From positions 1 through 46,495 of the forward strand of contig JAICKN010000002.1 of the NCBI GenBank assembly GCA_025927855.1: a stretch of DNA of 46,495 nucleotides, written 5' to 3'. The first letter of the stretch is position 1. Every line of letters begins with the position of its first letter. The notes below the pieces were generated by a model. The model was not told where the DNA came from and searched no databases. It was given only the letters and a program-made list of their open reading frames with translations. Below are positions 1-46,495 of this stretch, in pieces. The translations under genes were made by a program, and so were the position numbers. Origin of the DNA: Terriglobales bacterium (lineage in GTDB: Bacteria; Acidobacteriota; Terriglobia; Terriglobales; Acidobacteriaceae).

Positions 1-681
1 AAGGTCATCATCATCGGACCAGCTCGCTCCGGCGACGATGATTGTGTGTTGCGGCGCGGCTGCGCGGATTGCGGCTGCGACTTTCGTTTCGATTCCCAGC
101 CAGCGGTAAGGGTCCTGCATCTCCGGCTCATTCATGATTTCGAGAAACAGACGGTCCGGGTCCCACGAAAAATAATGGGCGGCGAGCGCGCGCCAGAAAT
201 CCGTGAACTCCAGCACGGAAGTGTCATCCTTCAGCGAGGCCTTGAAATCGCCGTCGGGGTGGATGTCGAGCACGACCGCCAGACCATGATCAAGCGCCAT
301 TTTTATGGCAGCGTCTAAATATCCCAAATATGCCGCTGGAATTTTCTCCGGCTCCCGCGCGTTAAATAGAGGCTTGGGATTCACGCCCAGGCGAACGTGA
401 TCAAAGCCCATGGATTTGATCCGCGACATATCGCTGGCCGTCACCCAGCTTTGCAGATGCTCCTGACTGTAACCGCGCGGATCGTAGACCTGCGCGAACC
501 ATCCACTCAGGTTGATGCCGCGGCGCAGATGGGCCAGCCGCGCAGGCGGAACTCCACTCGGTGCGGCAGCTTGTGCTGCGACAAAGGAGCTGAGAAACAC
601 GATCAAAAACGCGGAGAATTGCAAACAAGTTATTGCTCTACGAACATTATTTTGCTCGAACTTACTTTGAAAGGAGGTCAT
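1..681 (-). CDS. GH5-like glycoside hydrolase (cellulase family), secreted, C-terminus cut by window edge
   Basis: My reverse-strand translation gives MTSFQSKFEQNNVRRAITCLQFSAFLIVFLSSFVAAQA...RRGINLSGWFAQ...RIKSMGFDHVRLGVNPKPLF...VVLDIHPDGDF...RLFLEIMNEPEMQDPYRW..., open through base 1. Signal peptide and the GH5 'NEP' acid/base motif are present. Not in the ORF track because it has no stop in the window. Confidence 0.85.
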   Translation of the reverse strand, partial: MTSFQSKFEQNNVRRAITCLQFSAFLIVFLSSFVAAQAAAPSGVPPARLAHLRRGINLSGWFAQVYDPRGYSQEHLQSWVTASDMSRIKSMGFDHVRLGVNPKPLFNAREPEKIPAAYLGYLDAAIKMALDHGLAVVLDIHPDGDFKASLKDDTSVLEFTDFWRALAAHYFSWDPDRLFLEIMNEPEMQDPYRWLGIETKVAAAIRAAAPQHTIIVAGASWSDDDDL

Positions 682-685
682 TGGA

Positions 686-1279
686 TTATCGTGTGAGTGC
701 GGCCAGAGCCTGCCGGAACAATTCCTCGAATGAATCTGTTGATGTCCCTTTTGCCGTGACCGCGGCAACCGCTTTTTCGGCGGCGGGCCGCTGATAACCG
801 AGATTGGTCAACGCCGAAAGGACATCTTCCTGCATCGGCGTGGTTGCGGGAGTTGCCGTGGAGGACTCTGTGTCTTGCGCTGGAAGCTTATCGCGCAGCT
901 CCAGTACCATGCGCTCGGCTGTTTTTTTCCCAATGCCCGGAATACGCGTGAGCCGCGCGAGATCATTGCCACGAATGGCCGCTGCCAGGTCATTTGCCGC
1001 CATTCCGCTCAAAATGGTGATGGCGAGTTTGGGGCCAATCCCGCTGACCGTTATCAATTTTTCAAAAAGCTGCTTCTCCGCCGTGCGCAAAAAACCATAA
1101 AGCGCGATCACATCTTCGCGGACATGCGTGTGGATAAAGAACGCGACTTCGCTGCCGGGCGCGGGCAATTCGGAGAATGCGGACACGCTGATGGTCACGT
1201 CGTAGCCGACGCCTCCCGCCTCTACAATGGCCTGGTTCGGATGCTTGCTGAGCAATTTGCCGCGAAGATGAGCAATCAT
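686..1279 (-). CDS. ruvA: Holliday junction branch migration protein RuvA
   Basis: MIAHLRGKLL...VGYDVTISVSAF...FIHTHVREDVIALYGF...LITVSGIGPKLAITILSG...RIPGIGKKTAERMVLELRDKL: RuvA OB fold and HhH motifs. Confidence 0.97.
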   Translation of the reverse strand: MIAHLRGKLLSKHPNQAIVEAGGVGYDVTISVSAFSELPAPGSEVAFFIHTHVREDVIALYGFLRTAEKQLFEKLITVSGIGPKLAITILSGMAANDLAAAIRGNDLARLTRIPGIGKKTAERMVLELRDKLPAQDTESSTATPATTPMQEDVLSALTNLGYQRPAAEKAVAAVTAKGTSTDSFEELFRQALAALTR

Positions 1280-1367
1280 GCTGCGAGTATTCTATCCGCA
1301 GAAGAGGACATCACCTATTCAATGACGGGTACGCCTCTGTTACCTCCGCATCCGTTAAGATAACAAT

Positions 1368-2261
1368 GTGCCCGTAAAAACACTGAGTTCCCATAAGTCC
1401 GCCGTGATTCGTATGAAAGGCCTTGCTTCTCTTCCGTGGCTCATCCATGGTTTTAGCACGCGGCCGGGTGGCTTCTCGCGTGCGTATGGCGGAAATTCAC
1501 TGAATTTAGGTTTTACCAAAGACGATTCCCGCTCTAATGTCGAGCGCAATCGGGCGGAATTCCTGAAAAAGCTTGGCGCGGCGTCGAACAAACGCTCCTG
1601 GCCGATGGTTACACTTCGGCAGATTCATTCCGACATCATTCACCACGTTGTGAAGCCCACCGAAGTTAATCGCAACGAAGAGCCGTTCGCGGGGGATGGC
1701 TTGATCACCGATACTCCAGGCTTGCTGCTAGCGGTGCAGGCGGCTGATTGTTTGCCTGTGGTGCTGGTGGATGCAAAGCGCCGCGCGGTGGGTGTTTTCC
1801 ATGCCGGCTGGCGCGGGACGCTGAAGCGCATCGTGGAAAAGGGCGTGGGGGAGATGCGGCGGGAGTTTGGCAGCAGTTCGTGGGACATTCGGGCGGCAAT
1901 CGGTCCCGGCATTCACAATTGCTGTTATACGGTTGGGCCGGAGGTGCGCAGCCAGTTTGAGTCGCAATTTGCCTGGGCGCAGGAACTGTTCCATGAAACC
2001 AAGGATTCGGAGCCGATCCGCGAAAGATATCCGTTACTGTTTTTGACGGCCCGCGCGCCCGGCCACAGCGAATTGCCAAAAAATATTTTTCTTGATCTCG
2101 TCGAGGCCAACCGCCGCCAGCTCATGGACGCCGGAGTTCCCGCGAAAAACATTGAGGCATCGCCGCTCTGCACATCGTGCCATACGGATTTATTGTTTTC
2201 CCATCGCGCGGGAAATGGCAAGACTGGCCGGATGATGGGTGTAGCAGGGCTTCGAAAATGA
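1368..2261 (+). CDS. pgeF: YfiH/PgeF family (DUF152, laccase-domain) protein, peptidoglycan editing factor / purine nucleoside phosphorylase-like
   Basis: Conserved HGFSTRPGG, LRQIHSD, ADGL-like GDGLITD, AVQAADCLPVVLVD, VGVFHAGWRGT and AAIGPGIHNCCYTVGPEV motifs; GTG start. Confidence 0.92.
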   Translation: MPVKTLSSHKSAVIRMKGLASLPWLIHGFSTRPGGFSRAYGGNSLNLGFTKDDSRSNVERNRAEFLKKLGAASNKRSWPMVTLRQIHSDIIHHVVKPTEVNRNEEPFAGDGLITDTPGLLLAVQAADCLPVVLVDAKRRAVGVFHAGWRGTLKRIVEKGVGEMRREFGSSSWDIRAAIGPGIHNCCYTVGPEVRSQFESQFAWAQELFHETKDSEPIRERYPLLFLTARAPGHSELPKNIFLDLVEANRRQLMDAGVPAKNIEASPLCTSCHTDLLFSHRAGNGKTGRMMGVAGLRK

Positions 2262-2281
2262 AGATTTGAGCAATAATCGCT

Positions 2282-3433
2282 TTAGGCTGCGATTGCTTCA
2301 AGAGCCGTCCGGTTGCGGATTACCAGGATTGACCCTTCCAGCCGGATCAATTCTTTTTTCTTCAGATCGCTTAGCAGGCGGGTCACCGTTTCACGCGACG
2401 CGCCAATCATTTGCGCCATTTCTTCATGGGTAGCGGCGGCCTGCACGCGGACTTCGGTGTCCATTTTGGTGCTTTCTATTTTGTGCGTCGAAATCCATGA
2501 AAGCAGCAGCTTGGCCAGCTTGCCGGCGGAAGAGCGCGCCAGCACCAAATCATGCACGTCGCGGTACATCGTCTGGAATTCCGTGCTCAAGGCATGGGCC
2601 GAGCGCAAGGCGACCTCTCCGTTTTTTTCCATCATACGGAGGAGCATTTCGCGCTCCACGAAGTTTAACTGGCAGGTCCCGGCTGTTTCCGCCGTCACTT
2701 CAAACGGAGTGCCCGAGATGGCCGCGCTCAAACCCAGTACCTCTCCGGCTTCCGCGACTTTGAGGATCAGCATCTTGCCATCACGCGAGGTGGTGGTGAG
2801 CTTTACTTTGCCGGAACATAGCACGAAAGCGCCGCGCGGCATCTGGCCCTCCACAAACAACAGAGCGCCTTGGGGGTAGATATTGGGCCGGGTCGAGTTG
2901 CTGAAGGTTTTCAGCACATCGGAAGAAAAGGAGCAGAACCATTTTGCCTGGCGAAATTTGCAGGCCGTGCATTTTCCTGCTTCCATTCCGTACGAAGTCC
3001 TCATTTCAATCACCTCAGTGATGCTGGAATTTCCCAAAACCCCAACTTTTCCGCGATTCAGAGCTTTACTGCGGCGCAAGTCCCGCGTGCTGATTTGCGC
3101 ATTTTCGGTTTGCGCCAGCATTCCAGCGCACAAAATCCGCACCGCCGGGTCCCAGGAGCGCAGCCCCTGCACCAGTTCCCAGCCGGAACTCGCGTCGGCG
3201 CGCCGCTGCCACTCCAGGCCGCAGTGGAACAGGTACAAGGGATCGGGAGATGTCCCGGTGAGAGAGACAAGCGTCTGCTCATGAAATTTCCTGTACCGTG
3301 GCTTTGGCTCATTCGCCGCGGGCGGCGCACAACACTCAGAAGCCACCTGGTTTATAAGGGGGAGGGCTCCAGGTATAGCTTCGGTGTTTCCCGTCCAGGA
3401 CTTGGCTGAGAGTCCCGCAGCGGTTTGGTTCAC
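2282..3433 (-). CDS. Crp/Fnr family transcriptional regulator with N-terminal extension (alternative internal start at 3004)
   Basis: cNMP-binding fold (GALLFVEGQMPRGAFVLCSGKVKL) and HTH (THEEMAQMIGASRETVTRLLSDLKKKELI). GTG start at 3433 has upstream GAGGAA; ATG at 3004 has upstream GAGGTG. Confidence 0.9.
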   Translation of the reverse strand: MNQTAAGLSAKSWTGNTEAIPGALPLINQVASECCAPPAANEPKPRYRKFHEQTLVSLTGTSPDPLYLFHCGLEWQRRADASSGWELVQGLRSWDPAVRILCAGMLAQTENAQISTRDLRRSKALNRGKVGVLGNSSITEVIEMRTSYGMEAGKCTACKFRQAKWFCSFSSDVLKTFSNSTRPNIYPQGALLFVEGQMPRGAFVLCSGKVKLTTTSRDGKMLILKVAEAGEVLGLSAAISGTPFEVTAETAGTCQLNFVEREMLLRMMEKNGEVALRSAHALSTEFQTMYRDVHDLVLARSSAGKLAKLLLSWISTHKIESTKMDTEVRVQAAATHEEMAQMIGASRETVTRLLSDLKKKELIRLEGSILVIRNRTALEAIAA

Positions 3434-3449
3434 GCGAATTTCCTCAGAA

Positions 3450-3466
3450 TTAGTTTGGACAACTAA
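3450..3466. promoter_or_regulatory. Perfect inverted repeat TTAGTT-N5-AACTAA upstream of the Crp/Fnr gene, candidate operator
   Basis: TTAGTTTGGACAACTAA read directly at 3450-3466, just upstream of the Shine-Dalgarno and GTG start at 3433. Confidence 0.35.
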
Positions 3467-3793
3467 CCGGGAGACGTGATTTCCACAGCAGCCTTAGTTC
3501 CAAAATGACAGGTTGCCGAAGTGCATGAAAATATGGGCAGTTTTGTCCCGATCCGGGATGGGAACTTTTGATTTAGTGACGCCTATGCGGCACAAATGCC
3601 GATGACTCGGCATTGTGAAGGTTCGGAGCAGGGGAGAATTCATTCTCGAACCGCAGAGAGAAGCCTCGTTGACCTTTGCGGAAGATAAACAGCAGCGCTG
3701 CCGTCCGGCGGCATAGGGGGGATTCAGAGAGCCGACGGCACGCCGGCGCTACGCGAACACGGAGACCTCGCTGCATCAAAGAAAACAGATTGC

Positions 3794-5842
3794 TCAGTTT
3801 TTATATTCGTCGGGGGAGATTCCCATGCGCTGCATACGCGATTGCAAAGTTGTCCGCTTCAACCCCAGACGGGCGGCCGCGCCGTGCAGGCCGGCCACTA
3901 CACCCCGGGTTTCGCGCAGTGCGCGGACAATATGCTGGCGCTCCAGCGCTTCCAATGTGTGAGCAACATCGGTAGAAGACACTGGCCGTTGTAATTCCGT
4001 TAACGGAACATTGAGGGTTCTTCCCGGAGACAAGATCACGGAGCGCTCAATGATGTTCTCCAGCTCCCGTATATTGCCGGGCCAGTCGGCGGCCATAAGG
4101 GCATTCATGGCTTCAGCAGGGATGGTTTCAATTTGGCGGTTCATGCGCCGTGCATACGTTTGCACAAAATAGCGCACCAGGGCGGGAATGTCCTGTTTGC
4201 GCTGCCGCAGGGCAGGCAGGCGTATAGGAAAGACATTCAGCCGGTAAAAAAGATCGCTGCGGAATTCTTTATTGGCGATACTTTTTTCCAGGTCGCGGTT
4301 TGTAGCGGCCACCAGCCGGATATTGACGCGCAAAGTTCGCGTTCCTCCCAGCCGTTCGAATTCCTGGTCCTGTAAAACACGAAGCAGTTTTGGCTGAAGT
4401 TCGAGCGGGATTTCCCCCACTTCGTCAAGAAAGAGCGTACCCTTGTCCGCCAGTTCGAGGCGTCCAATCTTTTGACTGATGGCCCCAGTAAACGCCCCCT
4501 TTTCATGGCCGAAGAGTTCGCTTTCCAGCAAGCCGGTGGGAATCGCCGCACAATTCAGCTTGATGAAACTGCCGTCCTTGCGGGTGCTCAGACGATGAAT
4601 AGCGCGGGCGATCAGTTCTTTACCGGTACCCGTTTCTCCGAGAATGAGCACGGTGGCGTCGCTCGGAGCAACCGTTCTTGCCTGGTCCAGAACATTGCGC
4701 AGGAGCGGGCTTTCGCCCACGATTTCTTCAAAATTCGTCCCGGAGTTAATCTCGCCTTGGAGGTAAAGCTTTTCTTCCGCCAGTTTATCCTTGAGCGTCC
4801 TTATTTCGCGGTAAGCATGGGCGTTATCGAGGGCGATTGCGATCTGGGATCCAATTTGCTTAAGCAGCCCCACGTCCTGGGAGACAAAAGCGTCATCTTC
4901 CTTGCTGGCCAGGCTCATGACTCCAATCGTGCCTTTTCGCGTAGCCAGTGGAATGCAGCAGATGGACTTGACTCCATGAGCCAAAAGTTTCCGCGTGACG
5001 TCCGAAGAAAAGGCCTGCAATTCTTTGCTGTGAAACACCTTGGCATGTTTGGCCAGAAACGCTTGGCCCGAAGTGCTATCCCGCAAGGAGTAGGAATCTC
5101 CAACTTTGAAAATTTCGTACCCGGGGCCATGATGGAAGGCATATTTCCGCAGGGATTGGGAGCTTTCGTCATAAAGAGCTACCGACGCGAAATCATGCCT
5201 GATAACTTTCCGAATATAGTCAGAGATTGCGGGAAAGTGCTTCTGTACATCCAGATTCGCAACAAGGGTGCTGTTCACCTGCAACAGCATTTGCAGGCGT
5301 TCTTTTTCCTGCTGCAATGCGCCGCGCGTGAGAGCGTTTTCAAGCGCGAGAGCCATCAATTCCGCAACGCGCTGTAGAAAGCGGATGTCATTTTCAGCGT
5401 AGACATTCGGATGGGCGCATGCCAACCCCATACCGCCTAAACGCCTCTCTCCCGCAGTCACCGGGAAAACATAATAAGCCTGCATGCCGGCGGCACGAAG
5501 GATGCTGATTCCCTCCCCGAACCTGGTTTCTGTCGTTAAATTTTCTATGGCTAAAGGAACTTGATGCTGCCAGACCCATCCGCTGGGTGACTGATCCAGC
5601 GCCAGTCTTCTGGGTTCAAATTTCACATCCTTGCCTCGCCAAAAATAGAGCTGCATCACATTTTCTGCAGGTTCATGCATCACGAAGTTGATGAGGTGAA
5701 AGCAGATATACTGGCGGAGGCGTTCAGTGAAATCGGAAAAAAGATCGCTTAAACTGCTGGGGCGCACTACCAGATCGGCCATTTGCAGCAAGGCCTCGTA
5801 GCGGCGCAGTTCCGACTCAGCTTCGAAGTGACTGGGATCCAT
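3794..5842 (-). CDS. Sigma54-dependent Fis-family transcriptional activator with tandem GAF domains (FhlA/NorR-like architecture)
   Basis: GETGTGKELIARAIH Walker A, GAFTGA loop, GTLFLDEVGEIP Walker B, C-terminal Fis HTH (AAARLGLKRTTLQSRMQRMGI). Start chosen at MDPSHFEAE (5842); the ORF extends to 5944. Confidence 0.95.
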   Translation of the reverse strand: MDPSHFEAESELRRYEALLQMADLVVRPSSLSDLFSDFTERLRQYICFHLINFVMHEPAENVMQLYFWRGKDVKFEPRRLALDQSPSGWVWQHQVPLAIENLTTETRFGEGISILRAAGMQAYYVFPVTAGERRLGGMGLACAHPNVYAENDIRFLQRVAELMALALENALTRGALQQEKERLQMLLQVNSTLVANLDVQKHFPAISDYIRKVIRHDFASVALYDESSQSLRKYAFHHGPGYEIFKVGDSYSLRDSTSGQAFLAKHAKVFHSKELQAFSSDVTRKLLAHGVKSICCIPLATRKGTIGVMSLASKEDDAFVSQDVGLLKQIGSQIAIALDNAHAYREIRTLKDKLAEEKLYLQGEINSGTNFEEIVGESPLLRNVLDQARTVAPSDATVLILGETGTGKELIARAIHRLSTRKDGSFIKLNCAAIPTGLLESELFGHEKGAFTGAISQKIGRLELADKGTLFLDEVGEIPLELQPKLLRVLQDQEFERLGGTRTLRVNIRLVAATNRDLEKSIANKEFRSDLFYRLNVFPIRLPALRQRKQDIPALVRYFVQTYARRMNRQIETIPAEAMNALMAADWPGNIRELENIIERSVILSPGRTLNVPLTELQRPVSSTDVAHTLEALERQHIVRALRETRGVVAGLHGAAARLGLKRTTLQSRMQRMGISPDEYKN

Positions 5843-6217
5843 TTGCGCGAGTACCCATCTCTGCCCCCCTCGAGCAAAACTTCCCAAACTAAACTTCCGC
5901 GAATCATATCCGAGCGTGTCGAAAAACACAAAGATCAAAATCATATTTGGTCGTTAACGTCCATTAAATGCCGCTCCGTATGCATTGAGCCGCAAGGCCG
6001 CAAACAGCGCCTAAGGTTTACTACAGACTTCAATCCAACTTGTACAGGCAAACCCTTATTCAATCAGGCTTTTAGAGAAATAAGCTACGCTCCTGCTCCC
6101 AACCTCTGCTCTTCTCCCTGGCATCCAAAGCGTGATTACAAATGGCGCGATTCAAGGCACGCCTGGACCGCTGCTGAGGTGAGAGCGATGAAGTCAATAC
6201 GAAGGAGAACGCAAGTA

Positions 6218-6811
6218 ATGAAACGCATTGTTTGGTTTGCAATTTTGAGCGTATGCCTGGCAGCGCCCTCTCTGGTTATGGCGCAGGGCACATATAACCA
6301 TGCCGAAGTCGGAGTTTTTGCGGATTATCTCCGCTTTTCACCGAGCACTCCCGACTCCAATTTTGTTGGTATTGGCGGACGAGTGGCCTTCAACGTGAGT
6401 TCATTCACGGCCATTGAGGCTGAAGTAAACTACGATTTCGAACGGAATTTTACGACCACCACTTCGACCGGAGGCACGTCCACATTTGTGCGCTCACGCC
6501 TTCGCCCCATCACAGCCTTGTTCGGACCAAAATTTCAGTTTGGCGGCTCCAGCCCATTCCGCGTATTTGTTACCGGCAAAGTGGGATTGATTAATTTCAG
6601 TAGCTCCAATTCCAGCGTAACTACGGGCATCACCAATATTGGAAACAGTATTTCCAACGGAACCACCCGCTTCGCTGCGTATCCGGGCGCTGGTATTGAA
6701 GGCTTCTGGGGGCCGATTGGCCTACGTTTGGATGTGGGCGATGAGATCTATGTGGATAACGGGACGTTCAACAATCTGCGCGTCACGTTCGGGCCGCATA
6801 TCCGCTTCTAA
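6218..6811 (+). CDS. Outer-membrane beta-barrel (OmpA/porin-like) protein
   Basis: MKRIVWFAILSVCLAAPSLVMAQG signal peptide; alternating beta-strand pattern ending in ...VTFGPHIRF (terminal Phe); SD-like GAAGGAG upstream. Confidence 0.75.
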   Translation: MKRIVWFAILSVCLAAPSLVMAQGTYNHAEVGVFADYLRFSPSTPDSNFVGIGGRVAFNVSSFTAIEAEVNYDFERNFTTTTSTGGTSTFVRSRLRPITALFGPKFQFGGSSPFRVFVTGKVGLINFSSSNSSVTTGITNIGNSISNGTTRFAAYPGAGIEGFWGPIGLRLDVGDEIYVDNGTFNNLRVTFGPHIRF

Positions 6812-6833
6812 TTTTTTCCAAGTTACTCTGGGC

Positions 6834-6862
6834 ACGGCAGCCGCGTGGCTGCCGTATTTTTT
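6834..6862 (+). terminator. Rho-independent terminator
   Basis: ACGGCAGCC-GCGT-GGCTGCCGT perfect 9-bp stem followed by ATTTTTT, just after the 6811 stop. Confidence 0.85.
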
Positions 6863-6914
6863 CAGAGAGAGTACGTGGCCGCAATACCGCGGACGCTTCG
6901 GAAGGCTATCGGGA

Positions 6915-8627
6915 TCACTGCGCCGCACCAGGGGATGCCTGTTTCTGCAAGGCCAACTGCAACACGCTATGATGCTTGTCGCAAACTACATGCAGAACAT
7001 TTCCAGTACCGGAATCCAACCGCACATCAATGGTTTTTGATTGGTCGTAGTGGTCGGCGGGCGATTGCACGCGCACGTGAATCTGATGCGCCCCGGAAAG
7101 AACTTTTAAGCTGCTGCGCACCGTTCCTTCCATTGTGTGAAATAGAAGCGCAAAAGGTTTGTTTTGTCCGTGAATAGCCTCTGTGAAGACCACCTCCCGG
7201 TCGAGCCAGATCGTGGCGCTGCCCTGCCCAAAAGGATGCTGAATATCTATTTGTAATTCTGCCGCCTGGGCCGGCGGAGGCGCAGTTTTACTTTCGCCAA
7301 TTTTCGCCGAGACCGAAACAAGCCTGGCGGCGCGGGATTTCGGCCGGGTCTTAACCGGCTGCAATAGAGCATCCGGCACAATCGCTGCCTGCCTGGCAGC
7401 ATTTTGAATACCGGTGGCCCAGTCGGAACTGACAACCTGCCGGGGATATTGGAAGTTTGCCGCAGAAATCTTCCAGCGGTCCGGTAGTCCTAACCAGCCT
7501 AAATATAAAATCCCGAGGGCTAGTGCAAGAGTTGCTACCAGTGTAATGCCCCGCGAGCGTAGCGGAACGTTCCGGCGCTGCGTGGAAGAAGCGCTGTGCG
7601 GAACGCCTGAAAAGCTGGCGGAAGACCTGGCTTCGTTTACGAACGAGATGTGTGCGGCGACAAATGAATCCCGGTCGCTGTCAGCGCCTGTTGGCAGAAC
7701 AGGCGGAGTGGCATCTTTTGCAAGAGCCGGGTTTTCCATGGCGGCGACCAGGCCCGGGAGTAAATCCTCTTCGCTCTGCGTGGGTTTATCGGATGTTCGC
7801 AGAGCTTCGATGTCGCGCGCCAGCTCTCCCCCGGATTGGTACCGTTCTGTAGGTTCTTTTGCCATGGCCTTGCGAACAATCCGGTCAAGCTCGGCGGGAA
7901 GCTCGGAATCGAGGGCGCTTACAGGAATCGGTTCCCGGTTGACTACTTTGAAACACACCGTAGTGGCGCTGTTTCCCTGGAACGGGCGGAAGCCAGTCAG
8001 CATTGTGTAAAGAATTACGCCAACAGAAAATAGATCGGAGCGCGCATCCACCCCTTCGCCGCTTAATTGTTCCGGCGCCATATATGCCGGACTGCCCAGG
8101 ATTTCTCCGGGCTGCGTCATGTGCGCGACGTTCAAGCGCGCTATTCCGAAATCCGCGACTTTAGCATGGCCATCGCGGGTCACAAGAATATTGGCGGGCT
8201 TAATATCGCGATGCACAACTCCCTGCGAGTGGGCGTAGTCGAGGGCCTCGGCCAATTCCTGCACCAGCCGGAGCGCCACTCCCGTGGGCAGCTTTTTGTT
8301 TTGCGCATTCAGAAGTTTGCTCAGGGACTGGCCAGCCACATACTCCATGACGATATAGGGTTCGCGCGTCGTCGGCTCTTCACCTACGTCAAAAATTGTG
8401 ACAATACCGGGATGCGAAAGGCGTCCGGCAGTTTTGGCTTCCATGAAGAAGCGTTCCCGATATTCAGCTTCGTCGTCAGTTTCGCGGCCAATCAAGCAGA
8501 TAGTTTTGATCGCGACCAGACGATCAATTTTCGGATCGCGCGCCTGGTACACCAATCCCATTGCCCCGCGGCCAATTTCCGCGATGATTTCATACCGGCC
8601 CACACGTGTGCCTACGCGCCATTCCAT
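6915..8627 (-). CDS. Hanks-type Ser/Thr protein kinase, membrane-anchored, catalytically intact motifs
   Basis: IGRGAMGLVYQA, VAIKTI, GVVHRDIKPANILV, ADFGIARL, MAPEQ, then one TM segment (GITLVATLALALGILYLGWLG) and an extracytoplasmic domain. Confidence 0.95.
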   Translation of the reverse strand: MEWRVGTRVGRYEIIAEIGRGAMGLVYQARDPKIDRLVAIKTICLIGRETDDEAEYRERFFMEAKTAGRLSHPGIVTIFDVGEEPTTREPYIVMEYVAGQSLSKLLNAQNKKLPTGVALRLVQELAEALDYAHSQGVVHRDIKPANILVTRDGHAKVADFGIARLNVAHMTQPGEILGSPAYMAPEQLSGEGVDARSDLFSVGVILYTMLTGFRPFQGNSATTVCFKVVNREPIPVSALDSELPAELDRIVRKAMAKEPTERYQSGGELARDIEALRTSDKPTQSEEDLLPGLVAAMENPALAKDATPPVLPTGADSDRDSFVAAHISFVNEARSSASFSGVPHSASSTQRRNVPLRSRGITLVATLALALGILYLGWLGLPDRWKISAANFQYPRQVVSSDWATGIQNAARQAAIVPDALLQPVKTRPKSRAARLVSVSAKIGESKTAPPPAQAAELQIDIQHPFGQGSATIWLDREVVFTEAIHGQNKPFALLFHTMEGTVRSSLKVLSGAHQIHVRVQSPADHYDQSKTIDVRLDSGTGNVLHVVCDKHHSVLQLALQKQASPGAAQ

Positions 8628-8784
8628 AGCGATGATCTATAGGTTAGAGCGTTCTTATGTTGCCGTCAGCCAGAGAGCATACCTACCCTCATTACATGAG
8701 TAATGCAGAGGTATCGTGTGTTGGAATCTGATCTGCTTAGCCCGACCGCAGGGATGCTTAGGGGTAAGTTGTTGAAGATTGAGG

Positions 8785-8815
8785 AGAAAAGGAACAGCCG
8801 GTGTCCGACTGTTCC
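8785..8815 (-). terminator. Probable rho-independent terminator for the 8855-9340 gene
   Basis: GGAACAGCCGG-TGT-CCGACTGTTCC (one imperfect pair); on the minus strand it is followed by TTTTC. Confidence 0.6.
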
Positions 8816-8854
8816 CCTGAAGCGCTAACTTGCGATGCACGGCGACTTACAAAT

Positions 8855-9340
8855 CTAGAAGCGAAGCACGATGCCGGTTGAGAAGCGGACGTTCTTTTTG
8901 TCGGTAAATCCGTTGAAACGGGTGACCATCCAGTCGAATTGACCCAGGCGCCACGCTATCGGGCCCGATCCCATATCCACGCCACCGCCGTACAGCATAA
9001 CGAACCCGGTATTGCTAACCCCGCCGCCAGAGGCGGTTCCGCCTCCAAACAACGCATGAGCAAAGGGCTTCAGAACCGGCAGCCGCATAGCGACTTCGGG
9101 GCCGAAGGTATAGGTGTGGAACTTGAATCCGGATTTGTACGCGCCGCTGAGGTCGGCCCGAATGCCGAACCAGTTGTTGTAATTACCGGTCAGAGCGGCG
9201 TTCCAGCCATTGGCGTTGGTGCCCGCATCCAGGTGAGTGTACTGATAACCGCCGAAAATCTCTGCTTTGGGCTCTGCCAGGGCTAGGGTAGTCATCAAGA
9301 GCAGCCCCAGAAACAGCGAAAAGCTGAGTAACTTACGCAT
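8855..9340 (-). CDS. Outer-membrane beta-barrel protein
   Basis: MRKLLSFSLFLGLLLMTTLALAEPKAEIFGGYQYTHLD...FSTGIVLRF; AAGGAG SD just upstream of ATG at 9340. The track ORF to 9514 is probably overlong. Confidence 0.75.
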   Translation of the reverse strand: MRKLLSFSLFLGLLLMTTLALAEPKAEIFGGYQYTHLDAGTNANGWNAALTGNYNNWFGIRADLSGAYKSGFKFHTYTFGPEVAMRLPVLKPFAHALFGGGTASGGGVSNTGFVMLYGGGVDMGSGPIAWRLGQFDWMVTRFNGFTDKKNVRFSTGIVLRF

Positions 9341-9619
9341 TTTCAACTCCTTGAAAGGAAATAGTTCGACACCATCGAAAAACTTGTGCCGAAAATATTG
9401 GAAATGAACGGAAGAACTATGACAAGTAACTGAAGACAAAGCAGTTGGGCCTTCCGTAATGGTGGAAGTGAAGCCCATTCCCGGTTCTTTGCATACCGCA
9501 ATTGCTTTTTCCACAGCATAGATGCCCGAACAAAGCGTGATTTTTGGTCATCCGCACTTTTCCGCAGTACTGCAAGGCTTTTAACTGCAAAAAGAAGGTT
9601 CACCAGAACAGCTCCGGCG

Positions 9620-12600
9620 ATGATTGACCGCTTTCCCGGGTTCGTCTGCGGAGCCACCAGAAACGGGGCTATGGCCGGGCTCATGCTTATACCGCTTTTC
9701 AGATTCAATTTCTCGAGCCTGCTCAACATTTCGCGGCGTCGGGAACGCTTGCATATTCAGCTTCTGCGGGCCATTGCGATTCCGGCCCTTGTAGCCATCT
9801 GCAATGCGCCCCTGTTTTCTCAGACAGCGCCGGGATGGACCCCCCTTGGACCGATAGCATCTCCATCCGATGCTTCAGGAACAGGCCTGCAAGACTATGG
9901 CGTTGTTGCCGGGCGCGTGACTTCTGTCGCCATTGATCCGGCGGACAAGAGTGGCAATACGGTTTATATAGGCGCGGCCAACGGCGGAGTATGGAAGTCG
10001 GTCAATGCCGGATCGGCCAGTCCAAACCCGGCGAACATAGTATGGAAGCCGCTGACCGACAACCAGCCGACGCTAGCCATTGGAACCATCGCGATCCAGC
10101 CGGGGAACAGCAATCCATCTACGAGCGTGGTTCTGGCAGGCACGGGAGAGGCCAACAGCTCCGGCGATTCCTACTACGGGCGTGGAATATTGCGCTCGCA
10201 GGATGGCGGCAACACTTGGACGCTGATCACACAGGCGACAACAGGGCAATCTTTTGCCGGGCTGGGATTCAGCAGAATCGCATTCAGCAGCACCAATAAT
10301 CAGATTGTGGTGGCTGCGACTACGGCCACAGCGCATGGGATCACGAGTGGCCTGCTTGACCCTTCAGCACAGAATCGTGGCTTGTACTACTCCACCGACG
10401 CAGGCCAAACCTGGAATTTCGCAGTGCTCAACGACGGCAGTGTGGCGGCAGTTCCGGAATCGGCAACATCTGTGGCATATGACGCCACCGCAAATAGGTT
10501 TTTTGCTGCAGTCCGTTTCCACGGATTCTATTCATCCGCCGACGGCGCGAATTGGACGCGGCTGGCAAGCCAGCCGGGCGGCGCACTGCTCGCAAGCAGC
10601 GTTTGCCCGGCAACTCCGGCGTCGAATGCATGTCCCATTTATCGCGGAGAGCTGGCCGTGGTTCCGGGACGGAATGAAATATATGCGTGGTATGTGGATG
10701 CCGCGAATACCGACATGCATATATGGCAGAGCAAAGATGCGGGCGCCTCCTGGCAGCCCATCCATGACAGCGGCATTACAAATTGCGGCGATCCCTTTGC
10801 CGGATGCGGCACTGCCAACGCGCTTTATGGAATGGAACTGGCAGCAGTTCCGAACGGCGCTACTGCAACCGATCTTTACGCGGGCGCGGTCAATATCTAC
10901 AAATGCCAAATCAACAGTGTCGTGCCGGATTGCAGCAGCACCGGTGCCAATCAGTTTGTGAATTTGACGCACGCGTATGGATGTTCGCCGCTGGCCTCTA
11001 CGGCGCATGTGCATCCCAATCAACACGGGGTAGATTTTTTGGTCGTGGGCGCCAAAGACGTCATGTACTTTGCCAATGATGGAGGAGTCTATCGCGCGCT
11101 GGATGGATTTACCGGACTGAATACCGGGACCTGTGGCTCTGCCAACCAGTTCGATGATCTCAACCAGACACTCGGCTCTCTAGCCCAAGTGGTCAGCTTC
11201 GCGCAATCCACGCCGGACATGAACACGATCCTGACAGGAACGAAAAGTAATGGTTCATTGGCAATTGGATCGGCTGAGAGTGGCCCCACATGGTCTCCGG
11301 TGAATGGCAGCGATGGAGGCTACACGGCGATTTTTTCCGGCAGCCCGCCGGAGTGGTTTACAGAAAATTCCGGCGTCAGCATCCAGCGCTGCACGAAAGC
11401 AAGCGCATGCCGTTCATCGGACTTCTCAATGGTTGTTACGGCATCGAAGCTCGGCGGAGATCAGGCCGGAGTATTTACGCCTTATGTTCTCGATCCGCAG
11501 GCGAAAACGAGCGAACTGATTGTGGGCACGTGCCGCGTATGGCGGGGAGCGGGAACAGGTACCGGTTTTACTGCGCTGAGCAGCAGCTTCGAGACAGGCT
11601 CGGGAGGATGCACTGGAGCTGAAATCAACAAAGTGCGAGCGCTGGCCGTGGGCGGCCCGAGGGACAGCAACGGTTTTTCCAATGTGATTTATGCCGGTAC
11701 GGATGGACTCGGACCTAATGCGGGATCAGCATCGCAAAAATCGGGAAGAGTCTGGGTAACAACGAATGCGGCAGGCGGCCCATCGTCGTGGGTAGAACGA
11801 ACCGGCGCGACCAACCCCAATAATTTTCCGATTTCGAGTATTGCTCTTGATTCAAGTGACGGCACCGGGCACACGGCGTATACGGCGATCATGGGATTTC
11901 ATGTCTCGCGGGTGTGGAAGACTACGAGCGCCGGAGTTTCATGGACCGATTTCTCGGGATCAGGTGCTTCCGCGCTGCCGGATGCTCCTGTGGATGCGCT
12001 CGCGCTCGATCCGCAAACCAGCACTTTATACGCAGGGACCGATGCGGGAGTATTTTCCAGTCCCACGTCAAATCCGGCGTGGACACAAGTAGGCCCGGCC
12101 AGCAGTTCGGGAATCGCGGGTTTCTTGCCGGACGTTCCTGTAACCGCCCTGCAGATTTTTACGGGGAGCGGAATCAAGCGGTTGCGTGCTTCCACCTATG
12201 GCCGCGGAATTTGGGAATTCCCCCTGCCCACCGGGCCGGACTTCCAGATCGCAATGCCTGTGGTTTCGCAGGATATTTTTCCGCGCCAGACAGCGGCCTT
12301 CAACGGTACCGTCAGCGCGTTCAACGGCTACAACGCAGACGTTACGCTGACCTGCACTGCCGGCAGCACTTCTCCGCCAGCCGTGTGCTCGTTCGCGCCC
12401 GCTACGCCGTTTGTTCCTTCAAGTTCAGGTACCCCATTTACGCTGACGGCAACGGGCGCAATTGGAGATTATTTCTTCGAGGCGCACGGATCGGGGGACG
12501 ATCCCAATACAACGACCCACTCGCTTGCGGCAGCCGTGCACGTCATAGACTTTGCGATTGGCGCTCCCTCGCCGGGAAGCGTAACGGTTCCACGGGGCAC

Positions 12601-13735
12601 GGCGTCATCTCCGGTTGCCTTTCAGGTAAGCGGCCTCGGATCATTTAGCTTGCCGGTGAATTTAAGCTGTACCGGTCTGCCTGCGGGAGCAACCTGTACG
12701 TTCAATCCATCCGCAACGGTGGACCCTGGGTCATCGGCTCCGCTGGATGCGAATGTGACGATTGCGGTTCCGGCATCCGCAGCGGTTGGAGCGAGCACGG
12801 TCTCAATTGTGGCCAATGTGGACGGCGCGCCCGCGGCGAAGTCACAAAATCTTGCGCTTACTGTGACGTTGAATCCCGATTTTCTATTGAGCCAGGCGGC
12901 CCCTTTGCCCGCGATCAGGATGGGTGCCCAGGCCAGCGCTACCATCAACATTACCGCGCAGGATGGATTCGCTGATAACGTCGCGTTGACGTGCTCTTCC
13001 GCTTGCAGCGTGTCACCCAGCAGCGTGAGTTTGAATACAACAACTACAACCGCCGCCACGGTGACTGTGGATGCTACAAACCTGACCCCGGGTAACTATT
13101 CGTTGACGCTTACAGGCGCTTCCTCGGGTAAAAGTCATGTCCTCACGATTCCGTTCACAGTGGTGGCTGCAAATGATTTTGCGATTACGGTAACTCCTCC
13201 GTCGCAAACGATTGTTGCGGGAACTTTGGCGCAATACACCATCAGCATTAGTCCGGCGGGATTTGCCGGCCCGGTAGCATTTTCCAATGTATGTTCCGGA
13301 TTGCCCAACCTGAGCACATGTTCGATTACTCCGCCCACGGTGACGCCATCGCTTGCAACGCAGGGCAGTTCCGGGGCGACGGCTGTGCTGACGATCACCA
13401 CTACGGCTTCCGTTGCCGCATCCATCCCAACACGTCGCTTGCATCTTTTCGCGCTGGTGCTGATTGCGCCGTTCGGAATGATTTTCGTCGCGGACGCTCG
13501 GCGGCGGAAACGCACGCGGCGATTCTCTCCATGGTTCCTGATGGGGGTATTGGTGCTGTTGGTCCTTGTGATGTCTTCCTGCGGCTCAGGTTTGAGTGGG
13601 AACGGGACCGCTCCCGCCAGCACCGGAACCGGAGGCGGTCAGCCTGGGACCTCGGCGGGGACCTACTCCATCACAGTGACGGCAACTTCCGGCACATTGA
13701 GCCATTCAGCGGTTGTAAAGCTGACGGTGCAATAA
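9620..13735 (+). CDS. Large secreted BNR/sortilin-like beta-propeller protein with C-terminal Ig-like repeats and C-terminal hydrophobic segments
   Basis: Repeated propeller strands (GNTVYIGAANGGVWKS, GILRSQDGGNTWT, GLYYSTDAGQTWN, TLYAGTDAGVFSS), then Ig-like repeats, then two hydrophobic helices and GTYSITVTATSGTLSHSAVVKLTVQ. Confidence 0.85.
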   Translation: MIDRFPGFVCGATRNGAMAGLMLIPLFRFNFSSLLNISRRRERLHIQLLRAIAIPALVAICNAPLFSQTAPGWTPLGPIASPSDASGTGLQDYGVVAGRVTSVAIDPADKSGNTVYIGAANGGVWKSVNAGSASPNPANIVWKPLTDNQPTLAIGTIAIQPGNSNPSTSVVLAGTGEANSSGDSYYGRGILRSQDGGNTWTLITQATTGQSFAGLGFSRIAFSSTNNQIVVAATTATAHGITSGLLDPSAQNRGLYYSTDAGQTWNFAVLNDGSVAAVPESATSVAYDATANRFFAAVRFHGFYSSADGANWTRLASQPGGALLASSVCPATPASNACPIYRGELAVVPGRNEIYAWYVDAANTDMHIWQSKDAGASWQPIHDSGITNCGDPFAGCGTANALYGMELAAVPNGATATDLYAGAVNIYKCQINSVVPDCSSTGANQFVNLTHAYGCSPLASTAHVHPNQHGVDFLVVGAKDVMYFANDGGVYRALDGFTGLNTGTCGSANQFDDLNQTLGSLAQVVSFAQSTPDMNTILTGTKSNGSLAIGSAESGPTWSPVNGSDGGYTAIFSGSPPEWFTENSGVSIQRCTKASACRSSDFSMVVTASKLGGDQAGVFTPYVLDPQAKTSELIVGTCRVWRGAGTGTGFTALSSSFETGSGGCTGAEINKVRALAVGGPRDSNGFSNVIYAGTDGLGPNAGSASQKSGRVWVTTNAAGGPSSWVERTGATNPNNFPISSIALDSSDGTGHTAYTAIMGFHVSRVWKTTSAGVSWTDFSGSGASALPDAPVDALALDPQTSTLYAGTDAGVFSSPTSNPAWTQVGPASSSGIAGFLPDVPVTALQIFTGSGIKRLRASTYGRGIWEFPLPTGPDFQIAMPVVSQDIFPRQTAAFNGTVSAFNGYNADVTLTCTAGSTSPPAVCSFAPATPFVPSSSGTPFTLTATGAIGDYFFEAHGSGDDPNTTTHSLAAAVHVIDFAIGAPSPGSVTVPRGTASSPVAFQVSGLGSFSLPVNLSCTGLPAGATCTFNPSATVDPGSSAPLDANVTIAVPASAAVGASTVSIVANVDGAPAAKSQNLALTVTLNPDFLLSQAAPLPAIRMGAQASATINITAQDGFADNVALTCSSACSVSPSSVSLNTTTTTAATVTVDATNLTPGNYSLTLTGASSGKSHVLTIPFTVVAANDFAITVTPPSQTIVAGTLAQYTISISPAGFAGPVAFSNVCSGLPNLSTCSITPPTVTPSLATQGSSGATAVLTITTTASVAASIPTRRLHLFALVLIAPFGMIFVADARRRKRTRRFSPWFLMGVLVLLVLVMSSCGSGLSGNGTAPASTGTGGGQPGTSAGTYSITVTATSGTLSHSAVVKLTVQ

Positions 13736-13802
13736 ATCTTCGGTCGCCGGAATCCGCGTTGCGCCCGATTGCCATCATTGCTTCAAGCTGGTTGCCCACA
13801 AT

Positions 13803-13851
13803 AAGAGGCGCGCGTCCCGTTTGCGATGTGGTATTCGTGCGCCCTCTTTTT
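13803..13851 (+). terminator. Probable rho-independent terminator
   Basis: AAGAGG-(C)-GCGC ... GCGC-CCTCTT followed by a T tract (CCTCTTTTT), loop about 25 nt. Confidence 0.5.
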
Positions 13852-13931
13852 GCCCCTGCGCCGAATGTCCCCGCCAGCGTGCGCGCTTTACGCTAGACTG
13901 TAAGATTCAACTACACACGAGGGGATGCGCA

Positions 13932-14756
13932 ATGGCTTCTAACCTTCTGAACAAACGGGCCGCTTTTTTAGGAGCGGGAAAGATGGGCGGGATTCTGCTC
14001 CGGGCAATGCTGGAGAAAGGACTGCTCTCGCCTTCCAACACAACCGCTACCGTGCAGCACGAAGAAAAGGCGCGTGAACTCAGCCAAAAATTTGGCGTCT
14101 CCGTAAGTACCGCCAACCTTGCGGCGGTCAAAGGGGCCGACATTATTTTTGTATGCGTGAAGCCGCAGGTGGTGGCTGACGTGATGCAGCAAATCCGGCC
14201 CAACCTGAACAGCAATCAAATTGTGATCTCGGTGGCGGCATCTGTTTCCACGCGGCAAATTGAAGAGGCGGTAAAGCACGAAATTCCTGTGATTCGCGCC
14301 ATGCCCAACACTCCTTGCGTGCTGGGAGTGGGAATGACGGCTTTTTGCAAAGGAAAATACGCCTCCGCGCAGCACCTGGAAACAGCGAGCGCGCTCTTCT
14401 CAGCCGTGGGGCGCACGGTGGTTGTGGATGAGAAACACATGGACGCGGTGACTGGGCTTTCCGCCAGCGGCCCGGCTTATATCTACATCATTTTGGAATC
14501 TCTGGCGGAAGCGGGCGTGAAGGTTGGATTGCCGCGGGACATTGCGACGCTGCTTGCCGCGCAGACGGCGCTCGGAGCTTCCACGGTGGTGCTTGAGACC
14601 GGAGACCACCCTGCGCTGCTGAAAGACGCAGTCACAACGCCTGCGGGCTGCACGATTGACGGCATTCTGGAACTGGAAGAAGGTAAGCTCCGCGTGACCT
14701 TGATTAAAGCAGTGGTAAAGGCTACACAACGGGCGAAAGAACTGGCAGAAGGGTAG
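13932..14756 (+). CDS. proC: Pyrroline-5-carboxylate reductase
   Basis: AAFLGAGKMGGILLRAML, VIRAMPNTPCVLGVGMTAF, TGLSASGPAYIYIILESLAEAGVKVGLPRDIA, VTTPAGCTIDGILELE. Start at MASNLLNKR. Confidence 0.95.
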   Translation: MASNLLNKRAAFLGAGKMGGILLRAMLEKGLLSPSNTTATVQHEEKARELSQKFGVSVSTANLAAVKGADIIFVCVKPQVVADVMQQIRPNLNSNQIVISVAASVSTRQIEEAVKHEIPVIRAMPNTPCVLGVGMTAFCKGKYASAQHLETASALFSAVGRTVVVDEKHMDAVTGLSASGPAYIYIILESLAEAGVKVGLPRDIATLLAAQTALGASTVVLETGDHPALLKDAVTTPAGCTIDGILELEEGKLRVTLIKAVVKATQRAKELAEG

Positions 14757-14876
14757 CGCGGTCGTTGTTCCAGCATATGAGCCGTTCAGGTCTGCCGTTT
14801 ATTGCGCTTCGTCCAGACCGTTTCATTCATGAAAAAATCAGCACGAATGCATCCATAAATTAGCCCAGGAAAAATC

Positions 14877-16325
14877 TTGAACCACGTAAAAATCATCGGC
14901 GCGGGCCTGGCCGGATCGGAAGCGGCATGGCAGTGCGCCCGCCGTGGAGTTCCTGTCGAACTCTATGAGATGCGGCCTGTCCGTTCGACACCGGCGCACC
15001 AGACGGGCGATTTTGCCGAGCTGGTCTGCTCGAATTCTCTGAAATCAGAAAGCGAAAACACAGCGCCCTGGTTGCTGAAGGAAGAAATGCGGCGCGCGGG
15101 ATCGCTGCTTATTGAACTCGCGCGGGAATCCGCCGTACCTGCCGGGCACGCTTTGGCTGTAGACCGGAAAATATTCTCCGGGCGGGTGACGGCTGCGATT
15201 ACAGGCGAGCCGCTGATTACAATCCGGCGCGAAGAGGTCACGGAGATTGACGAGGGCCAACTCACCATCATTGCCACAGGGCCGCTAACGTCAGACTCGT
15301 TGTCCGAACAAATTGCGCGGTTAACCAAAGCTCCGCCGCAATCCGATGCGCCCACGGACGATTCATTATCGGAAAACAGCGTGGCGAATGGCGGGGGAGC
15401 CGCGGGCAATCCGCATTTATATTTTTACGATTCCATCAGCCCCATCGTGGAGGCCGATTCCATTGATATGGCAAAAGTGTATTTGGCGGCGCGTTACGAC
15501 AAAGGCACCGCCGACTACATCAATTGCCCCATGACGAAGGAAGAATACGACCGCTTTTACGACGCGCTGCTTGCGGCGCAGCCGGTAGAAGAGCGCGATT
15601 GGGAGAAGCTGAACTACTTCGAATCGTGCTTGCCCATTGAGGAGATCGCGCGCCGTGGCCGCGACACATTGCGCTTTGGGCCGATGAAGCCGGTCGGGTT
15701 AAAAGACCCGCGCACGGGAAAGCCGCCTTATGCCGTCGTCCAGCTGCGGCAGGAAAATCTCCGTGCCGATTCCTACAATCTGGTAGGTTTCCAAAACCAC
15801 TTGAAGTTTGGCGATCAGGCCAGCGTGCTGCAGCTCATCCCTGGCCTCGAAAACGCGCGATTCCTGCGCTATGGCCAGATCCACCGCAACACTTATATCA
15901 ACTCGCCAACTCTCTTGAACGAGAATTTGCAGATGCGCCAGCATCCGCAAATTCTATTTGCTGGGCAAATTTGCGGCGTAGAAGGCTATGTGGAATCCAT
16001 TGCTACGGGAATGCTTGCTGGCATTCACGCTGCCGCGTTAATCATAGGGAATCAGGCCATAGCGCCCGGGCGGGAATCCGCACTTGGTTCTTTAATCCAC
16101 TATGTAACCCATGCAAATGCCAAGAGCTTTCAGCCGGCGAACATCACTTTTGACCTGTTGCCGCCGCTTGAAACCCGGATTCGCGACCGCCAGGAGCGGC
16201 ACAAGAAGCAGTGTGCACTAGCATTGCAAGCCCTCGATTGCTGGCTGCAATCGATCGTTTCGCGGCAAAGTTTGCGAGGAGCTGAAAACGCAGTGGATAT
16301 AAGCCCAGCGGCGAGACGAGCTTAG
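14877..16325 (+). CDS. trmFO: Methylenetetrahydrofolate--tRNA-(uracil-5-)-methyltransferase TrmFO
   Basis: VKIIGAGLAGSEAAWQCARRGVPVELYEMRP...HQTGDFAELVCSNSLKS...CPMTKEEYDRFYDAL...FAGQICGVEGYVESIATGMLAGI; TTG start. Confidence 0.96.
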   Translation: MNHVKIIGAGLAGSEAAWQCARRGVPVELYEMRPVRSTPAHQTGDFAELVCSNSLKSESENTAPWLLKEEMRRAGSLLIELARESAVPAGHALAVDRKIFSGRVTAAITGEPLITIRREEVTEIDEGQLTIIATGPLTSDSLSEQIARLTKAPPQSDAPTDDSLSENSVANGGGAAGNPHLYFYDSISPIVEADSIDMAKVYLAARYDKGTADYINCPMTKEEYDRFYDALLAAQPVEERDWEKLNYFESCLPIEEIARRGRDTLRFGPMKPVGLKDPRTGKPPYAVVQLRQENLRADSYNLVGFQNHLKFGDQASVLQLIPGLENARFLRYGQIHRNTYINSPTLLNENLQMRQHPQILFAGQICGVEGYVESIATGMLAGIHAAALIIGNQAIAPGRESALGSLIHYVTHANAKSFQPANITFDLLPPLETRIRDRQERHKKQCALALQALDCWLQSIVSRQSLRGAENAVDISPAARRA

Positions 16326-16401
16326 GCTTTGGGCGCACTTCCAGAGATTGCCTTCTCTGCTGCCCGCCGAATAAAATCATTACAGTTCCCGTACAAGCGT
16401 A

Positions 16402-16953
16402 TTGCGAGGACGTTTGAAAAAAGTCATAGCGATCTATCCCGGCTCGTTTGATCCGCCAACTAATGGGCACCTGGATTTGATTGCGCGGGGCAGCAAAATC
16501 TTCGACGAGCTGATCGTGGCCATTCTCCGGAACCCGGAGAAGAATCCGCTTTTCGGCGTGGCCCAGCGGCGGCACATGCTGGAGGCGTTGACCTCGGGAT
16601 TCAGGAATGTCCGCGTGGATACTTTCGACGGGCTGACCGTGGACTATGCCATTCGCGTGAATGCAAGTGCGATTTTGCGTGGCATTCGCGCCATCAGCGA
16701 TTATGAATACGAATTGCAGATGGCATTGATGAACCGCAAGTTGCATCCTGAACTGGAGACGGTGTTCATGATGCCGGCGGAAAAATATTCCTACCTGAGT
16801 TCGCGCCTGGTGCGCGAGGTCGGGCGCCTAGGAGGATCCATAGAAGGCCTCGTGCCGGAGATGGTGGAACAAAAGTTGAAAGAAAAGTTAGACCCGGCGG
16901 TGAAATTCAAAGACGCCAGCAAATCCAAAGCAGTAAAAAGCAGGAGCAGATGA
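16402..16953 (+). CDS. coaD: Phosphopantetheine adenylyltransferase (start may be 16414)
   Basis: [32 protein letters not shown]...[22 protein letters not shown]. Confidence 0.96.
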
Positions 16954-18152
16954 CGCCAGTTACCGAAGCAACGCACGCATTGAAATTGACCGAACGCATC
17001 AACCGCATTGAGCCTTCCGCCACCATGGCGGCAGCAGCCGAAGCTGAAAAGTTGCGCCAGCAGGGAATTGAAGTTGTTGATCTCACCGCGGGCGAGCCCC
17101 ATTTCAGCACGCCGCAGCACATTAAAGATGCGGCCATTGCCGCCATTCAGGCGAACTTCACCAAGTACACCGCGGTTGCAGGAACGGCAGAGTTGCGCGA
17201 TGCCATTGCGCAACGCCACTCGGAAGATTTCGGCTCGGGTTACAAGCGCGAGGAAGTCATTGCTTCCGTTGGCGGCAAGCATGTTTTGTTCAATGCCATT
17301 CAAGTGCTGATTGAGCATGGCGATGACGTAATTCTGCCGGTGCCATACTGGGTTTCTTTCAAGGACATCGTAAATTACGCAGGCGGAAAGTGTGTGCTGC
17401 TGCATGCGGATGAGGCGCAGGGATTCCGCGTTACCGCGGATATGGTAGCGCGCCTGGTTACGCCACGCACGAAGCTGATTATTCTGAATTCGCCTTCCAA
17501 TCCTTCAGGAGCAGTGATGTCTCCCGAGGACCAGACCGAAGTGGTCCGCTTCGCAGCGGAGCGCGGCATTTGGGTAATTTCCGACGAATGCTATGTGTAT
17601 TTGAATTACACCGGGCGCGAATTCTCCGTGGGATCGCTGCACGAATATCGTGACCGCATCTTGGTATGCGGATCGCTTTCAAAAACTTATGCCATGACGG
17701 GATGGCGCCTTGGCTATGCGCTTGCGCCTGCGCCGCTGGTAAGCGCCATGGCAAAGCTGCAGGGCCAGTCCACTTCCAATCCGACTTCAATCGTGCAGAA
17801 GGCCGGCGTGGCTGCGCTAAAAGGGCCGCAAACCTGCGTGAAAGAGATGCGCTCGGAATATATCAAGCTGCGCGATCATGTGCTTGCCGGATTGCGCTCG
17901 ATTCCCGGCGTTCAATGCACGCAACCCGAGGGCGCGTTCTATGTGTATCCGAACGTCTCCGCGTTCTTCGGGCGTCCAGGCATCAAAGCGGCGGCCGATG
18001 TTGCCGGTAAATTGCTCCGCGAGGCACATGTGGCCACGGTTTCCGGCGAGGGCTTTGGCACGACCGATCACATCCGCATTTCTTACGCGACGTCGCAAAA
18101 AGTTCTGGATGCCGGTTTGGAGCGCATGCGCAAGTTGTTTGCTTCTCTGTAA
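16950..18152 (+). CDS. Class I PLP-dependent aminotransferase (aspartate aminotransferase-like)
   Basis: [61 protein letters not shown] (PLP lysine); 4-bp ATGA overlap with coaD. Confidence 0.94.
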
Positions 18153-18259
18153 AAGCGTTGACCGTTGCTTGCCAGATTTTGCCAGCCAAACACTTTGCAG
18201 GCAAAACTGGATGATCTCATACGGTACGGTTCGGCCGTGCCGCGCATCAAACGCCTTTC

Positions 18260-19264
18260 ATGTCCACGCTCTATCCATTCTTAATGTCGCCGATGTTTGA
18301 TCCCCGGCCCTGGGGCACGACTGATCTTTCGCCGATTTATCCGAACCACAAATTCCAGGAAAAAATTGGCGAGTCGTGGCTTACCGGCGAGCAATGCAAA
18401 ATTGCCAATGGGCCGCTGCAAGGCAAGACTCTTGCCGAGGTTGCTCAGCAGTCCGGGCGCGAACTGGTGGGTACGGCAGCGCCGGAGGCAGACCGCTTTC
18501 CGCTGCTTTTAAAATTTTTGTTTCCGGCAGAAAAACTCTCCGTGCAAGTGCATCCCGATGATGCGATGGCGCGCACGATAGGCCAGCCATGGGGCAAGAC
18601 CGAATGTTGGTATGTGGCCCATGCCCGGCCCGGAGCGCAGATTGGCCTTGGTTTAAAGGCAGGAGTGACTCGCGCACAATTCGAGCAGGCAATCCGTGAA
18701 AACCGCGCCGAAGAATTATTGAATTGGTTGAATGTTTATGCCGGAGAAATGATTTACGTCGCTGGCGGCACGGTCCATACGCTTGGTCCCGGTTCAGTCA
18801 TCGTTGAGACACAGCAGCAATCCGACACCACTTACCGGCTGTATGACTATGGACGTCCGCGCGAACTGCATCTTAAAGATGGCATGGCCGCAGTCAAGGA
18901 ATCGGCGGCATCGGGAAAAGTCCTGCGTCCCGCTTCCACATCTTTGAATGGCTCGCGCGAAAGCCGCAGGTCGGCCCTGGTGACCGCGCCATATTTTGCG
19001 GTAGACATGTTTGATATGAAGGACGCGCATGAGTTTGAAACCACGGATGCGTCCGGCAAGAGTTCAGCCCACATCTTAGTCGCGATCGAAGGCTGCGCCG
19101 TCGTCGAAGCTATGGGGTCGCAACCCGTAACCTTTGCGCGAGGCGATGCCGTGGTTGTACCCGCTGCATTGGGACGATTCACCGTCCGGCCGCAATGGAC
19201 TGTGCAATTTCTTAAAGCATCTGTTCCCGGCGCGCAGGCAGCGGAGCCGGCAACGCGCATGTAA
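18260..19264 (+). CDS. manA: Mannose-6-phosphate isomerase, class I
   Basis: PWGTTDLS, LLKFLFPAEKLSVQVHPDD, GKTECWYVAHARPGAQIGLGLK, YVAGGTVHTLGPGSVIVETQQQSDTTYRLYDYGR. Confidence 0.92.
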   Translation: MSTLYPFLMSPMFDPRPWGTTDLSPIYPNHKFQEKIGESWLTGEQCKIANGPLQGKTLAEVAQQSGRELVGTAAPEADRFPLLLKFLFPAEKLSVQVHPDDAMARTIGQPWGKTECWYVAHARPGAQIGLGLKAGVTRAQFEQAIRENRAEELLNWLNVYAGEMIYVAGGTVHTLGPGSVIVETQQQSDTTYRLYDYGRPRELHLKDGMAAVKESAASGKVLRPASTSLNGSRESRRSALVTAPYFAVDMFDMKDAHEFETTDASGKSSAHILVAIEGCAVVEAMGSQPVTFARGDAVVVPAALGRFTVRPQWTVQFLKASVPGAQAAEPATRM

Positions 19265-19317
19265 GTGAGAGGAAAATTGGCAATATCTTCGGCGAGAAAG
19301 TCGACGGCGGTAAACCA

Positions 19318-20460
19318 GTGACGAGAAAAACTGATCCTAAAAAATCTGCCGTAAAAAGGAACTCCAATTTTTATCCGGTCATTCTTGCAGGGGGCCGGGG
19401 CACCCGTTTCTGGCCACTCAGCCGTAAGCGCCGCGCCAAGCAACTGCTTGCGCTGGATGGCAAGCAGACGATGATCCAGCAAACGGTCGCCCGCCTGCTT
19501 CCGCTGGCTGCCGCCCGCGACATTTGGGTAATTGCGAACGAAGACCTGCGCCATGAAATTGGGCGGCAGTTGCCGAAACTCAATTCTCAGCAGATTCTCG
19601 CTGAGCCGGTCGGCAGAAATACTGCCCCGGCGATCGGCCTGGCCGCTTTCATCCTGATGAGGCGTAATCCCGGCGCGGTAGTTGGATTATTTCCTTCTGA
19701 CCATGTAATCGGCGACGAGAAAACTTATCGGGCAGTTTTAAAAAAAGGAATTGCTCTTGCCGCTGCCAGCGAAAATATCGTGGTATTGGGCATACGGCCC
19801 ACGCGCCCAGAAACCGGATACGGCTACATTGAAGTAGGAGCGGCCTTCGACAACGAAATTTCGCGGGTGCGGCGATTTACCGAAAAGCCTGACGCTGTGC
19901 GCGCCGCCGGTTTTGTGAGCGAGGGCAATTACTTCTGGAACAGCGGCATGTTCCTGTGGAGCGCGCACACATTGACCCAGGCGCTGCGCGAGCACCTGCC
20001 CACGACAGCTGCGCTGCTGGAAGAAATCGCCGCCGCTTACGGCACTAAAAGATTCACCGCGGCCTTCCGTCGGCTTTACCCCAAATGCGAAAACATCAGC
20101 ATTGACTACGCCGTGCTTGAACCGCGTTCCGCCAGGGGCGAACACGCCTCGAACATTTATTGTATTCCTGCCGATTTCGGATGGAATGATCTCGGCTCCT
20201 GGAATGCTCTGCATGAACACCACGTGGCGAAACAGAAGTCACAGGACGGCAACCTGATCTCGGGCGCGGGCATCTTCACCTTGAATGCTGCCGGAAATTA
20301 CATTCACGCGCCGGGAAAATTTGTGGCGGCCGTCGGCGTGGAAAATCTGGTCATTGTGGAAACCGAAGATGCATTGCTCATCACCACCCGTGAGCGGGCG
20401 CAGGACGTGGGCAAGGTGGTAAAGCATCTGGATGAAAAGAAGCTCGAACGCCTGGTGTGA
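19318..20460 (+). CDS. manC: Mannose-1-phosphate guanylyltransferase (single-domain)
   Basis: PVILAGGRGTRFWPLSRKRRAKQLLAL, PVGRNTAPAIGLAAF, LFPSDHVI, FTEKPD, NSGMFLW, FGWNDLGSWNAL; GTG start. Confidence 0.94.
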   Translation: MTRKTDPKKSAVKRNSNFYPVILAGGRGTRFWPLSRKRRAKQLLALDGKQTMIQQTVARLLPLAAARDIWVIANEDLRHEIGRQLPKLNSQQILAEPVGRNTAPAIGLAAFILMRRNPGAVVGLFPSDHVIGDEKTYRAVLKKGIALAAASENIVVLGIRPTRPETGYGYIEVGAAFDNEISRVRRFTEKPDAVRAAGFVSEGNYFWNSGMFLWSAHTLTQALREHLPTTAALLEEIAAAYGTKRFTAAFRRLYPKCENISIDYAVLEPRSARGEHASNIYCIPADFGWNDLGSWNALHEHHVAKQKSQDGNLISGAGIFTLNAAGNYIHAPGKFVAAVGVENLVIVETEDALLITTRERAQDVGKVVKHLDEKKLERLV

Positions 20461-20524
20461 AGGGGACTCGCGCTCGTTTATTTAGCGAAAATGATTAAGA
20501 TCACGCTCCTGCACTCAATAACTC

Positions 20525-21958
20525 ATGGAAAACGATCAGCAGCAAACCATAAAGTTCGGAACTGACGGATGGCGCGGCCTTATCGCCGATGATTTTACGT
20601 TTCACAATGTGCGGCGCGTCGCCCGGGCCATTGCTTCCTACATTCTAAAGAATGAAGACCCATCCCAAGGCGTAGTTGTTGGATATGACACACGCTTTGC
20701 TTCAAAACAGGCGGCACGCATCGCTGCGGAAGTGCTGGCCGCGGCGGGAATTCCCGTGAAACTCGCAGCCGATTATGTGCCCACGCCGGCCATTTCCCTT
20801 GCCGTGAAATCTTTGGGAGCGGCGGGCGGCGTGGTCATCACCTCGAGCCATAATCCGTGGAACTGGAATGGAGTGAAGTTCAAAGGGAAATTTGGCGGCT
20901 CGGCCACTCCGGCCATGATGAAAGCTGTAGAGCAGGAGCTTCGCGCCGATGCGAGGCCATCGGGAACAAAAGCGCCGATTGAAGATGTGGATTTGAAGCA
21001 GCCTTACATTGAAGCGATTTGCCGCTTTGTGGACCTCGATGTAATCGCCAAGGCAAATTTCAAGTTCGCCATTGATTCCATGCACGGTTCCGGCCGGGGC
21101 ATTCTCGCGCAAATATTTTCGGAACATGGCATTCAGCATGTCGCGATCCGGCAGGAACTCAATCCATTATTTCCTGGGATCAATCCGGAACCGATCCAGC
21201 CGCACGTCGCAATGCTTCAGCAAATTGTGGTTCAACAAGGCTGCCATGCTGGATTCGCGACCGACGGAGACGCCGACCGCATCGGCGCGGTTGCCGAAGA
21301 TGGCAGCTTTGTGGATTCGCACAAGATCTTTGCCGTCCTTCTGCGCTGGCTGCTGGAACGCAAGCAGTGGAGCGGCGAAGTTGTGCGCGCCTTTAACACG
21401 ACGCGCATGCTCGACCGCATTGCCTCAAAGTATGGCCGCAAACTGAATGAATGCAGCATTGGCTTCAAATACATCGCCGATCTCATGATGGAACGCGAAA
21501 TTGTGGCGGGAGGCGAAGAATCCGGCGGAATCGGGTACTCGCGCTATTTACCGGAGCGGGATGGAATTCTGAATTCATTGCTGCTGGCCAATGTTATGGC
21601 CGAGGAGAAAAAGCCACTCGGCCAGCTTGTGGCGGACCTGCAAAAGGAATACGGTCCTCATTATTACGGAAGGCGCGATCTGCACATTCCGGATGCGGTC
21701 AAGCAGAACGCGATCAAGCGCGCTTCCGATGGGGGCACGACCCGCCTGGCTGCATTTCCGGTTCTGAAAAAAGAATCGCTCGATGGAATTAAATTTTTTC
21801 TCGACGCCCCGGCAAACGGCAACGGAGCAGAACCGTGGGTGCTCTTCCGCGCTTCAGGGACGGAGCCATTGCTGCGCGTTTACGCGGAGGCTGCTTCGCC
21901 GGAGTTGGTGAATGAAATCCTTCTTCATGCGGAAAGTTTCGTAATGAACAATGAATAA
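20525..21958 (+). CDS. Phosphoglucomutase/phosphomannomutase family
   Basis: IKFGTDGWRG, VVVGYDTR, VVITSSHNPWNWNGVKFKG (phosphoserine motif), ATDGDADRIGAV, GGEESGGIGY, LFRASGTEPLLRVY. Confidence 0.95.
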   Translation: MENDQQQTIKFGTDGWRGLIADDFTFHNVRRVARAIASYILKNEDPSQGVVVGYDTRFASKQAARIAAEVLAAAGIPVKLAADYVPTPAISLAVKSLGAAGGVVITSSHNPWNWNGVKFKGKFGGSATPAMMKAVEQELRADARPSGTKAPIEDVDLKQPYIEAICRFVDLDVIAKANFKFAIDSMHGSGRGILAQIFSEHGIQHVAIRQELNPLFPGINPEPIQPHVAMLQQIVVQQGCHAGFATDGDADRIGAVAEDGSFVDSHKIFAVLLRWLLERKQWSGEVVRAFNTTRMLDRIASKYGRKLNECSIGFKYIADLMMEREIVAGGEESGGIGYSRYLPERDGILNSLLLANVMAEEKKPLGQLVADLQKEYGPHYYGRRDLHIPDAVKQNAIKRASDGGTTRLAAFPVLKKESLDGIKFFLDAPANGNGAEPWVLFRASGTEPLLRVYAEAASPELVNEILLHAESFVMNNE

Positions 21959-22045
21959 GGCGGATCAAGCAACCTCATTTAGGTCTCGCGTTTCGCAGTC
22001 GGCGGTACGATAATCAATGAATCCGCAAAGAAACTAAACCAAACA

Positions 22046-23191
22046 ATGGCATCGCCCGTTTCCAATCCCGCAGCCAATGCCGATTCACCGGAGGCCCGCC
22101 GCTATGCGAAGCTCCAGCGCAGGCTCAGCATCGTTGACTTTGGGGTGGGGTTCGGCCTTTTGATTGTGCTGCTGGCGGCGGGGTGGACACGCGGATTGCG
22201 TGACATTGCTTATTCGGGCGCCCGGCAGAACTATACGTTAGCGGTTGCCTTGTACATTTTGCTTCTGCTGCTCATCAGCAAGGCGTTGAGTGTGGGTTTG
22301 GATTATTACGGCTTTCGCCTGGAACACAGCTTTCATCTCTCCAACCAGAGATTGCGAGCATGGGCATGGGACGAAGTCAAAGGTTTTCTCGTTGGACTTG
22401 TGCTTGCCATCATCGCCGCGGAGATTTTGTACGCCGTTATTCGCGCGTATCCGCAGCATTGGTGGCTGCTGGCGTGGGCAGTCTTTCTGGCGCTTTTAGT
22501 TTTGTTCGCACAGATCGCGCCCGTCGTGCTTTATCCGATTTTTTATGAATTCGAGCCGCTCAAAAATGAGGAACTAAAAGACCGGTTGGTGCGCCTCAGC
22601 GTCCAGGCTGGAACGCGGGTTCGCGGAGTTTATAAATGGAATATTTCCGAGAAAAGCAAAAAGGCAAACGCAGCGCTTACGGGCCTGGGGAGTACGCGGC
22701 GCATTATTCTCGCCGATACGCTCCTCGACCGCTATTCGCCCGACGAAATTGAGGCGGTTTTAGCGCATGAACTCGGGCATCACGTTCATAAGCACATATT
22801 AAAAAGCATTGCCGTGCAGGCGGGGATCACGTTGTTCGGCTTTTGGGCGGCCAATTGGGCACTGCATCTTGCGACTGACCGCTGGAAGATGTTCGAAATG
22901 CTCTCCGATTTTGCCAATCTCCCCTTGCTGATTCTCGTGGGCACCGTGTTATCGCTTCTCCTGATGCCCGCGCTTAATGCTTATTCCCGCTATAACGAAC
23001 GCCAGGCCGACCGCTATGCATTCCGCTCGATTCCTACGGTGCATCCGTTTATTTCTTCGATGAATAAGTTGGCGGAACAAAATCTTTCCGAGCGCACTCC
23101 TTCCAAATGGGTTGAGTGGCTCTTCCATTCGCACCCGGCGGTTTCGCGGCGGGTGGCGGCGGCAGAGAAATGGGCGCAGTCGCACCGATAA
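22046..23191 (+). CDS. M48 family metallopeptidase (Ste24/CAAX protease-like)
   Basis: Multiple TM segments, VLAHELGHHVHKHI (HEXXH), NERQADRYAF. Confidence 0.93.
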   Translation: MASPVSNPAANADSPEARRYAKLQRRLSIVDFGVGFGLLIVLLAAGWTRGLRDIAYSGARQNYTLAVALYILLLLLISKALSVGLDYYGFRLEHSFHLSNQRLRAWAWDEVKGFLVGLVLAIIAAEILYAVIRAYPQHWWLLAWAVFLALLVLFAQIAPVVLYPIFYEFEPLKNEELKDRLVRLSVQAGTRVRGVYKWNISEKSKKANAALTGLGSTRRIILADTLLDRYSPDEIEAVLAHELGHHVHKHILKSIAVQAGITLFGFWAANWALHLATDRWKMFEMLSDFANLPLLILVGTVLSLLLMPALNAYSRYNERQADRYAFRSIPTVHPFISSMNKLAEQNLSERTPSKWVEWLFHSHPAVSRRVAAAEKWAQSHR

Positions 23192-23338
23192 AGTTGATCT
23201 TTATCTTGTTCTGCCTTCATGAAAACCACGCTGCCGAATCCGGCGAGTCCAGTACAGTAGGAAACCGCCCGACTTACAGAATGGATTCGATTACATTTTT
23301 CCGGCGCATGCGCTAGGTTCGTGGAGAAAAGAGGTTTT

Positions 23339-23788
23339 ATGCCGGAAAAAGCGACGATCGAACGGGCGCGCGAGGATGCGCGCGAAGGAAAATCGGCCAG
23401 CACGCAGGCCGGAGAGTTTGTGCGCGAGGAAATTGACCACGTCAGGGAAGGAAAGCATGGGGCCCGCTCTACAAAGCAGGCAATTGCTATTGGCCTCTCA
23501 AAGGCGCGGCGCGCGGGGGTGAAGCTGAAGCCGCCGAAGAAAGGGAGGTCCTCGGCCCGCACCCGGAAGCAAGCTGCCCGCGATTACAGCAAGGGCCAGA
23601 GTCACTCGCGGCGCAAGACTTCGGCAAAACGCTCCCGCGCGACAAAGAACGCTCTGAAACGCGGAGGCCGTAAAGCGGCTTCTCCGCGGGCCCTGTCCCG
23701 CCAGGCGCGTACCGCCGCAAAAAGCCGGGGTGCGGTATCGCGCCACCGTGCCGCTCAAAAAGCTGTGCGCACCAAACGGGCTGCTTAA
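23339..23788 (+). CDS. Small Lys/Arg-rich basic protein, DUF6496-like (histone H1-like C-terminus)
   Basis: MPEKATIERAREDAREGKSASTQAGEFVREEIDHVREGKHGARSTKQAIAIGLSKARRAGVKL..., then an Arg/Lys/Ala/Ser-rich tail. Confidence 0.8.
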   Translation: MPEKATIERAREDAREGKSASTQAGEFVREEIDHVREGKHGARSTKQAIAIGLSKARRAGVKLKPPKKGRSSARTRKQAARDYSKGQSHSRRKTSAKRSRATKNALKRGGRKAASPRALSRQARTAAKSRGAVSRHRAAQKAVRTKRAA

Positions 23789-23844
23789 GATTACCCCTTC
23801 GGCAGCGCGAAACCAGGGGCAGCCATGGTCCGGAACTTACTCTG

Positions 23845-24573
23845 TTATTTGGCGGCAGAAGCCCGAAGGATTTTTTCAATCCGCCGCAAGTCTTCTTCCG
23901 TATCCAGCCCGACCGTATCGAAGGGTGTTTCAGCCACGTGGATGGCCATGCCGTTTTCGAGAAACCGCAGCTGTTCCAGCCGTTCGCTTCTCTCCAGAAA
24001 CGATTCCGGAAGGGCGACAAAGCGATCCAGCGCTGGTTTGCGGTACGCATAAAAGCCAAGGTGTTTGTAATACGGCGGGTGAGTTCCGTCGCGGTCGTAC
24101 GGAATTGCGGCGCGAGAAAAGTACAGGGCCCTCCCGTTGCTCTCAGTTACCACTTTTACAGCGCTGGGATTGGGAATGTCTTCATCGCTGGCGGGCGTTT
24201 TCAAAGTGCCAACTTGTATTGCTGGATCGCTCATTAATTTGAGCAGGGTTGCGACATGCTCGCTGCGCGTGAGCGGTTCATCTCCCTGAATATTCATGTA
24301 CACATCGGCGGGAATGGAATTGGCAATTTCGCGCACCCGTTCCGTCCCGCTGCGATGTTCCGCCGAGGTCATAGCCGCGCGGCAATTTTCCGCCTGGCAT
24401 ACCTGCATAATCTCCGCAGAGTCGGTCGCGACAATCACCTCATCGAGTAACTGCGCGGAGTGTACCGCGCGATAGACCCTGACAATGAGGGGCACGCCCT
24501 CAATTTCCCGCAGCATTTTTCGCGGCAAGCGGGTTGAACCCAACCGCGCGGGGATTACACCAATGGCCTTCAT
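23845..24573 (-). CDS. kdsB: 3-deoxy-manno-octulosonate cytidylyltransferase
   Basis: IPARLGSTRLPRKMLREI, VIVATDS, SGTERV, NIQGDEPL, YFSRAAIPYDRD, KHLGFYAYRKPALDRF, VDT-like GLDTEEDL. Confidence 0.96.
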   Translation of the reverse strand: MKAIGVIPARLGSTRLPRKMLREIEGVPLIVRVYRAVHSAQLLDEVIVATDSAEIMQVCQAENCRAAMTSAEHRSGTERVREIANSIPADVYMNIQGDEPLTRSEHVATLLKLMSDPAIQVGTLKTPASDEDIPNPSAVKVVTESNGRALYFSRAAIPYDRDGTHPPYYKHLGFYAYRKPALDRFVALPESFLERSERLEQLRFLENGMAIHVAETPFDTVGLDTEEDLRRIEKILRASAAK

Positions 24574-24861
24574 CTCCAGCCTCCGTTTTGAGTTTCCCCG
24601 TCCCGGAGGGTCTTGGCAATATTAGGGCGGGTTCCAGTCTCAGAGTATCGAACGGCGGTGGAGAAAATGCTAAGTTCGAGCTTCCAAAGTTGGATCAACT
24701 CGAAGTTGGGCAATGCAACGATTTGCGCCGGGATTGCCGGGAATTCTCCGTTACTTCCGTAATTCACGGCTGGGCACGTTAGAGGGCTATCCTAACCGTA
24801 ATTCCTGTTATCCAAGGTTGCCATCTCCAGCTCGGGATGGAAGTTGCGAGGCAAAGATAGC

Positions 24862-27444
24862 ATGTCGAATAAACTTGGCCGATTTGAAATTTTGAGTGAA
24901 ATCGCCAGCGCCGGGCCGATTTCCCTGTATAAAGCGTCCGACGGCGAAGGCAGTCAGACCGTCGCGTTAAAGGTACTGGATCTGGCCACCCTGGGAGAGC
25001 AGTCAGGCGCGCTGGTGAAAGAGTTGACTGGCGAAGCTGAAGCAAGCAAAGCGCTTAAAAGCGGAAACATTGCGCAACTCCTCGCCGCGGAGGAAATTGA
25101 AGGCAAGTTTGTCGCTTCCATGGAGTATGTGCAGGGCAACAGCATCGCCACAATGATGGCGCGGAACGAAGGCTTTTCTATTTGGGACCTGCAGGACATC
25201 ATCCGGCAAAGCTGCCAGGCGCTCGACCACGCCCATACCCGGAAAGTAGCGCACCATACGCTTGAGCCGGCAAAAATCATGGTCACATGGGACGGCTCGA
25301 CCAAGATTTTGAGCTACGGCGTTTCTTTAATGAGCGCAGCTGCGGCCAAGGCTGAAGGTGCGGTTCCTGTCGTTTTGCGTTACATGTCGCCTGAGCAGGT
25401 ACGCGGCGAAGCCATTGACATCCGTTCGAACATCTTCAGTCTGGGCGTCATCATGTACGAAATGATGGCTGAACGCAAAGCGTTCGGTGAGGAAGATGCC
25501 GCCAAGCTCCGCAAGCAGATTCTTGAAGAATCGCCGGCGCCGCCGGAGCAGTTCAACCCAAAAATTTCTGATGCGTTAAGCGCGCTCATCACCAAGGCGA
25601 TGGCGAAAGACCCGGCCCAGCGGTACCAGAGCGGTCAGGAACTGATCAGCGATCTGGAAAAATGCAAGAACCAGCCAGCCTCGGCAGCGGCGAAGTCCAA
25701 AGAACCTGCCCGTGGATTTACCGCTCCCGTGAAGGCGGCTGGATTTGCAGGAAGCTCGAATGGCAGCAGCAAACCCGCGAGCGCCGAGCCGGTACAGAAA
25801 AAAACAGAAACATCTGCGACTGCCGACGGAGCTCCCCAGCAAGAGACAGAAACAAAAGCTCGCGCAGCAGCCGCGGGATGGGGCGGCGCTACCACAACCA
25901 CGGCTGTCGCTAATTCGGTAACGGTGAGCGAGCCGGCCGGCAGTCCAACATCACCGGCCAGCGCTGACTCTGCCGGTGCATCTCCGGCGAACACGTCTTC
26001 TTCCGGCACCTCGTCTTCCAGCGGGGCTTCCATCAGCAAATCAGTGGAGAAACTCTCCTCTACTGCGGAAGTGGAATCTCCTGAGAAGGCTGCGCCCGCT
26101 ACGCCCAAAATTGCAGTTGATCCATTAATGGCGGAGCCGCAGAAAAGCGGAGCCGCAAAGCACAGCTTTTCAGAAATCAATGAACTGCCGCCGCTCAAAG
26201 AAGTTTTTGTTGCTCCTCCGGCCGCAGTGGCTGAACCGGAACTTCCCGAGCAGCCCGAGATTACGATTAAAACTCCCGCTCCGCCCGAGAAGCCGAAACT
26301 CCCGCCGCGCGTCGTGGCGCAAAGAGCAGTTAAAGAGATCAAAAAGACCCCACCGCAGTTATTTGTTTATGCCATTGCAGCGGCGGCGCTCATCATGCTG
26401 ATTGTCGTAGGCAGCATTGCTTACCGCATTCATTCAGGCAACAGCGACGATGATGGATATCCGGCGCCGGCTGCCCAGGCGCCAGCTCCGAAGCCACGCG
26501 CTCCTGTCACGGCTCCGCAAGTTGCTCCGGCCTCGATTCCGCCGTCGGCCTCAATCCCCGCAGTTCCGGTGCAGGAAGCACAGCTTCCGCCATCTACCGC
26601 CGCTCCTGCAGCGGCTGAGGCGGCGCCAACAGAGGAAGCAGCCGACAATCCGCCCAACTTTTCCGTTAAGCCCAAAGCTTCCAGAGCAACCAAGGCCGGC
26701 AGGAAACGGAGCTTCCGCGGCAGGTCTGCCGCCCCGGCGGTGGTTCCGGGGGAATTAACCATCAACACCACACCCGCGGGAGCCGAGGTCTCCATAGATG
26801 GACAAAAAGACCCGAGCTGGGTAACTCCCTTCAACATGGGTGGAGTTCCTCCGGGGCAACATACCATCACTGTGAGCAAGCCGGGATTTGGATCTGAAAC
26901 CCGTGCGATCAATGTGAGCGCGGGAAGCAAGGCGATTCTTGTTCTGGAGCTTGCCTCCACCAGCGCGGTTTTTGCTTTTAATTCCACCCCCGAGGGCGCG
27001 GAAATTTGGATGGACGGCCGCAATACCGGCCACGTTACGCCTGCCCAGATTTCAGTGGAGAAGGCCGGCAGCCACACCGTGACCTTCAAAAAGCAGGGCT
27101 ACCTGGAAGAACCGATTACAGCAAATGCTCAATCCGGGCAAACGGCGCGTATTTTTCACGTGTTGAAGATTTTGGGCGTTACCGACGAGATCCATTACAA
27201 GAAAATGTTTGGCGGCGGCAAGTCGAGTGGCATGGCAACCGTCAGCATCAAAACCGACCCTAAAGGGGCGCAGATCGCGGTCAACCACCGCGTGCTGGAA
27301 AAGAACACGCCCGCAGAGTTTTACCTGAATCCGGGCACTTATGTGCTCGATATCACAATGTCGGGACATAAGAGCATTCACCGCGTCATCACCCTCGAGA
27401 AAGACGGGAAGTTCAACCTGGAGCAATCTCTGGATAACGAATAG
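24862..27444 (+). CDS. Ser/Thr kinase-like protein (predicted pseudokinase) with TM segment and C-terminal PEGA repeats
   Basis: Kinase fold sequence with substituted HRD and DFG motifs; low-complexity linker; TM (LFVYAIAAAALIMLIVVGSIAY); three PEGA-like units (GELTINTTPAGAEVSIDGQ, AVFAFNSTPEGAEIWMDGR, ATVSIKTDPKGAQIAVNHR). Confidence 0.92.
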   Translation: MSNKLGRFEILSEIASAGPISLYKASDGEGSQTVALKVLDLATLGEQSGALVKELTGEAEASKALKSGNIAQLLAAEEIEGKFVASMEYVQGNSIATMMARNEGFSIWDLQDIIRQSCQALDHAHTRKVAHHTLEPAKIMVTWDGSTKILSYGVSLMSAAAAKAEGAVPVVLRYMSPEQVRGEAIDIRSNIFSLGVIMYEMMAERKAFGEEDAAKLRKQILEESPAPPEQFNPKISDALSALITKAMAKDPAQRYQSGQELISDLEKCKNQPASAAAKSKEPARGFTAPVKAAGFAGSSNGSSKPASAEPVQKKTETSATADGAPQQETETKARAAAAGWGGATTTTAVANSVTVSEPAGSPTSPASADSAGASPANTSSSGTSSSSGASISKSVEKLSSTAEVESPEKAAPATPKIAVDPLMAEPQKSGAAKHSFSEINELPPLKEVFVAPPAAVAEPELPEQPEITIKTPAPPEKPKLPPRVVAQRAVKEIKKTPPQLFVYAIAAAALIMLIVVGSIAYRIHSGNSDDDGYPAPAAQAPAPKPRAPVTAPQVAPASIPPSASIPAVPVQEAQLPPSTAAPAAAEAAPTEEAADNPPNFSVKPKASRATKAGRKRSFRGRSAAPAVVPGELTINTTPAGAEVSIDGQKDPSWVTPFNMGGVPPGQHTITVSKPGFGSETRAINVSAGSKAILVLELASTSAVFAFNSTPEGAEIWMDGRNTGHVTPAQISVEKAGSHTVTFKKQGYLEEPITANAQSGQTARIFHVLKILGVTDEIHYKKMFGGGKSSGMATVSIKTDPKGAQIAVNHRVLEKNTPAEFYLNPGTYVLDITMSGHKSIHRVITLEKDGKFNLEQSLDNE

Positions 27445-27644
27445 CCCGGGTGGCAAATAGCTGTACCTGCCGGTATTTCCTCGCCAATTCCCGCCGTGGG
27501 CTGCCCGTGTGGCCATTTGCGACTTCTTGCCTCCTTGCGCATCCAATACCAGTGTTAGGATAGTAAGTACCTGCGCTGCGGAGCCCAGGATCGGCGCACT
27601 TGCCATTGCGCCTTCAACCCGCAGCCGCCAACCATGGAGGAACG

Positions 27645-27974
27645 ATGGCAAGCGAAGCAATTATTGAAGTAACAGATTCGAATTTCGATCAGGATGTTCT
27701 CAAGTCAGAGCAGCCGGTTCTGGTAGATTTTTGGGCCACTTGGTGCGGTCCGTGCAAAGCGATTGCGCCAATCGTAGACGAGCTTGCCAAGGAATATCAC
27801 GGCAAAGTCAAGGTCGGCAAAATGGATGTGGACCGCAACAGCTCCACGCCCATGCGCTATGGCGTTCGCGGCATCCCCACGCTGCTGGTATTCAAGGGCG
27901 GCCAAGTGAAAGAACAGATTGTTGGCTATGTGCCGAAGGAGACCATCCAGAAGGCCATTGATAAACACGTCTAA
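27645..27974 (+). CDS. trxA: Thioredoxin
   Basis: VLVDFWATWCGPCKAIAPIVDELAKEY...GIPTLLVFKGGQ; start at MASEAIIEV. Confidence 0.97.
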   Translation: MASEAIIEVTDSNFDQDVLKSEQPVLVDFWATWCGPCKAIAPIVDELAKEYHGKVKVGKMDVDRNSSTPMRYGVRGIPTLLVFKGGQVKEQIVGYVPKETIQKAIDKHV

Positions 27975-28001
27975 GCTCTTTTACACGTCAAAGCTCTTTT
28001 A
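27966..28001. repeat. 18-bp tandem duplication spanning the trxA stop
   Basis: CACGTCTAAGCTCTTTTA / CACGTCAAAGCTCTTTTA, one mismatch. Confidence 0.9.
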
Positions 28002-28025
28002 GAAGATACGCGCTCGACAGTTATG

Positions 28026-28050
28026 AAAGGCCGGACCTAGTCCGGCCTTT
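28026..28050. terminator. Hairpin between convergent genes (intrinsic terminator, possibly bidirectional)
   Basis: AAAGGCCGGAC-CTA-GTCCGGCCTTT, perfect 11-bp stem; + side followed by CTAATTTTATTTC. Confidence 0.8.
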
Positions 28051-28056
28051 CTAATT

Positions 28057-28416
28057 TTATTTCTTCGGCAAGCGGTGTTCGCAGGAGGGCGCGTTCAGGC
28101 AGGAATCGGGGATTAACAATCTTTCGACGGGCTTTCCGCCGACAATGTGCGAATCGACGATTTCTTCCACATCCTGCATGCTCACCCGCCCATACCAAAC
28201 TGCTTCGGGATAAATCACTACATTCGGGCCGTGTTCGCATTGATCGAGGCAGCCGGACTGGTTGGCGCGAACTTTCCCCTTCAGACCGCGCTCCGCCAGC
28301 TTTACCTTAAACAATTTTTGCAACTCCGCCCGCCCTGCCGGATCACAACAACCTCTGGGATGGCCCTCAGGACGCTGATTCCCGCAGACAAAGATATGCT
28401 TCTCAAATTTCGGCAT
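28057..28416 (-). CDS. Thioredoxin-like [2Fe-2S] ferredoxin domain protein
   Basis: HIFVCGNQRPEGHPRGCCDPAGR...VRANQSGCLDQCEHGPNVVIYPEAVWYGRV: conserved cysteine pattern. Confidence 0.93.
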   Translation of the reverse strand: MPKFEKHIFVCGNQRPEGHPRGCCDPAGRAELQKLFKVKLAERGLKGKVRANQSGCLDQCEHGPNVVIYPEAVWYGRVSMQDVEEIVDSHIVGGKPVERLLIPDSCLNAPSCEHRLPKK

Positions 28417-28646
28417 GAAACTACTTTAGCGGATTTGTTCAGACGATGAAACTTCGCCACTCTCCCCGTCCGATAAACCTGCAAGATTGCAGAGAGGGAA
28501 GAGACTGGGCCAAGAGTCCTCTGTAATCTCAGTGCTCTCGGCGGTAGAAGATGATTGCATTGAAAGCGCGAAAGTAAGCGAAGCTACGCCGCATCTGGTA
28601 TCTTTGTGTCTCTGTATCTGGAAGTGGAATCTGTTCGCCGGATGCG

Positions 28647-29936
28647 ATGGTGACCCCTGAAAACGCCCGCCCCGAGCCCTCCCGCCTATACCGCTGGACG
28701 GTTTTGCTCTTCGTCAGTCTGGCGATGTTCGGCAACTATTACTTCTACGACGCGCTCAGTCCGCTTGTGGACGTTCTGCAACGGCAGTTGCACTTTACCA
28801 ACCAGAATATCGGGCTGCTGAACGCCTTTTACAGCATTGCGCCTATCGCGACTGTCCTCATCGGCGGGGTGATCATTGACCGCATCGGCACACGTAAAGC
28901 CACGCTCCTGTTCGGCATCATCTGCCTCATCGGTTCCATTATCACTGCGGCCACCCCTTCGTTCTGGGTCATGGCCACAGGCCGGTTCGTCTTCGGCATG
29001 GGGGCCGAATCGCTGATCGTTTCAATCACTACGGCCATTGCTAAATGGTTCCGCGGGAAAGAACTGAGTTTTGCGCTTGGGATCAGCCTGACAATTTCGC
29101 GTTTTGGAAGCTGGCTGGCGCAGAATTCGCCCACTTGGGCGCACACGGCTTATAGCAATTGGCAAACGCCGTGGATCATCGGAATAGGATTTGTGACCCT
29201 GTGCGTGATTGGACCTATCATTTACTGGATATTGGAAGTCCGCGCCGAACGCCTTTATTCATTAGGCAGCGCCGGGCAGACCGACAAAATCGTTGCTGCT
29301 GACATTCTGAAGTTCGGGAAGTCGTACTGGTATCTGGTCGCGCTCTGCGTCTTGTTCTATTCGTGCATCTTTCCGTTCGAGACCTTCGCCGTCAAATTTT
29401 TTATGGATGCGCACCATGCCACCCGCGAACTGGGCGGCTTCATGCTGAGCGTTTTGACCGCATTTACTATGTTCGGCACGCCTGTGTTCGGCCTGGTTGC
29501 CGATAAAGTCGGTAAGCGGGCCCTGCTGATGATGTGCGGTTCACTGCTGCTGGTTCCCAGCTTCATCCTGCTGGGATATGCCCGGATAAATCTGTATTTG
29601 CCCATGGCCCTGATGGGCTTGGCTTTCTCTCTGGTCCCGGCAATTATTTGGCCTTCGGTGGCGTACCTGACTGATCAGCGAAGCCTGGGCACGGCATACG
29701 GCCTGATGACCATGATCCAGAATATCGGCATGGCAGGATTTAACTCTCTTCTGGGATGGGCCAATGACCATACCCATGCGGCGGCTGACAATCCGGCAGG
29801 GTACAATTTAATGTTGCGGATCCTCATAGTTGTGGGGTGTGTAGCGGTATTTTTTGCATTTTTGCTCCGCCAGAGAGAAACTGGCCCCCACGGGCATGGG
29901 TTAGAGACAATAACGACTGCCTCCCCGGCCGCCTGA
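28647..29936 (+). CDS. Major facilitator superfamily transporter
   Basis: About 12 hydrophobic segments; GVIIDRIGTRKATLLFG, GLVADKVGKRALLMMCG loop motifs. Confidence 0.93.
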   Translation: MVTPENARPEPSRLYRWTVLLFVSLAMFGNYYFYDALSPLVDVLQRQLHFTNQNIGLLNAFYSIAPIATVLIGGVIIDRIGTRKATLLFGIICLIGSIITAATPSFWVMATGRFVFGMGAESLIVSITTAIAKWFRGKELSFALGISLTISRFGSWLAQNSPTWAHTAYSNWQTPWIIGIGFVTLCVIGPIIYWILEVRAERLYSLGSAGQTDKIVAADILKFGKSYWYLVALCVLFYSCIFPFETFAVKFFMDAHHATRELGGFMLSVLTAFTMFGTPVFGLVADKVGKRALLMMCGSLLLVPSFILLGYARINLYLPMALMGLAFSLVPAIIWPSVAYLTDQRSLGTAYGLMTMIQNIGMAGFNSLLGWANDHTHAAADNPAGYNLMLRILIVVGCVAVFFAFLLRQRETGPHGHGLETITTASPAA

Positions 29937-30077
29937 AATAGACCGTTTCGGACCGTAAATTCTGAGGCCCGGCACCAAGGTGGCTGCCAAAAGCAGCCGT
30001 TGACGCGGGTTGGCCCCGGCATTTACGCTGCCCAAGGTGGGCACGGAAGTCACGTGGGGCGGGGGAAATTCAGGTTC

Positions 30078-30797
30078 ATGACTACCCATTCCAGGCTTGC
30101 GGATGGCCCTTTCCAGGGTACTTACGACACGCAAAGGGTACAACGAAAACAGACTTTTGCCGCATCTGACCTAGTGCGGCCGGAAAAGCCGGATTTGACG
30201 ACCGCGAGAAAAGTACAGGGCAACGGACTTACCGAAGCAGAGGCGATCGAACGCGCCAAGCAAGGAGATGCAGAGGCCTTTCAGGCGCTCTACAACCTGC
30301 ATAAGCGCAGGGTGTACTCGTTATGCTTGCGCATGACCTCAAACACAGCGGAAGCCGAGGATCTGACGCAGGAAGCTTTCCTCCAACTGTTCCGCAAGAT
30401 CAGCACCTTTCGCGGCGAGTCGGCTTTTTCCACCTGGCTGCACAGAATGTCAGTCAACGTGGTTTTAATGCATCTGCGCAAGAAGGGCCTTCCGGTAGTT
30501 CCGCTCGAAGATACGATAGAGACCGAGGAAGATGCGCCGAAAAAGGAGCCCGGCGCGCCGGACGTCCGACTGGCAGGAGCAGTAGACCGGTTGCAGATAC
30601 AGCGCGCCGTAGACGCTTTGCCGCCGGGGTATCGGCAGATTTTTGTGCTGCATGATGTAGAGGGGTATGAGCACAATGAGATTGCTGAGATGGTGGGTTG
30701 CTCCATCGGCAATAGCAAGTCGCAGTTGCATAAAGCGCGTTTGAAGTTACGGGAGCTTCTTCGCCGGAACCGGGCTGGAAAGTACGGTTACCGGTAA
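30078..30797 (+). CDS. ECF-type RNA polymerase sigma factor (ORF open to 30000)
   Basis: [64 protein letters not shown]...[49 protein letters not shown]. Confidence 0.95.
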
Positions 30798-30830
30798 GAG
30801 TTCCGGGGGAATGAACGGGAGAGAGGCAGT

Positions 30831-31547
30831 ATGGACTGCGAGCAGTTTAATCAGGTCCTGCCGGAAATCATTGACGGCCAGGTCCGCGACTTCTCCAGGG
30901 AAGACCGGATCGGTGTGCTGGATGGCCAGCAGAATGAATACGAACAGCATTTAAGGGCTTGTCCGGAATGCGCGGAATTGATGGCCGATCTGCAGATGAT
31001 CTCCATCCAGGCGCAGAGCCTGCATGGTGAAGAGGAACCCAGCCCGCGCGTATGGAACCGGATTGAGATCGCGCTCCGGCAGGAGGGGCTCATCCATGAA
31101 ATTCCTCAACCGGAAATCGTCTTCAGCAAGGTCCCGCGCCGCTGGCGTATTCCCCGCTTTGTGCCCATTGCCATCGCCGCATTGATCGTCCTGAGCGCGG
31201 TGGGCTATAAACGCCTTTCGGCTCCGCCCCAGGCCGGGGACAAAGTTGCAGTGGTTGCCACTCCAGCGGTGAAGAATGAGCAGGCAGCGACGGCCAAAGC
31301 AAAAGTTTTCCGCGCCAGGAATGCCGTAAAAAGCGACCAGGACTTTCTCGCGCTGGTTGCGGCGCGGCGGCCCAATATGCGCGCCAAGTATGAACAGGAT
31401 TTGCAGCGCGTGAACGCCTACATTCAGGACGCGGAGAATTCCGTGGAAATGGATCCCAACGATCAGTTGGCGCAACAGGATTTGATGGACGCGTACCAGC
31501 AGAAGGAAGTGATGTACCAGTTAGCTTTAGACCGCTCTTTGCCGTAA
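30831..31547 (+). CDS. Zinc-finger (ZAS) anti-sigma factor, membrane protein
   Basis: HLRACPECAELM (HxxxCxxC), one TM segment (FVPIAIAALIVLSAVGY), 34 bp downstream of the sigma gene. Confidence 0.85.
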   Translation: MDCEQFNQVLPEIIDGQVRDFSREDRIGVLDGQQNEYEQHLRACPECAELMADLQMISIQAQSLHGEEEPSPRVWNRIEIALRQEGLIHEIPQPEIVFSKVPRRWRIPRFVPIAIAALIVLSAVGYKRLSAPPQAGDKVAVVATPAVKNEQAATAKAKVFRARNAVKSDQDFLALVAARRPNMRAKYEQDLQRVNAYIQDAENSVEMDPNDQLAQQDLMDAYQQKEVMYQLALDRSLP

Positions 31548-31617
31548 AGTTTGGGATGAGATTGCGTTGCGCCACGTCACTCTGCCGGGACAACAAAGAA
31601 TGCAGAGGATAAAGCAA

Positions 31618-32499
31618 ATGGCAGCAAAACGTAGCATGGGGAGAGGATTCATGGACAGCAGAACCCGTACGATCACTGTGGCCGCAGGGATCGTGCTTAT
31701 TGCGGCAGTCATCGCCTCCGGCGAAACAAAAAAGGAACTCCGTTTCCCCGTGGGACGCAAAGCCATGGTCTCCATCAGCAACGAATATGGCCCCATTTCT
31801 GTAAAGCCCAATGCGGGCAGAGAAGTCGTCATTACCTTCACAACGTATTCCGACAAGGTGGATATTGCGCAATCCCAGCGGGGAAACCGCATTAACGTGA
31901 CCGCCTATCCCCGGGCGGGAGCCGACGCCCAGACCGGGCGCGTGGATTTTGAGGTTTTGGTCCCGGCAGATGCCAGCATGACTTTGCGCACCAACTCCGG
32001 CAGCCTGCACGTGGAGAGATTACGCGGCGACGTGAGCCTGGAAGAAACCGCCGGCGATGTGGATGTGCGCGACTTCAGCGGAGCGCATGTGCATATCAAG
32101 ACGCTCGACAGCCCCATCATGCTTACCAATGTTCATGATGGCCACGTGGATATTACTTCCGTGGACGGCAGCATCGTTCTGAATGCCGTAAGTGGACCGC
32201 TGGTCCAGGTCAACTCCACAAGCGGTAACATCCAATATGACGGGGACTTCGGCGCGGGAGGCGAATATCTGCTCAGCAGCCATACCGGAAATATTGATGC
32301 CATCGCTCCCTCATATGCGTCCATTGATGTCGTGGCCAGTTCGGTCAATGGGCAGGTCATCAATGACTTCACCCTGCAGCCTGAGCGTGTTCCGTTTATC
32401 TCGCGGGCCGGGAGTGCCTTCGCGGGTACCATGAACAAGGCGGCTTCGCAGGTAAAGTTGCTCTCCTTCAGTGGTAGAATCCACCTCAAGAAGCGCTGA
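31618..32499 (+). CDS. DUF4097-type beta-helical repeat surface protein
   Basis: Repeated GSLHVERLRGDVSLEETAGDVDVRDFSG...VDGSIVLNAVSGPLVQVNSTSGNIQYDGDF...SGRIHLKKR. Start at 31618 or 31651 uncertain; ORF opens at 31567. Confidence 0.8.
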   Translation: MAAKRSMGRGFMDSRTRTITVAAGIVLIAAVIASGETKKELRFPVGRKAMVSISNEYGPISVKPNAGREVVITFTTYSDKVDIAQSQRGNRINVTAYPRAGADAQTGRVDFEVLVPADASMTLRTNSGSLHVERLRGDVSLEETAGDVDVRDFSGAHVHIKTLDSPIMLTNVHDGHVDITSVDGSIVLNAVSGPLVQVNSTSGNIQYDGDFGAGGEYLLSSHTGNIDAIAPSYASIDVVASSVNGQVINDFTLQPERVPFISRAGSAFAGTMNKAASQVKLLSFSGRIHLKKR

Positions 32500-32555
32500 T
32501 CTTTGCGCTTATTCACGAACAAAATCAGCGGGGAAATAGTCCCGGCTCATAAGCG

Positions 32556-33143
32556 ATGTTCCAGCCAGCTTCGCCATCCGGTGCAGGTGTCTCGAATTCA
32601 TGCCGGATTGTGTTTTTAGTCGGCTTTATGGGCGCGGGCAAAACGACCGTGGGCCGCATGCTTGCCGCGCGGCTGGGCTGGCCATTCGAGGACTTGGATG
32701 ACCGGATTCAGGCGCGGGAAAAGCGCGTGATCGCGCAGATTTTCCACGATTCCGGAGAGGCGGCATTTCGTGATGCTGAACATGCCGCGCTCCAGGAATT
32801 GTTGGCGGAGGAGAGCAGCCAGCCCCGCATTGTGGCTTTAGGCGGCGGCGCATTTGTGCAGGCCCGGAATGCCGCGCTGCTCAGGGAAGCAGGAGCGGTT
32901 TCCGTATTTCTGGATGCGCCCGCGGATGAATTATTTGACCGCAGCGGAAAGCAGGAAGTTGGAGGAGAAAAAGTGGAACGTCCTCTCCGTCGCAGCCGCG
33001 AGCAATTTACGGATTTATACGGCGCGCGCAGAGCGCATTATCTTGCTGCATCATGCCGCGTTGAGACACAGGCGAAAAGTGTGGAGGCGGTGGCCGGAGA
33101 AATAATTTCGCTTCTGGGTCTGCAAGCGGTGGCCAAAGTTTAG
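32556..33143 (+). CDS. aroK: Shikimate kinase
   Basis: IVFLVGFMGAGKTTVGRMLAARLGWPFEDLDDRI...FRDAEHAALQEL...VALGGGAF...RPLRR. Confidence 0.93.
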   Translation: MFQPASPSGAGVSNSCRIVFLVGFMGAGKTTVGRMLAARLGWPFEDLDDRIQAREKRVIAQIFHDSGEAAFRDAEHAALQELLAEESSQPRIVALGGGAFVQARNAALLREAGAVSVFLDAPADELFDRSGKQEVGGEKVERPLRRSREQFTDLYGARRAHYLAASCRVETQAKSVEAVAGEIISLLGLQAVAKV

Positions 33144-33156
33144 TGGAGGGTTCGTT

Positions 33157-33912
33157 GTGAAAAAAGGGGTATTCGCGTTTGGAATTCTGTTGCTGTTCGC
33201 AGCATCACCGGTTTTTCTTTCCGCAAAAAGTAAAGATGCAAAGAGCAAGGAAAAATCACCGGCAAGCCAAATGGTGGATTCAGGCTCCTTCGGCATTTTT
33301 CAGAATGGCCGCCGTGTGGCAACTGAAGTCTTTTCCATCTCGACAAGCGATGGCGTGAGCACCGTAGAATCGCGCATACAGGCACCAGACAGTAACGAAG
33401 CCCGCCAGACTTCGAAGATGCAGATTGGTGCGGATGGAAGCCTTATCAGTTATGAATGGCACGAACTGCAGGAGCCGAACGCCGAATTGACTTTGATGCC
33501 CAAGAACGAATTCCTTACCGAACAGCTCAAGCAGAGCGCCACTTCCAAGCCTATGGAGCACCCGTTCCTCATGCCCCGGACTTCCGTCATTCTGGATGAC
33601 AATTTTACGGTGCAGCGGGAGGTATTTGCCTGGCGTTTTCTGGCTTCATCCTGCAAGCAGGAGAAAACAGATTTCAAGTGCGCGGCTAGTTTGTTTGGAA
33701 CGATCGATCCGCAGGAGGCGAATTCTATCCCGGTCACCGCCCAACCCGGAGGAGTGGACGAAATCTCCGTGCGTGGTGTGAAGCGGCAGCTGTGGAAGGT
33801 CAACCTTAAAAGCGATTCAGAGATGTGGTCGCTATGGCTGGACCCCTCCGACCATTACAAATTGATCCGCTTGACCCGCGATGGGGTGAATATGGAGGTC
33901 CTCCGGGATTGA
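33157..33912 (+). CDS. Secreted hypothetical protein
   Basis: Signal peptide MKKGVFAFGILLLFAASPVFLSAKS; no family recognised. Confidence 0.75.
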   Translation: MKKGVFAFGILLLFAASPVFLSAKSKDAKSKEKSPASQMVDSGSFGIFQNGRRVATEVFSISTSDGVSTVESRIQAPDSNEARQTSKMQIGADGSLISYEWHELQEPNAELTLMPKNEFLTEQLKQSATSKPMEHPFLMPRTSVILDDNFTVQREVFAWRFLASSCKQEKTDFKCAASLFGTIDPQEANSIPVTAQPGGVDEISVRGVKRQLWKVNLKSDSEMWSLWLDPSDHYKLIRLTRDGVNMEVLRD

Positions 33913-33940
33913 GCGGTTGCGAAGATTTCTGTGAGTTCAA

Positions 33941-35023
33941 ATGGCGCTTATTGATACACGAACGGCGAAAGTCCTGCTTACGGTGTTGCTGTTCGTCCTC
34001 GTGCTGGGTTTTTTATATGTAGCGCATTACACGCTGATTTCTTTTCTTTTCGCAATTTTCTTTGCCTATCTGGTGGACCCCGCTGTTTCCAGCCTGCAGA
34101 AATGGACGCATAGCCGGGGCGCTTCCATCGCCATCATTTACGTGCTGCTCCTGGTTTTGCTCGCAACGTTCTTCTTTTTCGTCGGGCCGCGGATTGGCAG
34201 GCAGGCGCAACGCCTGAGCGAATCATTCCCCGATGTTCTTAAAGATGTAAGTTCCGGCCAGATTGCTTTAACCATTGGGAACCAGCATGGCTGGAGCGAG
34301 TCCACGAAAAGGTGGTTGCAGCGTTACCTGGCCAGCCATCAGCGGAGCCTGTTGCACATTGCCCAGCGTGTGGGCATCCGCGCCGCCGAAGTGGCCAAAG
34401 ATGCATGGCTGCTGTTTTTGGTGCCAATTCTGGCCGCGTTTTTCCTTAAAGACGGGCGCGCTTTTGGCGAAGTGCTGCTTTCCTTTATGCATACCCGCGC
34501 CCAGCGCGAATTCATGCAGGGCGTAATGGGCGACCTGAACCACATGCTGGCCCACTTCATCCGCGCACAGCTGACGCTGGCGGCATTTTCTTTGCTCGCC
34601 TATACCAGTTTCATGGGAGCCATGCGCATGCCTTACGCTATGATGCTCGGCACGGCCGGCGGCATGATGGAATTCATTCCGGTGGTTGGCCCGCTGCTCG
34701 CCGCCGCAGTCATTCTGAGCGTGGCCCTGCTTTTGAGTTATTCCCATTGGGTTTGGCTTTTGCTTTTCCTGGCAGCGTGGCGGCTTATTCAGGATTACGT
34801 GATCTCGCCGCGCATTATGGGCCGCAGTTTGGAACTGCACCCACTGGCCGCCATTTTCGGGGTGCTGGCCGGTGGTGAAATCGCCGGCGTTCTCGGCGTT
34901 TACCTTTCCATCCCGGTCATGGCCGGCCTGCGCATCGTATGGCGGCGCTGGCAGTTATACGCGGAAAAACGGCAGTTCGGCCCGCTCAACGAATTTGTCT
35001 TTCCGGCAGAGCCGCGCGAGTAG
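33941..35023 (+). CDS. AI-2E family (PerM-like) transporter
   Basis: Multiple TM segments; FLYVAHYTLISFLFAIFFAYLVDPAVSSLQ, PILAAFFLKDGRA, GGMMEFIPVVGPLLAA, LSIPVMAGLRIVWRRW. Confidence 0.9.
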   Translation: MALIDTRTAKVLLTVLLFVLVLGFLYVAHYTLISFLFAIFFAYLVDPAVSSLQKWTHSRGASIAIIYVLLLVLLATFFFFVGPRIGRQAQRLSESFPDVLKDVSSGQIALTIGNQHGWSESTKRWLQRYLASHQRSLLHIAQRVGIRAAEVAKDAWLLFLVPILAAFFLKDGRAFGEVLLSFMHTRAQREFMQGVMGDLNHMLAHFIRAQLTLAAFSLLAYTSFMGAMRMPYAMMLGTAGGMMEFIPVVGPLLAAAVILSVALLLSYSHWVWLLLFLAAWRLIQDYVISPRIMGRSLELHPLAAIFGVLAGGEIAGVLGVYLSIPVMAGLRIVWRRWQLYAEKRQFGPLNEFVFPAEPRE

Positions 35024-35053
35024 CAAGCTCTCTCCCGCTGATAAACTGAATAG

Positions 35054-37894
35054 TTGCCTCCCAGAAGCAAACCTGTCGTCGCTAAAAAGGAAGAAGACCC
35101 CACTGCGGCTTCTTCTGTGCCGTCGTCTGCCCGAAAGCAAGGCTCCGGGCAGCGGATCTTCCTGATGGATGCGATGTCGTTTATCTTCCGCGCCTATCAT
35201 GCCATGGCGCGGCAGCGGGGCATGTCCACCAAAACCGGCCTGCCGACCGCTGCGGTGTATGTGTTCGTGAACATGCTGCGCAAGCTGCGCGAGGATTTTT
35301 CTCCGGAATATCTCGCCGCAGTTTTCGATGTGGCGGCTCCCACCTTCCGCGACCAGCAGGCGGGAGCTATGGTCGTGCGTAAATTCGATCTGAAGACCCA
35401 GACCTTTCAAGAAGTGCAATACCACGGATACAAGGCAAACCGCAGCGAAATGCCGCAGGACCTTGTGCAGCAGATTCCCTACATACGGCGCGCCCTCGAT
35501 GCCTACCACATTCCCGTGCTGGAGCAGGCGGGATACGAAGCAGACGATGTAATTGGGACGTTGGCCAAACAGGCCTCGGGGCGAGGCTACATGGTCTATG
35601 TCGTTTCCAGCGACAAAGACATGCTCCAGCTGGTGAACGACCGGGTGCTGGTGCTGAATCCGCCCAAAGACAACTTAATTTGCGATGCAAAAAAAGTAGA
35701 AGAGCTGCTCGGCGTACCTCCGGAGCGCGTCGTGGATGTTATGGCCCTGCGCGGCGACACGATTGACAACATACCGGGCGCGCCCGGCATTGGCGACAAA
35801 GGCTCGGTGGAGTTAATTCAACGTTTTGGCACGGTCGAAGCATCTCTCGACCACGCCGCAGAAGTAGAAAGAAAGACTTACCGCGAATCGCTTCTGAATA
35901 ACCGAGAAGCTGTGCTGCTAAGCAAACAGCTCGCCACAATTGATTGCAATGTCCCCATCGAACTCGATGTGGAGGCTATGGCCGCCGGTGATCCGGATGT
36001 GGAAGCTCTGAGAACTCTGTTTACTGAGCTTGAATTTACATCATTGTTGAAGGAATTGTTGCCGCTCGTCGAAGTCTCGGAAGCTCACTACTCCACGGCC
36101 ACAACATTGTCGGAATTGGAAGCCGTCTTGCAGCATGTCTCATCGGCCAATCCCCTGGCCGTGGCAATTGAGAATGGCTCAAATGCGGAGCAGGCGCAGG
36201 AAGAAGAGAAATCTGAAGAGGAAGATAAAATACCTGAGACGGGCCTGTTGCCGCTGGGAGATGCGCCGGAAGTTGCCGCTCCGGCTGTTTCGAGGCCGAA
36301 ACAGAAAATTGCGGTTTCCTCCGCCGCCGGAACTGCTCTCGAAATCTCGCTCGACAACAGCGCTCTGCGTGAACGCATGTTGGCCATTCTCCGCGATGAT
36401 GCCGTCCCCAAAGCGATCCATGACTACAAGGCGGCGATACATGCTCTGGCAGCTTATGACGGTTCCTCCGCAAAAATCAGTCTCGCCGGGGTACAGCATG
36501 ATGCCATGCTCTATTCCTATCTGCTCGATCCAACCTATTCGTCGCACCGCCTGGCTGATGCCGCCCTGCGCCGCTTTAATCTGAAACTGGGCGATGCCCT
36601 TGCGGAGCGCGCGGATATCGGCGGAAGGCTCGCCGCAACACTGCGCAAAGAAATCGAAGATGCCGGACTGCTGAAACTGTACGAAGAAATTGATCTGCCG
36701 CTTGTGCCCGTGCTTGCGCGCATGGAAGCAGCCGGGGTGAGCATTGACCGGAGCGCGCTTGGCGAAATGTCCTTGCGTTTAGAACGGGAGATTGAAAGCA
36801 AGGCCCGCGAAATCTACGATTGCGCCGGATGCGAATTCAATATCAACTCGCCCAAACAACTGGGAGACGTACTCTTCAACCGGCTTAGCCTGCCCAAGCC
36901 GGTCAAGTACGGCAGGGGCAAAACCATTTCCACCGCGGTGGACGTCCTGGAGTCGCTCGCTGCCAGCCACAATGCGCCTCGCCTGGTGCTCGAATACCGC
37001 CAGCTCTCAAAGTTGAAATCTACATACGTGGATGCGCTTCCCGCGTTGCTCAATCCGGCAACTGGGCGGCTGCATACAACATTCGTTCAGGCCGGTACGG
37101 CAACGGGAAGGCTTTCTTCCATCAATCCGAATCTGCAGAATATTCCCATACGGACAGAGCTGGGCCGGGAGATTCGCGCGGCCTTTACCGCCGCGCCCGG
37201 CAACGTGCTGCTGGCCGCGGACTATTCGCAAATCGAGCTGCGGCTGCTGGCGCACTTCTCGCGCGATCGTCTGCTGGTGGAAGCTTTCCGCAAAGGCGAA
37301 GACATTCACACACTTACCGCTTCGCAGGTATTTGGAGTGCCGCCGCTCATGGTGACGGCTGACCATCGGCGGCAGGCCAAGGTGGTGAATTTTGGGATTG
37401 TCTATGGGCTTTCCGCGTTCGGCCTCTCGCAGAACCTGGGGATTGAGCCGGGCGAAGCCAAACAATTTATCAACGCGTATTTTGAAAAATACAGCGGCGT
37501 GCGCGCCTTCATTGACAACGTCCTCGAGGAAACCCGCCGCGAGCAGAAGGTAAGAACGCTGTTTGGCCGGGTGCGGCCCATCCCGGATATCAACAGCAAA
37601 AATGCCAATCTGCGCGGTTTTGCCGAACGCACCGCAGTAAACACACCGTTGCAAGGGACCGCCGCCGACCTCATAAAAATCGCCATGATCCGCGTTGATG
37701 CGGCGATTCGTGAACGAGGGTTACAAGCGAAGATGACCTTGCAGGTGCATGACGAACTTGTTTTCGAGGTCCCGGAACGAGAACTGGAAGAGATGCGTTC
37801 GCTGGTGCGCGAACAGATGGAAAAGGCGCATCCGCTGGCCGTGCCGCTGGTAGCGGAGATTGGCGTCGGTCCCAACTGGCGCGATTTGGATTGA
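35054..37894 (+). CDS. polA: DNA polymerase I
   Basis: 5'-nuclease (AGYEADDVIGTLAKQA, SSDKDMLQLV, GAPGIGDKGS) and polymerase motifs (LLAADYSQIELRLLAHFS, RRQAKVVNFGIVYGLSAFGLSQ, MTLQVHDELVFEVPE); TTG start. Confidence 0.97.
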   Translation: MPPRSKPVVAKKEEDPTAASSVPSSARKQGSGQRIFLMDAMSFIFRAYHAMARQRGMSTKTGLPTAAVYVFVNMLRKLREDFSPEYLAAVFDVAAPTFRDQQAGAMVVRKFDLKTQTFQEVQYHGYKANRSEMPQDLVQQIPYIRRALDAYHIPVLEQAGYEADDVIGTLAKQASGRGYMVYVVSSDKDMLQLVNDRVLVLNPPKDNLICDAKKVEELLGVPPERVVDVMALRGDTIDNIPGAPGIGDKGSVELIQRFGTVEASLDHAAEVERKTYRESLLNNREAVLLSKQLATIDCNVPIELDVEAMAAGDPDVEALRTLFTELEFTSLLKELLPLVEVSEAHYSTATTLSELEAVLQHVSSANPLAVAIENGSNAEQAQEEEKSEEEDKIPETGLLPLGDAPEVAAPAVSRPKQKIAVSSAAGTALEISLDNSALRERMLAILRDDAVPKAIHDYKAAIHALAAYDGSSAKISLAGVQHDAMLYSYLLDPTYSSHRLADAALRRFNLKLGDALAERADIGGRLAATLRKEIEDAGLLKLYEEIDLPLVPVLARMEAAGVSIDRSALGEMSLRLEREIESKAREIYDCAGCEFNINSPKQLGDVLFNRLSLPKPVKYGRGKTISTAVDVLESLAASHNAPRLVLEYRQLSKLKSTYVDALPALLNPATGRLHTTFVQAGTATGRLSSINPNLQNIPIRTELGREIRAAFTAAPGNVLLAADYSQIELRLLAHFSRDRLLVEAFRKGEDIHTLTASQVFGVPPLMVTADHRRQAKVVNFGIVYGLSAFGLSQNLGIEPGEAKQFINAYFEKYSGVRAFIDNVLEETRREQKVRTLFGRVRPIPDINSKNANLRGFAERTAVNTPLQGTAADLIKIAMIRVDAAIRERGLQAKMTLQVHDELVFEVPERELEEMRSLVREQMEKAHPLAVPLVAEIGVGPNWRDLD

Positions 37895-38182
37895 GAACGG
37901 CGGCTGGCAATTGCGATTCTGCAAGCGAGCCACCGTGAGCCAATAGCATTCACAATCCTCCCTTTGTCCGCGGTCCCGCGCCGACATGACGCGTGGTTTG
38001 AAGGATGCCAACCTTGTAATATCCCCATCTCGCTTCGCGCGCGTCCCCGACATCCTCCCTCCGTAAAACCAAAAATCCTCTCCAACTTTCCACCTGAAAT
38101 TGCCGTGGTGCTGGTTACGACAGGGGAGGATTCGTGCATCCAAGGAAAAGGTCTTTGCGGCCTGGACTTTTAAAAACTTGGA

Positions 38183-39010
38183 TTGGCCTGCTTGATTTCG
38201 CAAATTCGTGGTTTGGTCTGGTATTGTTCGTTGTTTTTGGCGCTGTTTTCCGGTCCGTTGCTCATCGCGCAGGACCCTCTGGATGCTCCCGTCGCCCCGG
38301 CCGGTGGCAAAGATTATCAGCAGGTCGCCATGTACATCCGGCCCGAGATTCAGCCCGCCAAACAGCCGCACTTCCAATGGAAGATGGCGACAACCCAGAC
38401 CTTCAGCCTGCTCGCCATGGAACAGAGCTTCCGTATGGTGCAGGAAAAAACCAGAGATCAATTGGATGGCCCATTCTTTTCACAGTGGTTCAATTGCGTC
38501 AGCAATCTGCATGGATGGAACGATGGCGATTCTTTGCTCACTAACTATATCGGCCATCCAATCCATTCCTCATGGGCAGGATATATACAAATTGAGAATG
38601 ATCCAGAAGGGCGGTTCCTGGAATTTGAAAACAGTCCGCGATACTGGAAGAGCCGTTTCCGGGCGTATCTGTGGGCCGAGTTTTATGAGATCCAATGGCA
38701 CTTGGGACCCATCAGCGAGGCTTCGATTGGCCACGTCGGCAGGCCACCCACCCACACGCTGGGCTACGTCAATATTGTGAGCAGCGCGCCGGGGGGCGTC
38801 GGGCTCATTGTGCTGGAAGATTGGCTGGACAAGAAGTTTGTCGCGCCCCACGAAAAACATACGCAGAGCCTGGGGAAACGAAGATTTTACCGCATGCTAT
38901 TTAATCCATCACGCGCGGTAACGAACCTTTTGCGTGGGAAAAAGCCGTGGTATCTGGATTACCGGGCCATTAATTTTGATCTTCCCCAGCAGGTTATGGC
39001 AGGAAAGTGA
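38183..39010 (+). CDS. Secreted hypothetical protein (weak resemblance to DUF3943-type proteins)
   Basis: Hydrophobic N-terminus; GDSLLTNYIGHPIHSSWAGYIQIENDP...WAEFYEIQWHLGPISEASIGHVG. TTG start; family assignment is a guess. Confidence 0.6.
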   Translation: MACLISQIRGLVWYCSLFLALFSGPLLIAQDPLDAPVAPAGGKDYQQVAMYIRPEIQPAKQPHFQWKMATTQTFSLLAMEQSFRMVQEKTRDQLDGPFFSQWFNCVSNLHGWNDGDSLLTNYIGHPIHSSWAGYIQIENDPEGRFLEFENSPRYWKSRFRAYLWAEFYEIQWHLGPISEASIGHVGRPPTHTLGYVNIVSSAPGGVGLIVLEDWLDKKFVAPHEKHTQSLGKRRFYRMLFNPSRAVTNLLRGKKPWYLDYRAINFDLPQQVMAGK

Positions 39011-39039
39011 TTCCGGGAAACTTCAAAATTATTACGTGC

Positions 39040-39765
39040 CTATTTCAAGTCCTGCAATTGGGCAGAAGCCATCTGCGCGGCTGGACCTGAAGGATCTTCC
39101 TTCTGAATCTGCTGGTAAGTCTGCTTCGCATCCGCCGTGAGTCCGGCAGCCTGGTAGGTAGCGGCCAATTCAAATTGCGCCATGGACTTTCCCACAGAGC
39201 GCGTCGGCTTGGCAATCAATTGCTTGTAAATCTCGATGGCATCTTTCGCGCGGTTCGTTCTGCGATAAACGGATGCGAGGGCAAATTTGCCGAGCGCGGC
39301 CAGGTCTTTTTGATGGGAGTCCGCGACGGTTTTCAACTCGTTTTCCGCCAGCGTGTCATTGCCTAAATCAGCTGCCGTTAGAGCATGGAAGTAGCGGGCG
39401 AAGTCCGCTGTTTTGGTATGGGGATACTTATCCATGATGGCTTGCAGCTGCTTTTGCGCCTGGGTGGCGCGGTCGCTCGCGGAAGCATAGCTTATCTGTC
39501 CGGGCTGTTCCGGCATCCCTGCGGGGCGCACGGGAGCGTCAAGAGTGCGCATGACCTGGTTAAGTTCAATGCTGGCGGCCCGGTCCTGTTGGTCGAAGTG
39601 GTACCACGCAACTCCTATGGCAGCGGCGATTACGGCCACGATAACGCCGGCAATGATGAGCGCTTTGACGTGCTGAGACGACCAGTCAAAGGTCTTCTCC
39701 GCGGCTTCCATAGTGACCTGGCTGAAGCGGTCTTGCTTGAGTTGATGGCGGGTTTGAGCTCGCAC
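39040..39765 (-). CDS. YfgM-like membrane-anchored TPR protein
   Basis: From GTG at 39765: RAQTRHQLKQDRFSQVTMEAAEKTFDWSSQHVKALIIAGVIVAVIAAAIGVAWY (TM) then TPR-like repeats. The ORF extends to 40131, but the GTG start matches YfgM-type N-termini better. Confidence 0.75.
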   Translation of the reverse strand: MRAQTRHQLKQDRFSQVTMEAAEKTFDWSSQHVKALIIAGVIVAVIAAAIGVAWYHFDQQDRAASIELNQVMRTLDAPVRPAGMPEQPGQISYASASDRATQAQKQLQAIMDKYPHTKTADFARYFHALTAADLGNDTLAENELKTVADSHQKDLAALGKFALASVYRRTNRAKDAIEIYKQLIAKPTRSVGKSMAQFELAATYQAAGLTADAKQTYQQIQKEDPSGPAAQMASAQLQDLK

Positions 39766-39986
39766 AGATGTCCCTTCTAAGGCGTGGCTGGAGGTCAGCC
39801 AATCCATAGAGTTTATCAGGCAAAAAACAGCATCGTCAAAGCGCGGTGTAAGTGCCCATATGTTCCGCCTGCCATGGGTCGGCATTCTCCCTTTGGCCCA
39901 GAACGTCTTGGGGAGAATCGCCGTTGGTGTGGCCTGGTGCGGACTCGAGGATTCCGGCTGCGAGATTCCAGGCCAGAGATGTCTTG

Positions 39987-40886
39987 CTACGGATTCTGCG
40001 GAACCAGCAAATCGCAGTGGTCTACGCATTTCACCGTGTTGACCTCGACACTGGCCTTCTTGTGTCCGGAGAAGTTGATATCTGGCCGGATGAAGAGGGT
40101 TTGTGTGCCGTTGGCAACATTGAAGGAGCAATTAAAGGTCATGGACTGCACGCCGCGTTCCTTGCATCCGGTCTGGTCGAGCGCGTCGGTGAGGCTGACG
40201 GTATTGTCGTAAACCTGGTCGGCGAGATGCGACGGCAGCAGCGCGACCGTTAACGGAATGGGCGACTTAATCTTCACGCTGAGTTTCTGGTCATCGTGGT
40301 CGGGCGTCATTAGGCTGTAAACCTTGGGCACCGTCGTCACTTCATATTTTTCGTTCAGGATGCGCCGCCAGTCGAATTCCGGCTGGACGCAATTGTCCAC
40401 ACAACTCCAGCGGTAGTACTGAATATGCAAATCGTTGGGCGAAATAAACTGCCGCGCCCCTGGGCCGAGAATCGCGCCGATGGCGGAGACGACTGGCTTT
40501 TCTGGCCGGCGCTCGTCGCGGAACGTGATGATCATGGGCCGTTCGGAGGGCAAATGACATTCATAAGTCGTGCTGGTGACATGTTCCTGTATACAGATGA
40601 AGCTGAAATTCACGGGCGCATTGGGATGTTGCATCGCAGCGCTCCATTCGTCGGCCCACGCCATGGCAACGGTGACGGGATACCGCGATTCGATGCCGAC
40701 ATGCAGGTTTCCGCCCCCGGCTGCTGGGCGATAGATGCGGCCCGCATGCAGGCTCGCGGGCTCCATGGGAATAGTCTCGCTGTTGGCGGGAGTCCAGTCG
40801 AAAACACGATTGTCATTATTCTGCGCGCTCGCGGTGGTCATCAAGACGCAGAAAAGCAGTGCCATCAAAGCGGAAAGATGCTTCAT
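39987..40886 (-). CDS. Secreted cysteine-containing hypothetical protein
   Basis: MKHLSALMALLFCVLMTTASAQ signal peptide; WSCVDNCVQPEF and VKCVDHCDLL motifs; no family recognised. Confidence 0.75.
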   Translation of the reverse strand: MKHLSALMALLFCVLMTTASAQNNDNRVFDWTPANSETIPMEPASLHAGRIYRPAAGGGNLHVGIESRYPVTVAMAWADEWSAAMQHPNAPVNFSFICIQEHVTSTTYECHLPSERPMIITFRDERRPEKPVVSAIGAILGPGARQFISPNDLHIQYYRWSCVDNCVQPEFDWRRILNEKYEVTTVPKVYSLMTPDHDDQKLSVKIKSPIPLTVALLPSHLADQVYDNTVSLTDALDQTGCKERGVQSMTFNCSFNVANGTQTLFIRPDINFSGHKKASVEVNTVKCVDHCDLLVPQNP

Positions 40887-41119
40887 CGCAAAAGTATTTA
40901 CCGGTTGTGGGCGGAGAACTAGCTAATTTGAAGGAAGGGCTGTTACCGAAGTACCGCCGAGGTTGTCCCCCTTTGCTTAAGCACTGCCTATCACCCGCAC
41001 TGGCGTGCCAGGCTATCGTGGGGTGCTCCCATCCGATGATCTCACTTTTCTTGTTTGGGTGCCTTAAACTTGCGCGCGAGTTTCTTGTTACTGCCTTCCG
41101 TTTTATTACATTTCCCAAC

Positions 41120-42688
41120 CTACCCCGGGATGGAGGAGGCGGGTGCTCCCGCATGAGACTTCAGGTCGTTAGGATTTTTGCCGAGTGGGCGGTGGCCGAA
41201 AAAGCCCTCTTTGGCCAGCTTGAAGATGGTGCGCCAATTCTGGCCGGCTAGTTTTACCCATGCCAGTTTTCCCATCATGGGGAAATAGATGCCGCGGAAA
41301 CAGAGGCGCGCGAGGAAGATGTTGATGCGATAACCCAATGGCTGGTCCTCGAGCGAATCTACGGCATGTGCCAGAGCGGCGGGGCTGTAGGCATGTTCCC
41401 ATCCGTATTTCACTTCGTCGTGCGCCTCCTGGATGCTCATCTTTAATGGCGTGTGGGCCATGGCGAAAGGAATAAATTCTTTCCAGTGCTTGACGCGGGT
41501 GAGCCTTCCTGCGGCCTCCAGGCGTTTATAAAGAGGAGTGGAAGGCAGCGGGGTGAGCAATCCGAAGATCGGCAGTCCGGGCGGCCATGTGCGGACTTGC
41601 TGGAGCGTGCGTTCGGCTACGCCGACGGTGTCGTTATCCATGCCAAAAATAAATGACGTGATGGCGTAGACGTTGCGTTGCGCCAGGCGGTCGAGTACGG
41701 CGGCATATTCGCTGGGCTTGTTGAATCCCTTATTTACGTCTTTGAGATTGGCGGGATCAATGGACTCCATGCCGATGAAGACCCACTTGCCGCCGGATGC
41801 GGCGATGAGGTCCACGAGTTCTTCGTCGCGCAGAAGGTTGGCGCTGATTTGCGCTACCCAATGCACCTGGGCTTTGGCGGCGATGATGTCCCGCAGCAGG
41901 GATTTGGTGCGCTTGATATTGATGGCGAAATTGTCGTCAATGAAGAAGACGGCGATCTGTCCTTTTTCTTTGCGGGCGCGCGCTTTCAGCATGAGCAGTT
42001 CGTTCACTACGCTCTCATTGCTGCGAAAGCGGATGGAGTCTCCGAAAAATCCGGTGACGGTGCAGAATTCGCAGCCGTAGGGACAACCGCGTCCGGATTC
42101 GACGGGAATAATCCGGAATGTTCCCCAGCCTTCGCCTACGCGGTTCAGCAAGGGAGTGAATGCTTTGGGGATGAGATTGAACTGAGTGAGATCAATCGTA
42201 TTCCAGGGAATGGCAGGATAAGATTTAAGTGAGGGCTTGCGCTCCTTTCCGGTTTCGTCCACCGGCTCGTAAATATCTTTAAGCTCGCCGCGAGCGGCAT
42301 CCTGCACGATGATGGGCCAGGTTTCGTCGGCTTCGCCAAGAGCGACGGCGTCTACGTGGCGCGGGCCACCATCGCGGCCGAGAGCTTCGTTAAATTCTTC
42401 TGTCACGTGAGGACCGCCCATCACAACAGGTACTCCAACGGCGCGAACGGCATCGGCCATGCGATAGGCCTTTGCAACCATTCTGGTCATCGCACCGATG
42501 CCGACCAGTTCTATCTTTTGCTCGACTACATAGCGGGCGATGCCGGCCTCGTCCATGGGTTGGGCATTGCCATCAATCAAAAGGACCTCGTGTTCCGATG
42601 GAGTAAGCGACTGGAGAAGAAACATCCAGAGGTGAGGCATGTAATTGCGAGTGACACCATTGTCGGGGTTATAAAGCAGAATTCTCAT
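41120..42688 (-). CDS. B12-binding domain-containing radical SAM protein
   Basis: N-terminal cobalamin-binding-like fold (MRILLYNPD...VGIGAMTRM...VVMGGPHVT...ALGEADETW), SGRGCPYGCEFCTVTGFFG (CxxxCxxC). Confidence 0.93.
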   Translation of the reverse strand: MRILLYNPDNGVTRNYMPHLWMFLLQSLTPSEHEVLLIDGNAQPMDEAGIARYVVEQKIELVGIGAMTRMVAKAYRMADAVRAVGVPVVMGGPHVTEEFNEALGRDGGPRHVDAVALGEADETWPIIVQDAARGELKDIYEPVDETGKERKPSLKSYPAIPWNTIDLTQFNLIPKAFTPLLNRVGEGWGTFRIIPVESGRGCPYGCEFCTVTGFFGDSIRFRSNESVVNELLMLKARARKEKGQIAVFFIDDNFAINIKRTKSLLRDIIAAKAQVHWVAQISANLLRDEELVDLIAASGGKWVFIGMESIDPANLKDVNKGFNKPSEYAAVLDRLAQRNVYAITSFIFGMDNDTVGVAERTLQQVRTWPPGLPIFGLLTPLPSTPLYKRLEAAGRLTRVKHWKEFIPFAMAHTPLKMSIQEAHDEVKYGWEHAYSPAALAHAVDSLEDQPLGYRINIFLARLCFRGIYFPMMGKLAWVKLAGQNWRTIFKLAKEGFFGHRPLGKNPNDLKSHAGAPASSIPG

Positions 42689-42823
42689 GAGGCCTCCTTC
42701 TTGGAACCGGTCGTGCCTTGCCGCACGGAGGGCGTCATGGAAAGAGCCGGAAGGCGCCTTTGCCTTGCGTTTATTGAGTAGGTCTTAAAGCTCCGAGCAT
42801 TGTAGCACCGTTGGCAATGGGTT

Positions 42824-43639
42824 CTAGGCAGAGTAGCCGCACACTTGCGAAGCCTCATGTTGTTCCGTGCGGCGGAATGCGCCAGAGTAATTTTGTCCGA
42901 GGTAGTCGGCAACGATCCATGCAGCTCCGGCGATGGCCAGATTTTCCGCGTTGCCGGCCCAGTTCATCAGCTTATGTGGATCGGAAAAAGGTGCGGGCAA
43001 CCATATCAGTAATTGGAAGCCCATAATCATTGCGGTCACCAGCCTGGCCGCGAGGAGTCCGAATATGCCGGAGAGCAAGGCTATGGCCGCGAGTGCAAAG
43101 AAGACTGTGGTGGCTATGGCCCAGAACATTTGCCCAGGCGGGATCCACTTGGGAACGAAACTTGCCGTTGGAGAAAGATAAAAGAGCTGCTCCAGCGCGA
43201 ATGAGACGACGCAGATTCCGAAAAATGTATAGGCGAACCTGGAGAGGGCTGCGGACCTGCGCAGATTGCTGGTGCTCAATGTGGCCCAAATAATCAGTGG
43301 ACCCAAGACGACGGAAAACTGCTCGAAGAAGTGACCATAGCCGTAATAGGCTCGCGGATGCGAGACGATGGTGGGAATCCAAAGTAGCGCGAAGATGAAA
43401 TAGATGATGCTCAGCGTCAGAGCGCCAGCGCGGGCGGTCTTGCGCCACTGAATCGCGATGCCGCCGAGAATCTCGATTGCGGCGACGATATAAACGAAAA
43501 CTTCGCGGTGCGGAACGTTGCCGAATGCGTCGATCTGCCGCCATGGCGCTCCGAAATCACGCCAGACGAAGCAGGTGATGCCGAAGGCGATGGCGGAAAG
43601 ACCGAATACGTGGCGTCCGAGCGAGGTTTTAATCATCAC
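42824..43639 (-). CDS. Multi-pass membrane protein, DoxX-like
   Basis: Several TM helices; GLSAIAFGITCFVWRDFGAPW and EILGGIAIQWR are reminiscent of DoxX-like proteins. Confidence 0.65.
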   Translation of the reverse strand: MMIKTSLGRHVFGLSAIAFGITCFVWRDFGAPWRQIDAFGNVPHREVFVYIVAAIEILGGIAIQWRKTARAGALTLSIIYFIFALLWIPTIVSHPRAYYGYGHFFEQFSVVLGPLIIWATLSTSNLRRSAALSRFAYTFFGICVVSFALEQLFYLSPTASFVPKWIPPGQMFWAIATTVFFALAAIALLSGIFGLLAARLVTAMIMGFQLLIWLPAPFSDPHKLMNWAGNAENLAIAGAAWIVADYLGQNYSGAFRRTEQHEASQVCGYSA

Positions 43640-43781
43640 ATTAGTGCGCGCTTGATGGAGATTGCTAAGCCGAAACTAGTAAAAGGCCGTAGCCAGCCTT
43701 TTGCAAGTAAACGATTGTGAATTCGTGTGGCAGATTGTTAACTGCGACTTTTGCGGGGTACAAGCCACATGGATCACCGGA

Positions 43782-43819
43782 CAAAAATTAAGGCCACATT
43801 GCAAGAGCAGTGCGGCCTT
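43782..43819 (-). terminator. Probable rho-independent terminator for the 43874-44473 gene
   Basis: AAGGCCACATTGC-AAGA-GCAGTGCGGCCTT (two imperfect pairs); minus-strand transcript continues AATTTTTG. Confidence 0.65.
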
Positions 43820-43873
43820 TCTTAGCGTCCCCGGCCGGCTTCGTGAAATGCAAGCCAAACCGGTGACGGGAGC

Positions 43874-44473
43874 TTAGTGGCGATCCTGGTCGTGGTCTCT
43901 GTCGTGATCGTTGTCGCGGTCTCCGTCGTGATCGCGGTGCATGGACAAGACGGCGCCGTTTGCGATCCACGGGCCCTCGATGACCGGGCCGCCGAAGGAG
44001 CTGGCGCGGACCAGCAGGGCCAAATCCGGCTCACTGGAGCAAACAGAAGGCAAGGGGCCGATATCTCCATTAAATTCCGCGTCGCCGGTCGAACTCAGCG
44101 GAACGGAGGGAGTCTCGACCAGGACTGAATTTCCAGCGCCCGCGCTGCCATTGGCGTCGCAAACCAGGGTTGCTTTCACTTGCGTGACGGGCAGCGGCGT
44201 CCCGATAGTGATGGTGGGCGATCCTCCCGCAAACACCAATCCGCGAACAACAAAGTGGATGTGCCCTGTTTCCAGATTTACGCTCGCGCTGCCGGAAGTG
44301 GTAGTCCAAGGCAGGAACCCGCCACTGACAGCGCCTGATCCCACACCGACAACATTGCCGGCGGTAATGATGCCGACCACCTGCCGCCATGACGCGGTCT
44401 GCGCCGCTGCGTTGAGATTATTAAGGCATGTGAATGTAAAGGCGACCACAAAAATAGATAGGATTTTTTTCAT
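43874..44473 (-). CDS. Secreted protein with His/Asp-rich C-terminal tail
   Basis: MKKILSIFVVAFTFTCLNNLNAAAQ signal peptide; C-terminus ...HRDHDGDRDNDHDRDHDQDRH. Confidence 0.8.
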   Translation of the reverse strand: MKKILSIFVVAFTFTCLNNLNAAAQTASWRQVVGIITAGNVVGVGSGAVSGGFLPWTTTSGSASVNLETGHIHFVVRGLVFAGGSPTITIGTPLPVTQVKATLVCDANGSAGAGNSVLVETPSVPLSSTGDAEFNGDIGPLPSVCSSEPDLALLVRASSFGGPVIEGPWIANGAVLSMHRDHDGDRDNDHDRDHDQDRH

Positions 44474-44847
44474 TCGAAACTCCTCTACTCAGGAATACCT
44501 GGATTGTTTGGTTATAAAGAAACACACCCGGCGACTGTGGCCAAGAATGTTCCTCTTGCAGGGAAGAGTAGAGCTTTGAAATTCTCGGCTTGTTACCGCG
44601 CAGTCTGCATGATGTAAATAGATTGCCAAATGTTTGCACTTAAGCAGGCGACCTAACCCGAGTACCTGATGATGGATTGACAGGCCATGATCGCGCCTGT
44701 GGCATTCACGCGTGAAAATCCGCCATCGAGATAGTTGACTTCGAGTTCCTCGAACAGGCAGCACTAGACTGCGGCCGTCGTTGCGGGCGCGTGCTCAGTT
44801 GGGACAGTTTGTGAAGCGAGAAAGGAAGGATTTAGCTGCCCAAGGCG

Positions 44848-44877
44848 GGAGGTGGATCCCGGAAGAGATCCACCTCC
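44848..44877. terminator. Strong hairpin downstream of the GH30-like gene, possible terminator
   Basis: GGAGGTGGATC-CCGGAAGA-GATCCACCTCC, perfect 11-bp stem; no clear T tract on the minus strand. Confidence 0.45.
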
Positions 44878-44908
44878 AACTTCGTTCGAGCCTCTATCGG
44901 AAGAACGA

Positions 44909-46108
44909 CTACGGGAACTGGGCAAAGGTGGTAACGCTTTGCGCAGGCAAAGAGTAAGTGAAGGTATTGTTCGTTACCGTCACGGGACTCAACTGGGCCA
45001 TGTGTTGACTGGAACTGGTTCGAATCGGCGTAAACGAATTCACTCCAGATGCATTCTGGATGGTGAACGTCTGGTTGACCGTAGAGCCGCCAGTGTTGAG
45101 AGCTACGATCACTATTCCGTTATTGTGGTAAGCGGTGACGTAGATATTGGATTGCGGATTATAGGTTGCGCTGCAGCGAACCTTGCCGGGGCGCACCCAG
45201 TGGGCGAATTGTCCAAGGACGTAGCCGCGCAAATCAACTGTCGTGCCTTCGATGAAAGACGCCGGATCGTTGGGCATAATCCACCACCAGAAGTAGGCGC
45301 TGAACTGGTTGTTCATGGCATCGCTGACTTCTTTGGCGACGGTCATGGCTGTTCCAATGTCAGTGCCGTTGATGTAGTGCTCGGTTTCCCAAACATGTTT
45401 GCCGTGGTTGAGGGCGTTCTGGTGCACACGGTTGCCGCCGCCATAAAAGTGACCGGCAATATACGTCACGTGGCTCGCTGCCGTGCTGTTGTTCAGGATG
45501 GGATCGCTGTAGGAATCATTGAACTGCAACGATTCCGGAACAACGATGGGCTTGCCTACCGAGGGCGCATTATTCAGCACCCAGTTCAGGATTTCCGTAG
45601 GAGTGGGATTCGACGATTCGTATCCCGGGTTGGGGCACCAATCCGGTTCATTCTGAAAGGAAACGAAATCCAGATTGAGCGCGCTGACGGCATGGCTCAG
45701 GTGAGTGGCATAAGCCGCGTAGGAGCTGGTCTTCAGATCGCCGCAGATGATGCTGTTGTTGGTCTTCATTGAGGCGGGCGGAGTCCAGGATGAGCCCAGC
45801 ACTTTTGCCCCGTGGGAATGGGCGGTTGCCGAGTTGGATGGCTCATTGCCCCAACTCTCGTTGGGATCAATGCGCACGCGAAGCAGCGAGAAACCGAGCT
45901 GCCCGCTGCCAGTGCCGAAAAGAACGTTACCCTGGGCGCTGCTCATGGCGGGCGTCCAGGCGGTGGAAAATCCGAAACCATCAATGGCTTGTTGGTTAGA
46001 ACCGACGTTGATTGTGGCGGTTTGGGCATTGGCGAAGCCAACCAAAGCGACAATCATCACGAATAAAACCGATACCAAGTAATGCCGGGGGAAGTGCTTA
46101 TTCTTCAT
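44909..46108 (-). CDS. GH30-like glycoside hydrolase (glucuronoxylanase/XynC-like), secreted
   Basis: MKNKHFPRHYLVSVLFVMIVALVGFANAQ signal; AIDGFGFSTAWTP; LDFVSFQNEPDWCPNPGYES (acid/base); KHVWETEHYING (nucleophile); C-terminal beta domain. Start at 46108 with GGAGG upstream; the ORF extends to 46183. Confidence 0.88.
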   Translation of the reverse strand: MKNKHFPRHYLVSVLFVMIVALVGFANAQTATINVGSNQQAIDGFGFSTAWTPAMSSAQGNVLFGTGSGQLGFSLLRVRIDPNESWGNEPSNSATAHSHGAKVLGSSWTPPASMKTNNSIICGDLKTSSYAAYATHLSHAVSALNLDFVSFQNEPDWCPNPGYESSNPTPTEILNWVLNNAPSVGKPIVVPESLQFNDSYSDPILNNSTAASHVTYIAGHFYGGGNRVHQNALNHGKHVWETEHYINGTDIGTAMTVAKEVSDAMNNQFSAYFWWWIMPNDPASFIEGTTVDLRGYVLGQFAHWVRPGKVRCSATYNPQSNIYVTAYHNNGIVIVALNTGGSTVNQTFTIQNASGVNSFTPIRTSSSQHMAQLSPVTVTNNTFTYSLPAQSVTTFAQFP

Positions 46109-46495
46109 GACGCCTCCAAATAAATGAACGAATATCCCGGCTCTGTAGGATTCGAGCTCCCCCCTTTTTTGCCTCGCCTTCATCCTGCAAAGTCAAAGAC
46201 CCGTTAGCTATATACCTAAAAATGACGTGAGCGCAATACATTTGATACTGGAGAGAGGCCTTGAGTGCAGGGATGGGAAGAGTTATGTATGCGTGGGGAA
46301 AGGACGCAGGGTGGATTCCTAACCGGTGTGCGCGTTCGCACAACCAGGACCGCGTTCCTAGGCGTGTGCTGTTTGACGAATCGAAGTTACCATTAGGCAA
46401 ATCCACGCCTAACGCCAGAATCTAGAAGCGTTTTTTCAAAAATTGGTAGAGAGGCGCAGAGAGAAGCTGCGCGAGGGGCCGATGGCGTTACCGGA

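Follow-up and report, generated by a model that had tools for sequence, protein, structure and literature searches.

For most bacterial pseudokinases no function has been established. MviN of Mycobacterium tuberculosis (ActPs3) is a membrane-linked Ser/Thr pseudokinase with a link to the cell envelope and a linker that recruits FhaA (PMC12599244). EssB/YukC of type VIIb secretion is a transmembrane pseudokinase that possibly serves a membrane export machine (PMC12599244). The eukaryotic proteins STRAD-alpha, ILK, and CASK provide precedents for cation-free or altered nucleotide binding that survives the loss of Mg2+-binding residues, and CASK is catalytically active (PMC4718504). The bacterial pseudokinase families distinguished in a review from 2025 are ActPs1-3, GLW, CP1, DYD, and DLHK (PMC12599244).

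The stretch of DNA analysed here, hereafter the window, comprises 46,495 nucleotides of the genome of a Terriglobales bacterium and encodes a pseudokinase with PEGA domains, for which MviN and EssB/YukC may, by analogy, be the closest working models. However, MviN is missing the beta3 Lys (VALT), does not bind ATP, and belongs to a family with an activation-loop deletion (PMC12599244), whereas the beta3 Lys and alpha-C Glu are invariant in the lineage of the window pseudokinase and its layout ends in PEGA domains. EssB/YukC comes from a different phylum and has strongly degraded motifs (LDMR, TRG), a reduced activation loop, and no PEGA domain. None of CASK, STRAD-alpha, and ILK pairs the Lys-to-Glu and Asn-to-Lys changes described below with PEGA.

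The window pseudokinase matches none of the seven reviewed families as they are set apart by their descriptions, each of which differs from it in at least one tested feature (PMC12599244). Its beta3 Lys is kept in all 38 kinase domains compared, whereas in ActPs1 all three catalytic residues are substituted, in ActPs3, the MviN type, all three catalytic motifs are degraded, and in ActPs2 the beta3 Lys is changed to Arg and the HRD Asp to Asn, the latter being Ser or Thr here. DYD has Arg for the beta3 Lys and no alpha-C Glu, both of which are retained in 38 of 38 domains; GLW carries GLW in place of HRD and Leu or Trp in place of the beta3 Lys, where the window's lineage has H-x-S and VALK. 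CP1, which is fused to COG3899, and DLHK have no transmembrane region, unlike the protein described here, and DLHK also keeps the HRD Asp that the window pseudokinase has lost (PMC12599244). No paper combining a pseudokinase with a PEGA domain was found among the open-licence papers searched. The protein apparently represents an undescribed family of dead kinases with a distinct layout, and a genuine one rather than a broken gene.

Domain organization and catalytic motifs

The 860-residue protein is composed of a Pkinase domain, a long linker, a single transmembrane helix, and three PEGA domains (Table 1). The first-pass annotation had proposed a pseudokinase with PEGA repeats, and both domains score above the curated Pfam cut-offs. 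Pkinase (PF00069) matches residues 23-257 with 104.1 bits against a cut-off of 31.7 (E 1.1e-29). PEGA (PF08308) is found in three stretches of the protein (E 1.4e-33), and each copy reaches 39.7-47.1 bits against a cut-off of 20.8 in a genome-wide scan. The anticipated transmembrane helix is also predicted. The profile of the PASTA kinase PknB/Stk1 (NF033483) gives 192.8 bits, below its threshold of 450 bits.

Table 1. Features of the pseudokinase gene and of the second kinase gene in the window
Feature	Position	Strand	Evidence
Pseudokinase-linker-TM-PEGA3 protein, 860 aa	24862..27444	+	Uninterrupted frame; Pfam Pkinase and PEGA above cut-offs; orthologs in 22 genera
Pseudokinase domain, residues 7-268	24880..25665	+	Pfam; PDB sequence search (PknB best); AlphaFold; Foldseek (PknB)
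Degenerate glycine loop IASAGPI, residues 14-20	24901..24921	+	Motif table; first Gly missing in 38/38 of clade
VALK, beta3 Lys37 kept	24961..24972	+	Lys in 38/38
Alpha-C Glu58 kept	25033..25035	+	Glu in 38/38
Trp108, helix E start, clade-specific invariant	25183..25185	+	38/38 of clade, 0/23 active relatives
HHTLEPAK for HRD[IV]KPAN: Asp to Thr, Lys to Glu135, Asn to Lys138	25252..25275	+	Sequence; Glu135 and Lys138 in 38/38
Trp143, beta7-beta8 turn, invariant	25288..25290	+	Alignment of the window's lineage
SYG for DFG	25312..25320	+	Sequence; Asp gone in 36/38
SPEQ (APE-equivalent) retained	25387..25398	+	Sequence; motif table
VDPLM element, upstream of linker motif	26116..26130	+	Conserved island inside variable linker
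Linker motif SFSEINELPPLKEV, residues 435-448	26164..26205	+	37/37 full-length orthologs
Transmembrane helix (predicted), residues 500-521, preceded by a basic stretch	26359..26424	+	Sequence; juxtamembrane block conserved
PEGA 1	26749..26952	+	Genome-wide PEGA scan
PEGA 2	26980..27165	+	Genome-wide PEGA scan
PEGA 3	27235..27438	+	Genome-wide PEGA scan
Ser/Thr kinase with HRDIKPAN and DFG, apparently active; distant paralog, no PEGA	6915..8627	-	Sequence; Pfam; pairwise comparison

PknB is the best match in a sequence search of the PDB, the top matches of which are all ordinary kinases. It is also the closest structural match of the AlphaFold model of the kinase domain (pLDDT 79, pTM 0.79), with a Foldseek TM-score of approximately 0.8. 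The predicted structure is thus in line with the earlier expectation that the kinase fold is kept.

The motif changes read from the sequence in the first-pass annotation are all present. The segment equivalent to HRDIKPANILV is HHTLEPAKIMV (25252-25284), in which T, E, and K replace the catalytic Asp, the catalytic-loop Lys, and the Mg-binding Asn; DFG has become SYG and the glycine loop IGRGAMG has become IASAGPI, and the VALK lysine and SPEQ remain. The Asp of subdomain IX (DxRSD), which was not part of that description, is also replaced (Asn190). By the sequence criterion, a pseudokinase lacks at least one of the beta3 Lys, HRD Asp, and DFG Asp; here the HRD Asp is replaced by Thr and the DFG Asp by Ser. 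Judged from these residues, the protein very probably does not carry out phosphotransfer. The kinase on the opposite strand of the window, to which the motifs had been compared as an intact paralog, does have intact HRD and DFG motifs, but it is only 28% identical over the kinase domain (E 4e-39) and has no PEGA domain.

Conservation of the losses and origin of the family

A search of 41 relatives yielded clear orthologs that are 46-62% identical to the window pseudokinase. Applied to 150 genomes from the bacterial family of the window, a profile built from seven orthologs identified 39 loci in 38 genomes with scores of at least 360 bits; the next group, mostly active PEGA kinases, scored at most 282 bits. 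Orthologs sharing the losses are thus present in 38 of the 150 genomes and in 22 genera. Beyond the family, evenly drawn samples of the class (299 genomes) and of the phylum (396 genomes) contained no further members, and the one extra-family match in those samples (G392) is an active-type kinase with HRD and DFG. The sole match in a scan of named GTDB contigs was a distant active kinase from Candidatus Uabimicrobium amorphum. The phosphomannomutase encoded in the window shares 58% identity with that of Granulicella tundricola and no more than 42% with the other plasmid matches listed, which points to Acidobacteriota as the likely phylum.

Within the window's lineage, residues were counted over 38 complete kinase domains. 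The position of the HRD Asp is occupied by Ser in 35 domains and never by Asp. The catalytic-loop Lys is replaced by Glu and the Mg-binding Asn by Lys in all 38, giving the catalytic-loop signature H-x-S-L-E-P-A-K-[IV]-M. Gly or Ser substitutes for the DFG Asp in 36 domains (it is kept in G125 and G064), and Asn substitutes for the Asp of subdomain IX in 34. No domain has lost the beta3 Lys37 or the alpha-C Glu58. Two fixed charge changes beside two fixed ancestral residues argue for a rebuilt pocket rather than drift, and since identical losses recur across 38 genomes, the substitutions are far from chance. Pairwise dN/dS of the kinase domain, calculated by the Nei-Gojobori method with some pairs saturated at synonymous sites, is 0.03-0.15 among the pseudokinases and 0.02-0.16 among the active relatives. 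The ratios indicate that the pseudokinase clade is under purifying selection. The losses proposed from the single sequence therefore recur in its orthologs, and almost certainly define a conserved pseudokinase family.

A single clade (FastTree support 1.0; IQ-TREE 100/100) unites the 45 sequences that lack the HRD Asp, and no member of it retains that residue; it is sister to the active PEGA kinases; orthologs with intact HRD and DFG, which would have pointed to local decay, were not found. The window's lineage, with the full set of changes, has 40 members when its most basal one, G006, is counted (97%). The other five form an intermediate sublineage (96% bootstrap), in which DFG and the Mg-binding Asn are mostly kept and the loops resemble HPxL[KR]PxN. 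The intermediate sequences L126 (G096), L131 (G042), L125 (G043), and L119 (G094) have lost the HRD Asp and kept the Asn, and they retain DFG (DYG in G094), with loops of the form HPxL[KR]PxN or HRNFKPGN. The simplest account of the tree is one loss of the catalytic base, with the remaining changes following later. G043 and G096 each carry one active and one intermediate-type copy, which indicates a duplication that preceded or accompanied the loss.

Among active kinases, the nearest relatives of the pseudokinase are PEGA kinases from other genera, with 35-37% identity in the kinase domain. Active PEGA kinases of the sister clade (G002:C3:23886, G024:C4:337017) likewise consist of a kinase domain, linker, transmembrane helix, and three PEGA domains, but unlike the pseudokinase they have intact HRD, KPAN, DFG, and glycine-loop motifs and no SFSExxELPPLKEV. 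The window's lineage, in 38 genomes, and the high-scoring active PEGA kinases, in about 28, share a single genome (G141), so that the two are almost mutually exclusive. The window genome has eight Pkinase matches, of which five retain both HRD and DFG, one is partial, and two, including the protein described here, are degenerate. Its other PEGA matches are confined to contigs C101 and C205, neither of which bears a kinase; within the 90% completeness of the assembly, the genome therefore has no active PEGA kinase. The losses provide a natural experiment, in which catalysis was lost once and the active sister, intermediate, and rebuilt lineages are all alive in one bacterial family.

The second degenerate kinase of the window genome (G000:C22:41990-42691, minus strand; L161, 467 aa), with HGHLKPAN and SFG, apparently stems from a separate loss. 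In the related, distant pseudokinase L044 (G004:C114:25616-26386), an in-frame TAA interrupts the kinase domain, and the gene is probably decaying there. An active kinase gene elsewhere in the window genome (G000:C96, about 8988-9722; L156) adjoins an open reading frame resembling a PP2C-type phosphatase.

Linker motif and altered kinase surface

Only one island of the 200-residue linker can be aligned; it consists of VDPMM and, further on, SFS[ED]xxELPPLKEV[YF]. The motif is present with small variations in all 37 full-length orthologs and is missing from the intermediate and active groups. A DNA pattern search for the motif gave exactly one match in each of the seven ortholog-bearing genomes, no match in the other 34 of the 41 genomes, and no other protein sharing it.

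The residues R101, G104, S106, W108, D109, D112, and W143 of the kinase domain are invariant or nearly so in the window's lineage and variable or different in active kinases. Besides the linker motif, the lineage has gained a new, invariant patch on the surface of the C-lobe. W108 and the linker motif are both present in the basal G006 and both missing from the intermediate group, in which W143 is present. The AlphaFold model places W108 at the start of helix E and W143 in the beta7-beta8 turn. In kinase structures these two elements are neighbours, and in MAP kinases they make up the docking groove. This surface may be where the linker motif, or else a binding partner, docks. In an AlphaFold prediction of the kinase domain with the linker, based on an alignment of three sequences only, the motif is disordered and undocked (pLDDT about 33).

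The positions equivalent to Leu33 and Asp76 of PknB, numbered after the engineered mutants named in solved PknB structures, have also changed. The first is Ile or Val and the second is Asp in 23 of 23 active relatives; in 38 of 38 pseudokinases there is no large hydrophobic residue at the first and no Asp at the second, and the residues found instead are Gly, Ser, or Ala. In PknB, Leu33 and Asp76 lie in the back-to-back dimer, and their loss therefore makes a PknB-type dimer of the pseudokinase unlikely. A role in autophosphorylation has been proposed for this dimer of PknB (PMC6333020).

Gene neighbourhood and proposed role

A gene for an FHA-GAF-nucleotide cyclase lies directly downstream of the active PEGA kinase in 13 of 26 loci examined. 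Strong matches to it occur in 16 genomes of the active group, one of them at G002:C3:26011-27642; all 38 genomes with a pseudokinase lack such a match. The active PEGA kinase and the cyclase likely form a kinase-cyclase module. At one locus (G019:C20:313996-317163, L043), a tandem pair of active PEGA kinases precedes the cyclase gene.

Upstream of the pseudokinase loci, on the opposite strand, is an operon of two FtsX/MacB-type permeases, an HlyD-type adaptor, and an ABC ATPase. The first permease was detected in 22 of the 26 pseudokinase loci whose upstream sequence extends for 5 kb or more, and at nine loci it is head-to-head with the pseudokinase gene within 231-543 bp. The divergent operon is found at none of the active loci and at none of the five intermediate-type loci. 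In the window, the pseudokinase gene sits between kdsB (divergent, 23845-24573) and the thioredoxin gene trxA (27630-27974), and the operon is on another contig, C213, with an FtsX protein 73% identical; the linkage is therefore broken here and is not obligatory. None of the window neighbours (kdsB, trxA, M48, PMM, and others) recurs near any pseudokinase ortholog, and the conserved neighbours of the pseudokinase include no gene for an active kinase.

The protein is best read as a single-pass inner-membrane pseudokinase. It goes back to a single event, in which a PknB-type Ser/Thr kinase with PEGA domains lost the catalytic Asp, and in the window's lineage it would later have been re-specialised as a non-catalytic signalling scaffold. 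Because a basic stretch precedes the transmembrane helix, the kinase domain would be cytoplasmic and the PEGA domains would be outside the inner membrane, where they may be in contact with the envelope or with a ligand in the periplasm. The pseudokinase domain, which might bind nucleotide in the absence of Mg2+ by means of Lys37 and the new Lys138, would hold a cytoplasmic partner through a C-lobe patch and the SFSExxELPPLKEV motif. The state of the envelope would be relayed by binding rather than by phosphotransfer, by analogy with MviN or EssB/YukC. The likeliest client would be the MacB/FtsX-type ABC exporter encoded by the divergent operon of most relatives, which is the weakest step of the proposal.

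A probability of about 0.5 is assigned to the whole reading, that is, a PknB-type PEGA pseudokinase of single origin, re-specialised as a non-catalytic scaffold with the exporter as its likeliest client. A scaffold or switch as the main role is slightly favoured, in keeping with the envelope-binding scaffold or allosteric sensor suggested previously, which is plausible; the exporter as client is tentative. It is doubtful whether the full extension of the idea holds, in which the Lys-to-Glu and Asn-to-Lys pocket binds nucleotide or another ligand without Mg2+, the PEGA sensor is coupled to a MacB-type exporter via the docking motif, and this phosphorylation-free sensor replaced the active kinase and FHA-cyclase pathway. 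The family makes the conversion of a sensor kinase into a binding switch testable, with the residues and the motif to be probed already named.

Four rival explanations are less probable. The protein could act allosterically, joining an active kinase, for example the one encoded at 6915-8627, in a back-to-back heterodimer of the PknB type and so turning that kinase on or off. Eukaryotes commonly pair a pseudokinase with a kinase, and the genome encodes five kinases with intact HRD and DFG, but the loss of the Leu33 and Asp76 equivalents from all 38 pseudokinases leaves pairing with the 6915-8627 kinase without specific support, and active kinase genes are not among the conserved neighbours, which makes such a partnership unlikely. 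Comparably improbable is an unusual catalysis, either Mg2+-independent phosphotransfer as in CASK or a different reaction as in SelO or SidJ, for which the invariance of Lys37, Glu58, Glu135, and Lys138 in 38 of 38 domains would speak. CASK keeps the HRD Asp, which is gone here, and the base position holds no acidic substitute, being Ser in 35 of 38. CASK works without cations despite missing the DFG Asp, but its glycine loop, degenerate in the window pseudokinase, is intact (PMC4718504). SelO and SidJ reuse the kinase pocket but keep a DFG-type Asp (PMC12599244), which is lost here in 36 of 38 domains.

In another scheme, PEGA binding is itself the function and the kinase fold is just a folded cytoplasmic anchor with no signalling role. 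The gene in the window is not bound to one operon, and PEGA was described from surface proteins (PMC2447325). An idle anchor should drift, however, and the pocket and the lineage-specific surface residues are invariant, with dN/dS as low as in active kinases; a plain tether is accordingly quite improbable. Local decay or an assembly error might be suspected from the fragmented genome (315 contigs, 90% complete) and from the in-frame stop of the distant relative in G004, but it is ruled out by the intact frame of 860 codons, the same substitutions in 38 genomes, and dN/dS well below 1. The scaffold reading is preferred.

At ten loci the region downstream of the pseudokinase carries a gene for a protein with a transmembrane helix and a C-terminal TonB domain, for example on the minus strand at L041 (G015) and L042 (G006), the G006 copy matching PF03544. 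Some of these proteins have an apparent receiver-like region at the N-terminus. Positions 30000-32499 of the window contain consecutively the genes for an ECF-type sigma factor, an unassigned 238-residue open reading frame, and a DUF4097 protein, an arrangement resembling a sigma/anti-sigma unit for envelope stress close to the pseudokinase.
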